Of a DNA stretch of 64,000 nucleotides, positions 1 through 64,000 are shown one piece after another (position 1 is the stretch's first letter; the number at the start of each line of letters is the position of its first letter). Source of the DNA: Cladocopium goreaui (taxonomy: Eukaryota; Sar; Dinophyceae; Suessiales; Symbiodiniaceae). Below the pieces are notes generated by a model, which did no database searches, was not told the origin of the DNA, and was given only the letters and a program-made list of their open reading frames with translations. A program made the translations under genes and the position numbers. The DNA lies in contig CAMXCT020001380.1 in assembly GCA_947184155.2 (NCBI GenBank), positions 509,201-573,200 of the forward strand, in the 5' to 3' direction.

Positions 1-239
1 TGGATATTGCTTGGTATCACTTTCCTACCTGTTTGGGGTGTTGCTATAGATGAAGAATCTAGCTTGGATCCCAAGGAAGGCTGAGGATCTATCAGTCAAC
101 GGATGAAAATAAGGGTGCCTCTGACGTACGCACCAACCTGGGGCTGGAATTCACTCGATTTCATCTTAGTTAGCAAGTTTACCATTGGGGATGTTCTTCA
201 TCTAGCTCGTGATCGATCCGTGAGATATTGATCAAAGTT

Positions 240-415
240 TTGCAGTTTGACCCCTACCTCTTGGGCACCATGCACTTTGAAGCTTCAAAGTGCCGACAGC
301 TGAGACAACGCCCTGGAAATGACTGCTTAATGGACTGGCCTGCGCACGAGCAGATGTATCAAAGGGCTGCAGGCTGGCTTCAAACATGGCTCCTTAGCGA
401 CTCCGCGGGAGACAA
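240..415 (+). CDS. Possible coding exon, strand unresolved
   Basis: Both strands are open and exon-like here. On the plus strand an AG acceptor (ttttgcag, ending near 247) is followed by an open frame containing DCLMDWPAHEQMYQRAAGW and ending at a GACAAG|GTTAGG donor near 415. On the minus strand a frame beginning AMFEASLQPFDTSARAQASP is also open and ends at AGAG|GTAGGG. I recognise neither product. The minus reading would continue the J-domain gene; the plus reading would imply a convergent gene. Position 1-240 shows nothing I can assign. Confidence 0.3.
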
Positions 416-821
416 GGTTAGGTTAAGCGCTGAACGACCCAATTCTGGGTGTATCACTTTGAACCCGTGACTCGTAAGTCACTAGTCACCAGTGAAGCAT
501 TAGGCCTGAATGATTTCCAAGACTGTTCGGATAATGCCCCATCTTTCCACCTCATACGGTGTCGTATTTCCTCATCACTGGATTGAAGAGACCATCCAAA
601 GGGAACTATGGTTTTTAAATGTTGATATTATTACCATCCAAATCAAGGCGTATATGTATATATAATAATTATATATATATATAATATTATAATATGTCAT
701 TGTATGTCTAAAAGTATCCACACCAAACCAATTGAACAAGAACAAGATAAGGTTTCAAGATCTCCACATGACCAGCCATTTGTTATGTCCAGTTGTCGCA
801 TCCGAGGCTCTCAGAACTTGA

Positions 822-2119
822 AATCTCAACGGCTCTCGGAGCAAGGAGTCACGCAGCGAGGTCAGCTCAGCTGTCTGCTCGTTGCCTCAGGAAAAACCAA
901 CGGCCAAAAAATGGTCCCCCGAGGCCCCCGAGGAACTGAGACCAGGAGCAATACAGTACAATGCAATCAATGGATTTGTTTAAGGGAAAAATTACAGGAC
1001 ACCCCCATATTCCATAGGAGAAACAATGTAACAAGGGTTTCCGGTTAAGATTTTCCCTTAAACTTCTTAAACCAATCCATTCATACATAGGTAATACAAG
1101 TAATTTGACAAAGTATTGCTTCAATTTTCATTTCGTATTTCACAGACGTGGTCAGCTTTGGGGAATCATAGTCCTGCCTCAAACAAGTTCTGTGACCTCC
1201 AGCAGCCTGTTAGGCTGGGCGTTGCTACGACAATGCTGGGCGCTCCGTCTGAAAAACACGCTATCGGTAATAAAGTAGTTGAGCATCTGTAGCAAAATGA
1301 TCATCAATCAACTTTGATCAACTTCAATCATCAATAATCCATTTTGACAGTGGCACAGTGACAACATGTGACAAGCATGTTTTCTGCGAAATACCATGTG
1401 AAATACCATGTACTGTAAATGGCGCTTGAAGAACCATGTTGCTGCCTTGGCACTCCCGCCCTTATCTGGATGGCTTTCTTTCACCATGAGCCTGTATGCC
1501 CGTCGCAAGGCATGCTCTGAGATGTCCTCAGATGGAGTCACACTGAAGCTGTCAGTGCCTGAACCCTCCGGAAATCTAAAAATAATTTGTAAATAATCCA
1601 ATGGCCATGGAAAATGGATGAACATGGTCCATTCAGTTCCGTGATTTGACTAGATTCTGATATAGATTGACTTGTCAAAAATGGTGATTTTCCATAGCAA
1701 ATCGTGTCATTGGCACAGGATCAACACGCTTCAAACATGCCACCCGTACCCATCCCGTAAGAGGTCACAAGGCAAAGATGCTTTGGCGATGCTGCCCACA
1801 GCAACACAGCATCACCACGTTCAAAAGATATGGATCCCCAAAATGGTTTGTTTACAATGGAACATCCTACTAAAATGGATGGTTTGGGGGTACCGTCAAA
1901 CCTTCATATGCATTCTGTTGCATTATAAGATTCTAATGAAGACTCTTCAAACCGCCTATCATGCAATATTTGGCCATATCATGCCATATCTAACCATGTT
2001 TGGCGCTATGGCTGCTAGGCAAGAAGTAGATGCCAGGGGTCTCCCGAGCAGTTCAGAAATCCTTCGCGAGAGGAAGCCGTGGACGCAACAAGAGAGGCCA
2101 AGAACAGCCACGGCAGCAT
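822..2119 (-). CDS. ER/secreted J-domain (DnaJ-like) protein, partial model
   Basis: A multi-exon gene read on the minus strand. The ATG at 2119 opens a hydrophobic leader, MLPWLFLASLVASTAS, that looks like a signal peptide, followed by SREGFLNCSGDPWHLLL, which resembles the start of a J domain. The next exon (about 1435-1575, acceptor TTTTTAG, donor ATG|GTTCTT) carries helix II and the HPD loop: ALRRAYRLMVKESHPDKGG. Further likely exons begin at 1248 (GAPSIVVATPSLTGCW in one frame) and 885 (NEQTAELTSLRDSLL, helical). J proteins use the HPD motif to stimulate Hsp70 ATPase; with a leader this one would act in the ER or another secretory compartment, presumably on a BiP-type Hsp70. The exact donor of exon 1 is unclear (no clean GT; a GC or GA donor is needed), and the 3' end is not defined. 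Confidence 0.6.
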
Positions 2120-2828
2120 TGGAAGATGCGGGGGAAGCGAAGGGCAAATGTGGTGTGCACCCAGTGCCACAACTACCATTAGAAACTGATCCTGGGATAT
2201 TGTGGGAACTTCATACTTTGGTTTGTATCCCTATATGCATCCTATCACATTTCCACATCCACATGTCACACGAATACATTTCCTGCTACTAGTAGTGGCT
2301 GCCGTCTGCCTTCTTGTTGGATCATCAATATTCACCGAGAAAGCGAGTGGAATCTCTACGTCTTGGAAGTTGCAGAATCTGAGAGTTGAAAGCTATCGCT
2401 GGCAGGTCTGTCTTGTCAAGGAATGGCATGAGAATAGCATGATATAGTATAACAGTATAAGATAGCATAAGTATGTATGAGTCTTAATTCACCATGACGG
2501 TGCTTGGCTGCTGCCCAAATATTCATGGCTTCAATGACTGTCAGAGCCACAAGATGCTACCGGCATCATGGCAGCACATCAATATCCATGAATATTTGAC
2601 CCTGGTGATCCCTGGTGCAGCGGCAAACTCATCGACTTGTCACATCCAACAGACCGAAGGACCTGCCTCACGCCACCTCAAGGACCAATCATAGAGCCCG
2701 GAGTGGGGCAAGGCCACAGGGATGATCACCTGGCAGTGCTGGAACCAAACCAGGGCCATCTCTCCAGCCATCCAGATCCAAATCTTCAGCACTTCAGCCC
2801 CTTTTTGTTCGGTCGCTGGATGGGATGT

Positions 2829-5800
2829 TCATCCCCTGAGCGCCGCATCTAAACAGGCGCGCCAAATGGTGGGAGGTCCACCCTGCCAGCCCAGGACACA
2901 GGCGCCTTGCTCACAGTATTCCCCAAAGATCACCCGCGCCTTTCCAGGCCCCAGGCGTTTCACCATGAAGTCCAGCCGCATGGAGGGCACCGGTTGATGC
3001 TCGGCAGACAGCAGCCAGGCTAGGAGTAGCTGCGAAACTTTGATGGCCTTCTCTTTGGCCATTGCCCAGGCCACTGCATCTCCTACCGTTTGACATAGGG
3101 AGGTAGGGAGGTAGCTGAAAATGAGGAAACAAGACCCAAAGTCCCCCCCCCCAAAATGTAATGTTCATATGGATTGATATACTTTGATGGGGGAACATGA
3201 TAATCAATCATTGGATTTTGGAGTATATCATTTTCAGATAAGTCCACAGGATGTTTTCGATGAAGGTCTAAGGGCAGTTGGGGAAAACTTATGAAACCCT
3301 CCAACTTGTAGGGAATGTTGAAAAACATAAGGGCGCAGTTTATGAGGATTTCGTGATTTTCAAGAAAATGGAAGGCAAAACGCACAGCCCTCCCTTCTCT
3401 TCTTCATGGGACAATCCATATTCAAAAGCCTTTTCAAAAGCGGAATCCCGGACGCACGGCTCCTTCCCATCGGCTCAAGACCTTCTCTTCCGAGAGCTTG
3501 GAAAAGCTGGCACGGGAGACACCCACCGACTTGGTATCATCTGAGGGGCCCCAAGCGTTGCATTGGATCATCTTGGGTTCGATAGGGGCTTCACCAGGCC
3601 AGTCAGCCTCGGGCAAAAAGTAGAGTCGCATCTCAAAATCGAAGTCCACCCACTCCTGGAAAGAAACATGAGGAAGTGAGAAATTGTGAGAACCTGAGGA
3701 AGTTGTTGAAAAATGTCGAAAGGAACAACAGTTTAGGTCAACTGATTTCCAGCATTATGTGAAATTACATCTCTATTCGCTGATGCTGCCGCCACCACCA
3801 CCAGGAGGAGGAGGACAAACTCCTACTCCTACTCCTACTATTACTACTCCTAGTGCCAAAAGACGACCACGACCACCACCAACAATCATGACAACAATAA
3901 TTTGACATAATTTGTCTGATTATATCTGATTATACTGCCTTTTTTTTTAAAAAAAAAAGTTAACTAGTTGGATTTTTCCAACATTTAGCGAAAAGTGATC
4001 AAACAAGTGCCCCTCCTGAACGATGCAGTACGTGGCCAAACAGCCCGGCTGATTCATGAGCTCCTTCAGCCTCGCCTGAAGATGACTCAGGCTGTTGAAG
4101 GTGACCACGAAACGATTCTCCCAGGACCAGCCCAGCTTCACCACACCCTGGACGTCGAGTCGGATGGAACTTTCTGACGGTATCCAACAAAAATTACGGA
4201 TTTCAGGGACAACGATTCTGTTTTTTTTTGGGAGAAATGGTGAGTTTACCAAGGTTTACCTGTGGATCGAATGGGATCTAACCAACGAAAAAAATGGGAT
4301 TTGACCACCGAAAATATATGGGGAGTTCACCCACCTATAGGGGATAATGGTGATGATGGGGTTTCACTACCGTTATGGCGATGATTGGGATATATAAGCC
4401 AGCGATACCCAGGGGATTTATGATGCGAAAGAAGGCTACTGTTGAGTTCTGATCCGTAGTCAAACAAATGGGGGCCCCAAACAATGCCACAAATCAGCAG
4501 CAACCGGTATTCACCAGCTTCTTGTTGAGCTTTGCGTTAAGGCAACCTGATGTTCAGTCATTCTTCACCATGCCATGGTCTCGATCTTTGATAAGTCCAC
4601 AAAAAATAATCGAATCTTTTACTGGTTGCGGTCATTTTCATTCATTTCCATTGCAAAAAAACGTCTCCAGGATTAGTTTCTACCCAGTCGGAGCGCGCCT
4701 TTTGGATCCCATTCTGATTGACCACTGAAGGTGCTGGGGGGTCTCCCGGCTCCACAGGATATGGATTCATCCGTCGAATGTGGTGCAGCGTCCGTAGGGC
4801 GGTTTCCGCCGCCTTCGCCGCATCGATCTTCACGCTGCCCTTACTCACAAGGGTGGCGGCCGGCAGAAACGCACCTGCGGACGCCGCGATTTGGCGCTGG
4901 ATGAGGCAGACCCCAGAAGGAGTGGAGCAAAACACTGTTACTTGATGTAAAAATCCACACAACAAGCCATCGTTTACGTTTTGTTTGCCCAGAATCACCG
5001 GCAACCAGATACCTGGTGTCACTGTAAATATTGTAAATGGGGACTGAAGATCTGGCTCATTTCTGTCCAAGAATTCTATGGATGTTTCAATGCACCAGAA
5101 AGCCTGACCTGGATGCAAGGATAGAGTTGCCATCCACGACTTCGAGGTGATCAGTTCATACTGATCAGCTGGATGTGGGAAAAGGCTGCGAATGCCCAAG
5201 CCCTCGCAAGCCCTCATGGCTGCGAACATGGAATGCCGCTCAATGTAGCAAGCATAATCAGGATCACCAAAATCTTCCCACTCAGCTGGCCAAAGCATCC
5301 AGAAGGCCGCACGGCGTTGGGCCTTCAAGCCGGCCCGGATGATGTGGGCTTGTTGAGCAATCAGATGAGCATCCTTGGAGTTGGAAATAAAGACATGATG
5401 CAACTCGAAGAGAGGCATCCCTTGTTCATCTTTCAGCCCAGCATGGGCCTTGATGCCTTCCTTCACCACATGCCCCATATACTCGTCGCTGGGAGGTGAA
5501 CCATACTTGCCCCAATCCCCATCGTTGGCCTCTTGCTCATCCATCCACTTGGAATACTCTCCGCCCCAGCGCACAAAGAGCAGCGAGAGTTTGCAAGGTG
5601 GCGACTTGGCAGTTGTGACCCATCGAACCTGCAGAGGAGTGGCCAGGGCCGCTGCCGTGCCCTTCCTCGTCACGAAGGAGTACTCCGCTTTGGGCCTTAC
5701 CTTGGGCCAGGTCTCCTTGCGGTCTGGGTCCACTTTTTGCCCATCAAAGTCGTGTTCCAAGGTGCCCAGCAACCAGGCATGGGAACCAGCAAAGAGGAAT

Positions 5801-5961
5801 CCACCTGGCCCGCGGTTCTTGGGGGTGCCACAATACACCAAGGGCGCCCGCGGGTCACTGGCATCAGATTCGAAGAAGAACAGCACCTGTTGGCCTTTCT
5901 CCATCACTGTCGAGCGGCCGGGAGAATATGGCCGTTTCGTACCATTCACACCGTCAGGCAT
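2829..5961 (-). CDS. ATP-grasp-like protein, four exons, about 617 residues
   Basis: Four exons join in phase: 5961-4746 (ATG at 5961, MPDGVNGTKRPYSPGRS), 4173-3983, 3655-3463, 3082-2829 (stop TGA). Exon 1 supplies a long N-terminal region with SMFAAMRACEGLGIRS and YELITSKSWMATLSLHP. The following order of motifs matches an ATP-grasp fold: QGVVKLGWSWENRFV (nucleotide-binding lysine), ATYCIVQEGHLF (iiQE-like strand), DFEMRLYFLP, then MRLDFMVKRL and ARVIFGEYCEQGAC where ATP-grasp enzymes have their metal-binding D...E-N/Q end. ATP-grasp enzymes form acyl-phosphates to ligate carboxylates to amines or thiols; the substrate here cannot be told. The best joins use GA donors after exons 1 and 3, and either GT or GA after exon 2. 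The reading frames are strong; the family call is by motif order only. The next minus gene starts 710 bp downstream. Confidence 0.65.
3785..3860. repeat. CCACCA/CTCCTA microsatellite
   Basis: A short run of CCA-type then CTCCTA/TACTAC triplets inside the third intron region of the ATP-grasp gene. No coding signal. Confidence 0.7.
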
Positions 5962-6399
5962 GGCAGGGTTTTTGGACAAACAGGGACACAGATCTACAGC
6001 AACCGTAGAATGAATAGACAGCTGTGCATTGAATCAAAGATATCAAAGCACCACACTGGACTACAATGCGGTGAAATTGCAGACTGATTGTGGAGTGCTC
6101 ACATTGACCATCTCTCGGCCTAGTCATATGTGTGAAGCTTGAACTCAGAATGGAATTGCGCACATTCAACTCGTAAACGCCTGAGACTTGGCAAAGAGAC
6201 CGCTGAGACCTGTGCCCTTTACATCTACAGATCCATCCTAGTGCTTTCACATGCAAAAATTGCTTCCCGGAAACTGTACTGATCACATCTGATCACGGCA
6301 CAGCTGATTGTGCACCTCCTTTGGCGCTGCTTGAACGCCTTGGCTCGACTCTCCACTGAAGGTAACAGCTCAAGGTGTTGAGAGAGGTGTCCCAAAACA

Positions 6400-6470
6400 A
6401 ACACCGAAGATTCATCCAAACACCGAAGATTCATCCAAACACCGAAGATTCATCCAGATTCATCCAGATT
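6400..6470. repeat. 19-bp minisatellite
   Basis: Three tandem copies of a unit accgaagattcatccaaac, then two shortened copies (cagattcatc). It overlaps the beginning of an open minus frame (FVLGHLSQHLELLPSVESRA, about 6300-6400) that might be an exon. Confidence 0.75.
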
Positions 6471-6539
6471 CATGATTTTCCCAACATGGCCAAGAATTCT
6501 GTTATCCCATGGCTATCCCCGTGTTTCAACATCCAGGTG

Positions 6540-7010
6540 GTGTCCCTCTGAAACTAGCCTGTTGCCATCTTTTCCTCTCCCCCAGGACGCGAATGTAAGG
6601 TCTATGACCAGCACCGGAGAACTGGAAAACTCCAGCAGCACCCCAGAGACGTGTCAGCGTGGAGGCGCACGGCTCTCCACAGCTGTGGAGCTTCAGGCAA
6701 CTCTAAAAATGGTGATCTGATGGTCTGGAATGATCATGAAACATTACTTAATGGGATTTTATGGTGGTGTTATGGGATTTTATGGTGGTTTAATAGGATC
6801 TCATGAATGATCTCTGGTCTCTTTTGGAGCTTTACTTTTATTGGATCTGATGGGTTTCTGCTCATTGAACAGGTTGGAGGGGCGCACACACCTGCCATAC
6901 GGCTCTAAGTGATGTCCAACGGCAAACGCGCAGCTTGCCGGCTCAAAAGTCAAGGACAAGCTAAGGTTGAACGCTGAGAGAGGAAGGCTTGGCGAGGGTG
7001 CCATGCCAAC
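6540..7010 (-). CDS. Unresolved exon candidates
   Basis: Two stretches look coding but strand and frame stay open. At 6580-6715 the minus strand has an acceptor TTTTTAG and a frame with LWGAAGVFQFSGAGHRPYI, while the plus strand has an acceptor ctctcccccag and a frame with KVYDQHRRTGKLQQHPRD. At 6895-7000 the minus frame LTFEPASCAFAVGHHLEPYG ends at GGCAG|GTGTGT. They could be 3' exons of the cytidylyltransferase gene or a separate gene. Confidence 0.25.
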
Positions 7011-7369
7011 ACCAGTCCCTCACGCATCACTGTCATCACTGTGCTTGAAGGCTTCTTGCGGTGGAACCACAATAGGATTATAGGAATCATGGGCATATGA
7101 TTGTATATATTGCATATAATTATAATATGATACTATATATATATAATTATCTATAATTTGTATGAGAACACACAAAAAATAAACTCGATCTAGCAAGAAT
7201 CGGCTCTTGCTTTTGGAACCCAAGAGAATTTCAGGATCAAAATCCAAGCGGCCTTGGCTGAAGTCATGGATCTTCATGGATGATAATCCCCCATTAATAT
7301 TGGGTCGTATAATCCCAAACTCGTCATCAACCAACCATTCTTTTTGTTGGCCACTGCTCACTGCCAAGC

Positions 7370-10300
7370 CATCATCCACCGCCTTAGAGGCGCAGTAATT
7401 ATCAAAAAACACAGGCTCTTTGTAAAGCCGACAATGTGAAGCACATGGCCAGAGAGGCTTCGGTGCCCGAACTTCTGCGGGCAGCTGCAATGTCTGCAAG
7501 CAGCAAAAAGTGCCAAAAATTAGACAAAACAGTTGGAGAAATCTTGGCCAGAGACTCGAAATGAACTATATCCATTTTGGGCTATATCTACATGCACAGA
7601 TATGTATTCAGACGTATATTATATAATATATACGTACATATATTGTATCTATCATTTTCTTTTTCTATTCAACTCCTCCTCGTCCTCCTTTTCCTCCCTT
7701 TTTTTTAAAAATGTTTTTTTCCTGTTTTCATTGTGTAGTTGTTGTCAATGATTTTACCATACAATATAGTCTGCATTCATTGTGTAATTGTTGTGATGGA
7801 TTGTTGTGATGCCTTTCTTCTTTTGCGTGTGTGCTTATCATTGACCGGACCGTTTCTTGCTTTCACGTTTTCTTGTGCAGGCGAGCATGTCAAGATAGTC
7901 GAGAACGATATCATTAAACGGGTTTTTCAACATTTGAGGGATACATTATAGATGTGTATGGATCTAAACCCGGTAGCATTGGTTTTCCACACCACAATAG
8001 TTGTTACAGCTAGAAGTTCATCCCCCAGGCTGAGAGAAGCTCCTAAGCGACGCTGAGTGACTTGTGCCAAGGCTCACCCTCTGGTAAACAGCCACATAAC
8101 GAACTGGAAAGATCCACCATAGAAATAGTGAATTTTCCCGTGAAAAACGGGGATTTTCCATAGTTATGTTAGTTTACCAGAGGGTACACCATGTGATGCT
8201 TTAGAAGACCGGTTTCCAGCTTGGAGATCTTGAGAAGCCTCTCCGTGGCATGGCACTGTGAACGTCAAAATTGGTGCCAGGGTGCCAGCAATCACTGGGC
8301 ATCCCAGCGTTTTTTTTTTATGTACATGTCAACTTGACATCGTGTCCTACCCCGAGCAATCATCGGAAAACAGAACAACCACGAAACACCTATGGCATTG
8401 GAATCTCAACATGAATATATATATATATGATATATTATATATAATATATGCTATACATATATATATATATATGTTATATATGTCTGTTGTGCGTCTCAGC
8501 AAGGGGTGGGTCTGCTCTCCAGGGATTTCCTGGTGTTGTTGGCGTGGCTCTCTTCCTCGGATAGCGCATGGATTTTGAGGTGCTTTATCTGACAAATGCA
8601 TGTCTGTAGATATTATATTAACATACATACAGTAACATATGTGTATTCTTATAATATATATATATATATATGTAGTGCAGAACAAAAAAACAATGGAAAT
8701 AGGAAAATACCTATATATATAATATATATATACATACACACATATATCAGGGAGATAAGACATGGAAATACTCATAGAAAAATGAATGTGGTGGTATTAC
8801 TCTGTGAAACATATTTTCAGAATACATCTGCGAATCTCAAGCCTTAGGATTTTCATTGCCGAGCCGAGCGTCTGTAATCAAGTCGGATGATTCCACCATT
8901 TCGAAGATCCCGAAATCCTTCGCGACTCGGTATGGTTCCTCGTCTTCCTCGTTCTGAACCTGTCGGAACCCCCTGGAGTGCAGCAGCAAGAATCACATGG
9001 TCAACCTGAGTTTTCAAACCATCATGGTTGAATCACCAGAATATGATCTAATGATCCTATTCTATATAATGTTGTACTGTATTATATTGTATTATATCAT
9101 AGTATATCTATCATTCATGATATCATAATATATCATATAGTCTTACATAATTCGACAGACATGTCAGAAATGTGGCAGGAAACCATGCTTTGGATCAGAC
9201 TTTCATGAGGTGCCTTGCCGCCATCGTCAACTTTGCTTATTGAGCCAGAGACAACCTGCCGAGGTGTGTCTCCCATGGGCTCGTCTTCTGTAGTCCTGGT
9301 GCCTTGTTGAAAATCCCTGAAAAAACGAACAGAAGAGAGTATTTTGGGATGTGAACCTAAAGCTTCATGTTGAGATAGATATAGAATGATATATAATCTA
9401 AAAAATATGTATATATATATATGGTCCAGCGTTCCAACCTCCCTCCCCCCGCCATGGTCATGGGTCAGCCATAGTACTGTCCCCTTCCCCCCCTGTGGTG
9501 TGGTGGGGGTGTGGTATGGTATGTTGGGTATGTATGGTGTGTATGTCGGTCTGGTATGGCATGTTTGGAATGTATGGTATGTTTGGTATGTATGGTACGT
9601 ATGGTATATATGACATGAAGGGTTGGTATTGTATGGATGGTAGGTATGGTATGTAAGTCTGTTGGGTATGGTATGCTTGATATGACAGTATGTATGGCCT
9701 GTATGGTATGTATGGTTACTATGATGGGCATGGAATGTTTGCTATGTAAGGTAGGTATGGTATGTATGGCATGTACGTTTGGCATTGTATGTATGGTAGG
9801 TGTGGTAATTATGTTTCATATGTATGGTATGTGTGGTATGTGCGATAGGTGGGATAGGCAATGGTATGTATCGTCAAAGTTCGTATGGTATGTATGGTAT
9901 CATTGGAATGTATGGTAGGTACAGTATATGTTAAACACATGTAGTGTTGTGAGAGTACACAGGTAGTAAATAGGAAGTAGATGCATAGCACTTGTATGTA
10001 TGATATGACTATAGGTAGCACGTAGGACGTAGGTACTTTGAGGGAGTATGTGTGCTACGTAGGTCGTCTAAAAGGTAGCATGTACCTAGTAAATCCGAGG
10101 CTGGTAGTCAGAAATGCTGCAAAGACCTAGCAAATACGAGGCTGGACCTCAGAAATGCTGCCACTAGCTTGCAAATAGAAGGGAAGGGGGTGCTACCTGG
10201 GGACCCATACCATTGGGGGGGTAGGAACACGGAACACGAGACCATATTGTATATATATATACACATATGTTGGGATGTTCTATGATGTTCTGCTACGAGT

Positions 10301-13300
10301 AGCTATTTAAAGGCTCTTTACTTCAAACCTAAGGCTCCTCAGCCAGGTATCGCATCCCAAGTCGCCCAAGTTCCCCCATGCAGAAGCACCTTCTTGATGC
10401 AAAGAACGTCGATCAACTCCTAAATGGAAACACATGAACAAAAATCCGGCTTGACGTGAACATGCGTAGAAAATCGTAGAAATGGATGAACTGAACACAG
10501 CGACACAAACCTTCAGTTGAACGGAAGGGTTTATTCGAAAATAGGGTGCCCTCAAATCCAGTGATTTTCTCATTCAGATTGTGATTTTTATCTATTTTAC
10601 ATTATTTTGACGTAACTTGGCCATTATTGGCCATTATTGGCCATTATTGGCCATGATTAACCACTATTAACCACTATTAACCACTATTAACCACTATTAA
10701 CCACTCTTAACCATTATTAGCCATCACCAACACCATAATAGCAGCTTTTGATGTTCCCCTGATCACCGCTTCGCGATCCTTGGAGATCCTCCATGGCGCA
10801 TCCCTCAGAACGAACGACCTGGGGCCGGCGTTCGTTGCGATTTATGGATGTGAAGAATCACTCAAATATGGTATACACATGGTATAAGTATAAATGGTAA
10901 GAAAATTGCATAAATATGGTATAATATGGTATAATATGGTATAATATGGTATAATATGGTATAATAGCTGTTGATAATGTTTTATCCATCTTCAATTTCC
11001 GGTCAAATGCTGGTCCGTGCACATTTGAAGATTCTTTTCCCAGCCCTGAAAAGATCAGAGTCGAAAACTTCTCTGAAGAGTCCACTGTTTTGTCGAAAAT
11101 GCTGGGGATGATCTTTCCATGTCTTTCCCGGATTCTTCATCGATCGTAAGCGCTTCAGCTGAAACTTCTCGGTTCGTTTGCTCCAAGCAACACATTGCGG
11201 TTCTGAATGATTCGCCCCACTCGTGTTGCGAAGTCCTCGTGGCTCTTGGAGCCGAAGACTTCGTTCCTGCCGAAGATCAAGCTGTGGCAGCTGGCAGAAT
11301 CATCGTAACTGATGGGTTGGATAGGATTTTAAACAAGAATCAATGACAAAAACACCATTCCTCTTGGGGGGTGTACACACCCAAAACAATCCCTGAAAAA
11401 GGCTGGGAAGATCTGAGTATATTTGGACAGTCTGCAGCGCGTTTCGCCAAGTTGCAATGTATGATCTGAATGCACCCCCACGAGAACATGAGAGCCTCGA
11501 GCTTTGGCTTCCTGGCAGATGGCAGTGAACTGCAGAAACTGCAGGAAGTATAGACGTGCAACTTCGATCAAATTCTTATGCTTGAACATGTTGTTGCCAA
11601 GATATTGAAATGTGCTCGAAAATAAAACAATGTAGCGGCCCTTCAGCTCTTGCGTTACATGTTGAGCTGCGCTGCCTTCAAAATGCGCTGGTGGCCAGCG
11701 TGCAAGAAGTTCCACGCACCATCAACCTGTGATGTCGGGTTTTTTCGTGGAGGGAACAGCTGAGACGACAAGATCAGCCAAGGTACGTACACGACCTCCT
11801 TGCAATCCCAAGGATATTCTGAAGTGCCTGACACAAGAATGAGAATGAGATGATTTCTGGTGAAATGAGTGTTTCTGGAGAATTGAAGACTTTAATCATC
11901 AAAAATAAGAACAATATCATATTATGAGATTTTTTTTCTGGAGTAGAAGAAACACCTCTCTCAATCCTGGGCAGAACAAGATCCTGCATCCCTTATGTAC
12001 CCTTATGTCACCAAAATAACTGGTAAAATCCAAAAAATATGGATGTTCATCCCAAAAAAATATATGGTATACCCGGTATTGGCAATCTACCATGACAATG
12101 GAATTGATGACCCATTTGCAGCTGATTTACCTCTTAAAACTTGGTGTTCTACATTGCTATGTTAGATTTCAAAGGGATTTCACAGGGTTTTTGTCATTTT
12201 AATCCATATCAAAGGTCCTATCATGTCCTATCCCTCACCCTTGGCTCCCTCACGCCTTCGGCCAGCTCCACTAAGTCCAACAGCGGCGAACCACTCAGGG
12301 CTTCGTTGGGCGAGGGCAGCATGGCGGGGGGCTCCAGCAGCTTGTCGTTGAGTCCTCGATTTTCCCATGAAAAATGGTGATTTTCCATGAAATCACCGTG
12401 AAATCAGCGATGGAAAATCCAGTGGCTATCATTTCCACTAGAGCTTGGAGCATGTGGAGCGTTGCCAAGATTCTCACTGCAAACTGCCTGCACTCAATCG
12501 ATTGAAAGGCAATCACAGCGATGTTTTCGTTCCTGAAATCAGGGATTTCAGGAAGATTGGACGAAGACTCGGAAAAGTACGCATCATCTGGATCTCAAAA
12601 TCAAAATCGTGGAACAACTGTGTCATGAAAGATATGGTGTGCTTGCTTGGTCTTGGCCATCTAACAACACACTGTGGATGGTTTTTCATTAAATCAGGTG
12701 AATCAAGAGTGAGCACATGTTAAACAGCACATTTGTTTGCTGCTGTCGGAGTCAGTAATATCATAATGAACTTTGTCATTATTCGTAAACCGGTCACTCT
12801 GATGATGACATCGGTTGATGTGTCATTCTGCAAAATAGGACATGCAACATAATATAAATATTAGTAATATATTGCAATACAATATGCATGCACATGGAGA
12901 ATTAACAATAACAAAGATCATGACAACCATACGTAATACTGTGGATGGTTGCGAAATCCTGCACCACCAAAAGGATGGTTGAAACCCGAACAAAATAATG
13001 GGATAAACCATCAACTGGTGCAGGATTTCCCAACCATCCACAGTAGGAATATGTAATGGGTACCACGGGCCAAGTCGCTGCTGCTTGAGCTTCGAAAGCC
13101 AACTCTGACACACCTGCGGTGCCCCCCAAAAAAACATAGCAGCGACCAGGACCAGATGGGAATGCCATGGGAATATCATGGGAATCAAATGAGATAATTA
13201 AAAACCAACAATTGATGAGAATAAAATGGGCTTAAGACCCAGCTTGAACAGTCTTGGGGCCATCTCAAAACAAGCCGACATATCAAAACGAAATGAGGCG

Positions 13301-14125
13301 ATTTTCCACTCTGTTCATCTCATAGCTGCAGTTTCTATCAATTTCTTGCACTTTTCAATATTTTCAATGCACTTTTCAAGCACTTTTCATTCTGAGTCTC
13401 TGAGTTTCTGAGCCTCGCAGGGCCAAAGCGGATTCATCTTATCCTCAGCGCCCAGGAAGGGCCCAGGTTGATCTGCATCGAATCTGAAGATCCAAGATCT
13501 GAGTCACTGGATGGATGACCTTTATCTTATAGTTATATAGTAAGATAGATATAGATATAATATATATAATTATATATATATATATATCTAATATATAATA
13601 TTTATATTAATTATATATATATATCATATATATATATATCATATATATATATATCATATATATATATCATATATATTATTTCAAAGATTTCAACTCTTTT
13701 CTTACTTGACCTTTCACCACCAAGGATCAAAGAACGTGTTTTCGCCAAGAAGCGGTTGGATCCAAGGTCGCGATTGTACTAATGTCTCCAGAATGGACGA
13801 AATCACTGGCAGCACCTAGCGGATCGCTGCGGATTGCTGAAGGCTAGACTTTTTGGGCTACAACTGGCTAAAAAAAAAACGTAAGTGGAGACATAACATA
13901 ACATGACATAACCACATGTTCATCATGTTCTTAAAAAGCTATTCTTGTTTTTCAAATCAGCAGTTCTGTTGATGTTCATCCCGTATTTAAGGGTCGTTTC
14001 AGTCGTTTCATCCCGAAGCTCTTCTCCCAAGCCGTCGAGCTGCGGGCGATTGCTGCGCGCTCAGCACAAAAGGAGCCCGCTGGCAAGCTCACCTTGCAGC
14101 CAGGCCACGGCATGGCATTGGGTGC
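7370..14125 (-). CDS. Cytidine-deaminase-like + cytidylyltransferase fusion protein (ECT/PCYT2-like)
   Basis: Minus-strand exons in order. (1) about 14125-13998: GCKVSLPAGSFCAERAAI, the cytidine deaminase CAE zinc/proton-shuttle motif (CAE codons 14060-14068). (2) 13483-13414, NPLWPCE, GC donor. (3) from 13113, VCQSWLSKLKQQ; the join gives PCEVC, the PCxxC zinc motif. (4) a probable exon about 12500-12416. (5) 12354-12256, LNDKLLEPPAMLPSPNEAL, GC donor. (6) 11827-11787, SEYPWDCKEVVY. (7) 11726-11676, VDGAWNFLHAGHQRILK, with the HxGH motif of CTP transferases. (8) from 11511, EAKARGSHVLVGVHSD. (9) about 11300-11180, SHEDFATRVGRIIQNRNVLL. (10) about 10814-10767, DAPWRISKD. (11) 10419-10344, ELIDVLCIKKVLLHGGT. 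(12) 9316-9184, acidic linker. (13) 8959-8843, EEPYRVAKDFGIFEMVESSD, GC donor. (14) from 7493, TLQLPAEVRAPKPLWPC. Ethanolamine-phosphate cytidylyltransferase makes CDP-ethanolamine in the Kennedy pathway; exons 6-13 follow the order of its C-terminal catalytic half. Joins 2-3, 5-6, 6-7, 7-8 and 12-13 are in phase; 8-11 are approximate. The start and the 3' end are not found. That the two domains form one protein is inferred from the continuous exon chain. Confidence 0.7.
7520..8840. other. AT-rich intronic/intergenic stretch with (AT)n tracts
   Basis: Contains T-rich and (AT)n runs at about 7600-7740, 8410-8480 and 8650-8750 and one hairpin MITE (8075-8186). No exon seen. If exon 14 of the fusion gene is correct this is an intron of about 1.35 kb. 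Confidence 0.5.
8075..8186. mobile_element. Stowaway-like MITE, family 1
   Basis: Starts (t)acCCTCTGGTAAAC (first bases diverged) and ends GTTTACCAGAGGGTA. The body is an imperfect palindrome with the family core (accat...ttttccatag). Lies in the cytidylyltransferase gene interval. Confidence 0.8.
9430..10300 (+). repeat. Dispersed GGTATG-rich repeat, copy 1
   Basis: A core of degenerate GGTATGTATG repeats (9495-9935) is followed by unique-looking sequence with short direct repeats (agaaatgctgc, 10109 and 10150) and ends near ccattggggggg. The same sequence occurs reverse-complemented at 32868-35000. Open frames across it (VWYVWYVWY-type peptides) are repeat artefacts. It sits in the intron between exons 11 and 12 of the fusion gene. 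Confidence 0.85.
10603..10735. repeat. Decamer tandem repeat (TTATTGGCCA / CTATTAACCA)
   Basis: About twelve 10-bp units, first ttattggcca then ctattaacca. The unit length and the TAACCA core match the large decamer array at 14.85 kb, so the two may share an origin. Confidence 0.8.
10915..10965. repeat. 10-bp tandem repeat (ATATGGTATA)
   Basis: Five near-identical copies of atatggtata within an intron. Of no clear function. Confidence 0.8.
12940..13048. mobile_element. Hairpin MITE, family 4, 29-bp arms
   Basis: The left arm actgtggatggttgcgaaat and the right arm (reverse complement actgtggatggttgggaaat) match at about 28 of 29 positions, with a loop of about 50 bp. It lies just inside the intron after the PCxxC exon of the deaminase domain. 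A partial relative is at 53193-53236. Confidence 0.75.
13530..13680. repeat. (AT)n tract
   Basis: Almost pure A/T with repeated catatatatatat units. Intronic, no coding signal. Confidence 0.85.
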
Positions 14126-14149
14126 TAACAACCATGGCTTAGTTCATGT

Positions 14150-14280
14150 TAGCCCTATATATATATGTATATATATATTATATGTATGTATATATATATA
14201 TATGTATGTATATGTATATGTATATATATATGTATATATATATATGTATATATACATATGTATATATATATATATTATAA
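14150..14280. repeat. (TATG)/(AT)n tract
   Basis: Alternating tatatatgtatg units directly upstream of the deaminase CAE exon. Overlapping open frames are artefacts. Confidence 0.85.
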
Positions 14281-14845
14281 CCAGGCAGGTTTGACTGTTT
14301 GACTCCATGGTTAAAATATAAATATGTTCTAAAATTACCGGTATACTTCGGGCACTGCCCTAAGATGGAAACCCGACAAAGACACAAAATTGCAATTTCA
14401 TATGAGTGCCCCGTTTTCAGACACCCAGATCGCACAACAAATCTGCTTGACTAGCTAGTCGGCATTTTTTCAGGCCAGTGTTTAGGCCAAGTACTAGAAT
14501 CCGAAATAGTGGCAATACTGGTGGTCAGTGTTATCGACAGAGGGAACAGCGTTTACCTTGTAAAGATTTGGAGCATGACTGGGTTGTAAACAACAAAACA
14601 TCCAAAGAAATTGGGAAGATTGACCAACCATAAGTAGGAATAGCTGGTAGCTTTTGCCACCTTGCCATCTTGGCCCTCATTAGAAAGAAAGCAAGTGGGA
14701 GCATAAGCCCAGTTTTGGGATGGAAAATCAGACTAGAGTCCGTTGTTTTTTTTTGCAGACTAACCGCATAAACATCGACAAAGTGCATAGGACTCTATAG
14801 GACTCAATTGCTCTGAGAAAATGACCCAGGAACATCCAGGAACTC

Positions 14846-16235
14846 TTCAATAACCATCAATAATCATTGATAACCATCAATAACCATCAATAACCATTGA
14901 TAACCATCGATAACCATTGATAACCATTGATAACCATTGATAACCATCGATAACCATTGATAACCATCAATAACCATTGATAACCATCGATAACCATCGA
15001 TAACCATTGATAACCATTGATAACCATCAATAACCATCAATAACCATCAATAACCATCGATAACCATTGATAACCATTGATAACCATTGATAACCATCGA
15101 TAACCATTGATAACCATTGATAACCATCGATACCCATCAATAACCATTGATAACCATCGACAACCATTGATAACCATTGATAACTATTGATAACCATTGA
15201 TAACCATTGATAACCATTGATAACCATTGATAACCATTGATAACCATCGATAACCATCAATAACCATCAATAACCATCAATAACCATCGATAACCATCAA
15301 TAACCATTGATAACCATTGATAACCATCGATAACCATTGATAACCATCAATAACCATTGATAACCATCGATAACCACTGATAACCATTGATAACCATCAA
15401 TAACCATCGATAACCATCAATAGCCATTGATAACCATCGACAACCATTGATAACCATTGATAACTATTGATAACCATTGATAACCATCGATAACCATTGA
15501 TAACCATTGATAACCATTGATAACCATCGATAACCATCAATAACCATTGATAACCATCGATAACCATTGATAACCATTGATAACCATTGATAACCATTGA
15601 TAACCATTGATAACCATCAATAACCATCAATAACCATCAATAACCATCAATAATCATTGATAACCATCAATAACCATTGATAACTATTGATAACCATTGA
15701 TAACCATCGATAACCATTGATAACCATTGATAACCATTGATAACCATCGATAACCATCAATAACCATTGATAACCATCGATAACTAGTGATAACCATTGA
15801 TAACCATCGATAACCATTGATAACCATTGATAACCATTGATAACCATCGATAACCATCAATAACCATTGATAACCATCGACAACCATTGATAACCATTGA
15901 TAACTATTGATAACCATTGATAACCATCGATAACCATTGATAACCATTCATAACCGTTGATAACCATCGATAACCATCAATAACCATTGATTACCATCGA
16001 CAACCATTGATAACCATTGATAACTATTGATAACCATTGATAACCACTGATAACCATTGCATGATAACCATTGATAACCATTGATAACCGTTGATAACTA
16101 TTGATAACCATTGATAACCATCGATAACCATTGATAACCATTGATAACCATCGATAAATATCGATAACCATCAATAACCATTGATAACCATCGATAACCA
16201 TCGATAACCATTGATAACCATTGATAACCATCAAT
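14846..16235. repeat. Decamer satellite TAACCAT(T/C)(G/A)A, about 139 units
   Basis: An almost uninterrupted array of a 10-bp unit. Positions 8-9 vary between TG, CG and CA, while TA is essentially absent. Rare variants (taactattga, caaccattga, tacccatcaa) recur in the same order, giving higher-order structure (caaccattga/taactattga blocks near 15160, 15440, 15890 and 16000). Open frames across it encode only repeats of GYQWLSMVIN type. It probably lies in an intron or between minus-strand exons at 14.7 and 16.6 kb. Confidence 0.95.
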
Positions 16236-16605
16236 TCCTTCCTAGTAAACAGCCTCAGAAACCATGGTGCTTTCTGGTTTCGGCTCTCCGGCGCCTCGGT
16301 GTTCATGCCTCTGAAAACGCGAAAATTTTCCGACGCCGGCGCCTCGTGATGGTCGTCACCTCAAAAATAGGCCAAGTCTCGATGGAAGGGCTACATCTTC
16401 GTAAGGAATGGGAGGGGAGATGTTGGGAGATGTTAGGTAAGGAACTGTGTCGAAAAACCTGGAAGCTCAAAAAGAGCCCTGTTTGGACGGTTAAAACTTT
16501 AAACCACCTTTTCCGGTTGCACATCTAAACATAGAGGTCTGTTGGGGTTTCGTGTAATTACAATTATATAAATACATCATAATACGTCTACGTAGCATCA
16601 CATAC

Positions 16606-17043
16606 CTAATTTGACTTCGAAATCCTCATGTCCAAAAAAAAAACGTGACTTGTGCGAAGCGAGGGACTGTGACAAATCAAGACAGACAGCACCGTCTTGC
16701 CAGACTTCCGCTGCCAATAGGCATCTTTGGAGGCTTGTTGCCACTCTGCCAAATACCTGAAAACTTTGCAGACACTCGCTAGGACTTTAAGGTTCTGAAA
16801 TGTTATCCAATCAAAAACCAGAACTGATTCATCCCAAAATAGCTGGTATATATATATAGCTGGATGTTCATACCCCCATATATGATATACAACAAATATG
16901 GTATGGTAGGTTCCTATCCATGCCATCCTCATTTGAAATGTGCAGCCGGATAACTTCTGCATTTCCTGCACGGCCGGTAACAAATGCCGCAGCGCTGGCC
17001 AACTTAAAGCCATGTGGTCTGTAGACCACCACTCGGCCACTTC
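16606..17043 (-). CDS. Two in-phase exons of an unidentified protein
   Basis: Exon 17043-16924 (acceptor TTTTTGCCAG) reads EVAEWWSTDHMALSWPAL and LLPAVQEMQKLSGCTFQ, ending ATG|GCATGG. Exon 16756-16606 (acceptor GTTTTCAG) reads VFGRVATSLQRCLLAAEV and HEDFEVKL, ending TTAG|GTATGTG. Phase 0 joins them. An alternative frame of the first exon (GSGRVVVYRPHGFKLAS) is also open. I do not recognise the family. It lies upstream of the fusion gene and could be its N-terminal part. Confidence 0.5.
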   Translation of the reverse strand, partial: EVAEWWSTDHMALSWPALRHLLPAVQEMQKLSGCTFQMRMAWIGTYHTIFVVYHIWGYEHPAIYIYQLFWDESVLVFDWITFQNLKVLASVCKVFRYLAEWQQASKDAYWQRKSGKTVLSVLICHSPSLRTSHVFFLDMRISKSN

Positions 17044-18129
17044 CTGGCAAAAACTGGAAACCGGGATGGGTCAAACAAAAATAGTAGGTGATTATAGTTA
17101 TAGAACTATTTTTGGCTATGACAAGTTCTATTTATAACTATTATAGCAAACACTTAAATTTGGTGAATTTCCACTATAAACCGAACAATTTTTGAGGGAT
17201 TGCTGATTTTGACCCGCCCAAGCTGGGTGGATCAGATTCCAGCTGGCCAACTTTATAAACCATGCGTTGAAGAATTAGGCTTGAAACATGTTTAAAACTA
17301 CGATACACTAGCAAGCTGCACCAAAGAGGCAGTCGAATCCTACTAAAACAGCAGTGAATTATAGGGAATTTGATTCTCTGTCCTTTGGGGTATTACTTTA
17401 ATTTAATGCTGTCCATCGAGGAAAAAACGTCGCATGTCATCACATGTCAAAGTTGTGCTTGCACACTAATGCGATCCCGGTGGGTTCACACTAAAAGCGT
17501 TCTTCAAGAATGCAATTATATGCAATTATCTCCCCTTCAATCATGTAGGGTTGTATGAAAATTAGGAACCCCATTCCGTCCCATCATCCCATGGTGAAAA
17601 AACAACCTAGTTACAAAGCCTCATTTTCATATCAAGACAGCCATGTGTAGCAGGGGTGAATCTCCATGTAAGCTGGTCCATAGGATTCCCATAATGGATT
17701 GTGATCAGTGATCATCCGCAATACATTTGGTAGAACATGTAACCCCAATCAACCAACAGGGGTTTGGAGCACTGCTCATGTTGAGACAAACCCTTCTGAA
17801 ATCTCATATTGTTGGTGTTGTTGATATCCCAATAAATATTCATTATAACCATGATCTACCCAAGCAATGGAGTTAAAGCCACCATGTTTGACCGGTTGGA
17901 CCGTTGGACCCCCATTTTGCTTGGCTAAATTCCCATTGTATCCTCTTAAAAAATCTCATTTTAGCATGGTGAACTCATGGAGATTGTTGATGATGGTTGG
18001 TTTAACAACATTAACCATCAACAAAGATTGTCAAGATTATCCCATTTTGTTAATGGTGTGTCCCCATGAAAATGATTAAAATGATTATATAAGAGTGTTA
18101 AAGATTGTTGACTCCCCATCTTATACCCA

Positions 18130-19140
18130 TGTCATCCCCGATTTCAACGAGACAACGAGACACCAGGGAATCTCGCGATTGGTCGAGGCACAGGGTCACT
18201 GAGGGTACTCAGGGCAGGTGAAGCCGGTGGAAGGCGGGGACTAGAAGGGAGCGGAGCTAAAAGCCTCAGTGCACCATTTTTTTCACAGCTTGATCCGCCC
18301 ATGTTTTAAGGTTGATCCCCCCACTGGGCCCTGTAGCTTGGAAAAAGGAAAACCAATCAAGGGCTATATTTATACTGTGTATATCTATATTATACACACA
18401 TTACGTATATGTATATTACATGCTAATACACAATTTGTTACATATTGTATACTTAGATGTTGCACATGTACAAGGTTTGGTGTATGGGTCAAATTAGTGA
18501 CCCCCAAAAATAGTGGCTTAATACTAAAAGAGCTACCATTGATGGATACGCTAATAGGAGACAGAAGTCATGCAAAAAGGGACTTGTAAGACAGTGAACT
18601 GAATGGCTTAGTTTGAATTCATTCTGCTTCCAATCTGGATGGTATGTCAAAATCCCAGCACCATTTTTTGAAAATCCCAAACGATCAAACGTTCAACATG
18701 AAGAAAATCGATCCTCGGACATCTTCATCGCAGCAGGAGACTTTCGCCGTTTGGGATCGTTCTCCGCCATATCTCACTGGCTCCAGCTCACTGCCCACGA
18801 CATGACGGATGTGGCAAGGGTTCTCAGTGTCCGAGGTGTTTCTTTCTTGGCTTGCGACATGACTTCATAGTTTTTCTATGTATGGAATATATATGAATTT
18901 ATGCCAATAAACTGCGGTCGGCTTAGATTGCACAGCATGCTACCATTGTGAGGTCCATGTCAATAGCTGCGTTTTGGATGCTTGCCAACAGAAACATCAT
19001 GGTCATGGTCTGGAATTCGGAGTTGTGAAATCCAAAGACATGGCGATTTTCGCAAGCGATGCAAATACCGATGAGCCCACAAGAATGCTGGTAGTATTGA
19101 GCCCTGGTCAACTTAAACCATCTGCTGGGGGAAAACACGT
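18130..19140 (-). CDS. Unidentified exon candidates
   Basis: Three minus frames look coding. At about 18150-18265: LLAPLPSSPRLPPASPALST. At about 18700-18860: NPCHIRHVVGSELEPVRYGG and KVSCCDEDVRG. At about 18930-19130, after a CCCCAG acceptor: RWFKLTRAQYYQHSCGLIG and CIACENRHVFGFHNSEFQ. No family recognised. 17.1-18.1 kb between them shows no exon, only AT-rich sequence. Confidence 0.4.
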
Positions 19141-19219
19141 TGAAGCAATCTGAAAATTCATGGTATCCCAATGTTCATGATTTTTGCCACGTAAATTCTG
19201 TCGTTATTCTCAGGTAGAC

Positions 19220-19345
19220 CCTATTTTCAAACACCCCCGGCCACATCTGCTGGTGCTGACGGCCCGACTGCTCCGGGCATGGTGTTCCTCCAAGATGGAG
19301 CCAAACGCTCGACACCTGACCGGATCATACCTCCAAAGGGATGGT
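19220..19345 (-). CDS. Unidentified exon candidate
   Basis: After an acceptor GGTCAG a minus frame reads GVERLAPSWRNTMPGAVGPS and APADVAGG, ending near GGGG|GTGTTTG. The plus strand is also open here, so confidence is modest. Confidence 0.35.
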
Positions 19346-20192
19346 TCACAACAAAAAATCCGTTGTGAACATGGATGATTTGGAGGTCCCCGTTTAGGAA
19401 CCCCCCTTTTATGTTGGGGTGTTCCAAAAAGTTGGGAAAATCTCCTAAATTCCATAGTCCAGAAAATAAAAAAATCGCCATGCTTAGCATGGTGGGTAGT
19501 ATTTATGATTTTTGGGCAGGCAAAGCAGAACGCATTTTTGGAGGGCAAGGAGTTCGCTTGTTTTTTCGTTGGCACCCTAAAATCCTGCAGCACTGCAATG
19601 CCTCTCTGGCCCTGGCGTGTGGAAGTCGACTGCTAGCCTGAAGAAGTTCAAGACCAAAAGCAAACATCGCGAACAAGCATCGGAAAAAAACATCAGAAAA
19701 CACCGCGGCATACTACATGAACCAACTTTTTTGGGGTCAGGCAGCTTTTTGTCTGCTGATTTGATATATATATATATATACATATAATTATATATATATG
19801 TATAATCCGGTCGGTTATATAGCTGCTTTAATACGCGAGTATGGAAGCGGGATTCCATCAGCGTTCAACGGGACCGCAACAATTGCGGAACGACCGACTG
19901 ACCAACTGTTCACAAGAAAAACTCTTGCAAATGAAGAAACAAGAACAAGGAATCATTTCCCAGCAAGACAACAAGGAGATATTCGACCCATCCTTTTTAT
20001 GCCTAAGGAAATATGGTTGAACTTCAAGCTTTTCAGAAACATGAATGACCAGCATCCTCCATGAGCTCAAGCCAAGCAACGTTACATTCTGGAAGGTCAC
20101 TGTCGGGAACAAGGCCTCGCAGTGAAACCCATGGGGAAATCCCCATTGGAACCCCGGACGAGTTGGTGGTCATCGGGCCTTTCCGCACAAGT

Positions 20193-20292
20193 GTGGGATG
20201 GCCGTGCTTCCAACCTGCTCTCCATCCAGAAAGACCTCATCTGCAAATGCTGAAGCTTCGAGGGGACAACAAAGCCTGCACATCTGCGAAAA
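20193..20292 (-). CDS. Unidentified exon candidate with GC donor
   Basis: After an acceptor TTTTCGCAG a minus frame reads MCRLCCPLEASAFADEVFLD and GEQVGSTAIPHLCGK, ending AAG|GCCCGA, a GC donor of the kind seen in the better-supported genes. A plus frame (ELVVIGPFRTSVGWPCFQ) is also open. Confidence 0.4.
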
Positions 20293-20429
20293 ACGTATAG
20301 AATGTATGATTTAATGCTACGTAATAGTATATATATATATATACAAAATATATATATATATACATATACATATGGCTGTGGCTCAAAAAACGGATATGGA
20401 TTGTTCCGCAGTGATCCTTACCTATGGAT

Positions 20430-20880
20430 CGGTCTGGATCACCTACGTTTTGATTTTGTTGGCGTCTGCAAAGAAGTTGCCGACCTGATTCTTTCACTAA
20501 GCGCACAACGGAAACGCTTCCATCTTTCACCTTGGAGTCTCAATGTCTGTAGAGACTTGCCCCATTCCCTTTGGCCCATGGCATTCTGAGCAAACAAGAC
20601 AACAATGTCAACATCCCTGACACTGGGGCCACTGGGTGATTGATCACCAACAATGGGTGCTTCGATTCAATATGTTCAATAATAAATACACAGAATACAT
20701 ATTGAACCACCCATTGTTTTGAATATTGAACATGCCCAATGACTTGAATCCTTGAACATGCCCAATTCCTTCGCTAAGCTCTGAGCTTCTTGGTCCAACA
20801 GCAAACCCACACGCTTTGCCTCGCTTAGCAAGGGTGGGCCAGAGATTTTGGGCACGTTCAGCAGTGAATCATCCAATTCT
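20430..20880 (-). CDS. Two unidentified exon candidates
   Basis: About 20752-20880: SLLNVPKISGPPLLSEAKRV and GLLLDQEAQSLAKELGM. About 20435-20535: KDGSVSVVRLVKESGRQLLC ending AAAC|GTAGGT. Both look coding on the minus strand; the family is unknown. Confidence 0.45.
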
Positions 20881-21129
20881 ATCCCAAAGTCTTGCTGGTT
20901 ATACAGTTATATAACAGTTATACCCCCTTTTTTGCTGCTGAAATCCAGCGTTTTTACCGCCTGTTTACATACCCTCAATCAATCTTGGTGCAATTCAGTT
21001 CTCAGCTTCCGCCTTAAATGGCTTTCTAACAATTGTAAAGACGGGGCATGGATAGCCCCTGTTTAAACTTGTTGAGTTACCAACCAATTCTCACCAGAAT
21101 TCACCAAACAAATCACCATAGATGTTCCA

Positions 21130-21232
21130 ACCTTTCCCTCGGCAGCGGCCTCGCCCAGTTCACCCGCTGGACGCATCGTGGAGCAGGAGCTGCCCTAAAG
21201 AAACATCACTTCCGGGAACACGGAAAACTCAT
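21130..21232 (-). CDS. Unidentified exon candidate
   Basis: The minus frame reads FRVPGSDVSLGQLLLHDASS and GELGEAAAEGKVG. No family recognised. Confidence 0.4.
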
Positions 21233-21271
21233 CGAACGAAATGGAGGGCATGTTTAGTAACAATAATGATG

Positions 21272-21380
21272 TATACTGGTTGGTGGTTGACCAACCCCTC
21301 TGAAAAATGATGGAGTTCGTCAATTGGGATCATTATTCCCAAGATATGGAAAAAAATGTTCCAAACCACCAACCAGTATA
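21272..21380. mobile_element. Hairpin MITE, family 3
   Basis: The left end tatactggttggtggttg and the right end caaccaccaaccagtata form terminal inverted repeats (left arm reads ggttggtggtt). The inside contains ccctctgaaaaatgatggag and gttcgtcaattgggat. A second copy is at 62816-62928. Confidence 0.8.
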
Positions 21381-21569
21381 GTGCGTGTTTTTTTCCCGAT
21401 GTATTTGTACAACAAGTTATACATGAATGAGGCAATGGCGAATGCTGGTTAAACTTAAATGATAATTATCTTATACAATGTCATAATGAAGGAACATCAA
21501 TATGTCCATAGAATGCTGGTATTGGCGTTCATCATTTTTGGAATGATAACAGACTACCATCATTCGTTA

Positions 21570-21825
21570 TTGCTTATGAATTACCCCAAGAAAGGTGATT
21601 TTGTGGCTGAATGATGCTGGTAATGCGTGACAAAATCCCCAAGGCAATGACTTCCCAAGCACGTTGCAAATAGTCACGAACAAACAGCTTGCAAAAGAGT
21701 ACAATGACACTAAAGTGCCATCAAGCAAGTCCAACGTGTTGAGATTGTCTGTCGATTGCTCCAATCTACAATCTCTTGGAGGCAACAATTCCAAGAAGTC
21801 CTCACATTGAAGTATCAGTATCATG
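21570..21825 (-). CDS. Unidentified exon candidate
   Basis: A long minus frame: CEDFLELLPPRDCRLEQSTD, NLNTLDLLDGTL, then hydrophobic SLYSFASCLFVTICNVL. Not assigned. Confidence 0.3.
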
Positions 21826-21852
21826 CTCCTAACTGTCGTCTCTTACTTATGT

Positions 21853-21958
21853 GGGGATGGGTCAAAACCCTGGTACCTAGTGAACCCCAAAATAGCTGGT
21901 AAATGGATGTTCATCCCACTAAAAATGTATCTATAGGTATTGACCCATACCCATGTCA
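21853..21958. mobile_element. Hairpin MITE, family 2
   Basis: Ends gggatgggtcaaaacc and ggtattgacccataccc are inverted repeats. Inside: gaaccccaaaatagctggt and ggatgttcatcccacta. Near-identical copies at 39121-39226 and, inverted, 39489-39597; diverged copies near 11998-12075, 16828-16885 and 23812-23935. Confidence 0.8.
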
Positions 21959-22487
21959 TGTTCTCAGGCTCTGCTGTTTTCAACAGTTCAAAGAATGGCA
22001 TCAAAGGATCTTTCAGAAAATACGGGATTATGACTCAATCAACCAGTGGAATTGAGGGTGTCCAGATTTTTGGACAAACACATATGTCATATTGGTGATT
22101 ATCATTGATTATCTATCCCATATCAGTAATATGGAAAAGTCAAGAAAACTCTTTAAAACTGGAATCTGTTTGAAAATCCCCTATATTCCAACTAAGAATC
22201 TACTTCAGTATCATTACAGAAAGCTATGCATCTTACATCCATTTGCAGGTTTCCCAAAAAATGGGGGTTATACTCCTAAAATTATCCATGTTATTTTCGG
22301 ATTTTCCCGGATAGTACATGATGTGGAGCATTTCTGGTTTTTTTTCATTTCCATCCAGCTATTGTGGTAGCCCTATTTCTAGAAACTGCCCAGCCATTTC
22401 TTCCTCGGCCGGGCCGGACCTTGGAATCAAAGCCCACGCTCGTCAGTTGAGATCCCAGAAAGAGCGAGGACCTGGCTGAAGGGAACA

Positions 22488-22595
22488 TACCCTCTGGTAA
22501 ACAGCCACATAGCTATGGAAAATCACCATTTTTTATGGGAAGATCCACTATAAATGGTGATTTTCAATAGCTATGTAACAAATTACCAGATGGTA
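22488..22595. mobile_element. Stowaway-like MITE, family 1
   Basis: TACCCTCTGGTAAACAGCC at the left end, TTACCAGATGGTA at the right end, with a palindromic core (catagctatggaaaatcacc / ggtgattttcaatagctatg). Confidence 0.9.
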
Positions 22596-22654
22596 CCGAT
22601 ATTTTCAGACCAACCCAAATGATGACACCTAAGACATCAAGAATTGAGGCTCTT

Positions 22655-23033
22655 AAATGCTCTTAATGTCTGGACCGGGTCCAACAGCTCACGCCTGTCG
22701 GTTGAAAAGCCGGCAAGCAGTAATGCTGGTGCTTCCGGGATGCGCTCAAGCACCTGCCACATAACCGAACTTGGGCCGCGCGATAGTTGTGATACGGTCA
22801 ATGCATTGAAAGGTTTAGAGTTCTTATATACTCCGGCACTTCGTATGTATCATTTCATTTCTATTCAAATTATTCGTACCATTTCATATCCGACTTGATG
22901 TCCCCGCTTCACCGCCGCTTGGACTGCTTTTCTTCCAAGCATTGAAATCACAATCGAAGCTGCGAAGCTTGGAGCTCTCACTTTGCTCAATCCGCAGCCT
23001 GCGAAGCTCTGCTGGATCAGGGGTGTTCATCAT
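22655..23033 (-). CDS. Two exons, possible gene start at 23033
   Basis: The minus strand at 23033 has two ATGs after an in-frame stop, then MMNTPDPAELRRLRIEQSES and FDCDFNAWKKSSPSGG, so 23033 may be a start codon or an exon edge. A second exon at about 22800-22655 reads SVMWQVLERIPEAPALLLAG and FSTDRRELLDPVQTLR. Both have strong coding character. The product is unknown. Confidence 0.5.
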
Positions 23034-23224
23034 CCAGAGTCATCAACGAGAAGTTGCTGCTGAACAGAGATGGGATCAAATTGGATCAATTTTTGCACAT
23101 CTCCGTCGACAAGCACCAAAAAAAGGCTTCTCTTCACCCAGCAACAAGTGCATTCTGAAGAAGCATTCAAACTCATATTTTCATGCTTACCTCATGATTA
23201 CAATGTGTCCTCACTGTCAATTGG

Positions 23225-23320
23225 ACGACAAACGCGCCTCAAAGCCCCCTTTCTGCGGTCCAAACTGGCGTCCACGCCGATCCGAGCAGCAAATAGAATC
23301 CATGGAGGGTTGACTCACGG
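23225..23320 (-). CDS. Unidentified exon candidate
   Basis: Minus frame PPWILFAARIGVDASLDRR and KGALRRVCRP. Other frames are also partly open. 23.32-24.45 kb holds ATACC-type repeats and a diverged family 2 MITE but no exon that I trust. Confidence 0.3.
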
Positions 23321-24479
23321 TACATGCCCACATACACCAACATACTATAATATACCTTATTATACCATATTACCATATTATACATTGGGTATACATGGGT
23401 ATACCGTATACCATATTAGCACATTACTATCTAAGGAAACATCTTGTATAATATGGTAATATGGTATACCCAATGCTGTAAACCTCTAAGTTGGGGATGG
23501 TTGAACGCACGCCCAGTTGTAAATCATTGGCTTTGGTTTGCCTATGGGTTTGCTGGAAAATAGATGAAAATAGGGTAGCCCAAAACTTGATGGCTTATCC
23601 ATGTTTATCCATGTTTATCCTCTTTTTCCAATTCTTTTGATGGGAATAACCCTTGATATTGTCCCTATATCGATCGAATCCATCCAGGAATCCCCCAAAT
23701 ATCCCGCTGCTGGCTGCTTCAATATTCAGATCTCCATTTCTGGAACAAAATTGCTTCAGTCCAAAGTTGGGTTTAGTTTCAACCCCCAACTTACGTCATA
23801 CTGGCAATGAGTCAACCCCTGGCACCCGAGTTACTCTAAAATAGCTGGTTTAATGGATGTTTAATGGATGTTTAATGGATGTTTATTCACCCAAATGTAG
23901 GAATAATCGTTGTTTTTCTTTTGACCCATCCCCATATCTCAATCCTTCCTACAAATGTTGCTGGTCACCACCCTTGCCCCCAAAAAAACGTCGTGGCTCA
24001 CCAGAGCTCCATCATCAAAGAGCTCCGCCAATTGGATCGCCTCCGGATTTGGGCATCTGGTCACAATCAAGAGAAGTGGGGTTGAATCATCAAACATGTG
24101 TTTTTCTGATATTTTTGCCCTTAACATTTGGATACATTTGGGTAGATTATAGTTCACCAGAAGTTGTCTCAGAAATGCCGATTCGAATGAGGAATTACAC
24201 CAGCCAAAATGGAGATTTCTTGATGGGATTTAATGGGATAACAATAAAATTGGGAAATAACCCAAGTATCCCCAAGTGACAATTCCAATTGGGGGAAATG
24301 TTTTGAAACCATGGGAGTTTGGGATATCCTTATTTCAAACAACCCAAATGACCCCAAATGTCTTCCAGAAAAGTATGAGCCGTCTAAGAATTAGCCCTAT
24401 GAAAAACCAGGAAAACCCACAATTCTAACTTTTCCTCACATCATTCAACACTCAGCTGGGCTATACTTAGCATCGCGTC

Positions 24480-25095
24480 GCTGCCTCGGACAGCAACCAG
24501 GCCACATTTTCTCGGAGGGCCGTGTTCTCCCGAAGCACCGCCACACGCGATGCGCAGGACTTGCCGGAGTCCACCTTTGATCATGGCTGAGGGTCTAACC
24601 CTGCAGAGGCACTGCCAGACACTGCCAGGCCCAATCTTTTTTTTGTCTGCCAAAAAAATAGGATTGATAACGGTCAGTCTCAAGGCCTTTTTGGTGGTTT
24701 CAAACCCCGAAACAGGACTATATGGTCACTTGGGGCCCTGGTATGGAAACCAAATCATTGAAACCAACAACCAGGGTCGCAAGCTTTGGAGAGTCAAACC
24801 CACCTAAGGGTTTCATGAACAGCTCAGCAAGCGTCGCTTCTGGAAAACATTGCGCGATGTTCCCCTGGGTAAGGTTAGTAAGTGGGGACATAATCATAGC
24901 AATCAGCAATCTATACCGAATGATAGTTAGCATCTTCCCACGTCCCCAAGTTCTCTAGTTCTCTCCCCTTCTGCAACCGCCAAAAGCCTGCACCTTGCAG
25001 TCTTCGGCGAGCCTAAAAGGTCTGCAGCAGATCTTGCAGGACTCCCAATAGACTTCTTTGATGGCAGATCTGCTGCAGGAGTCTATACACGTTGG
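24480..25095 (-). CDS. Three unidentified exons
   Basis: About 25095-24985: SAIKEVYWESCKICCRPFRL and AEDCKVQAFGGC, cysteine-rich. About 24870-24805: NIAQCFPEATLAELFMKPL, between a CTTACCCAG acceptor and a TTAG|GTGGGT donor. About 24575-24485: ASRVAVLRENTALRENVAWL, likely coiled coil, ending GAG|GCAGCG (GC donor). All minus strand; no family recognised. Confidence 0.45.
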
Positions 25096-25117
25096 TACAT
25101 AACAGTCATGTGATGCT

Positions 25118-25304
25118 ATAATGGCTATAATTCTACACGTATGCATATATAATTAAACATCATGTAATATATACTTATGTATGTAATTTAATTACATACA
25201 TAAGTATATATTATATGATGTTTATAATATACAGCATATATATATACATATATACACTTATGTATACTTATGTATGTAATTATATGCATACGTCTATAAT
25301 TATA
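25118..25304. repeat. Nested palindrome with cruciform potential
   Basis: The centre is an inverted repeat with almost no loop: arms 25155-25188 and 25190-25223 match at about 33 of 34 positions (left arm begins aaacatcatgtaatatatac). An outer, looser inverted repeat (tataattctacacgtatgca against tgcatacgtctataattata) extends it to 25118-25304. AT-rich; MITE-like rather than a known element. Confidence 0.8.
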
Positions 25305-25369
25305 GCAATACGGGAGACAACAAATAGACCCTAGATTGCGAATGATTGTACTGAGCTTCCAGCATTGTG

Positions 25370-25800
25370 ACATCTTCCAATCTCTGCCTCCTGACGATGC
25401 TGCAGCCAATTCTTCACAAGGGAATGGTTGGTTTAATGTCAACACCGGATGAAAGTTAACCCTAGTTAATTACTTGAAAATCTGGTGGACCTCCCTCCCC
25501 CAAAAAAAGTCATAACCTGCTACTAAAATGGTACCCCCGTTAAACAGCCCAAGGGTGAACAAACAGCCTCCAGATCCTAACAAATACTACCTTTACTAAT
25601 GTGGGTAAAGCAATAATAAACCCTCCCCGATTTTACCACTTTTATGGGAAAAACCATCAATCCATATGCATTATTATTGGTTTACTAACATTGCTGATGA
25701 TCCTTCATACCAGGCTTGACAACCGATTCACCTCACCCCCACTGCTGCTGTCTGAGTTCTTCACATCTTCCCCACGGCTGTTGCGAGGTGCCTGGCCTCA
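25370..25800 (-). CDS. Unidentified short exon candidates
   Basis: About 25745-25792: TSQQPWGRCEELRQQQW between CCAG and GTGAGG. About 25375-25420: NWLQHRQEAEIGRCHNAGSS in one frame. Weak, as more than one frame is open. Confidence 0.25.
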
Positions 25801-26383
25801 TGAAAAGGGAAAGCCGGGCCGGCCCCCATTTTGGGCCTTGGAAAAGATCCATGGTTGGAAAATCATCGATGTGTAAAAACTAGATGATGAAGTTAAACAA
25901 TGTTAAACAATGTTAAACATCTATGTTGGGGATAATCACCGCATGTTAATCTTATATCATCTCCAGATGTGGGAAATCATCCATGTTTTTTAGAAACATC
26001 ATCTCCCCTTCAGGAACTTGATCTTGAAAATCAACGAACATCCAGTTTTGATCAAAATTAAGGACGCTTGGCGCCCCATATTGATGGTGTGGTGTGTGGT
26101 GCGTGCATGTTGAGATGACCAAACCGTGTCCCCGTTTTGGGTCAAACATGTGACCTCTTTCAAACCCCAATTCAGATCATTCAGAACTTCTTCATAGTTC
26201 CTTCTCCAGAATGCTTAGCATCTTTCTGCGGCTTTTTCAAAAGCGCTGCATTGAATTCCGCACTGTCTTTTGCGAATTGTGCATTTTTTTGGTTTCACTC
26301 TACAAGTTACAAGCTCTGGGGAAACCTTAGGACTCCACCAAGAGGCATGGTTCACTGCCGGCAGATCAGGGTTCCTCAGGTAC

Positions 26384-26506
26384 CTTGGGTTTGTCCCTGG
26401 GCACCTTGGTATCGCCGTCCATGTTCGCACTCATCACCATCCTTGAGACATCCATCAGTTCCTTGCCGTGAATCCGACCATGATCCTTCGCATTGGCCTT
26501 GGTCAT
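26384..26506 (-). CDS. Probable first exon of an unidentified gene
   Basis: ATG at 26506 follows an in-frame stop. The exon reads MTKANAKDHGRIHGKELMDV and SRMVMSANMDGDTKVPRDKP and ends AAG|GTACCT after 41 codons. It lies 356 bp downstream of the stop of the preceding minus gene, as expected within a tandem cluster. A further exon may lie at about 26280-26175 (AKDSAEFNAALLKKPQKDAK). The product is unknown. Confidence 0.5.
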
Positions 26507-26861
26507 CCTCGGTGCTCAAACAACGGGTACGGCTATCGTTCCACAGGGATCCGGTGGTATGGAACGAGTGAGTTATGTTTAAGATGCTTGATCTGGACCT
26601 GAGAAGGTCTACTAAAGTGGCCTGGTAGAAGTACAGCATGTCATTCTTAGGTATGGATCGTGGGTATGGATCAGGGCTATTGATAGCATGTGGGTCCAGG
26701 GTATGGATCCAGGCCTTACATTGCGAGCCGCGGCCATATTGTGACACCAGGCAGCCACGTATCTGTTGAAGTTTATGGCTTGAAAGACCCGCAAGAATCA
26801 CGTCTTCTCCAAAAAAGTCAGAGAAATAGATTGATACATTATGATTATGATACATTCAAGT

Positions 26862-28186
26862 CTAGCCAGGCATCTTCTCCTTGAGCAAAGCAGCAATATC
26901 ATCCTCCTCCATATCCAACACAGATCTTAAAGCTATGGCCATCTCGTGCTCGTACTTCCTTCGATTTGCTGATCTCCAAGGGTCAATTCTAACTTTAGAA
27001 AAATAATTGTCCCCCCTTTCTGGTGGATTAACCAATGGGGAAAATGAGAAAACTCTGAAAGAACATCAGCAAATCCAGGTTTCTCGGGATGTGCACTAAA
27101 CATGACCAAGGTCAACATGGCAGTACTCCTTCCAGGCACCTTGTCACATCCAGCCACGGCAGCATTGGCCAAGAAGCGCAAATTGCAAATGCCGATGCCG
27201 GTCTCACTGACTGCATTGATCAAGGCGTCTAAGTCGAAATCAGGGGCCGAGTCTTTCAAAGAAGCCTGGCATCATGTAGATTAAGAATTTGTGTGGCGGA
27301 TAACTGGATCACCCAAACATGAACAAACAGACTCCTTGGATCTTTTTGGATCTATTTAACATATCATGAGGTCAGAATTCCTCCTCAACTCTTGGGATAT
27401 AAAATTTGGTCCCAATGCCACTCTGGACCAACCCCCAACCTCACAAACATCGAACAAGGCATCCACTTCATCACCTGTGAGGCGGCAATCCTTTACGCCA
27501 GCCAGGTCAGCATTCATGAAGGCTTCCAACATCATCTGCAGGAGTTCAGCACAGCTGACGGTATGAAGCTCTTGCAAGGTGTCCTCGAACTGCTGCAAGT
27601 TCTCCCCCATCTTCTGCTGAACTGCTTCCAACTTCTGCCTAACACCACTCAATTCATCCAATTGAGACGCCAGCATCTCATTTTTGGTCCGAAAGATCTC
27701 ATTTTGCTTCGCCATAGCTGAGACCTCCTGTTCCAAGCCTTCATGCGCATAGGCGGCCCCTGCTGAGACAACGGCTCCAAAGCACAGCAGCAGGGCGGCG
27801 AAAGTGGCAAAGCCATCGGGTTGGCCGCCAATGATGGGCACCCCATTGAAGGGCTGCCCTGTGGCCGCCATGATACCCAAAAACACCGCCAGCACCGACA
27901 TCAGCAGGAAGGCATAGGTCACCAACCGGAAGAAGCCAAAGGGACCCAACCAGCCACCAGGAGGACTTGGAAGGCCACATAGTTCAACGACTTTGAAGCT
28001 GAAGGCTGCCAAACCTGCCATGGAACAATCCATCTTAGGCATTTCCTTGGCAGCTGTGCTTGGTGCAGCTGCTGCAGCTGGCGCAGCTGCCACCAGTGGT
28101 GCATCTGTCCTGTCTGTTGCAGGCGCAGGTTCCACTGGGGCAAGGGGTGCAGGTGGGGAGCGAGTGGTGTCCCTCATGGGCTTCAT
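26862..28186 (-). CDS. Membrane/coiled-coil protein, 330 residues, three exons
   Basis: Exons 28186-27440, 27265-27127 and 26968-26862 join in phase (donors GAG|GTTGGG and GGA|GTACTG; acceptors GCCAG and ATCAG) and end in KEKMPG plus TAG. Residues 1-55 are Pro/Ala-rich (RSPPAPLAPVEPAPA). Residues 88-113 (LVTYAFLLMSVLAVFLGIMA) and 126-147 (FATFAALLLCFGAVVSAGA) are two membrane segments. Residues 150-215 (QNEIFRTKNEMLASQLDEL) are a likely coiled coil. The C-terminal half (LTGDEVDALFDVCE, DFDLDALINAVSETGIG) has a spacing like degenerate EF hands but no clear calcium ligands. The frame is open upstream of this ATG (CRRFTPKIHAVCDA), so an earlier exon is possible. Function unknown. Confidence 0.8.
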
Positions 28187-28671
28187 GGCATCACAAACTG
28201 CGTGAATCTTTGGTGTAAAGCGTCGGCAAGAAACGGGTTCTGAAATCAGGATTTAATCTGAGTGGTTCATGCCCTTTTGTTCCAGTTGGCCATGCTTTGC
28301 CATGAAATGGTTTAAGGAGGTCTGTTTCATGTGTGACAAACTTTTTTCAGGCTCTTCCGATGAAAAAAAATACCATGACAGTGCTGGAAAATGAAACGCA
28401 TTCCTCATCATGCCTTGAACAGGAGCCTTGAGCCAGGATGGGCAGGTTGACAGGTTTGACCATGTGCTCGTATCTGGATGTACGTATATATACATATATA
28501 TATATCAATTATATATATATATATAATATATACATACAGTACACGGAGGTTCAAAAAATGGGGGTACCCCCAAATCATCCATTTGAAATGGATTATCCAT
28601 TGTAAACCATCCAGCTATTGGGGCAACCCCATGGAAAGCCCCATATCCGTGGGGTCGGTCGAGGTCACCCC

Positions 28672-28756
28672 AGGACTGTCCGCAACTGCCTCAGCAGCCA
28701 GGTCTGCTGCAAGTTCGTGGCTTGCCAAGTCCATGGCGACGGCTATCAGCAGCTAT
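28672..28756 (-). CDS. Short exon, possible gene start
   Basis: The minus frame LLIAVAMDLASHELAADLA then AEAVADSPG ends at GGG|GTGACC. The ATG at 28734 could be a start, or the exon could begin at a TAG acceptor near 28756. It may be the first exon of the 330-residue membrane protein gene, but the phases tried do not join cleanly. Confidence 0.4.
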
Positions 28757-29537
28757 CACGTGATTTTTTAGTATGGAATATGCTGCAATATGATCAATAT
28801 GTCACTAATGGGGGGTTCAATAGTGATAACTATTGCTAGGAATGGGGGGTTGAGTCATCGGGGATCCCCCAGTCGTCACCATGGGACAATTCCAAGGGGG
28901 ATCATATTTTGCTGAAAAAACTACGGTTGGGATATTGCACCCAATTCAACTTACTTGGGATCAAGACCGCAGGAGCTACAGGAAAAATAGCCCGGCAAAG
29001 ATCATTGGTAAGTCAAAAGAGTCCGATGAAGCAAGTGACCAAGGAGAAAGCTGAATCAACCTATCACTGAAGATCTGGTGCGGCTCATCATCTAGTGCTT
29101 CCTCATCTTATTCCTGACTGACGCTTCTTTCCGGTCACATTCCATACAGAACGGAGACAACATGTTTGTCTCTTGTCAAATGTTGTAGATGAATGTGCCT
29201 GGGGCTCCTGATGAATGTGTATTGCGATCCTTGCTTAGGATATACGTGAGAAGTCAAGACGAATGTGTCAAATGCTTCTGTGCCAAAGCTGCGACCACCG
29301 GACCGACATCACGACGACCACCATTCGCTTTTTGGCAAACAGGGATCATGGATTATGATGATCCCCAACTATAATCCCCCCAAAAAATTCAACGTCACGC
29401 CCAAAAAAAAACGATTGTTTCCTAGAAGATAAAACGCCTATTTAATGCCTATTTGGGACCATAGAACAGGAATGTTGATGTTTTTAATTACGGGATTCGC
29501 AGCAGGACATCAGCAGAAAAAACGGCTGCCGACAAAC

Positions 29538-29574
29538 TTCAAGGCACCTGGACCTCGAAGTAATAGCGACCGGC
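29538..29574 (-). CDS. Tiny exon with SPRY-like strand motif
   Basis: Between AAAAG and CAG|GTGCCT the minus strand reads AGRYYFEVQ, which matches the conserved K/R-G-x-Y-Y-F-E-V strand near the start of SPRY domains. At about nine codons this is only suggestive. Confidence 0.3.
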
Positions 29575-30239
29575 CTTTTACTTTAAAGCGTAAAAGGACA
29601 GACACCGGTGGATCCGTTGGGTGACAATGGTGACATTGAAATTCCATAAAGATGTTTATGTATTATAAGGATGTTAGAAGGCACCACGGCACCACAGAAT
29701 TTCTGGATATAAAATCCGGAGTAAATGTATAGCTGTCTGGATCGGTAAACTGTGGAGTTTTCAAAGGTGTTCCCATTTTGGTCATGTGGTTTTGAAATTT
29801 CCATATTCTATCTTCTCCAGGATGACTGAGTCGAGGTAGTGCATGACCATTTCAAGTTCCAAAATGTCATGATGAGTTATGCTCGTCAGATCTCGTCAGT
29901 GTTGCAAGATGTAACAATTTTATAGGCGGGGTTTATTGGTTCAGGCGTAACAAGATTTGGGATTGGGCTACCCCAAAATCCCATGATCATTACAGAATAA
30001 AAACTAGGTCAAAAAGAGAACGTGGCCTCCACATTTCTGGGCAACACTAGTCCAGCCTGGCACTTCAGAGATTCTTACCTTATAAAATATGGTGTTGGAT
30101 CAAAACACAAGTTCTATTCCTACCTTGACAGTTGCAATTCAGTAGCCATTTATCACTATTTGGGGGAACCACCACAATTAATCAACCAGGGTTTATAAAT
30201 CCGGGGTTGACATTACGACAGTGACCATAGTGGGCTTGA

Positions 30240-30855
30240 AACTGCTGCTCTCCGCACCGTTGAACGGTGCCTTTGCTCCCGTATTGGCCCGAATTGCTGA
30301 GCGCAAATGCCTCGAAAAGGCGGGCCAAACCGGGTGCACATCTGGGAGTTACCCCTCAAAATCCACCAAAATGGCTGGAACATGCTAGAAAGCATTTTCT
30401 ACAGCAAAGATCCTGTCAACAATCGCAGGAATAAAAGACACACAGAAATGGACGTTGGAGCGGCCAAAAATGGGGATCCAATAAACACGGTGGAATCAAC
30501 CAGTTGAAAAAGTGCGGATCTATGGGAATCGACAATGGTTTAGACGTGGAATTCTGCATCCTGCCTGAAAAGGCCTTGAGACAGCGAGGACACCCGCCTC
30601 CAAGATAAATTCACGGATTTCGCTTGGGTTGCTGATGGTTGCTGGGTTTGTCTGAACATGTTAGTTAGGAAAACATAGGGAAACATAGGAAAACCATGTT
30701 CTCATCATCATGTTCCCTCTTGAAATTGCAATTTGATGCGACCCCATTTTCAGGACACACCCATATGACTTCACATGGCAGTGGCAGAGCGAGACTCGAG
30801 ACTCTCTTTTCAGGTGGCTCCACCGCGTCAATCATTGATTGAATTTCCTCCTGCA
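30240..30855 (-). CDS. Unidentified exons
   Basis: About 30855-30735, after TTTCCTCCTGCAG-type acceptor: EEIQSMIDAVEPPEKRVSSL and ALPLPCEVIWVCPEN. About 30340-30240: LFEAFALSNSGQYGSKGTVQ (a plus frame, GAFAPVLARIAERKCLEKAG, is also open). Not assigned. Confidence 0.35.
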
Positions 30856-31374
30856 GAAACATAGGTGTAAATGAAACTGGTACTCCCCTGGAACTGAGCG
30901 ATGAAAACTCGAGAAACTGAGCTCTTTGATGGGAAATCCAGTATTGAAAATGTATCAAACATGGACCGTACACCTTGATCTTCTTTGCATATCTATCTAC
31001 TCGCTTCACGCTTAAATCAAAATATTGTGGCTGCCGATGCCAGCACGATCGAGATCGCTATCATGCAGGCAGAACAACATTCAAGATCCTTGTTTGGGAT
31101 GATTTGGGGAACTGGAGTGAGCGAAAGCAAAAGGATGAACTTGCTAGGATGAACTTGCTAAGTGTCTATCTATCCATCTATCATGTTTCTTGTTTTTCTG
31201 TTTATGTATCAAATACGCAATTGTTAATGAACTGTGCACTACTGAGTCTCCATCCATATTTTACACTTACTAATTTGTGGTCATCAAACATGGCAATGGA
31301 AAATCCACCATCTACAAATGTTTTTAGATTATATACCTTTCAAAGATTGGACTTTCCATAGCTATGCTAAATTA

Positions 31375-32200
31375 CCAGAGGGTATATATAGATATGTATT
31401 CATATATATATTATTATATTAAATATATAGTATGGCATAAAATATTATATTATAAATTATGTTATATTAGGTTATATCATGTTATATTATATTATATCAC
31501 ATAGTATTATTTTATGTTATATCATGTTATATTATAGTATATCAGGCTATATTATACTATATATCAAATTGTATTATATATTTTATTATATTATATTACA
31601 TTATGTTAAATAATGTTATATCATGTCATCATGTTATATTATATCATATTATCTATTATATATCATATCATGTTATATCATGTTATATCATGTTATATCA
31701 TGTTATATCATGTTATATCATATTATATCATATTATATCATATTAAATCATATTAAATCATATTATATCATATTATATCATATTATATCATATTATATAT
31801 TATATATTATAGATTAAATATTATATATTATATATTATACATTATATATTATATATTATATTATATCAGATTATATAAACTTATCATCTCATATTATATC
31901 ATGGTATATCATGCTATATTATATTATATTATGTTATATTATGTTTTGTTATATCATGTTATATTATAATGTTATGTTATATCATGTTTTATTATATTAT
32001 ATTATATTCTAATATATTATATTATATTAAATCATATTAAATCATAATATATATTATAGTTTACTATAATATACCAACAAATCTTATATCATATCATATT
32101 ATACCATATCATATCAAAGCATAGTATGTCATATCATGTTAAATTCTATTATATTATATTATATTATACTATAACATGTATATATATTATATATATTCTA
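31375..32200. repeat. AT-rich low-complexity island
   Basis: About 800 bp of degenerate ATCATGTTAT / ATATTATATC decamer-like repeats with almost no G or C. Open frames (ISYYIILNHIKSYY type) are artefacts. The left edge carries half of a family 1 MITE (31340-31384). Confidence 0.9.
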
Positions 32201-32219
32201 TGGGCCCGTTCCTTAACTT

Positions 32220-32650
32220 TGTCCCCACTTGGTGCTCCTGCGACAGTGGTCGCACACTGCCAGGCTCACTCCTTGGCGAAACATCGGCGGATCACTGCGA
32301 CCAACAGCCCTGTGCCTTGCGCCTTGCTGTGTTGCATACTCGATCTTAACACTAGATGTCTATATATATACATGTTTTTAGGTATATATTATATACTGTA
32401 TATATATATACATAATACTATATGTTTATTATATATATATGTGTATCACGTGACATATGTATATGATATACTGTCATATACATACCATTACATTCGTATA
32501 TTATACACATATTCATATAAATTATTAGAAGTACATGTGGATTCATGTTTCGTATCTAAAGACATGATGACTGAATTTGCTCTTGCACCAACTCAGCGCC
32601 AAACATCTCTTTGAGGCTCAGCGGGCCCCAGCGCATGCAGCAGATTTCTC
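32220..32650 (-). CDS. Two unidentified exons
   Basis: About 32650-32568: MRWGPLSLKEMFGAELVQEQ. About 32345-32215: VKIEYATQQGARHRAVGRSD and FRQGVSLAVCDHCRRSTKWG. Strong coding character on the minus strand; family unknown. An (AT)n tract lies between. Confidence 0.45.
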
Positions 32651-32867
32651 GGGGCTGAAGTTCGACCTTTGAAGCACCAGTAACTCTCACGACTTCAAGA
32701 TTCAGCTGGATGGTTTAAGATATAGGACGGAAAAAAAAACCATTGAAATGGATGATTCGCAAGAACATGATGGTTTCCAGAAATTGGGAGGGATCCCTAA
32801 GAGAATCAACTTCCACAGCTTTTTCCATCAAAAACCATCCCTTTAAAGGGGTACCACCATTTATGAA

Positions 32868-35000
32868 CCCCCATATATATGGTCCCGTCCTCCGACTCTC
32901 CACCCACCCCCCCAATGGGTTGGGTCCCCAGGTAGCACCCCCCCTTCCCTTCTATTTGCAAGCTATTGGCAGCATTTCTGAGGTCCAGCTTCGTATTTGC
33001 TAGGTCTTTGCAGCATTTCTGACTACCAGCCTCGCATTTACTAGGTACATGCTACCTTTTAGGCGACCTACGTAGCACACATACTCCCTCAAAGTACCTA
33101 CGTGCTACCTATAGACATATTTATATATATATACACATGTGCTATGTATCTACTTCCTATTTACTACCTGTGTACTCTGACAACACTACATGTGTTTAAC
33201 ATATACCGTACCTACCATACATTCCAATGATGCCATGCATACCATACCTATCATACCTATCATACCACACATATGAAAAATATTCACCCCGCTTCGCGTG
33301 GGGTGGCCGCCCACACCGCAGGTTTATTTCCGTCCGTGAGAGGGGCTAAGGGTGGTTTTCCCCCGTGGGGGCTCCCCAAGCTAAGAATTTTCACTTTCCC
33401 CCCCCCGTGGAGGCTCCCCAAGCTAGGGAATTTTCACTTTTCCCCCCCGTGGGGGCTCCCCAAGCTAGGGAATTTTCACTTTTCCCCCCCGTGGGCCCGT
33501 GGGGGCTTCCCAAGCTAGGGAATTTTCACTTTTCCCCGCCGTGACAGCTTCCCAAGCTATGGAATTTCCACTTTTCCCTCCCTTGGAGGCTCTCCAAGCT
33601 GCGGAATTTCAAATAGCTAGACAACAACGCCTAGATAGTCCCCCAAATCCCGTGTTCTTTGAATGTGTTTCCATGTTTTTGCAATGGTTTCCTTCAAAGC
33701 ACGGTACTTTACACTTTTGTCGCCATAAAACCGGTCGAAAACATCATGTTCGACAATGCTTCCAATTCCCTTATCTCCCCAACCGTTGAAAATACCGCTA
33801 TTTACAGTGTTTTCTTCAATTTTTCCATGTGCCAATGCCGGTAGCCAACTCCAACATATATATAAGAAATCCTTCCAAAACATTGTTTTTGACAGTGTTT
33901 TTCCAATGTTTCCAGTCAAACAGACGGTAATTTACACGTTTTTTGCCATAAAGGCAGTAAATCCTTCCAAAACATTGCTTTTGACAGTGTTTTTGTAATG
34001 TTTCCAGTCAAGCATACGGTAATTTACACGTTTTTTGCTATAACGTCAGTCCAAAACACTTGTTTTTGCAGTGTTTTCAATGCTCTGGCATCCAAAAACC
34101 CTGCAAAATCTTGCTATGTACAATGTTTTTTTCATTTTTGGCCGTTTTTCCATTGCCGGAAAGCTACCAAAATGACCCAAAATTCCATTTCAATACCCTC
34201 TTGCGCTCAGACACCCAAAAATCCTCGAAAAATGTCGAAAACACCACCGTATTCTGGTCTCGGTGCGAAACCGTTTTTGGGCCCCCCCCAGCTAAAGCTG
34301 ATATAGCGACTGCTATATTAACAAATGTCATTGAGCATTTAGTGTTGCTGTTTTGCCCCCCAATAAGCACGCCTTCACCGCCAAAGCGGTGTGGGCGGAA
34401 TTACCAGGCCTTCCATACATACAATACCAAACATCCATGCCATACATACCATACCTACCTTACATAGGAAACATTCCATACCCATCATAGCAACCATACA
34501 TAGCATACCTATCATACCTATCATACCTATCATACATACCATACATTTGAAACATAATTACCACGCCTACCATACATACAATACCAAACATACATGCCAT
34601 ACATACCATACCTACCTTACATAGGAATCATTCCATACCCATCATAGCAACCATACATACCATACAGGCCATACATACTGTCATATCAAGCATGCCATAC
34701 CCAACACACTTACATACCATACCTACCATCCATACAATACCAACCAATCATGCCATACATACCATAACTTGCATACATACCAAACATACCAGACCGACCA
34801 TACACATCATACATACCCAACATACCATACCACACCCCCACCACACCACAGGGGGGCACCACACCACAGGGGGGGGAGGGGGAAGATCTCATATGGGGGC
34901 AGTATATGGGACCCATCCCATGGGGTGGGGGAGGGGGGGGTGGCAGGGCCTGCTGCATATATACTGCTTGGTGGTTTGGATTATCATCCCAAAATGTATG
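32868..35000 (-). repeat. Dispersed CATACC-rich repeat, copy 2 (inverted)
   Basis: The reverse complement of the repeat at 9430-10300: ccccccaatggg and caggtagcaccccc at the left, ctactaggtacatgctacc-type sequence in the middle, then CATACATACC repeats (33200-33270 and 34410-34830) and ccaccacaccacagggggg at the right. It is interrupted by a separate element at about 33290-34400. Confidence 0.85.
33290..34400. mobile_element. 1.1-kb insertion with 13-bp terminal inverted repeats
   Basis: ccgcccacaccgc at 33307-33319 and its exact reverse complement at 34386-34398 bound a segment absent from repeat copy 1. Inside are about five copies of a 39-bp G/C-rich minisatellite (cttccccaagctagggaa-like, 33350-33600) and degenerate 90-100 bp repeats with gacagtgttttt and cggtaatttacacg (33640-34150). 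It encodes no transposase that I can see, so a non-autonomous DNA element is the best guess. Confidence 0.6.
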
Positions 35001-35039
35001 GTTGATAATTAAAAACATGTCGATCAATTAATCAAACAT

Positions 35040-35098
35040 GGCTAGCTGGGAAATCTCCTGCAGATGATTTTCCATTGCCATGTTTGATTACCAGAGGG
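35040..35098. mobile_element. Half copy of family 1 MITE
   Basis: gattttccattgccatgttt followed by gattaccagagggt. The left half is missing. Confidence 0.6.
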
Positions 35099-35296
35099 TT
35101 TGTCGTGATATGTCGTGATGATTTTAAAAAAAATGAAAGCATGAATTTCATGGCCACACCGTGGCAAACCCATCAAAATGCCTCTCTACACGCGAGATGT
35201 ATGCTCTGACAGGAGAAAAAATGAAGGAGTATCAACCAGAAACGCTGGGTATGCTGTGAAATTCATGTGAAAGATCTGGTATCCCATTTCTAGGAC

Positions 35297-35700
35297 TCTA
35301 CCCAAGGACCCGGCAAACGAAAGCGCATGACGGATGCTTTGCGCCGTCCCCCCGCAGACCACCATCAGCAGCATTGGCAGCAGCTCCTTTGGCCGCACGG
35401 GTGCCTTCCTGGCAACGCACCAAACAGATCAACTCAGATCTCAATCGCTTCACTCTGTGGTGCAAAAATTGGCGATCACTCCCAAAATATCCCAAAATGT
35501 TGTAATTATCAATGTATCAAATCATGTTTCCCCAAAATTGCTGGTTGATCATCGCAGCATATCCCAGTTCTACAGCTAATTTGTGCTCATGGGGGCACCC
35601 CAGCGCCTGACGGGGAGGGTGGGCCACCGCGCGATAGTAGAGTCCATCAGGGCGCCCAAATCATCCGGCAGAGGTGCTAATTCCTCTGGCACTTGGATCC
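35297..35700 (-). CDS. Two unidentified exons
   Basis: About 35700-35605: WIQVPEELAPLPDDLGALMD and STIARWPTLPV, possibly ending CAG|GCGCTG. About 35412-35297: PKELLPMLLMVVCGGTAQSI and RHALSFAGSLG, ending TTGG|GTAGAG. Good coding character; no family recognised. Confidence 0.45.
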
Positions 35701-35984
35701 ATGGACCGATTTTTTTTGGGGGAGATATAGAAAGGACAGGAATTGTAGTTGTAAATGTAAGCACAAAATACGTACATTTGGGGAGGGTCCTCTCAAAAAC
35801 TGTCCCTTCAACCAATTCAGGGCAATCAAAGAATTGAATGTTACACAGGCATTGATCACCCCACTACAACTTGATGTACGGTAATTCTTGTGAAGCGTGC
35901 AAGTCATGTATTTGAGTACAAAAGGGAGCACTAAAAACTTGCAAGTACTGGTTGCAAATTCAGGGTTGGAGCTGTGCAACTGGC

Positions 35985-36115
35985 AAATACTACCATCTGG
36001 TTATGACTAACAGTTCGCCATGGAAAATCACCATTACCATTTTTAAGTTCGGTAAACCATCTATTTCTATGGGCCATGGCTTAACCATGGCGAACTGTTA
36101 GTCATAACCAGCTGT
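35985..36115. mobile_element. Hairpin MITE, family 1 variant
   Basis: accatctggttatgactaac and aacagttcgccatgg at the left are mirrored by ccatggcgaactgtt and gttagtcataaccag at the right. The same variant ends occur inside the composite at 63118-63234. Confidence 0.85.
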
Positions 36116-36221
36116 CCATGAGAACTCCTAGTCCAACATCCTGAATCTAAAAATATGAGCTGTCAACTTGGTAAAGTTGATGTACATGAAGAATGACCCA
36201 AGTCCATGGCTTGTAGGTAGC

Positions 36222-36352
36222 CACCAAGGTAAACAGCCACAGTTTGCGAACTGGAAAATCACCATGTTATAGCTGGATAAGTCATGATAAGTCAACTATT
36301 TCGACTGGGCCATTTTCCATAGCAAACTGTGGCTAGACTTACCAGAGGGTCA
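36222..36352. mobile_element. Stowaway-like MITE, family 1 variant
   Basis: ggtaaacagccacagtttgc at the left is mirrored by gcaaactgtggctagactta then ccagagggt at the right. Confidence 0.8.
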
Positions 36353-36393
36353 ATGTCCATGGCTTTGCCCATCAACCAGGAGGATAATATCAC

Positions 36394-36840
36394 CCAGTCA
36401 GCACGCCACGTCTCTGGTGTTTCCACGTCTTCGCCGCAATCTTCTTCCGTGATGTCCTGGAGAAATGAGGTGCGAATCATTGGGCTTCCCAAATTGGGTC
36501 ACAGGTTCTTGACCTTCAACTGTGATCACATGCTACACAAGTACAGATGTCACACATATATATATATATATTGTATATCATATATATATACAGTATATAC
36601 ATTTATTTATTTATTTACTTATCTATTTATTTATTTATTTATTTATTTTAAACATGATCACGAATATTATCATGTAGAAGTCTCCACATCATTTTTCGAG
36701 TTTCTTCCGGACTTCCAGGCCTGAATGACCAAAGGCTCAGCCTCGGCCTCGTAAGGAACTCTGGATTCGAGGAGGGCAAGCTGGAAAGCGCTCGGACGCT
36801 CTTTCAGCCTGCCAGACCCGACCCCATCAAATGATGGCCA
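36394..36840 (-). CDS. Two unidentified exons
   Basis: About 36840-36705: GRLKERPSAFQLALLESRVP and YEAEAEPLVIQ. About 36457-36395: after TCTCCAG, DITEEDCGEDVETPETWRAD, ending near TGG|GTGATA. Acidic and hydrophilic; not assigned. An (AT)n and (TTTA)n tract (36560-36650) lies between them. Confidence 0.5.
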
Positions 36841-36859
36841 ATTTGTGAGGGAAATATAT

Positions 36860-36960
36860 GAGAAAATGATGATTAACCATTAATATTAACCATTATTAAC
36901 CATCATTAACCATATAATAACCATTATTATCAACCATCATTAACCATATAAAATGATGAT
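36860..36960. repeat. TTAACCATTA short tandem repeat
   Basis: About nine degenerate attaaccat(t/c) units, similar in core to the large decamer array. Confidence 0.7.
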
Positions 36961-37049
36961 TTTTAGGGTATTGGACATTAGGCAGGCACAAAATTCAAAT
37001 CCCTCCTGAATCTTAGCCAAAACTAGCGGGCACAACATTCCTCACAGGG

Positions 37050-38045
37050 CACTCAACCCTGGCATGCGTCCTAATGAGCTCTGTGCCAACCTAACTTACC
37101 CACTCTCCACAAACCCCAGTCTACTTGAGCTCTTGGCATCTCCATATGTTGTTTTGCATGTTTTTATATGTTTTTGCATATCTTTCCTGTCAGGTACTTC
37201 CCTGAAATCTTTGCTTCAACCCAAGCCATCAAACGTTTCCCCTACCTGATCATGAAGGTGCTTGGCAGCAAAACATCTGGCTTACGGCCTCGTCACAGGC
37301 ATCGATGAAAGCAGAAACTATGTGGCCAACAAGACTGGGGATGTATGACTGTTAACTATCTGTTAACTCAATATTAAGAGGCCTCTCAGTTTATTCATGT
37401 CATAGGGAAGTACCAAATTTCATAGTCGGATTTTATCATAATTCAGCACAATTTGGGTGGTAACCCCCCAATCAATAGTCGAGGACATTAAACCCCATCT
37501 GTCATCCATCTTGGATCATCTTGGACCGTGAACCGCCCCTATTTTTGTTGCTTCAACCCCCTATTTCTGTCTGCCAAACTACAGTTTTTTATCCCAGTCC
37601 TTCATTCTCAAATCCCAATCTTATCAATCTTCTCTCTGGTTAAATCTATTTGTTTTTTTCCTTACAATATATATATAAATAAATATAAATCCCCTTGTTT
37701 TGAATTCAAACAAGCAACACACATGATACTAGTCGAACACGTACACGTACTCACTCTGTAACACATTCAGATTCAAAAACGTTTAAAAACATATGTTGTT
37801 CAACAATATATGAATATAAAAAATCAACGGAATTAAAATCAATTAAATGTTCACGTTTATGTTATCGTTTTGATGGTTGAATTCGATGTTTGGCTGTTTC
37901 TTTGCACGGCCTCCAAGCTTCCGCAGCGCAGGTATGTTGCTTAAGAGCAGCAAGCCCGAAGAGGCGAGGTCTACTGGACCCAGGGGTCGCGCCACAAGCG
38001 AGGTCTGGGGCCTCGGGCGTTGCCACCGAAATCAAGAAACTGATT
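37050..38045 (-). CDS. Three unidentified exon candidates
   Basis: About 38040-37905: LVARPLGPVDLASSGLLLLS and NIPALRKLG. About 37320-37258: SAFIDACDEAVSQMFCCQAP. About 37112-37065: GTELIRTHARVECP, between TTAG and GTGAGG. 37.35-37.88 kb shows no exon. Confidence 0.4.
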
Positions 38046-38110
38046 TACTCCTGACATCTCCTGAAAGATAGGCAGAAAATAAGGGTTTCACTGGTTTCAC
38101 TCCTAATCCT

Positions 38111-38232
38111 ACAATGTGGGGCCCCCAAGATAGCTAAGTTGGTTTATAACTACAGTAACTAGGGTTTATAGTAGTTATAACCATAGTTAGATGGGGTTAT
38201 AAACCAACTTATAACTAGGGCCCACATTGTAT
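38111..38232. mobile_element. Hairpin element, TIR ACAATGTGGGCCC
   Basis: acaatgtggggccc at the left and gggcccacattgt at the right, with an inner pair (aagttggtttataact / gttataaaccaactt). A single copy was seen; likely another MITE family. Confidence 0.75.
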
Positions 38233-38689
38233 GTTTTAGGATTTACTGAGCTACTATGATTTACTCCTATACTCCTAAGACATAGGATGTAAAAGAATCC
38301 CCCGAGCTAAGATAAACCTTGAGATAAATTATAATTAAAGTAATCTCTCAACCCCCCGTGTTTGGCAGGGTCTATGTTAGTTGTGGGGGGATAGTGCAAA
38401 AGCAATCATGATGGGAATGCTAAGGGATATGTGAGCAATGTGATGGATTTGATATGATTCAATCAACAGAAATGGAGAGATATAGCAATAATGCGGTTGT
38501 CGGAAAATATTGAACATGGGGTACACACAAAAATTGTAATCTGATATCACTGGAAAATGATCATAGACCGGATCTGGAGGTACAAGTTTTTTTTAAGCAA
38601 TCAAAAGAAGGAGAAAGCAATCTTCCAACATATCATGAAAATGAACGAAGAGACAATTCCCAAACGCTTTTTTTCAGCATTTTGATTGC

Positions 38690-39045
38690 AAATACCAGGC
38701 CGGAAACGAGTAGAGTTCAGTCTGCGGCCGGGATACAACAGCTCTTGATATGTTGGCCGCTTCAAAGGATCACCCTCTGTGAGAGCATAGCCTGTGGACA
38801 AAGCCGTCAGAGAGCCGTAACCGCACAGATATGTTTTGTGGGCAACATCTTGTAACCATGAAAGAAGCCTTTCTCTCAAGATCTCCCAACACACTTTTCC
38901 AGGTCAAGTCCCACTTTTCCGCATGACCTGCGGGCTTGTGAGCCACAAAGGCCATTCGACTGAGCTCCGCCAAGGGGTGGCCGTTCAGAGTGATCCGATG
39001 GTAGTCCTGCGAAAAGGAGCGGATCCATTTGGGGCGATTTCTTGG
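38690..39045 (-). CDS. Unidentified coding region with a frame change
   Basis: From 39045 to about 38905 one minus frame reads SQDYHRITLNGHPLAELSRM and FVAHKPAGHAEKWDLTWK. From about 38895 to 38695 another frame reads LRERLLSWLQDVAHKTYLCG and GYALTEGDPLKRPTYQELLY. The two regions nearly touch, and no intron of ordinary size fits between them. This is a very small intron, a sequencing error, or a frameshifted pseudogene. The family is not recognised. Confidence 0.55.
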
Positions 39046-39120
39046 TGACTTCGTGGGGAATCCATCACGGGGAATCCATGGTGATAAGTCATCTGAAAAT
39101 TCGAACCACATTTTAAAATA

Positions 39121-39226
39121 TGGGGATGGGTCAAAACCCTGGTACCTAGTGAACCCCAAAATAGCTGGTAAATGGATGTTCATCCCACTAAAAATATGTA
39201 TCTATAGGTATTGACCCATACCCATA
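39121..39226. mobile_element. Hairpin MITE, family 2
   Basis: Almost identical to 21853-21958 (gggatgggtcaaaacc ... ggtattgacccatacccat). Confidence 0.85.
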
Positions 39227-39339
39227 TCTCAGCACATGATTTCCTCAAAGTTATGATGAGATTCTGTGGGATTCTGGAGCCATCGAAATGTATGGACTGT
39301 ATGGCCAAGTTTGTCTCATACCATCCCTACCCTCCCCAG

Positions 39340-39850
39340 CACAGCCGAGCACCTCAATCCATCTGTTGGTCTTCTGAATCTTTCCATCCACCATCACCCG
39401 CGACCTGGCTGCGACACAGTGCCGGGGGCTTGCACTCTGGTTACTGGTTGATTCGTTGATCTAGATCCACAATGATCCACATCTATTACATGGGTATGGG
39501 TCAATACCTTTAGATACATGTTTAGTGGGATGAACATCCATTTACCAGCTATTTTGGGGTTCACTAGGTACCAGAGTTTTGACCCATCCCCACATCTATG
39601 TTTGAGCGCAGTAAACCCAAATGTGATGGTTAAAAAAAACAGTCTTCCAGTGTTTGGTGAATTCCCCATGATAGCTTGCTGCAACAACGATCTTTTCAGT
39701 CCCCATCGTCATCACCTCCTCACTGCATCCTGCATGGCACCTCTGTATGAAGGCCAAGGCATCCTGGGCATCAAGGCCCAGCACGGACATCAGTCGTTGA
39801 TGCAAGCGCTGAGGACCATGTAGATTTTGTAAACCTTGCGTGGCTGAGCA
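39340..39850 (-). CDS. Two unidentified exons flanking a MITE
   Basis: About 39850-39685: LHQRLMSVLGLDAQDALAFI and QRCHAGCSEEVMTMGTEKIV. About 39440-39345: ARSRVMVDGKIQKTNRWIEV and LGCAGEG. The inverted family 2 MITE at 39489-39597 sits in the intron between them. Confidence 0.5.
39489..39597. mobile_element. Hairpin MITE, family 2, inverted
   Basis: The reverse complement of the copy 260 bp to its left: ggtatgggtcaatacc at the left, gggttttgacccatcccca-like at the right (ccagagttttgacccatc). Confidence 0.85.
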
Positions 39851-40149
39851 GCTCTGAAAAGTTTGGGGAAAATGCCAACATCCAGTGGGTTGCCATAATT
39901 TTCCATAAAAAATACTATATAGTTAATTTATATATATAATGGTATTTTTTGGGGGATATACCTCAATTTTTAGACACATGTATATTTTTCGAACCCACGA
40001 AGTCATATCGAAGTCTCTTAGGGGGATGGAGAACCTGAAAGGGACAAAAACTATATGGAAAAAAGACAAACAAAAACACATCATTCAGAAATTTCGATGT
40101 TCCGATTTTTTTCGCACTGACAATCCACAACGAGGCTAGCTGGATGTAG

Positions 40150-40680
40150 ACACTCTGCCGATCCCCGCGCCTTCAGGTGCCTTGAGAGGCGGGCTCGCTG
40201 CCGGAGCCCCAAGAAAAGCTGCCGGAGGTAAGGGTCTCCTTTGAGAATCAGGAGCTATGGAAAAAATCAGGGAACAACCATGGAAAAGCATGCAAAATCC
40301 ATGCTAAAATCATGGATCCGCCATTTTTCTTCTGAAGTTTCATCCAATCCAACAAGATTCTTACACCAAAAGTTCAGGGGGGAAGGACAACAAAAAACCA
40401 CGCTCAAAGTCAACATCCATCCATGAATTCAATAAAAAGAAGAAACATCTGCCAAAAAATCCAAAAGTATTCAAAAATCCACCAAACATACAGTATCAAA
40501 CATATTCAAACATCCAGCAACCATATTCAAAAAAACAGCAACAAATTGCCAAGTAGCTGGATCCCCCAAGTGGGGTGCCACACCAGGGAGCCTTGTTCGG
40601 GCCATCGCGCTCGATTCAGGCGTGTCCAGGTGAGTTTGTGCACTCCACGGTAGGGCCTCAGGAGGAAGGTTTGGGGAAGG
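40150..40680 (-). CDS. Two unidentified exon candidates
   Basis: About 40680-40555: either FLLRPYRGVHKLTWTRLNRA or AQTHLDTPESSAMARTRLPG, both open. About 40230-40150: LPPAAFLGAPAASPPLKAPE then GAGIGRV. The frame choice is uncertain. Confidence 0.35.
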
Positions 40681-40951
40681 TTGGAGGAGGTGAAACAAAT
40701 GTGAAAAGGCGATAGAGAGTGAAGGATGAACACATTCTAAACTTGAAAAATCCTGAAAAATCAACCAACAAAGATGAGCGCGTAGAGAGGTATGATAAAG
40801 GCAGGGCTATCTCATAGAATCATAGAAGGATATAGCAGGCAAATGGTGAGCATGGCAGCATGACCCCAAAAGAGTACCAAGGACCCACTGCTTCGATCAA
40901 AGTTAGTCATTTTTTGGTATTCAAGCACTGAATTTTGGGTTCAATCATTCT

Positions 40952-41120
40952 GCGCCAGGGCAACTAGAAACGCAGAAATCTTCGAAGATGAGGGCATCAC
41001 CAAGACTAGTGAGTGGCAAACTTGGGGGCATCCAACCTTGAGTCATGGAACCATTTAGTATCATCTTCATTTGATGCCCTTCTTCTGCGCAATGCAATTC
41101 ACGAGACCAAACACTTCCAA
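40952..41120 (-). CDS. Unidentified exon
   Basis: Minus frame GSVWSRELHCAEEGHQMKMI, LNGSMTQGWMPPSLPLTSLG and DALIFEDFCVSSCPG, then a stop. It could be a C-terminal exon. Family unknown. Confidence 0.5.
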
Positions 41121-41250
41121 ATGAATCCATAGACATCTATGGCGGGGGCAGCAGGCACGGAAGACTTTTAGTGTTGTTTAAGAAATTTAAGAAGCTTTTA
41201 CTATGAATAGCGGGCAAATTTACTTGTTCATTTTCATGCCATGTGCACAT

Positions 41251-41360
41251 TAGGGTCGTCCCCTATCGGTAGAGAGGATTTCTGCGTTCTCAGACTTTGA
41301 GGCAACTCATGCAAAGCAGGGGTATTGGTATAGGGTCGTCCTCTATCGGTAGTGAAGGTT
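41251..41360. repeat. Direct repeat tagggtcgtcc(c/t)ctatcggtag
   Basis: Two copies about 80 bp apart (41251 and 41331), with no other structure seen. Confidence 0.7.
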
Positions 41361-41739
41361 TTTGTACAGCCCTCAGCAAGGCCAAGGCGAAGCAAGACTA
41401 AATTAGTATTGCAATAACTTTGTTTAGTTTTGTTTAGATTTCCTTCGTTTTGGTTTTGTTTGATTCATTCCTTGTTTTGTTTGAAGATATCTAGTGTTTA
41501 GTGATCTTTTCAAGATGAAAATTGGATCCAGGGGCTTGGGAGAACTGCTTTTTTTCGGACCGTCGTGGCGTCTGATTGGAACTTGTAAAGGCCTGATTGG
41601 AACATATTGGAACATCATGGGGCCTATCAAAATCCCGAAACCCTACACAAACCCTTTGTTTTCCCCTCGGTTTGCCAAGCGCTTGCATGGATCTTTGATG
41701 GGACTTCCATGGGCTGTTGATGACAATTGTTATTGGCCT

Positions 41740-42098
41740 CAGCCCTTGTGGATATGGAAGTCATCGGACCAAAAAATGCCGGGGTAGGACCAGCGGATGA
41801 TCGGCTCACACCCAGCAAGGTAACCAGCGGCATCCGAGTCGCGAGGTGTCCCATCGGCGTTGACATAGCCGGGCGAGAAGCAGGGGTGGCGCCCACGTCA
41901 TGGCGTCATGGCGTCGCGCCAGTCACATGTTGCGCTGCTGATACGTGGAAGGGCTGTGGGTATGACCCAAAGGAAGCCAAGATGTTTCTCTACATTTGGA
42001 GTTGGGACATGTTGGGACAAAGTCACAACAATTCCACAACAAAAATAGCAAGAAATACGTTGGCCGTGGCCTGGGCCTGGCTCTTCGTCCGTGTCTGA
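41740..42098 (-). CDS. Two unidentified exons
   Basis: About 42098-42050: after TTTTTTTCAG, DTDEEPGPGHGQR, an acidic stretch ending at AAC|GTATTT. About 41900-41745: HPCFSPGYVNADGTPRDSDA, AGYLAGCEPIIRWSYPGIFW and SDDFHIHKG, strongly coding. Plus-strand frames here are shadows. Family unknown. Confidence 0.5.
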
Positions 42099-42544
42099 AA
42101 AAAAATGGAAGAGTCAAGGTCTGCTTAGAATCTTAGAAAATGACTTAGAGCCAAGTCCTTTGATTTGGCAAAGCTGCCTCTATGTGGGGTGTGGAAGAAT
42201 TCCAGCAATTGCTGGATACTAAGTTGGCAAGCAATGTCAAGCTCGGATTAGACACCCCTCACCTGTTTAGTTGGGGTGGTGCCTTCAATCAAAAATCTGG
42301 GGTTGACACTTGACACTGCTCAATAAATCTCCACAAGCACAGTTGGCAAGCCAAACCTGCAGCAACTCCCTTGTAGCTTGCAGCTTAAATTACTGCAATT
42401 CCATATAAATCCCACAAACACCATCCACAATGACTCACCAGAAATAGGTGCTATACATTCACATGTATAATATTGTATAATCATGTATAATGCATCCATC
42501 ATTGAAATATTGAAGGTATTTGAAGGTGGCATTGAGTTTACCCT

Positions 42545-42650
42545 CTGGTTGTTCAGCTCCATGGAACATGTCCACCCTCGCACCCGGAGGAAGCGATCAC
42601 GTCCAAGGTCGCATCTAAGGAGTTCAGTCCAACCTGCCGGGGGTTCGCTT
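42545..42650 (-). CDS. Unidentified exon
   Basis: After CCCCCGGCAG the minus frame reads GWTELLRCDLGRDRFLRVRG and WTCSMELNN. Confidence 0.45.
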
Positions 42651-42827
42651 TTGGACCATGCTTTGGATGGGGAAACTCCGCGGTAAACCCTCACAATTCA
42701 CCAACTTTGCAATTGCCAAATTGCCAAATTGCCAATCAGGCAGATGAATGTGAAGGAACACCGTTCGGAACACCGTTCGGAACTTGAATCCTTCGGAAAC
42801 CACTTCACAAAAACTCACGGAAGAGAA

Positions 42828-42880
42828 TCGTTGCAGGTCCCACCTCATAGCTCAGTCTTGGACCTGCAACAGGATTTCAC
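42828..42880. repeat. Small inverted repeat GTTGCAGGTCC/GGACCTGCAAC
   Basis: gttgcaggtcc and ggacctgcaac separated by about 20 bp. It may be chance or a hairpin. Confidence 0.5.
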
Positions 42881-43349
42881 AGGTCGGAGCAATCTCCCAG
42901 AGATGAGGAGATGAGTAGGGACTATAGATAGGATGTCATCCCATCAGATGATTTTCCAGTTTGGAGGTGGTCCTACCTTAATGCATCTCTACTTCGGGAT
43001 TCCTAGATATGTATCTGAAAATGGGATCTATTACAATACAGGCGATTTCAAGAGGGATGGTTTAACCCACTGGATCTTGGGGCCTAAACTTTCAGACTTT
43101 GTGACCTGTCCATCACTCTCCCACCTGTCTCATCCCTTGACCTTGGACGGATTTGGACGGCAAATCATCGAACAAAAAACTGGCCGTGGCCACAGGCAGC
43201 AAAAGGGGCTGTAAGTTCCGCACGATGACCCCATGGCATGCAGCGGCTGAATGGGAGTGTTGATGGTACAAACGAAGGATCCTAGGGGGATCTACCGATT
43301 AAAGTTCAGAAGATATTGTTTTCTGTTTCCGCTCTGTTTGTTTCACAAA

Positions 43350-43880
43350 ATCTCCTGCACAATTTGCGATTCTTCCTCTGACATTTTCCGACCAGCGGAA
43401 TCGGAAAGGGTGAAATAATGTGAAATATGGCAAATCCATGCAAATCCCTTCAAACCATGCTGTTGCCCACAACTCATCTTCATCTTGGCCCAGGATAAGG
43501 TGCGATTTCGGAGGCAGTCGTCAGGCAGTCGTCAAGTCCGGATGGCTGATCCAAATCAACGTTTTTGATCGGGAAAAATGGTGGTTTTTCCCGAATTATT
43601 CGAAACTCTACTTAAACCATTTTTTTCTATAGGCGTTGGTAAATGTCCAAATTAAACATCACCCAACTACAAGTATTTGGGGATATGATCTCCAATAGAT
43701 AAATTAGATAATAATTACTTGAAGGTGATGTTCAAAATCCCGATTTGCAACCCCGCTCTATAGTATACTAGTATCTGAATCTTCTGCAAAGTAGCAGCGA
43801 TCGAGGCGCCGTTTTCTGAGCGCTTTTCCTCTGCTCGGTGACTTTCAATCCTCGAAGTCCTGGTGATGGCAGAACTCCAA
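43350..43880 (-). CDS. Unidentified exon candidates downstream of SEC63
   Basis: About 43875-43775: RTSRIESHRAEEKRSENGAS and IAATLQKIQI. About 43540-43480: DQPSGLDDCLTTASEIAPYP. About 43405-43350: SDSAGRKMSEEESQIVQEIL. Hydrophilic, charged; they could be the C-terminal tail of SEC63 or the next gene. Confidence 0.4.
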
Positions 43881-43972
43881 CGTGTGGCATGAGAATTGGG
43901 TACCCTCAAACACCAAAAACAAAATCTGGTGTATCATCATTTTCTGGATGAACATTGCCACGAAATGAGTTT

Positions 43973-44085
43973 GTCTGAAAATAGACCAGCCCCAAAGTTG
44001 ATGGTTTATCACCAATTGTTCCTGTATTGTGTTCCTTTTTATATTGCCATTTGAGGGGTATACCTCATTTTCAGACAAACCCCAA
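43973..44085. mobile_element. Hairpin MITE, family 6
   Basis: gtttgtctgaaaatagacc at the left; tcattttcagacaaacccc at the right. Single ends of the same type occur near 3225, 22600 and 44705. Confidence 0.65.
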
Positions 44086-44097
44086 TGGGGGTAACAC

Positions 44098-44590
44098 CGT
44101 CCTCACTCCCACTTTCGCCGCTATCGTCACTGACATGGTGAACTGTAGCCTGGAGAAGTTTCACTCAATGGGTTGGTTGAAGCAAAGATTGAAACCAGAA
44201 ACATCCAGAAACTATCGCTTTTACCGTTCAAAATGATGGTACCCTTTATATAGTAAACTTATAGATGACTTAGCTACTAAAAATGGTGATTTTCCATAGC
44301 CATGTTTACCAGCGTAAGCCCTGTAAATGTTGCATGAAATTCAGAGAACCACAGGATTTGAGGTGTGTTGGGTCAACAACGCCAAAGATACGAATCTTGT
44401 CACCGCTCTGCCTGCTTTGCCACGTAGTCCACGACCTCTTCCATTTCCAGGCCTTACAGTACTCTTTATCGGTGGTTGATCCTGGGGGGGGTCCTCTCCC
44501 AAAGGGACGTGGCTGTCAATCAAAACCTCCCTGTGGTGCCACGATTTTCAAACCAAAAGCAAAGGTTGCCGCACTTCAGCAAGCCTCTGA
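44098..44590 (-). CDS. Probable 3' exons of SEC63 or next gene
   Basis: About 44148-44098: after TTCTCCAG, ATVHHVSDDSGESGSEDG, an acidic stretch like the C-terminal tails of SEC63 proteins. About 44515-44345: frames with STTDKEYCKAWKWKRSWTTW, GLEMEEVVDYVAKQAER and DKIRIFGVVDPTHLKSC; the correct split is not clear. Confidence 0.4.
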
Positions 44591-44856
44591 CAATATGACT
44601 GGCTAATGGAGATCTTTCCCATTTGAGGATTCCTTTGTCCCAGTCATCAAAGTCTCAATTAAGCAGCATACGTGCAATACCATGGCTCTACCAGCTGCTA
44701 ATCTCGTTTACCCATGGGTTTGTCTGAAAATTTAGGGGAAAGTAAATTGGACGGTTGAAAAAATGATGTTCCAATGCAAAATGGCCGTTTTGAGGTACTA
44801 CAGTTACTACAGTAAATATATCTCATTTGCATCGGCAGACCCCACATCCTCATGTC

Positions 44857-47800
44857 CTGCCTGCATAAGCCTCGCAGGACAAGGTCAACCTGGCAGGGTC
44901 ACAGTTTTGTCGCCACGGCCGCCAGGGTTTGACGCCACGTTCCCCGACAGCCCACCATATCCCACCTGAGTCGGCACTTTCCAGCCAATGGCACTCGGAA
45001 GCGGATGTGGGCCACAAACTGGAGCCGGCTTCAGTCCGACACAACTTTCTTGCTGACCACAAGCATCTCGCAGCATCTCCCAACCTCTCTGGAGCCGTCT
45101 GCAATCCTTGAACACCTTGGGAGAAAATGAAATTAATATAAATTAATCAGCTGTCATGAGAGCAGTGACAAAACTTCTGGCAGCTGTTTGGCATTCTCGC
45201 TTCAAGCTTCGCCAGTTGAGCCTCCCAACACACTAACACCACTTTTGCCCCTGCCAGGCAGGCGAAAGGTTACCCACCAAGCTTCTCTGACCTGGCACAT
45301 TCAACTGCAAGGCCTTGTTGAAAGCACCAGAGTTGACTCTTGGATTGAGGTACATCATCTATAAGTTTACTGGAGGTGTACCCCCATTTTGCCCAGTGAA
45401 GCCACCATTTTCCCCACATCGAGGCTGTCCAGAGCCTGAGCACTGGGAAAGTGCGGTGTATGTGCTGATCCAATGGCCTGCGGCAAACGCCATCCCCATC
45501 ACCCAAGTGACCGACGCTTCCCCAACTTCGCCGAAGAAATACAAAGGATCCGAATTGAATCCATTTTGGGAGATGGAAAAACATGTCTATTATATATATA
45601 TATCTTAATATATATATATATATTATATATATACATATATACATTCATACATATATAGCTTATCTCTTAAAACCTCTATACTGTCTGTATGACCCAAGCT
45701 GACCCCAAAGTTGCGTGCCAGACCTCGCCCTCAGGGAGATTGGCGCGCAGAAGCCTCGCCGATCTGCACCAACTAAGAGGCTGCTTTCTCTGAGATACCC
45801 TCTGGTAAACGTTTACATAGCTATGGAAAATCACCATTTTTAATGGGAAAACTCACTATAAATGGTCATTTTCAATAGCTATGTAACAAATTACCAGAGG
45901 GTAGCTTGAGGATGCTGCTTGAAAATCATCAGTTGATTTTCGCACAGATAGAAATCGAGTCACAGAAAAGGAAAACTATGGAAAACTGGTAAGCAAGTTC
46001 TGCAAGAGCCTCTGAATCAATTTGGGTTCGTCCAGGGGGTATACCAGTATGCCCCAATGTATATGGCCACCAAATGATGTGGAAAATGATGATTAACCAT
46101 TGGAATCACCTTGGATTCTTGCGGTTCTCCTCCAAATTCTGAGACAAACGGCATCATCCCAATTACGCACTGATCATTTATTTCATAGCCATGTTTCACA
46201 TGGCCCATGTGTAGAGTAGATGATTTACCTATCAAAAACGGTGATTTGTTCAATAACAATGGCACAAATCACCGGGTATCGACAACAGGAATCCCATCCT
46301 CAGCTCGAGCGTAGCTACGTCACCGATGCAAATCTCCTCTTCACCTTGTACAAAGACGCGAGAGGCCTGACATCGACGCGGAAGTGCCATTGCTAAGGAG
46401 ATATCCCGAGTAAATTGACAAAAAAACACGGAAAAAACGTGAAAAAAACAATGGTTTTCATATGTATAAAATTACTGCAAAATAACCTCGAAAGGTGCAG
46501 AAATCATCTGAGATGGATAGCTTCAAACACGGCTCCCAATGGCCCAACCTGGATTTGCATCTGAGGAGCACAAGCAACGAACTCCTCGATATCCTCAGTT
46601 GGCACAGTCAGACCAAGTCGCCAGGTGGTTCTCCGATCTCCGATCAGTTCAGATGGGTTCCCAGGTTCCAAAGGTTTGGTTCAACATGGTTCAACAACCA
46701 AAAGTCATTGTGAACAAGGTTCAAAACCTGAAATGTAATCCCGGATTGTACTTCTTACTTGGTTGATAATGGGTCACTGAAAAAAATCTCATATCATCTC
46801 CAATCAGTTAGGTTGCTGTAATGACCCCCTATAGAAGCCCCCAACCATCAATAAACTATCATTCATTACCCATGAAATCCCCATGTTTGGTGGATTCGAG
46901 TCTTCCAATGGCTAGGAGTTTTGAATGTTTCGCTTAGCAAAGGCCATGGGTCGGCTCGCTGATTGCCAGTCAGGCCCAGTTCCTCCGTTGACAAGGCGGT
47001 GCTTCGCTCCTGTAGATGGCTACTTTTGTGTCTCCCAAAATTCCACCCTTGAGAAACCACCGTTGAACTGGATCGGATGGAGACTGGATCACCGTAGTGA
47101 TTTAATTGGTTTTTATAGTGATTCAATGAGATATTAATGGGATATACCCTCTGGTCATTTGTTACATAGCTATTGAAAATAGCCCTAATAGAAATAGTTG
47201 ATTTACCTATTCAAAATGGTGATTTTCTATAGTCATGTTAGTTTACCACAGGGTATTTCTTCTTGCAAACGCTTGTTACACAATCTGCAAAGGAAATCGG
47301 ACAATCTGAATCTTTGCTTGGAAACCACAACATCAAGAACTTCAGATCCTATATCCTGAGCTTATCGCACCTGTGACGGCATCGAGAGGAAGGTCGGAAA
47401 TGTGGCGTACTTCTTGTTCCGCTTCTGCCACATCCTGCGCTGACAGGTGGATGATGGCGAATCGCCATCGGTGCATGGTATATTCCCTCTGCATGTCCAA
47501 ATATCAAAATACACCAATACTATCCAATACTTTTGGTATCTCTTGGTTACATGTCCCCTTAGATTTTCTTTCCTCAAACATAGATCCCTTATGGATCCTT
47601 ATGGTTGCTACACCTCCATGTTTGTTGCCGAAGGCCGGTGGAACCCCCACGTTGTTGGCCAAGGTACCGCACTTGCTCAGAGGTGAAGTGCGGAATCCTT
47701 TTTGTGCAACAGGACATGGGGTGTTTGACATGGTGATTTTGCTAAACATCAGAAATGGTGATTTAAACATCAGAAATGGTCATTGAACCATCAGAAATGG

Positions 47801-50800
47801 TGATTTAATATGATTTAACCATCAGAAATGGTGATTTAACATGATTTAACACGACTTAACATGATTTAGCCACCAAGAATCTACAATCATGGTGATTTAA
47901 TCATCAAAAATTGGGAATGAACTCACCATCAAGAAGTGAGAGTTAACCATCAAAGATGGTGATGTCATCAACCAAAATGAGGGATTCACTAAAAAAATTC
48001 GCGGGTTGGACTACACTTTCACCCTGGCCTACAGATGCCTACAGTACATTAGTCCAGTTGCCATCAACTAAAGATCCTCATGGCAATCGCCATGGTGGAT
48101 CAATTGGGCTGTGGCGGCTATGCATCACCAAGGTGTATCCATCTATGTTGCCATTGTTCCACGTTGAATGATGCCCATGGCTATCCGTGGCTGAACTGCA
48201 CCTTTCAACTTACATGGTTTACCTTGCATCCAGTCAGTGTTGGTTGATCTCCCATGCCTAAAAAACACCAGCTTGACTTCATGTTTGATACCTATCAGAA
48301 GCTACCACCAGCTCCTCTCACCTGGGGTACCCTCTGGTAAACTAACATAGCTATTGAAAATCACCATGTTTAATAGGTAAACCATCTATTTCTATGGGCC
48401 ATCTATACCATGGCTATGTTAGTCATAACCAGAGGGTAAACTAGATCATCTTCCCCCTGCCAAGTGACTGCAACAAGGCCCCTGCACCTTTTCCCGAAGG
48501 CTCAATCGCCTCGCCGGGCGATTGATAAGCCAAGTTGTGGGGTGAGGGTCAGGGTTCCCCAGTTGAACGCGGAATGAAAGATGGATTATGTAAAAAAAAA
48601 ACGTAGTGTATATCTAATATACGTGTATATATATATTAAGTATCATATATGCATGATAACATGAAATTTAAATTGGACCAAACGAACTTAAATGAATCAT
48701 AATGTTTATGTCAGGTATGCCCAGTTCTAAGTTGGTTATTGCTCCAGTTGCTCCAGTTCAGTTCCACTTCTACGTATATATATATATATATTATTATATA
48801 TATATAATATTATATATCTATGTATATAGGTAGAAGTCCATCAAAAATATCAGTATAGCTCAAAATCACCAACCAATTCAAAAAGAAAGTATGGTCTGCT
48901 TTCAACAGAATCAACCCGACACAATCGGCCGCCACGGGATTCCTCTGCGCCTGCACTAGGCCCCGGAAGACGTCCAGGGTGCTATGAAGCGTCTGGGAAA
49001 AGCCTGGCTTTTTCATGGGGATGTAAGGGGATAATATGGACATATTAATGCAATATTCATGGGATATGAAATTACCCTCTGGTAGACTAACATAGCCATG
49101 GACATCATTTTTAATGGGAAAATCCACTATAAATGGTCATTTTCAATAGCTATGTTAAATAACCAGAGGGTATCAATATTAATCAATTGAAAACACATTG
49201 AAACACAAGATGTGATTTCCGATTTCCGTTGATTCCCTGCACAAAATTCATTGACCCACAGCCATGTGTCCCATGCCATGCTTTCCATACTTCTGAGGCA
49301 ACTTTACATTAACTAGTACTGCACTGCCCAGTGCTGGTTGAAAATTGGGTAGGGTAGTTGAAGGTGCTGTGTTGAATTCCCCTAAATCGTCTTTGGTGCA
49401 AAGTTTCTCTGCACAATCTTAGAGCGAATTCTGCTTGGGGATCCTTTGACTACAAAATAGAGTCCATCCACATGTAGAATGTCCACCAGCACCTGCCTTT
49501 CTTGGCAGCAAGCTGTAGCAATGCTTTACACGTCATCTGCGAAGAAAACACCCCGCAGAGGATGTCTGAAATTTATTGAAATTTGGGGTTGCCAGTTTCC
49601 GGGATTTCCATGCCTTGGGATAAGTCAGTTCCATATCGAATCTGCTTCTTAGATCGTTTTGCGGACAGATTCGATGAAGCCAACCCCAGATTGACAGATT
49701 TGACAGACCCAAGAGGTCACCTGCTATGGAAAAAGCCAGTAGGCCCTGAAGAATGACTCTCTGAATTGAATGGGGATATTGGGATACAATGGAATTAATG
49801 GGGATTTATTGGGGATTCACATGGATTCACTATCATGTGGTAGGGAAACTCTATTCGTAGCTCCTTGGCTCTTCGTTTGCTAATTCTAACAAGGAATCGG
49901 AATATGGATACAGCCATAACTGGCCACAACTCCTTGGTTCCCTCTTAACTACTGGATTGCAGATGCTGTTGTTTGTCATCTGTTCAGCACAACATTTGGG
50001 CTAGTCCAGAAATGTGGATACCCTCAAATAACCATTTTTTAAGGTAAGGATGAGGTTCGAAACCATCCAATCTCGGGGGTCCCCCGACATTTCAGGTACC
50101 AGCCAGCCATTCCCAACAGTTGGGGGGTTCCTAATCTGGGGGGATCTCCAAGTCAAAATTGGAAAATGCTTCAATGTTGGATGAATTGGGGGTATTCCCA
50201 TGACTTAGGAAACCTCCAGTTCTTGCGGCCTCCCAGTGCATCAAAGCTGGCTCCAGCAGATCTATCTCCAGCAGATCTGTCCGCCGGAGGAGATGGGCCC
50301 AGAACAGTGCTTCCTCAGGTGGAAGCCAGGGGCTTCAAACAAAAATGGAGGTGTTTGAAATATAGCAACGCCCAGACAGAAAAGTATACAGTTTATTTGT
50401 ATACAGATTATTTGTATATATATATGTATATATATATATTGGAAATTATGGGGAAAACATCATCGAACTACCATAAATAGCAAATACGTTCTAGCATCTT
50501 TTTGAGGGCTACTATAAGCTATGACCAATTTGAAAAAGATTGGAGATAGACAAAAAAAAATCACATCATCTACTAAAAATCTTGCTTTACTGAGTTTGAT
50601 TCGGTGGTTTTTGTTGGGCCCCTGAAGCCACCATGTGCCGCTTGGGAATCCTCTTCGGATAAAACCCACCAAGGTGCCGCTTGTTGGAGCCGCGCTTCAT
50701 CCTGCCATTTAGTGCAGGGATTTTCCAGGCACATTTGATTGCGAGAGGATGCACCAGCATATTTCAATGTATTTCATACCACTTCTAAGAGTCTAGGATG

Positions 50801-53800
50801 GTGTATAAACCTTATCTCAGGATATCTCAGGTCCATCTGAGGTCATATCACCCCACCCAAACATTGAGGTACAATTCACTATGTCAATTCAGTTCTAAGA
50901 TAATATTGAAAATCCTTTTTTGACACCAGCTCCAAGACTCTAGAACGATAGCAAATTCCAATTTCACGGCTTAAATATGCCTCTAATCAAAACCTCTACG
51001 TAGCTTAAATGATGTTAAATACCTCTTATACATAAAATATACCAGTCAAAACTCTGTACCGGTCATTGGCTACCGCAGTGCCTTGGTTTTTTGGGGGGCT
51101 GGGGCAGCAACGCCACTCAGCGTCACAGCCTCTGCATCTTCAGGGCGTTTGCGAACAAAGGTCGCGCCGGCCGCAGAAAGCCTAGCCCACCGTGTCGTCA
51201 TTGATGGGTCGGCGGAAACATATTTTTGGATGTATTTTCAAATATAAAACATGTTATAGATGATTTGTAGCACTTTTCATCTTTATAAATTTCATATAAG
51301 AAATAAATCTGTTTGAATATGTTTCACCTCAACGGCTAAAAGGCACTGCGAACTCAACCGAGCTGCTGCTTTCGCAGATCTGCGTGGTCGTCCCGTGCCT
51401 CGGAAAAGAACGGTTAAATCTCCAGGATATTTTTAGCTCAGTAGATAACCAGAAAATACCAGAAACATACAAAAATATAATCTAGGAATATCTAGGACCT
51501 ATAGGATATTATAGGATAATGCACAATAATGCATAATAATACCCGTCTTAGACCTGTACTGTATGTTCTTTCCCATTCTTGGAGTATGTATCTTTGATGG
51601 TTGAGTATCTGGACCTTTCTGGCCCTGCTGTCTGCCCAGCAAGTCACCTTGGTCTCTCCGGCACTGGCACGGAGTAAGAGCTCCTGCCAGCAACGACAAG
51701 GTGTGGAAAGCCGAAGAGTGTCCAAACGCGTAGGAAAAGACAAGTTGGTCCAAACCTAAGACATACTACCCCAGTCTTTTTGAGTAGGAAAAAACAGCCG
51801 ATGGTTGGTGAATAATCCCCAGTCTTCAGGAACTATCTCAACATCAGGGCGTGGTAAAGAATGCATTCTGCAGCAGTGACCTGTGAAGCCAATCTGATGT
51901 TAACTGTCCAAGGTTGATCTCCTTGGTAGCCCAGTCACCAAGTTGATCCCAGGATATCCCAGGCTGCCGCTGCCTCCCACAGCTTCCCCACCTGCACTGC
52001 TCTGACGTCCATGGTGTCCCCTAAACCATTCTGCAAGACCTGAATTGGCAGCTGATCAGCTGAGATGAACGGGAAGCTGAAATCAGAGTTGTTTACTTTA
52101 CAAACCGGGCACCCCCTGTCATATAAAACACCTGCTAAACGATCCCAAAACGTCCCGCATATCTGATTTCATAGGTGGAAGAGATTACTTACAAACCATC
52201 TATCCCCCTGAAAGAATGACTCATTCAACCATAGCAGTGAAACTCCACCACGAATCCAGAGGTAATCACTGAATCCTTGGGATATCTTGGGATGTCCAAT
52301 GAAACCTGCCATGGCTGCACTTCCAACGCGCCTCGTTGGTAATCCGTGGCAGTCCATTTTGATCGATGCTGGTCGACTGCCTCGATCCCAAACCCTATGG
52401 GTCAAACACCCCACGGAAAGATCTGACAACTGTGGTACTTCTACTACCACTACGCTACTATTAGAAGGCACATCTGGTAGACATGTTTTAATGCTCTGAG
52501 AAGCGCTTGCCAGATTGCTTCTGTCTCTTCGACCCTCCACCTACGCATCTACAAGTCCAACCAGAGTTCATTTTGTGTTCGTTCCTCCTCGTTCCTCACC
52601 AACATACTTTCCACGTTCCAACAGAATTTTGTGTTTGGGACAACGAACCTCCACAGTTGCTAGATTGACTGAGAAGCTCCTCTCTGAAGCCCAGCTACAT
52701 GCAATACAATAAGGTCAGGGGCACTCCAATCACAAAGAGTAACAGGAAAAGGACCAGGACTAAACCCTGCTTCTCCTCAAATTTCAGGCATTCAATACCG
52801 TTCAATGGCGTTCAATGGCACTCAACGGCATTCAATGGTCCCAAATGATGCTTCTGGCTCTGTCTATGCATCATTTTTGGCGGTTGCTAGACTGAGTTGT
52901 TTGACATATTCCTCCCACTTCATGCAGCTGTGACGTAGGAAATCATGATCCCCACAATGTCTACACACTGGCAGTGGCAAATCTGATGAAAATCCTTGAT
53001 CTTCAGCGGTAATCAGATACTTCAATGCTCATCAATCCGATGACAAATGCATACAAAACCCCATAAAACCCTATAAATACCCTCTGGTAAACTAACATAA
53101 CTATGGAAAATCACCATTTTCAATGGGTAAATCCACTATAAATGGCCATGTTCAATAGCTATGTTAAATTACCAGAGGGTAATGGGATAAACCACCTATC
53201 AACTGCTGCAGGATTTCGCTGGCCCATCCACAGGCTGGTTTCACCCGGCCGCTGGCTGGTCGAAAACCGGTCCTTGTCCACCGAAGGCAACGCCACGCTG
53301 AGTTCCACCCGCGTGGGTCCATCGGGATTGCCATAGAGACCTGGGATGGCGCCACATGCGCCACGTAATCCACGTATAGATCGGAGATTCTGAGGTGTCA
53401 TACGCTTCATAAATCTTGGTTAATACATGCTAATACATGTTAATACATATTCAGAATGGTTAATAATGGTTAATAATACTTAGTAATGGTTAGTAATGAT
53501 TGGTAATGGTTGGTACCTGTTAATAATGGTTTGTAATTTGTAAATGCCAATTATCCATTTAATATGCTTCATAATGGTTGATAACGATTGATAAATGCCT
53601 ATTTTTAGTTGCTATTAACGGTTCATAAATGTTCATCACCCAGAGTCACCTACCGGTGGATGTAGACGATACAACTAGGGTGATACGAATGGGGGATGGG
53701 ATTGGTATGTGAAATGCTTGTATCTCACTCTTGCTAGGCCCGTTAGGCGTGAATAGAACTACTCTCAGCATTGCAACCCTTACAAAATTGTATCAATATG

Positions 53801-56800
53801 TATCAATAATATCTATTACATTTTATTGCCATCATGTTTGTAATCGTCGATGATTGGTTGCAATCAAAGGTCTCAAACATTATTCAACCAATGACCAAAA
53901 CTCGCAGGTTTGAATCATTTTACACATGGCCAGTCACCAAGTTGGGAGTCGGCAACGTCGTCACAGTGAAAGACTATGAAAGATGATTGCGATTAGAGTC
54001 TGATTTTCCAGAGTTGAAACATCCCCCCAGAGGGCCCAGAGGTGATGAACATTGCATTCCGAATTCCCCTCTGGTTATTTAACATAGCTATGGAACATGG
54101 CCCCACTATAGATGATAAAAATTTTAAAAATGACGATTTACCTATTTACCTATTAAAAACGGTGATTTCTAGACCGTTAAATTACCAGAGGGTAAATCGA
54201 TCTTTGCCAAGGTCTGGTCAGCAGGCGACGGCCCTAGTTGCACGGCTGAGATGGGGGCGGTAGTTGCGCTTGGCCACAGGATCTGTAAGGGCATCATAGG
54301 CCTGCAGGGCGACAGTGCGGGATACCCAGGGGGATTGTTTTGGATGTTTTGTCGTGTCTCAAAGTTATGATAAGTTATGGGCTCCCAGTGTAAGTATGTA
54401 TAATACATAACGTATATATATATATATTATATAATGTTTACATAATTAATATGTTTATATGTGCATACGAGTACATACAGATTGAGCGTCCCTGTCAACA
54501 TGTATGGCTTGGCTGAGGAATGCATACATCAACCCTCGTTGAAGATCAGCTCCCTCGGTGCGCGGATTCCTGCATGGTGCAGGGATCTCTGGTGCCTTCT
54601 TGATGAGAATAAACTTCTCTGCGGCGGCTGTATCGGGGTTCTTATCCGGGTGATACTTTAGTGAGAGCTTGTGAAAGGCCTTCCTTGGTTGACAGATGTT
54701 GACAGATGTTGACAGTTCATGTTCAAAATCTCAAACACTTCATTTGAAAATGCAGGACATGGAATCGTCGGAGGAATCCAGAGACCCCAAGGCGGTTGTG
54801 ATGAAACAGGTAGACTAAACATGACTAAACTTGACTAAACCCCGTTGAAGCCGAAGAAATTGCATCCAAGCTTCTTGATCTGTGAGCTGGAAGATGTTCC
54901 TCCAACTTCCAAAATTGCATAGGGATCAAAGTTTTGGTACCTCAGCACAAAATCTGCGAAAGCTTCGGACACATTGCAACACAATCATCCATCGCCGGCA
55001 GAAAGTGCTGCCTGAATCGCTGTTGCTCCAAAAATAACCACTGCAACCAGGCAGCAGCGCGCTGGTCGCCAGCACTTGCCGCACCTTGGAGGTGATCAGT
55101 TTTGACATCGAATCTTTACCGATCCGCGCGATAGGTGGTTCCGGACAGTGATGGTTGTAGTGAAGTATAAGAATCTACACTCCAAAAGACATCTCTGTTT
55201 GCTCCACTTGGGGACCCGATCTCTGTGCGTTCAAATTCATGACATTCCAAGCGAGCAAGAATACATCGAGTAGTACATTAGTACAAACCAGACCAAACCA
55301 AACCTATAGTTTCCAGGGAAAATTTCGGGACCCATTTTATGTTCCGAATCCCTAAATGAGTTCGTCGACCCGTCGCCTGCACCACAATGTAGAGAAGCCA
55401 GCACCACAAAAGCACAAGCAGAACCAGTCGCCTCGGTCAACATATTAATCACCGACTCAACTCGTGGTGTGGCATCATTTTTTTGAAATCATATAACTTG
55501 GATATAACCATGGATATAACCATGAATTCATATTAATATATATATAATTATATATATATAACCATAAAATACATTAAAATACCATAAACTTCTTTAGCTG
55601 TCATGAGTGGAGTAGAATTAACTTCTATGACTTTCATCAGAAGAAATACACCTGTTGTGGTTGGTCAAGTCCAACTGGAGTCCAGCACTTAAACTCGCCG
55701 CGCTGCGATGCGAAGCCCGCAGAGATATGGCGGGACTTCAGCCGGCGCATGTCAGCTTCACGACGTTCCTGCCGGACAGTGGCCATGGGCCATAGATTGG
55801 CAGGTTGGGAAAGGAACAAAGGTCCAGAAGTAGAGGACCCTAAAATCATCTAATTTTTGTTTTGTAATGTTTAATGGGGAAACCCATGGTTTAGTTTAGT
55901 CTATAGGGTACCCCAATTTTCAGAAAACTCATAATGGCGATCCCCTAACAATTTTTGATAGTGGAATATGGTGAGTGTTCAATTAATGCAATAATGTCTC
56001 TCGAAATTCAGGTACCCAAAAAATCCAAAAACCATTGGTTTCCCTCAAAGGAATGACCAATTTGGGATGATTGTGCGGTCCACTACTAAAATAAACAAAC
56101 AAAGAAAGAAAGAAACCAAGAAACAAAAACGGAAAAGGAAACCCTTATTTGAGAGAATAGAAAACCTTGCCTACATACCCGCCAGTAAACTAACATAAAT
56201 ATCAAAAATCTATCGGTTTGCAAATCATTTCCCTAGGAAAACCATAAAACCTCGATATCTGGCTGTGCCTGAATACAGGGGAGTGACCACCATTTATGGC
56301 TAGACTATAGTGGCAAAAATGATTCTGGCTATACTGTAGTGTGTAAAAAAGACGTTCTGAACATTTCCCAATCATTAAATGGATCTTTTCAAAATCATAA
56401 GGGTACCCCAAATCATCCAAGTCATGACCATGACTTAGCATTGAAACAACCATGGTGACTTGGGGATCCTGATCATCTCAAGCAACCCCATCGAAGGGCA
56501 GTTCGGAGCGCCTGCATCGCCTGGGTACTGCAGAGCCTCACGCGGCTCCCTTCAATGGTCGTAGGGAATGCCTTGGCCACCTGCCGTTGGGCAGATTTTT
56601 CGGCCATCGAGAAAACCAAGGACTTTACTGGATGAATCGGTTCATCCCAAAAAATACATTAAAATATATACTGGGTGAAGAGTAAATCATGTTTTTTCCT
56701 TAGAACCCAACATATTCTAAAAGGTGGATTTAAGGGTCAGATTCCGGTGTCGTTTTGGTCAGAACCCGCCATTGGATGCCTCGGCATGTCCAGGGAAGAG

Positions 56801-57192
56801 GAAATACCAAAGCACCGCCAACGTCCAGGGCAGCAGGAGGCAACTAAGCATGGCCAAGAGGAAGAAGAGCATGGCCTCACAATTCCATTCAGTCCCAATG
56901 TCACCAGTTTGGCTGCGAGGAGATTTTGGAAACTGTCAAGTCAAGGTCACATTCAAGTGGGAGTGCATATGTTTCATGAATGAACTCCTAATAATCCTAG
57001 TATGTTTGCATATGTTTGCTACTCTTCAGCCTTACATGGAGTTGAACAGGGTGAACAAGTGTTGAAGATGTTTAAAACAAACTGAGATTTTTTCTGCCAA
57101 GGCACGGAATCGTCCCCATCACTCTGGTTCTTCTTCGCCGCAATGGCTGGAACAGCCAGGAGCCACAGAAGAGCCATGGCAAAGCGAAACAT
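44857..57192 (-). CDS. SEC63: SEC63-type ER translocon subunit, many exons
   Basis: SEC63 brings a lumenal J domain to the Sec61 channel and recruits BiP. Exons that join in phase: 57192-57098 (MFRFAMALLWLLAVPAIAA, leader), 56912-56780 (MLFFLLAMLSCLLLPWTLAV, membrane segment), then after a gap about 55830-55660 (QPANLWPMATVRQERREADM), about 55105-54996 (CCLVAVVIFGATAIQAALSA, membrane segment), 54953-54872 (FDPYAILEVGG), 54683-54596 (KLSLKYHPDKNPDTAAAEKF, HPD), 54301-54259 (AYDALTDPVAKRNY), 53340 to about 53220 (YGNPDGPTRVELSVALP, the SEC63 signature after the J domain). Brl-domain exons: 46366-46299 (GEEEICIGDVATLEL), 45763-45724 (RANLPEGE), 45477-45436 (AIGSAHTPHFPSAQ), 45018-44966 (RFRVPLAGKCRL), 44889-44857 (LTLSCEAYAG). 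Between them, likely exons at about 51940-52080, 51580-51735, 51075-51190, 50600-50760, 50195-50330, 49430-49530, 48895-49004, 48450-48540, 47365-47460, 46920-47060 and 46510-46612. Many donors are GC. The tail beyond 44.86 kb is open; acidic SDDSGESGSEDG at about 44100-44148 may belong to it. Confidence 0.85.
45590..45665. repeat. (AT)n tract
   Basis: Alternating AT with a few C and T interruptions, in a SEC63 intron. Confidence 0.85.
45796..45903. mobile_element. Stowaway-like MITE, family 1
   Basis: TACCCTCTGGTAAAC ... AAATTACCAGAGGGTA with a palindromic body. Its edge is about 33 bp upstream of the acceptor of the RANLPEGE exon of SEC63. Confidence 0.9.
47145..47255. mobile_element. Stowaway-like MITE, family 1
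   Basis: TACCCTCTGGTCATTTGTT ... GTTTACCACAGGGTA, more diverged in the body. In the SEC63 interval. Confidence 0.85.
47745..47975. repeat. AACCATCAGAAATGGTGATTT tandem repeat
   Basis: About seven degenerate units built on accatcagaaatggtgattt, each itself a small palindrome (accat / atggt). The sequence resembles the core of the family 1 MITE. Confidence 0.75.
48328..48438. mobile_element. Stowaway-like MITE, family 1
   Basis: TACCCTCTGGTAAACTAAC ... GTTAGTCATAACCAGAGGGTA. In the SEC63 interval next to a likely exon. Confidence 0.9.
48770..48830. repeat. (AT)n tract
   Basis: Short AT repeat; nothing else. Confidence 0.8.
49073..49172. mobile_element. Stowaway-like MITE, family 1
   Basis: TACCCTCTGGTAGACTAAC ... 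TAAATAACCAGAGGGTA. It lies about 70 bp upstream of the acceptor of a likely SEC63 exon (49004, GFSQTLHSTLDVFRGLVQAQ). Confidence 0.9.
52250..52700. other. Open frames on both strands, unresolved
   Basis: Minus (52540-52250): SSVVVVEVPQLSDLSVGCLT and SIKMDCHGLPTRRVGSAAM. Plus: ALPTRLVGNPWQSILIDAGR and, at 52560-52700, VARLTEKLLSEAQLHAIQ. I cannot decide which is real. It lies inside the SEC63 interval. Confidence 0.3.
53078..53181. mobile_element. Stowaway-like MITE, family 1 (best-preserved copy)
   Basis: TACCCTCTGGTAAACTAACA ... TGTTAAATTACCAGAGGGTA. The body reads catggaaaatcacc-type sequence and its mirror ccatgttcaatagctatg. In the SEC63 intron after the YGNPDGP exon. Confidence 0.92.
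53410..53640. repeat. TTAATAATGG degenerate decamer repeat
   Basis: About fifteen degenerate units of taataatggt type in a SEC63 intron, similar in length and composition to the other decamer tracts. Confidence 0.7.
54066..54194. mobile_element. Stowaway-like MITE, family 1
   Basis: cCCCTCTGGTTATTTAACAT ... GTTAAATTACCAGAGGGTA, with an internal duplication (atttacctatttacctatta). In the SEC63 intron after the AYDALTD exon. Confidence 0.88.
55230..55450 (-). CDS. Possible SEC63 exon
   Basis: Minus frame LTEATGSACAFVVLASLHCG and SFRDSEHKMGPEIFPGNYRF. It lies between two better-supported SEC63 exons; phases were not resolved. Confidence 0.35.
56520..56610 (-). CDS. Possible SEC63 exon
   Basis: Minus frame MAEKSAQRQVAKAFPTTIEG then SR|GTGAGG. 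With the acceptor CAACGGCAG the part starting VAKAFPTTIEGSR joins exon 56912-56780 in phase 0. Confidence 0.45.
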
Positions 57193-57960
57193 TGTAACGA
57201 CCAAAGAAATCTGTGACCCAAATGGGGATGGATCCAATTTTGTCAAAATCGGGGCAGTGGACCCACAAGAATTATCAAACATGATCATTCTGTTGTTTGG
57301 CATCGGCATCGGCATCAGGATTTTTATACAAAGTCTAAACCTCAGCTTGGTTGATATGCCATGCAACCCTCATGACTCATGGCTTCGCTAGCTGATCAGG
57401 ATGAATCTGATCAAACTTGATCACGTTTCAGCATGGCGAATTCCCGACTCTTGTTCCGGTTCGTTCTATGGTTTGGACCAAAATCTTGCGGCCAGGTGGT
57501 ATGCCAAAAATCATGGGGTTCCGAATTTGTCCCCCTTCAACATGAGCTTCCTCTCGTTTTCAATCAAAGAAAAGTTGATGTTACTCCCCCAAAGGAGAAC
57601 CACAGCATGGTGGCATTTTCAGCTTTGGTCGCCGGTCGCCGTTGGTCGCAACCCGCAAGGCGCAGGTGAATTCGAGCGTCAAATCTTGCAATCTCCAAAA
57701 GGCTTCCTATGTCACTTCTTTCGGCTTTTGTTTGCGAATGTCGTTGGTATACCACTTATTACCACTTTATATTTATATCCATTCAAACGCATTTACCCAG
57801 AATGGTTGTTCAAAGTTGATAAACAATGATAATCAAAGGGTTGCCTCTCTATAATGACCAATGCAATGGTCTGAAACTCTTGCAAAGGAAAACCATTGGT
57901 TACCCTTTCCATACAGAGCATACGGTGGACATGGGGTTTCGACAGGGTCACTTTGTGCGG
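57193..57960 (+). other. Region upstream of SEC63, with an unassigned open frame
   Basis: Between the SEC63 ATG and the satellite array. A plus frame from 57401 to 57829 (142 codons, DQNLAARWYAKNHGVPNLSP, QLWSPVAVGRNPQGAGEFER) is long for chance but has no recognised domain, and another plus frame (LLFRFVLWFGPKSCGQVVCQ) overlaps it. The SEC63 promoter should lie here; I see no TATA-like or other conserved element I could name. Confidence 0.3.
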
Positions 57961-60900
57961 GATATAAGGGATGTTCTTTCCAAACCTTTGTGGTGCTATG
58001 TTTGTAACAAGAGCAAAGCTGTAGCGACGGGACAACACTTCTCAATGTGCCCATTTTCAGTGGACGTCAAAGGAGGAATAATATAAGGGATGGTCTTTCC
58101 AAACCTTTTGCGGTGCTATATTTGTAACAAGAGCAAAGCTGTAGCGACGGGACAACACTTCTCAACGTGCCCATTTTCAGTGGACGTCAAAGGAGGAATA
58201 TAAGGGATGTTCTTTCCAAACCTTGTGCGGTGCTATGTTTGTAACAAGAGCAAAGCTGTAGCGACGGGACAACACTTCTCAATGTGCCCATTTTCAATGG
58301 ACATCAAAGGAGGAATATAAGGGATGTTCTTTCCAAACCTTTGTGGTGCTATGTTTGTAACAAGAGCAAAGCTGTAGCGACGGGACAACACTTCTCAATG
58401 TGCCCATTTTCAGTGGACATCAAAGGAGGAATATAAGGGATGTTCTTTCCAAACCTTTGTGGTGCTATGTTTGTAACAAGAGCAAAGCTGTAGCGACGGG
58501 ACAACACTTCTGAATGTGCCCATTTTCAGTGGACGTCAAAGGAGGAATAATATAAGGGATGGTCTTTCCAAACCTTTTGCGGTGCTATGTTTGTAACAAG
58601 AGCAAAGCTGTAGCGACGGAACAACACTTCTCAATGTGCCCATTTTCAGTGGACATCAAAGGAGGAATATAAGGGATGTTCTTTCCAAACCTTTGTGGTG
58701 CTATGTTTGTAACAAGAGCAAAGCTGTAGCGACGGGACAACACTTCTCAACGTGCCCATTTTCAGTGGACATCAAAGGAGGAATATAAGGGATGTTCTTT
58801 CCAAACCTTTGTGGTGCTATGTTTGTAACAAGAGCAAAGCTGTAGCGACGGGACAACACTTCTGAATGTGCCCATTTTCAGTGGACGTCAAAGGAGGAAT
58901 AATATAAGGGATGGTCTTTCCAAACCTTTTGCGGTGCTATATTTGTAACAAGAGCAAAGCTGTAGCGACGGGACAACACTTCTCAATGTGCCCATTTTCA
59001 GTGGACATCAAGGAGGAATATAAGGGATGTTCTTTCCAAACCTTTGTGGTGCTATGTTTGTAACAAGAGCAAAGCTGTAGCGACGGGACAACACTTCTGA
59101 ATGTGCCCATTTTCAGTGGACATCAAAGGAGGAATCTTTCCAAACCTTGTGCGGTGCTATATTTGTGGATGTAGCTTTCCAAACCTTTGACAAGGCTGTA
59201 GCGACGGGACAACACTTCTCAACGTGCCCATTTTCAGTGGACATCAAAGGAGGAATATAAGGGATGTTCTTTCCAAACCTTTGTGGTGCTATATGTGTAA
59301 CAAGAGCAAAGCTGTAGCGACGGGACAACACTTCTCAATGTGTCCATTTTCAGTGGACATCAAAGGAGGAATATAAGGGATGTTCTTTCCAAACCTTTGT
59401 GGTGCTATGTTTGTAACAAGAGCAAAGCTGTAGCGACGGGACAACACTTCTCAACGTGCCCATTTTCAGTGGACATCAAAGGAGGAATATAAGGGATGTT
59501 CTTTCCAAACCTTTGTGGTGCTATATGTGTAACAAGAGCAAAGCTGTAGCGACGGGACAACACTTCTCAATGTGCCCATTTTCAGTGGACATCAAAGGAG
59601 GAATATAAGGGATGTTCTTTCCAAACCTTTGTGGTGCTATGTTTGTAACAAGAGCAAAGCTGTAGCGACGGGACAACACTTCTCAATGTGCCCATTTTCA
59701 GTGGACGTCAAAGGAGGAATAATATAAGGGATGTTCTTTCCAAACCTTTGTGGTGCTATGTTTGTAACAAGAGCAAAGCTGTAGCGACGGGACAACACTT
59801 CTGAATGTGCCCATTTTCAGTGGACATCAAAGGAGGAATATAAGGGATGTTCTTTCCAAACCTTTTGCGGTGCTATATTTGTAACAAGAGCAAAGCTGTA
59901 GCGACGGGACAACACTTCTCAATGTGCCCATTTTCAGTGGACATCAAAGGAGGAATATAAGGGATGTTCTTTCCAAACCTTTGTGGTGCTATGTTTGTAA
60001 CAAGAGCAAAGCTGTAGCGACGGGACAACACTTCTCAATGTGCCCATTTTCAGTGGACATCAAAGGAGGAATATAAGGGATGTTCTTTCCAAACCTTTGT
60101 GGTGCTATGTTTGTAACAAGAGCAAAGCTGTAGCGACGGGACAACACTTCTGAATGTGCCCATTTTCAGTGGACGTCAAAGGAGGAATAATATAAGGGAT
60201 GGTCTTTCCAAACCTTTTGCGGTGCTATGTTTGTAACAAGAGCAAAGCTGTAGCGACGGAACAACACTTCTCAATGTGCCCATTTTCAGTGGACATCAAA
60301 GGAGGAATATAAGGGATGTTCTTTCCAAACCTTTGTGGTGCTATGTTTGTAACAAGAGCAAAGCTGTAGCGACGGGACAACACTTCTCAACGTGCCCATT
60401 TTCAGTGGACATCAAAGGAGGAATATAAGGGATGTTCTTTCCAAACCTTTGTGGTGCTATGTTTGTAACAAGAGCAAAGCTGTAGCGACGGGACAACACT
60501 TCTGAATGTGCCCATTTTCAGTGGACGTCAAAGGAGGAATAATATAAGGGATGGTCTTTCCAAACCTTTTGCGGTGCTATATTTGTAACAAGAGCAAAGC
60601 TGTAGCGACGGGACAACACTTCTCAACGTGCCCATTTTCAGTGGACGTCAAAGGAGGAATATAAGGGATGTTCTTTCCAAACCTTGTGCGGTGCTATGTT
60701 TGTAACAAGAGCAAAGCTGTAGCGACGGGACAACACTTCTGAATGTGCCCACTTTCAGTGGACATCAAAGGAGGAATATAAGGGATGTTCTTTCCAAACC
60801 TTTGTGGTGCTATGTTTGTAACAAGAGCAAAGCTGTAGCGACGGAACAACACTTCTCAATGTGCCCATTTTCAGTGGACGTCAAAGGAGGAATATAAGGG

Positions 60901-61241
60901 ATGTTCTTTCCAAACCTTTTGCGGTGCTATATTTGTAACAAGAGCAAAGCTGTAGCGACGGGACAACACTTCTCAACGTGCCCAGTTTCAGTGGACATCA
61001 AAGGAGGAATATAAGGGATGTTCTTTCCAAACCTTTGTGGTGCTATGTTTGTAACAAGAGCAAAGCTGTAGCGACGGGCCAACACTTCTCAACGTGCCCA
61101 TTTTCAGTGGACATCAAAGGAGGAATATAAGGGATGTTCTTTCCAAACCTTTTGCGGTGCTATATTTGTAACAAGAGCAAAGCTGTAGCGACGGGACAAC
61201 ACTTCTGAATGTGCCCATTTGCAGTGGACATCAAAGGAGGA
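57961..61241. repeat. 117/120-bp satellite array, about 28 units
   Basis: Tandem units beginning ataagggatgttctttccaa and containing aacaagagcaaagctgtagc, gacgggacaacacttct, and agtggac(a/g)tcaaaggagg. Two unit lengths occur, about 117 and 120 bp, the longer one with an extra ata (aataatataaggg). One truncated, rearranged unit is at about 59130-59200. Homogeneity is high, so turnover is recent. Open frames across it (LSRRYSFALVTNIAPQRFGK on the minus strand) are broken repeatedly and not taken as genes. Confidence 0.95.
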
Positions 61242-61249
61242 ACAGGGAA

Positions 61250-62040
61250 CTAAATTTGGTGAAAGCATTCGCAACTATCCCTGACAAACGTGCTCCGTGC
61301 AAATGGCCGTCAAGATTTCTCATAAGAAGTCCATGATGTGTCTACGATGTCTACATCTTGTGCCCTTGTGCCATTACTTTGAAGCCTTTTTGTCGGGTGA
61401 CACGGTGGAGCGAATAATTACTACATCACCTGGTGGAGAATTTGGCTAAGTTCTTCACCAACTCGAAGGCCGTGAGGGCCACTCAATGCCTCGATGCGTT
61501 TTCACGACAAACCGGTCTGACCAGGACAGCAAGGTTCTTGGAAACAGAGAGGCCTTTCCAGGAGCAGTAGGGTATAGGGAAAACAAGGAAAAACAAGGAA
61601 AAACAAGGAAAAACAAGGAAAAACCAGTGTGGAGTTTGATGGTTGATTCCTGAATCTCCCTAACCAAGAGCTAGACACTCCCGTGTCTACCCATGGCCAG
61701 TTCGACCCGGGGACCTGAGGACCTGGGGACCAGGGGACCTGCACCCCCTCCCTTCATCATCCCCTGGGGGCTATGGCATGGCTGTGACGTCCAATCTTGA
61801 GTGGCACAGCGGACAATTTCTCAGCTTGCGCACCTGCCAGGGGAGTCCCATGAAATAAGCCATGGCGAATGGTAGATTGGTAGCTCACCGGCACAAATTC
61901 GCTTTTCTGGTAGATTTACACTCAATCAAACATGGGAATGTCAAATCTACAGTTTTTTTTTGGGGGTAAATATAGAAATCAGCCCGTGACAAGCTGTAAA
62001 TGGATATGAATACCATCCATATATCACCCCAATCTGGAAC
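61250..62040. other. Spacer with short repeats; possible exon
   Basis: A plus frame at about 61455-61570 (FFTNSKAVRATQCLDAFSRQ and TARFLETERPFQEQ) could be an exon. Then a minisatellite of aaaacaaggaa units (61577-61625) and ggggacctg repeats (61709-61745). 61.75-62.04 kb shows nothing definite. Confidence 0.35.
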
Positions 62041-62046
62041 TGGCAG

Positions 62047-63455
62047 GGGCCCATCGAGCAAGCCTCAGTAGAGTACATCCGATGTCTGCAGCAGCGGCAC
62101 TTGATGGTTTCTCCACCACCTGAGGGAAGGAAAGGACGACCAGTGCTTGCTCCAGAATCAATGGTACCAGTATGTATCGGGATGTATCAGGATGTAGCAA
62201 TATATGTATACATACATATATATATATATGCTGTATATGATTGTATATGTACTGTATATGTATCAGATTGTATCAGTATGTATCAGGTTTCTCTTGAATC
62301 GATGTTTTCTTGTTCTTTTTCCCTAGATTTCTTTGTGAAAAGCAAACACAATTTGCTTGGCCTTGAAACGACAGGCTGCACAGAAACTCAGTGCCACACC
62401 CGTGCCAGGGGGATACGGGATGCTGGCAGTGCGGTCCTGGCGGAAGGCCAATTCCTGATGCCCTGTGTTGCGGTCCGTTTATAAACTTTCATCTATGCCT
62501 ATGGGGGAAACAACGCTCTAAGATGATTGATCTATTCAATCAAAGTTTACCCAGTTCCAACGATCATAGCTGAGGATCTGTGTTTGGTCATGTTTGGTCC
62601 ATGTTGGTTTTGTGCAGGTTCAGGCCTTTGTGCCCCAAGTTAACATGAACCATGGCCCCATGGAACACCTTTGACATCAACATGTTCACCACACCAACCA
62701 TGGTTCCATCATGACCCATCTCCCAGAACGCCTGGAAATTTCGTTCAGTGAATGCTTTTTCTATGTGTTTTTTCCTCTCAATGGACATCCCAATTTCTCT
62801 TGATATAAAATCCTATCTGGTTGGTGGTATACCTACCCCTCTGAAAAATATGAGTTCGTCAGTTGGGATTCTTATCCCCAACTGAATGGAAACTCATAAA
62901 ATTCATGTTCCAAACCACCAACCAGCTATTAAAATATGGGATTTTACAGGATCATTATGTTTTTTTTTGCGGATTTTTGATGGGTTTTCTATAGGATGAT
63001 CAACCAATGTTTAAAACCTATGAAATCCATTTACCCTCTGGTAAACTGTCACTTATGTCCATGGACAGATCCACCATGTTATAGCTGGGTGAATCAACTA
63101 AATTTCTATGGGCCATCTACCATCTGGTTATTTAACAGTTCGCCATGGAAAGATCCACCATTTTCAAGTTCGGTAAGCCATCTATTTCTATGGGCCATCT
63201 ATACCATGGCTATGTAACAAATAACCAGAGGGTACTATTTTTAGTAATTATGGATAAATCTGGGATATATCACTACTATTCACTACTATTATTCACTAAT
63301 ATCATGAGTATATGGTTAATGTACCACCTATTATTGTAACAGTCATTACCAGAGGGTAGACCCCACTGCCACTGGCTGGTGTTCGCCTCAGGGAAGATGG
63401 ATCGCCCGGAGGCCACACAGAAGGCTAAACGATGGTTGCAGCTGGGGCCTGGGAG
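62047..63455 (+). CDS. Plus-strand gene, exons of an unidentified protein
   Basis: Exon 62047-62106 (acceptor actggcag) reads GPIEQASVEYIRCLQQRHLM, donor ATG|GTTTCT. Exon 62375-62446 (acceptor acgacag) reads AAQKLSATPVPGGYGMLAVR and SWRK, donor AAG|GCCAAT (GC). They join in phase 0. A third exon, 63392-63455 (acceptor gcctcag, donor GGGAG|GTCAGT), reads KMDRPEATQKAKRWLQLGPG in its most likely frame. The first of these has an acceptor, so the gene starts further left, between the satellite and 62047 or beyond. Orientation is opposite to the rest of the window. Family unknown. Confidence 0.55.
62816..62928. mobile_element. Hairpin MITE, family 3
   Basis: ctggttggtggtatacctac and ccaaaccaccaaccag as inverted ends; inner text matches the copy at 21272-21380 (ccctctgaaaaatatgag, ttcgtcagttgggat). 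Confidence 0.85.
63032..63234. mobile_element. Two nested/abutting family 1 MITEs
   Basis: TACCCTCTGGTAAACTGTCA opens the first; at 63118 a second left end (taccatctggttatttaaca) appears, and the right end aataaccagagggta closes both at 63234. A third, degenerate unit follows and ends ttaccagagggta at about 63358. Confidence 0.8.
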
Positions 63456-63697
63456 GTCAGTGACTCATCATAACGATCATTGCTAGCAGCTAGTAACAAA
63501 AGAACTACAACAGTAACAAGTTAAAGTGATACTAAGTATACTACAGTTATAGTTATATCATCAAGTTGTCACCTTCATGATCATTGATCATTGTTGCGTT
63601 CATCGTTCATCGTTATGCTTGATCACTTGGTGCTTCAAGTCATACGGGTTTTGGGGGTGGGTCGCAATCAACATTTGAAACAACCAAATATATAGTC

Positions 63698-63800
63698 ACT
63701 GGTAATTTAACATAGCTATGGAAAGATCCACCATTTTTCATGGGAAAATCAACTATAAATGGTGATTTTCAATAGCTATGTTAGTCATTACCAGAGGGTA
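63698..63800. mobile_element. Stowaway-like MITE, family 1
   Basis: actggtaatttaacatagct ... gttagtcattaccagagggta; the left end has lost the first bases. Confidence 0.88.
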
Positions 63801-63862
63801 GTCACTTCCATTTACAGCATTTATTCTTCGGATACCACATTTTTTTCCAACGCCTCATGCAG

Positions 63863-64000
63863 GAAAACGTACCATTTTGGATACTAGAGGAGGATTTTTG
63901 GGATACGAACGATTCTCGAGAATCTCTCAGGTTTGAAAGCACCAACTGGGACAAAGTCTTTTCACTCGCACCACTTCAGCGCTTCAAATCTCCGCCTTGG
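63863..64000 (+). CDS. Plus-strand exon running off the window
   Basis: After CATGCAG the plus frame reads ENVPFWILEEDFWDTNDSRE and RFESTNWDKVFSLAPLQRF and stays open to the edge. It is probably the next exon of the plus-strand gene. Confidence 0.45.

Follow-up and report, generated by a model that had tools for sequence, protein, structure and literature searches.

A candidate fusion of an LmjF.36.5940-type deaminase with a divergent ethanolamine-phosphate cytidylyltransferase-type domain in Cladocopium goreaui

Described relatives and overall architecture

Members of the LmjF.36.5940-like deaminase family (Pfam PF14421) have been reported in kinetoplastids, stramenopiles, chlorophytes and Perkinsus (PMC12064671, section 3). 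They share the motif C-X-E-X24-36-P-C-X2-C, and one of them, TbCDA-like of Trypanosoma brucei, carries a CCCH zinc finger with the deaminase at the C-terminus (PMC12064671, section 5). Ethanolamine-phosphate cytidylyltransferase (ECT, PCYT2) has two tandem cytidylyltransferase (CTPT) domains, and choline-phosphate cytidylyltransferase (CCT) belongs to the same fold family. The part of PMC6060094 drawn on here describes an RTEG(I/V)ST(S/T) signature and an RWVDE dimer motif in active enzymes, and reports that Plasmodium CCT is 'practically inactive' as K663A and that the T761A and T762A substitutions lower its kcat from 1.45 to 0.0010 per second.

In a window of 64,000 nucleotides from Cladocopium goreaui (GenBank assembly GCA_947184155.2, contig CAMXCT020001380.1, 509,201 to 573,200; positions below count from the start of this stretch), 16 minus-strand exons between 16755 and 8837 can be joined into a single open frame of 990 nt, or 329 residues; the gene has at least these exons, and no 5' start was found. 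The joined frame demonstrably holds both domains in common, with a complete deaminase motif: PF14421 scores 88.7 bits (Pfam cut-off 27.1) and PF01467 (CTP_transf_like) 25.6 bits (cut-off 21) in the same chain, which is the outcome of a check on the joined exons proposed in the first-pass annotation. We give about an even chance to the reading that this is one gene, consisting of an LmjF.36.5940-type deaminase, a linker of ~40 residues and a CTPT domain of the ECT C-terminal type, in which the deaminase is active and the CTPT half is a non-catalytic nucleotide-binding or dimerising module. TbCDA-like shares the Pfam family and the motif with this protein, but here, over 16755-8837, the linker and the CTPT domain come after the deaminase. 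The fusion thus predicted appears to be a new pairing of known domains; it is not described in the titles and abstract openings surveyed on the pairing, the deaminase family and dinoflagellate ECT, and an earlier report is possible.

The deaminase half and the gene model

The deaminase domain starts in YLAEWQQASKDAYWQRKSGKTVLSVLI (E0, 16755-16674), which lies within the PF14421 match and is hit in tblastn to the PF14421 protein of locus C85 (G000:C85; E = 5.8e-4), and continues in the strand FRVFRGMNTE (E0b, 16359-16295), which was spotted by eye, joins in phase and aligns with vyrgcnie of the cytidine deaminase 1jtk. The zinc Cys and catalytic Glu follow in VSLPAGSFCAERAAIA (GSFCAERAAI; E1, 14092-14044), also within the PF14421 match, and, after the in-phase exon AASDFVHSGDISTIATLDPT (E2, 13815-13754), the two cysteines of PCxxC are supplied by DKMNPLWPCE (E3, 13443-13414) and VCQSWLSKLKQ (E4, 13113-13079), both placed by motif and in-phase join. 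The last deaminase strand is NENIAVIAFQSIECRQFAV (NENIAVIAF; E4c, 12532-12474). The zinc motifs in VSLPAGSFCAERAAIA, NPLWPCE and VCQSWLSKL had been read on this strand by the first-pass annotation and are borne out. The extent that it gave the gene has to be lengthened, as the domain begins at about 16.76 kb, past a 1.38-kb minisatellite in the E0b-E1 intron (14850-16231; period 10, 137.8 copies, TRF score 1993), and its deaminase exons, each present as named, lacked the one at 12532-12474.

Once joined, the deaminase exons reach 92.6 bits with PF14421, more than would be expected by chance. When six exon-bearing frames of the gene were scanned singly, a match at E<=10 came only from the GSFCAERAAI frame, with 17.1 bits to PF14421, below the cut-off. 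The joined protein aligns weakly with cytidine deaminase 1jtk, including the CAE, PCxxC and G-x-N-x-E motifs, but PF00383 reaches only 18.6 (cut-off 25), whereas PF14421 lies far above its own threshold. The zinc and catalytic motif is complete in the joined frame (CAE...PCEVC, that is C-A-E-X33-P-C-x-x-C with the spacing counted by hand) and fits that of the family, since X33 lies within X24-36. Judging from sequence, we infer that the deaminase half is an active enzyme, with cytidine or a cytidine nucleotide as its substrate. Searches of GTDB genomes for relatives of this half, and of IMG/VR for those of both halves, yielded no confirmed case. Exon NDTSTDVIIRVTG (12827-12791) was tried as the end of the domain and gave 77.3 bits with PF14421; although a small-exon scan, with a target peptide that was partly invented, scored it 38 as against 23 for NENIAVIAF, we discarded it, since NENIAVIAF gives the chain the higher PF14421 score.

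All 15 introns of the gene end in AG, and their donors comprise 12 GC, two GT (E0 and E6) and one GA (E4c). The same three are the predominant donors in a table column that we take to be Symbiodinium microadriaticum, in the part of PMC5177918 used here. GC content is 53.4% in the exons versus 38.4% in the introns. Donors and acceptors were selected by hand so as to preserve frame and homology, and from -15 to +30 nt around each donor there are 6-13 open-frame donor candidates, 1-7 of them in phase; for E4c and E5 the chosen site is the sole in-phase candidate. As donor-like sites are common, the continuous frame is weak support by itself. A MITE-like palindrome with two 30-nt arms, 97% complementary, occupies 12937-13045 in the E4-E4c intron, and the introns also carry simple repeats.

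The cytidylyltransferase half

Downstream of the linker the motifs of the ECT C-terminal half occur in the order given by the first-pass annotation: EVVY+VDGAWNFLHAGH spans TSEYPWDCKEVVY (E6, 11827-11787) and VDGAWNFLHAGHQRILK (E7, 11726-11676), and is followed by VLVGVHSD in EAKARGSHVLVGVHSDHTLQLGE (E8, 11511-11441), NEVFGSKSHEDFATRVGRIIQNRNV (E9, 11266-11189), DAPWRISKD in SFVLRDAPWRISKDRE (E10, 10818-10770), VLLHG in ELIDVLCIKKVLLHGGTW (E11, 10419-10366), VVSGSISKVDDGGK (E12, 9255-9214) and, in the exon that closes the frame with a stop, EEPYRVAKDFGIF and VQNEEDEEPYRVAKDFGIFEMVESSDLITDARLGNENPKA (E13, 8959-8837). E7 is placed by its PF01467 and 3elb matches, E6 and E8 by motif and in-phase join, E9 and E10 by homology alignment and in-phase join, and E11 to E13 by in-phase join. 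A small-exon scan of the stretch from E9 to E10 turned up no additional exon, and the phmmer alignment of this half to CCT requires none. The donor of E7 was at one time set three bases further downstream, giving one surplus residue and PF01467 scores of 19.4-19.6 for the CTPT part alone and 17.6-17.9 in the joined protein, below the cut-off of 21; with the shift three bases upstream the insertion is gone and the score rises, to 27.3 bits for the part alone.

The best solved-structure match of the joined CTPT part is the ethanolamine-phosphate cytidylyltransferase 3elb (E = 1.3e-10), and 45 of 123 aligned residues are identical to the hand-joined ECT C-domain of locus C6115. CCT shares HxGH but matches less well (E 0.0015 or worse), with 33/129 aligned residues identical to the CCT-like protein of this genome. 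By its sequence this half consists of a single, divergent domain of the C-terminal ECT type. In our alignment, a comparison of its motifs showed that: 1) HxGH is intact, as HAGH, in the exon at 11726-11676. 2) At the position of the catalytic lysine (K663 in Plasmodium CCT, K122 in RnCCT) the aligned column is without a basic residue. 3) The RxVDE dimer motif is missing, with RNVLSF opposite RYVDDV of C6115. 4) The RTEG(I/V)ST(S/T) signature is missing, with ESSDLITD at the aligned place; T761 and T762 of the Plasmodium enzyme are presumably the threonines of this motif. Unlike ECT, with its tandem domains, the protein has one CTPT domain, joined to a deaminase and devoid of lysine, RxVDE and RTEG(I/V)ST. 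Hence we think that this half binds a nucleotide and does not make CDP-ethanolamine.

One gene or two, and the role of the second domain

The strongest competing explanation, possible though rather doubtful, is that two neighbouring genes lie on the same strand, namely a stand-alone LmjF.36.5940-type deaminase and a small single-domain CTPT-like protein that starts at ATG 12322, its transcript receiving a spliced leader at the AG that precedes 12354. In the part of PMC5177918 used here, Symbiodinium is indeed reported to have spliced leaders and genes that tend to run in one direction, and this genome may contain a stand-alone deaminase because the PF14421 match of C85 sits in a single open frame of 165 aa. 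The question turns on the linker exon LNDKLLEPPAMLPSPNEALSGSPLLDLVELAE (E5, 12354-12256), recognised by GC content (65% vs 42-43% in its flanks) and codon score, which ends in phase 1 at a GC donor and continues in frame into the exon that follows, as had been claimed. It holds the in-frame ATG 12322, and the junction before it has the only GA donor of the gene; five bases upstream of that donor lies a GT donor (TTTGCA|gtgaga), through which the linker would be read in another frame and the deaminase would terminate at 12295. However, the deaminase frame runs stop-free through the supposed acceptor to 12295, downstream of ATG 12322, which would make the two genes share coding sequence in different frames. 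Further, the linker has a codon score of 13.4 when read in the fused frame, the highest of the six frames, as against -6.5 in the deaminase-ending frame. The fused-frame score is reached by 46 of 20,000 random 99-nt pieces, and exon-like pieces with the phases of the linker occur in 246, 335, 606 and 1,169 of 3,000 size-matched random intervals at score thresholds of 13, 12, 10 and 8. The linker exon is set off from its neighbours by 119 and 428 bp, as compared with a mean intergenic distance of 3,633 bp and a mean intron of 504.7 bp in the column of PMC5177918, again in the part used here, that we take to be S. microadriaticum. A spliced-leader-like sequence (last 15 bases, <=2 mismatches) has one match in the window, at 35560 along the reverse strand, distant from the gene. 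A single gene is favoured, and probable, because the last deaminase exon lies only 119 bp from the linker exon, its frame meets no stop ahead of that exon and the first CTPT exon is without an in-frame ATG.

Within such a single gene, the CTPT half would have lost its catalytic residues and would act as a cytidine-nucleotide-binding or dimerising module, in which case CTP or a CDP-alcohol bound there could set the activity of the deaminase. The outcome would be a feedback of phospholipid precursors onto pyrimidine pools, with no second lipid-making activity. The more specific form of this proposal, in which a dead CTPT derived from the ECT C-terminal half senses CTP or CDP-ethanolamine and controls the deaminase, wiring membrane-lipid precursors to pyrimidine pools in one polypeptide, is speculative and we hold it only tentatively. 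A natural fusion of this kind, if true, would suggest that LmjF.36.5940-like deaminases have cytidine nucleotides or CDP-alcohols as ligands, and would tie the Kennedy pathway to pyrimidine metabolism in a concrete and testable way.

We consider it unlikely that the protein is a bifunctional enzyme, in which CDP-ethanolamine or another CDP-alcohol is still produced by the CTPT half and the deaminase half draws on the same cytidine pool. The kept HxGH, the coverage of the aligned ECT C-domain and the nearness of 3elb would suit it, but the basic residue at the lysine position, RxVDE and RTEG(I/V)ST are missing and an N-terminal CTPT domain was not found: queries with the ECT N-domain over the 64-kb window and the adjacent 10 kb (L040) gave a best E of 1.5 outside the known exons. 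Moreover, loci C6115 and C329 each hold exons of both ECT halves. Thus, of the first-pass proposal of one protein uniting a cytidine deaminase and a cytidylyltransferase, the single gene survives as the best reading, with both family models matched in the joined frame, whereas the CTP-dependent activation of phosphoethanolamine is not supported. Least probable of all is a decaying pseudogene, fused or tandem, that yields no functional product. The divergent CTPT half, the intronic minisatellite, the MITE-like palindrome and the simple repeats might suggest it, but against it stand the intact 990-nt frame across 16 exons, the 15 introns with usable splice dinucleotides and the conserved deaminase motif.

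Elsewhere in the genome, no further copy of the linker was found, its four matches being three at its own locus and one on C24 (E 1.7) that we take as chance. Next to the deaminase paralogue of C2229 no convincing CTPT was seen in the 30 of 109 kb covered (best E 1.4). The ECT-like gene of C2907 consists of two frames split by a stop.

Structure of the sixteen-exon locus

The cytidine deaminase motifs and the C-terminal motifs of ethanolamine-phosphate cytidylyltransferase (ECT) reported in the first-pass annotation lie, as claimed, on the minus strand of the window (G000:C1380:509201-573200; parent assembly 1.17 Gb, 6,202 contigs). Three minus-strand exons were added to its set: 16755-16674, recovered by tblastn with a single-frame deaminase from contig C85 of the same genome (E 5.8e-4), and 16359-16295, spotted by eye, both upstream; and 12532-12474, from a small-exon scan, between the VCQ exon and the linker exon (12354-12256). 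The 16 joined exons form a single open frame of 990 nt with a TGA stop at 8837; the model begins at 16755, and the 5' start of the gene was not found. All 15 acceptors are AG and the donors comprise 12 GC, 2 GT and 1 GA; GC content is 38.4% in introns and 53.4% in exons. Together with the genome size, these donors suggest that the organism is a dinoflagellate. In an excerpt of PMC5177918, a table column that we read as Symbiodinium microadriaticum gives GC, GT and GA donors, a mean intron of 504.7 bp and a mean intergenic distance of 3,633 bp. The introns hold a 10-bp minisatellite of ~138 copies (14850-16231), which interrupts the deaminase domain, and a MITE-like palindrome (12937-13045) whose two 30-nt arms are 97% complementary.

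Both domains are real, and probably belong to one gene. Against PF14421 (LmjF.36.5940 subfamily of CDD/CDA-like deaminases; cut-off 27.1), the joined deaminase exons score 92.6 bits and the entire chain 88.7 bits. The zinc/catalytic motif CAE-X33-PCEVC is complete, and PF00383 stays under its cut-off (18.6 vs 25). PF01467 matches the cytidylyltransferase (CTPT) half at 27.3 bits alone and 25.6 within the chain (cut-off 21), a pass that hinges on one donor moved three bases upstream, the initial choice giving 19.6 bits alone.

One gene or two

Several observations argue for one gene: 1) the two halves share a reading frame. 2) Only 119 bp separate the last deaminase exon from the linker exon. 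3) The deaminase frame runs without a stop until 12295, within the linker exon. 4) The linker exon looks coding in the fused frame, with a codon score of 13.4 bits against -6.5 and 9.5 in the remaining forward frames and -4.4, -1.4 and 6.5 in the reverse frames, a score attained by 46 of 20,000 random 99-nt pieces; the scoring table draws on 1,304 training codons, taken from four unverified open frames in the same genome, one of which lies in the window. 5) The first CTPT exon (11827-11787) has no in-frame Met, and therefore the CTPT cannot start there. Against this, a same-phase exon-like piece scoring at least 13 occurs in 246 of 3,000 random 646-nt intervals (lowering the threshold to 12, 10 and 8 gives 335, 606 and 1,169), and every junction offers several donor-like sites. 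The key deaminase-linker junction uses the sole GA donor of the gene; with a GT donor that lies five bases upstream, the linker exon would instead be read in the frame stopping at 12295. An ATG lies inside this exon at 12322. On balance, these sequence features make a single gene the likely reading.

The cytidylyltransferase half and its relatives

The nearest solved structure to the CTPT half is ECT 3elb (E 1.3e-10), followed by a putative cytidylyltransferase (E 1.7e-4) and choline-phosphate enzymes (E 0.0015 or worse). Elsewhere in the genome, its closest exons, 52% identical across 43 residues, are on contigs C6115 and C329. In alignments of chains joined by eye, where errors are possible, it is identical to the C6115 ECT C-domain at 45/123 aligned residues, to the C6115 N-domain at 27/107, to a C-type piece on contig C2907 at 20/55 and to a choline-phosphate cytidylyltransferase (CCT)-like protein at 33/129. 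HAGH is retained; the catalytic-lysine column is without a basic residue, RNVLSF stands where R-x-V-D-D/E is expected and ESSDLITD where RTEG(I/V)ST is expected. In Plasmodium CCT, according to an excerpt of PMC6060094, changing the lysine or two helix E threonines nearly abolishes activity. Even the C6115 C-domain carries an Arg in the lysine column and lacks RTEG(I/V)ST in the part aligned; the missing features are therefore partly usual for C-domains. No second CTPT domain was found in the window or the adjoining 10 kb.

Our leading account, to which we give roughly even chances, is that of a single gene in which a non-catalytic CTPT half would serve the deaminase as a nucleotide-binding partner. 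The role in phospholipid synthesis proposed earlier is less likely than such nucleotide binding. Excerpts of PMC12064671 describe the T. brucei member of the deaminase family as changing dNTP and rNTP pools and as carrying a CCCH zinc finger. At least two further PF14421 members are encoded in the genome, on C85 (72.3 and 47.3 bits within one 165-aa frame) and contig C2229 (75.2 bits, exons joined by hand), a lower bound because the search did not recover the window's own exons and only two candidates were scored. A pattern method found no relatives in IMG/VR or GTDB contigs. The titles and abstract openings searched contain no description of the domain pairing, and it may already be recorded in the family-defining 2011 paper or protein databases.

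Other loci and features

C6115 and C329 look like normal two-domain ECT loci, since both have an N-type exon (HEGMFVDGVFDLTHYG) ~3.9 kb upstream of the CTPT exons and the hand-joined C6115 N-type piece matches PF01467 at 39.5 bits; the detailed reading covers C6115. As the exons seen for both halves are alike in C6115 (pieces L035, L036) and C329 (L037, L038), the two loci could be either duplicates or haplotypes of a single gene. A 338-codon frame on another contig (L041, G000:C2419:50001-60000, at 5390-4376) encodes two near-identical CCT-like domains in tandem, and contigs C2834 and C6055 have PF01467 matches with the same spacing.

Within the window, the minus-strand open frame 4645-6033 (463 codons) has the top coding score, but was part of the training set, and has no Pfam match at E 10; another, 27359-28252 (minus, 298 codons), is coding-like, and the piece scanned has no Pfam match above cut-off. 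A dispersed repeat of the CATACCATA type occurs at 9508-9841 and ~34550-34830, and on C2229 at ~33130-33680. Two minus-strand DnaJ-domain pieces score 23.3 bits (1422-1568), under the cut-off of 27.8, and 40.9 bits (54536-54682).
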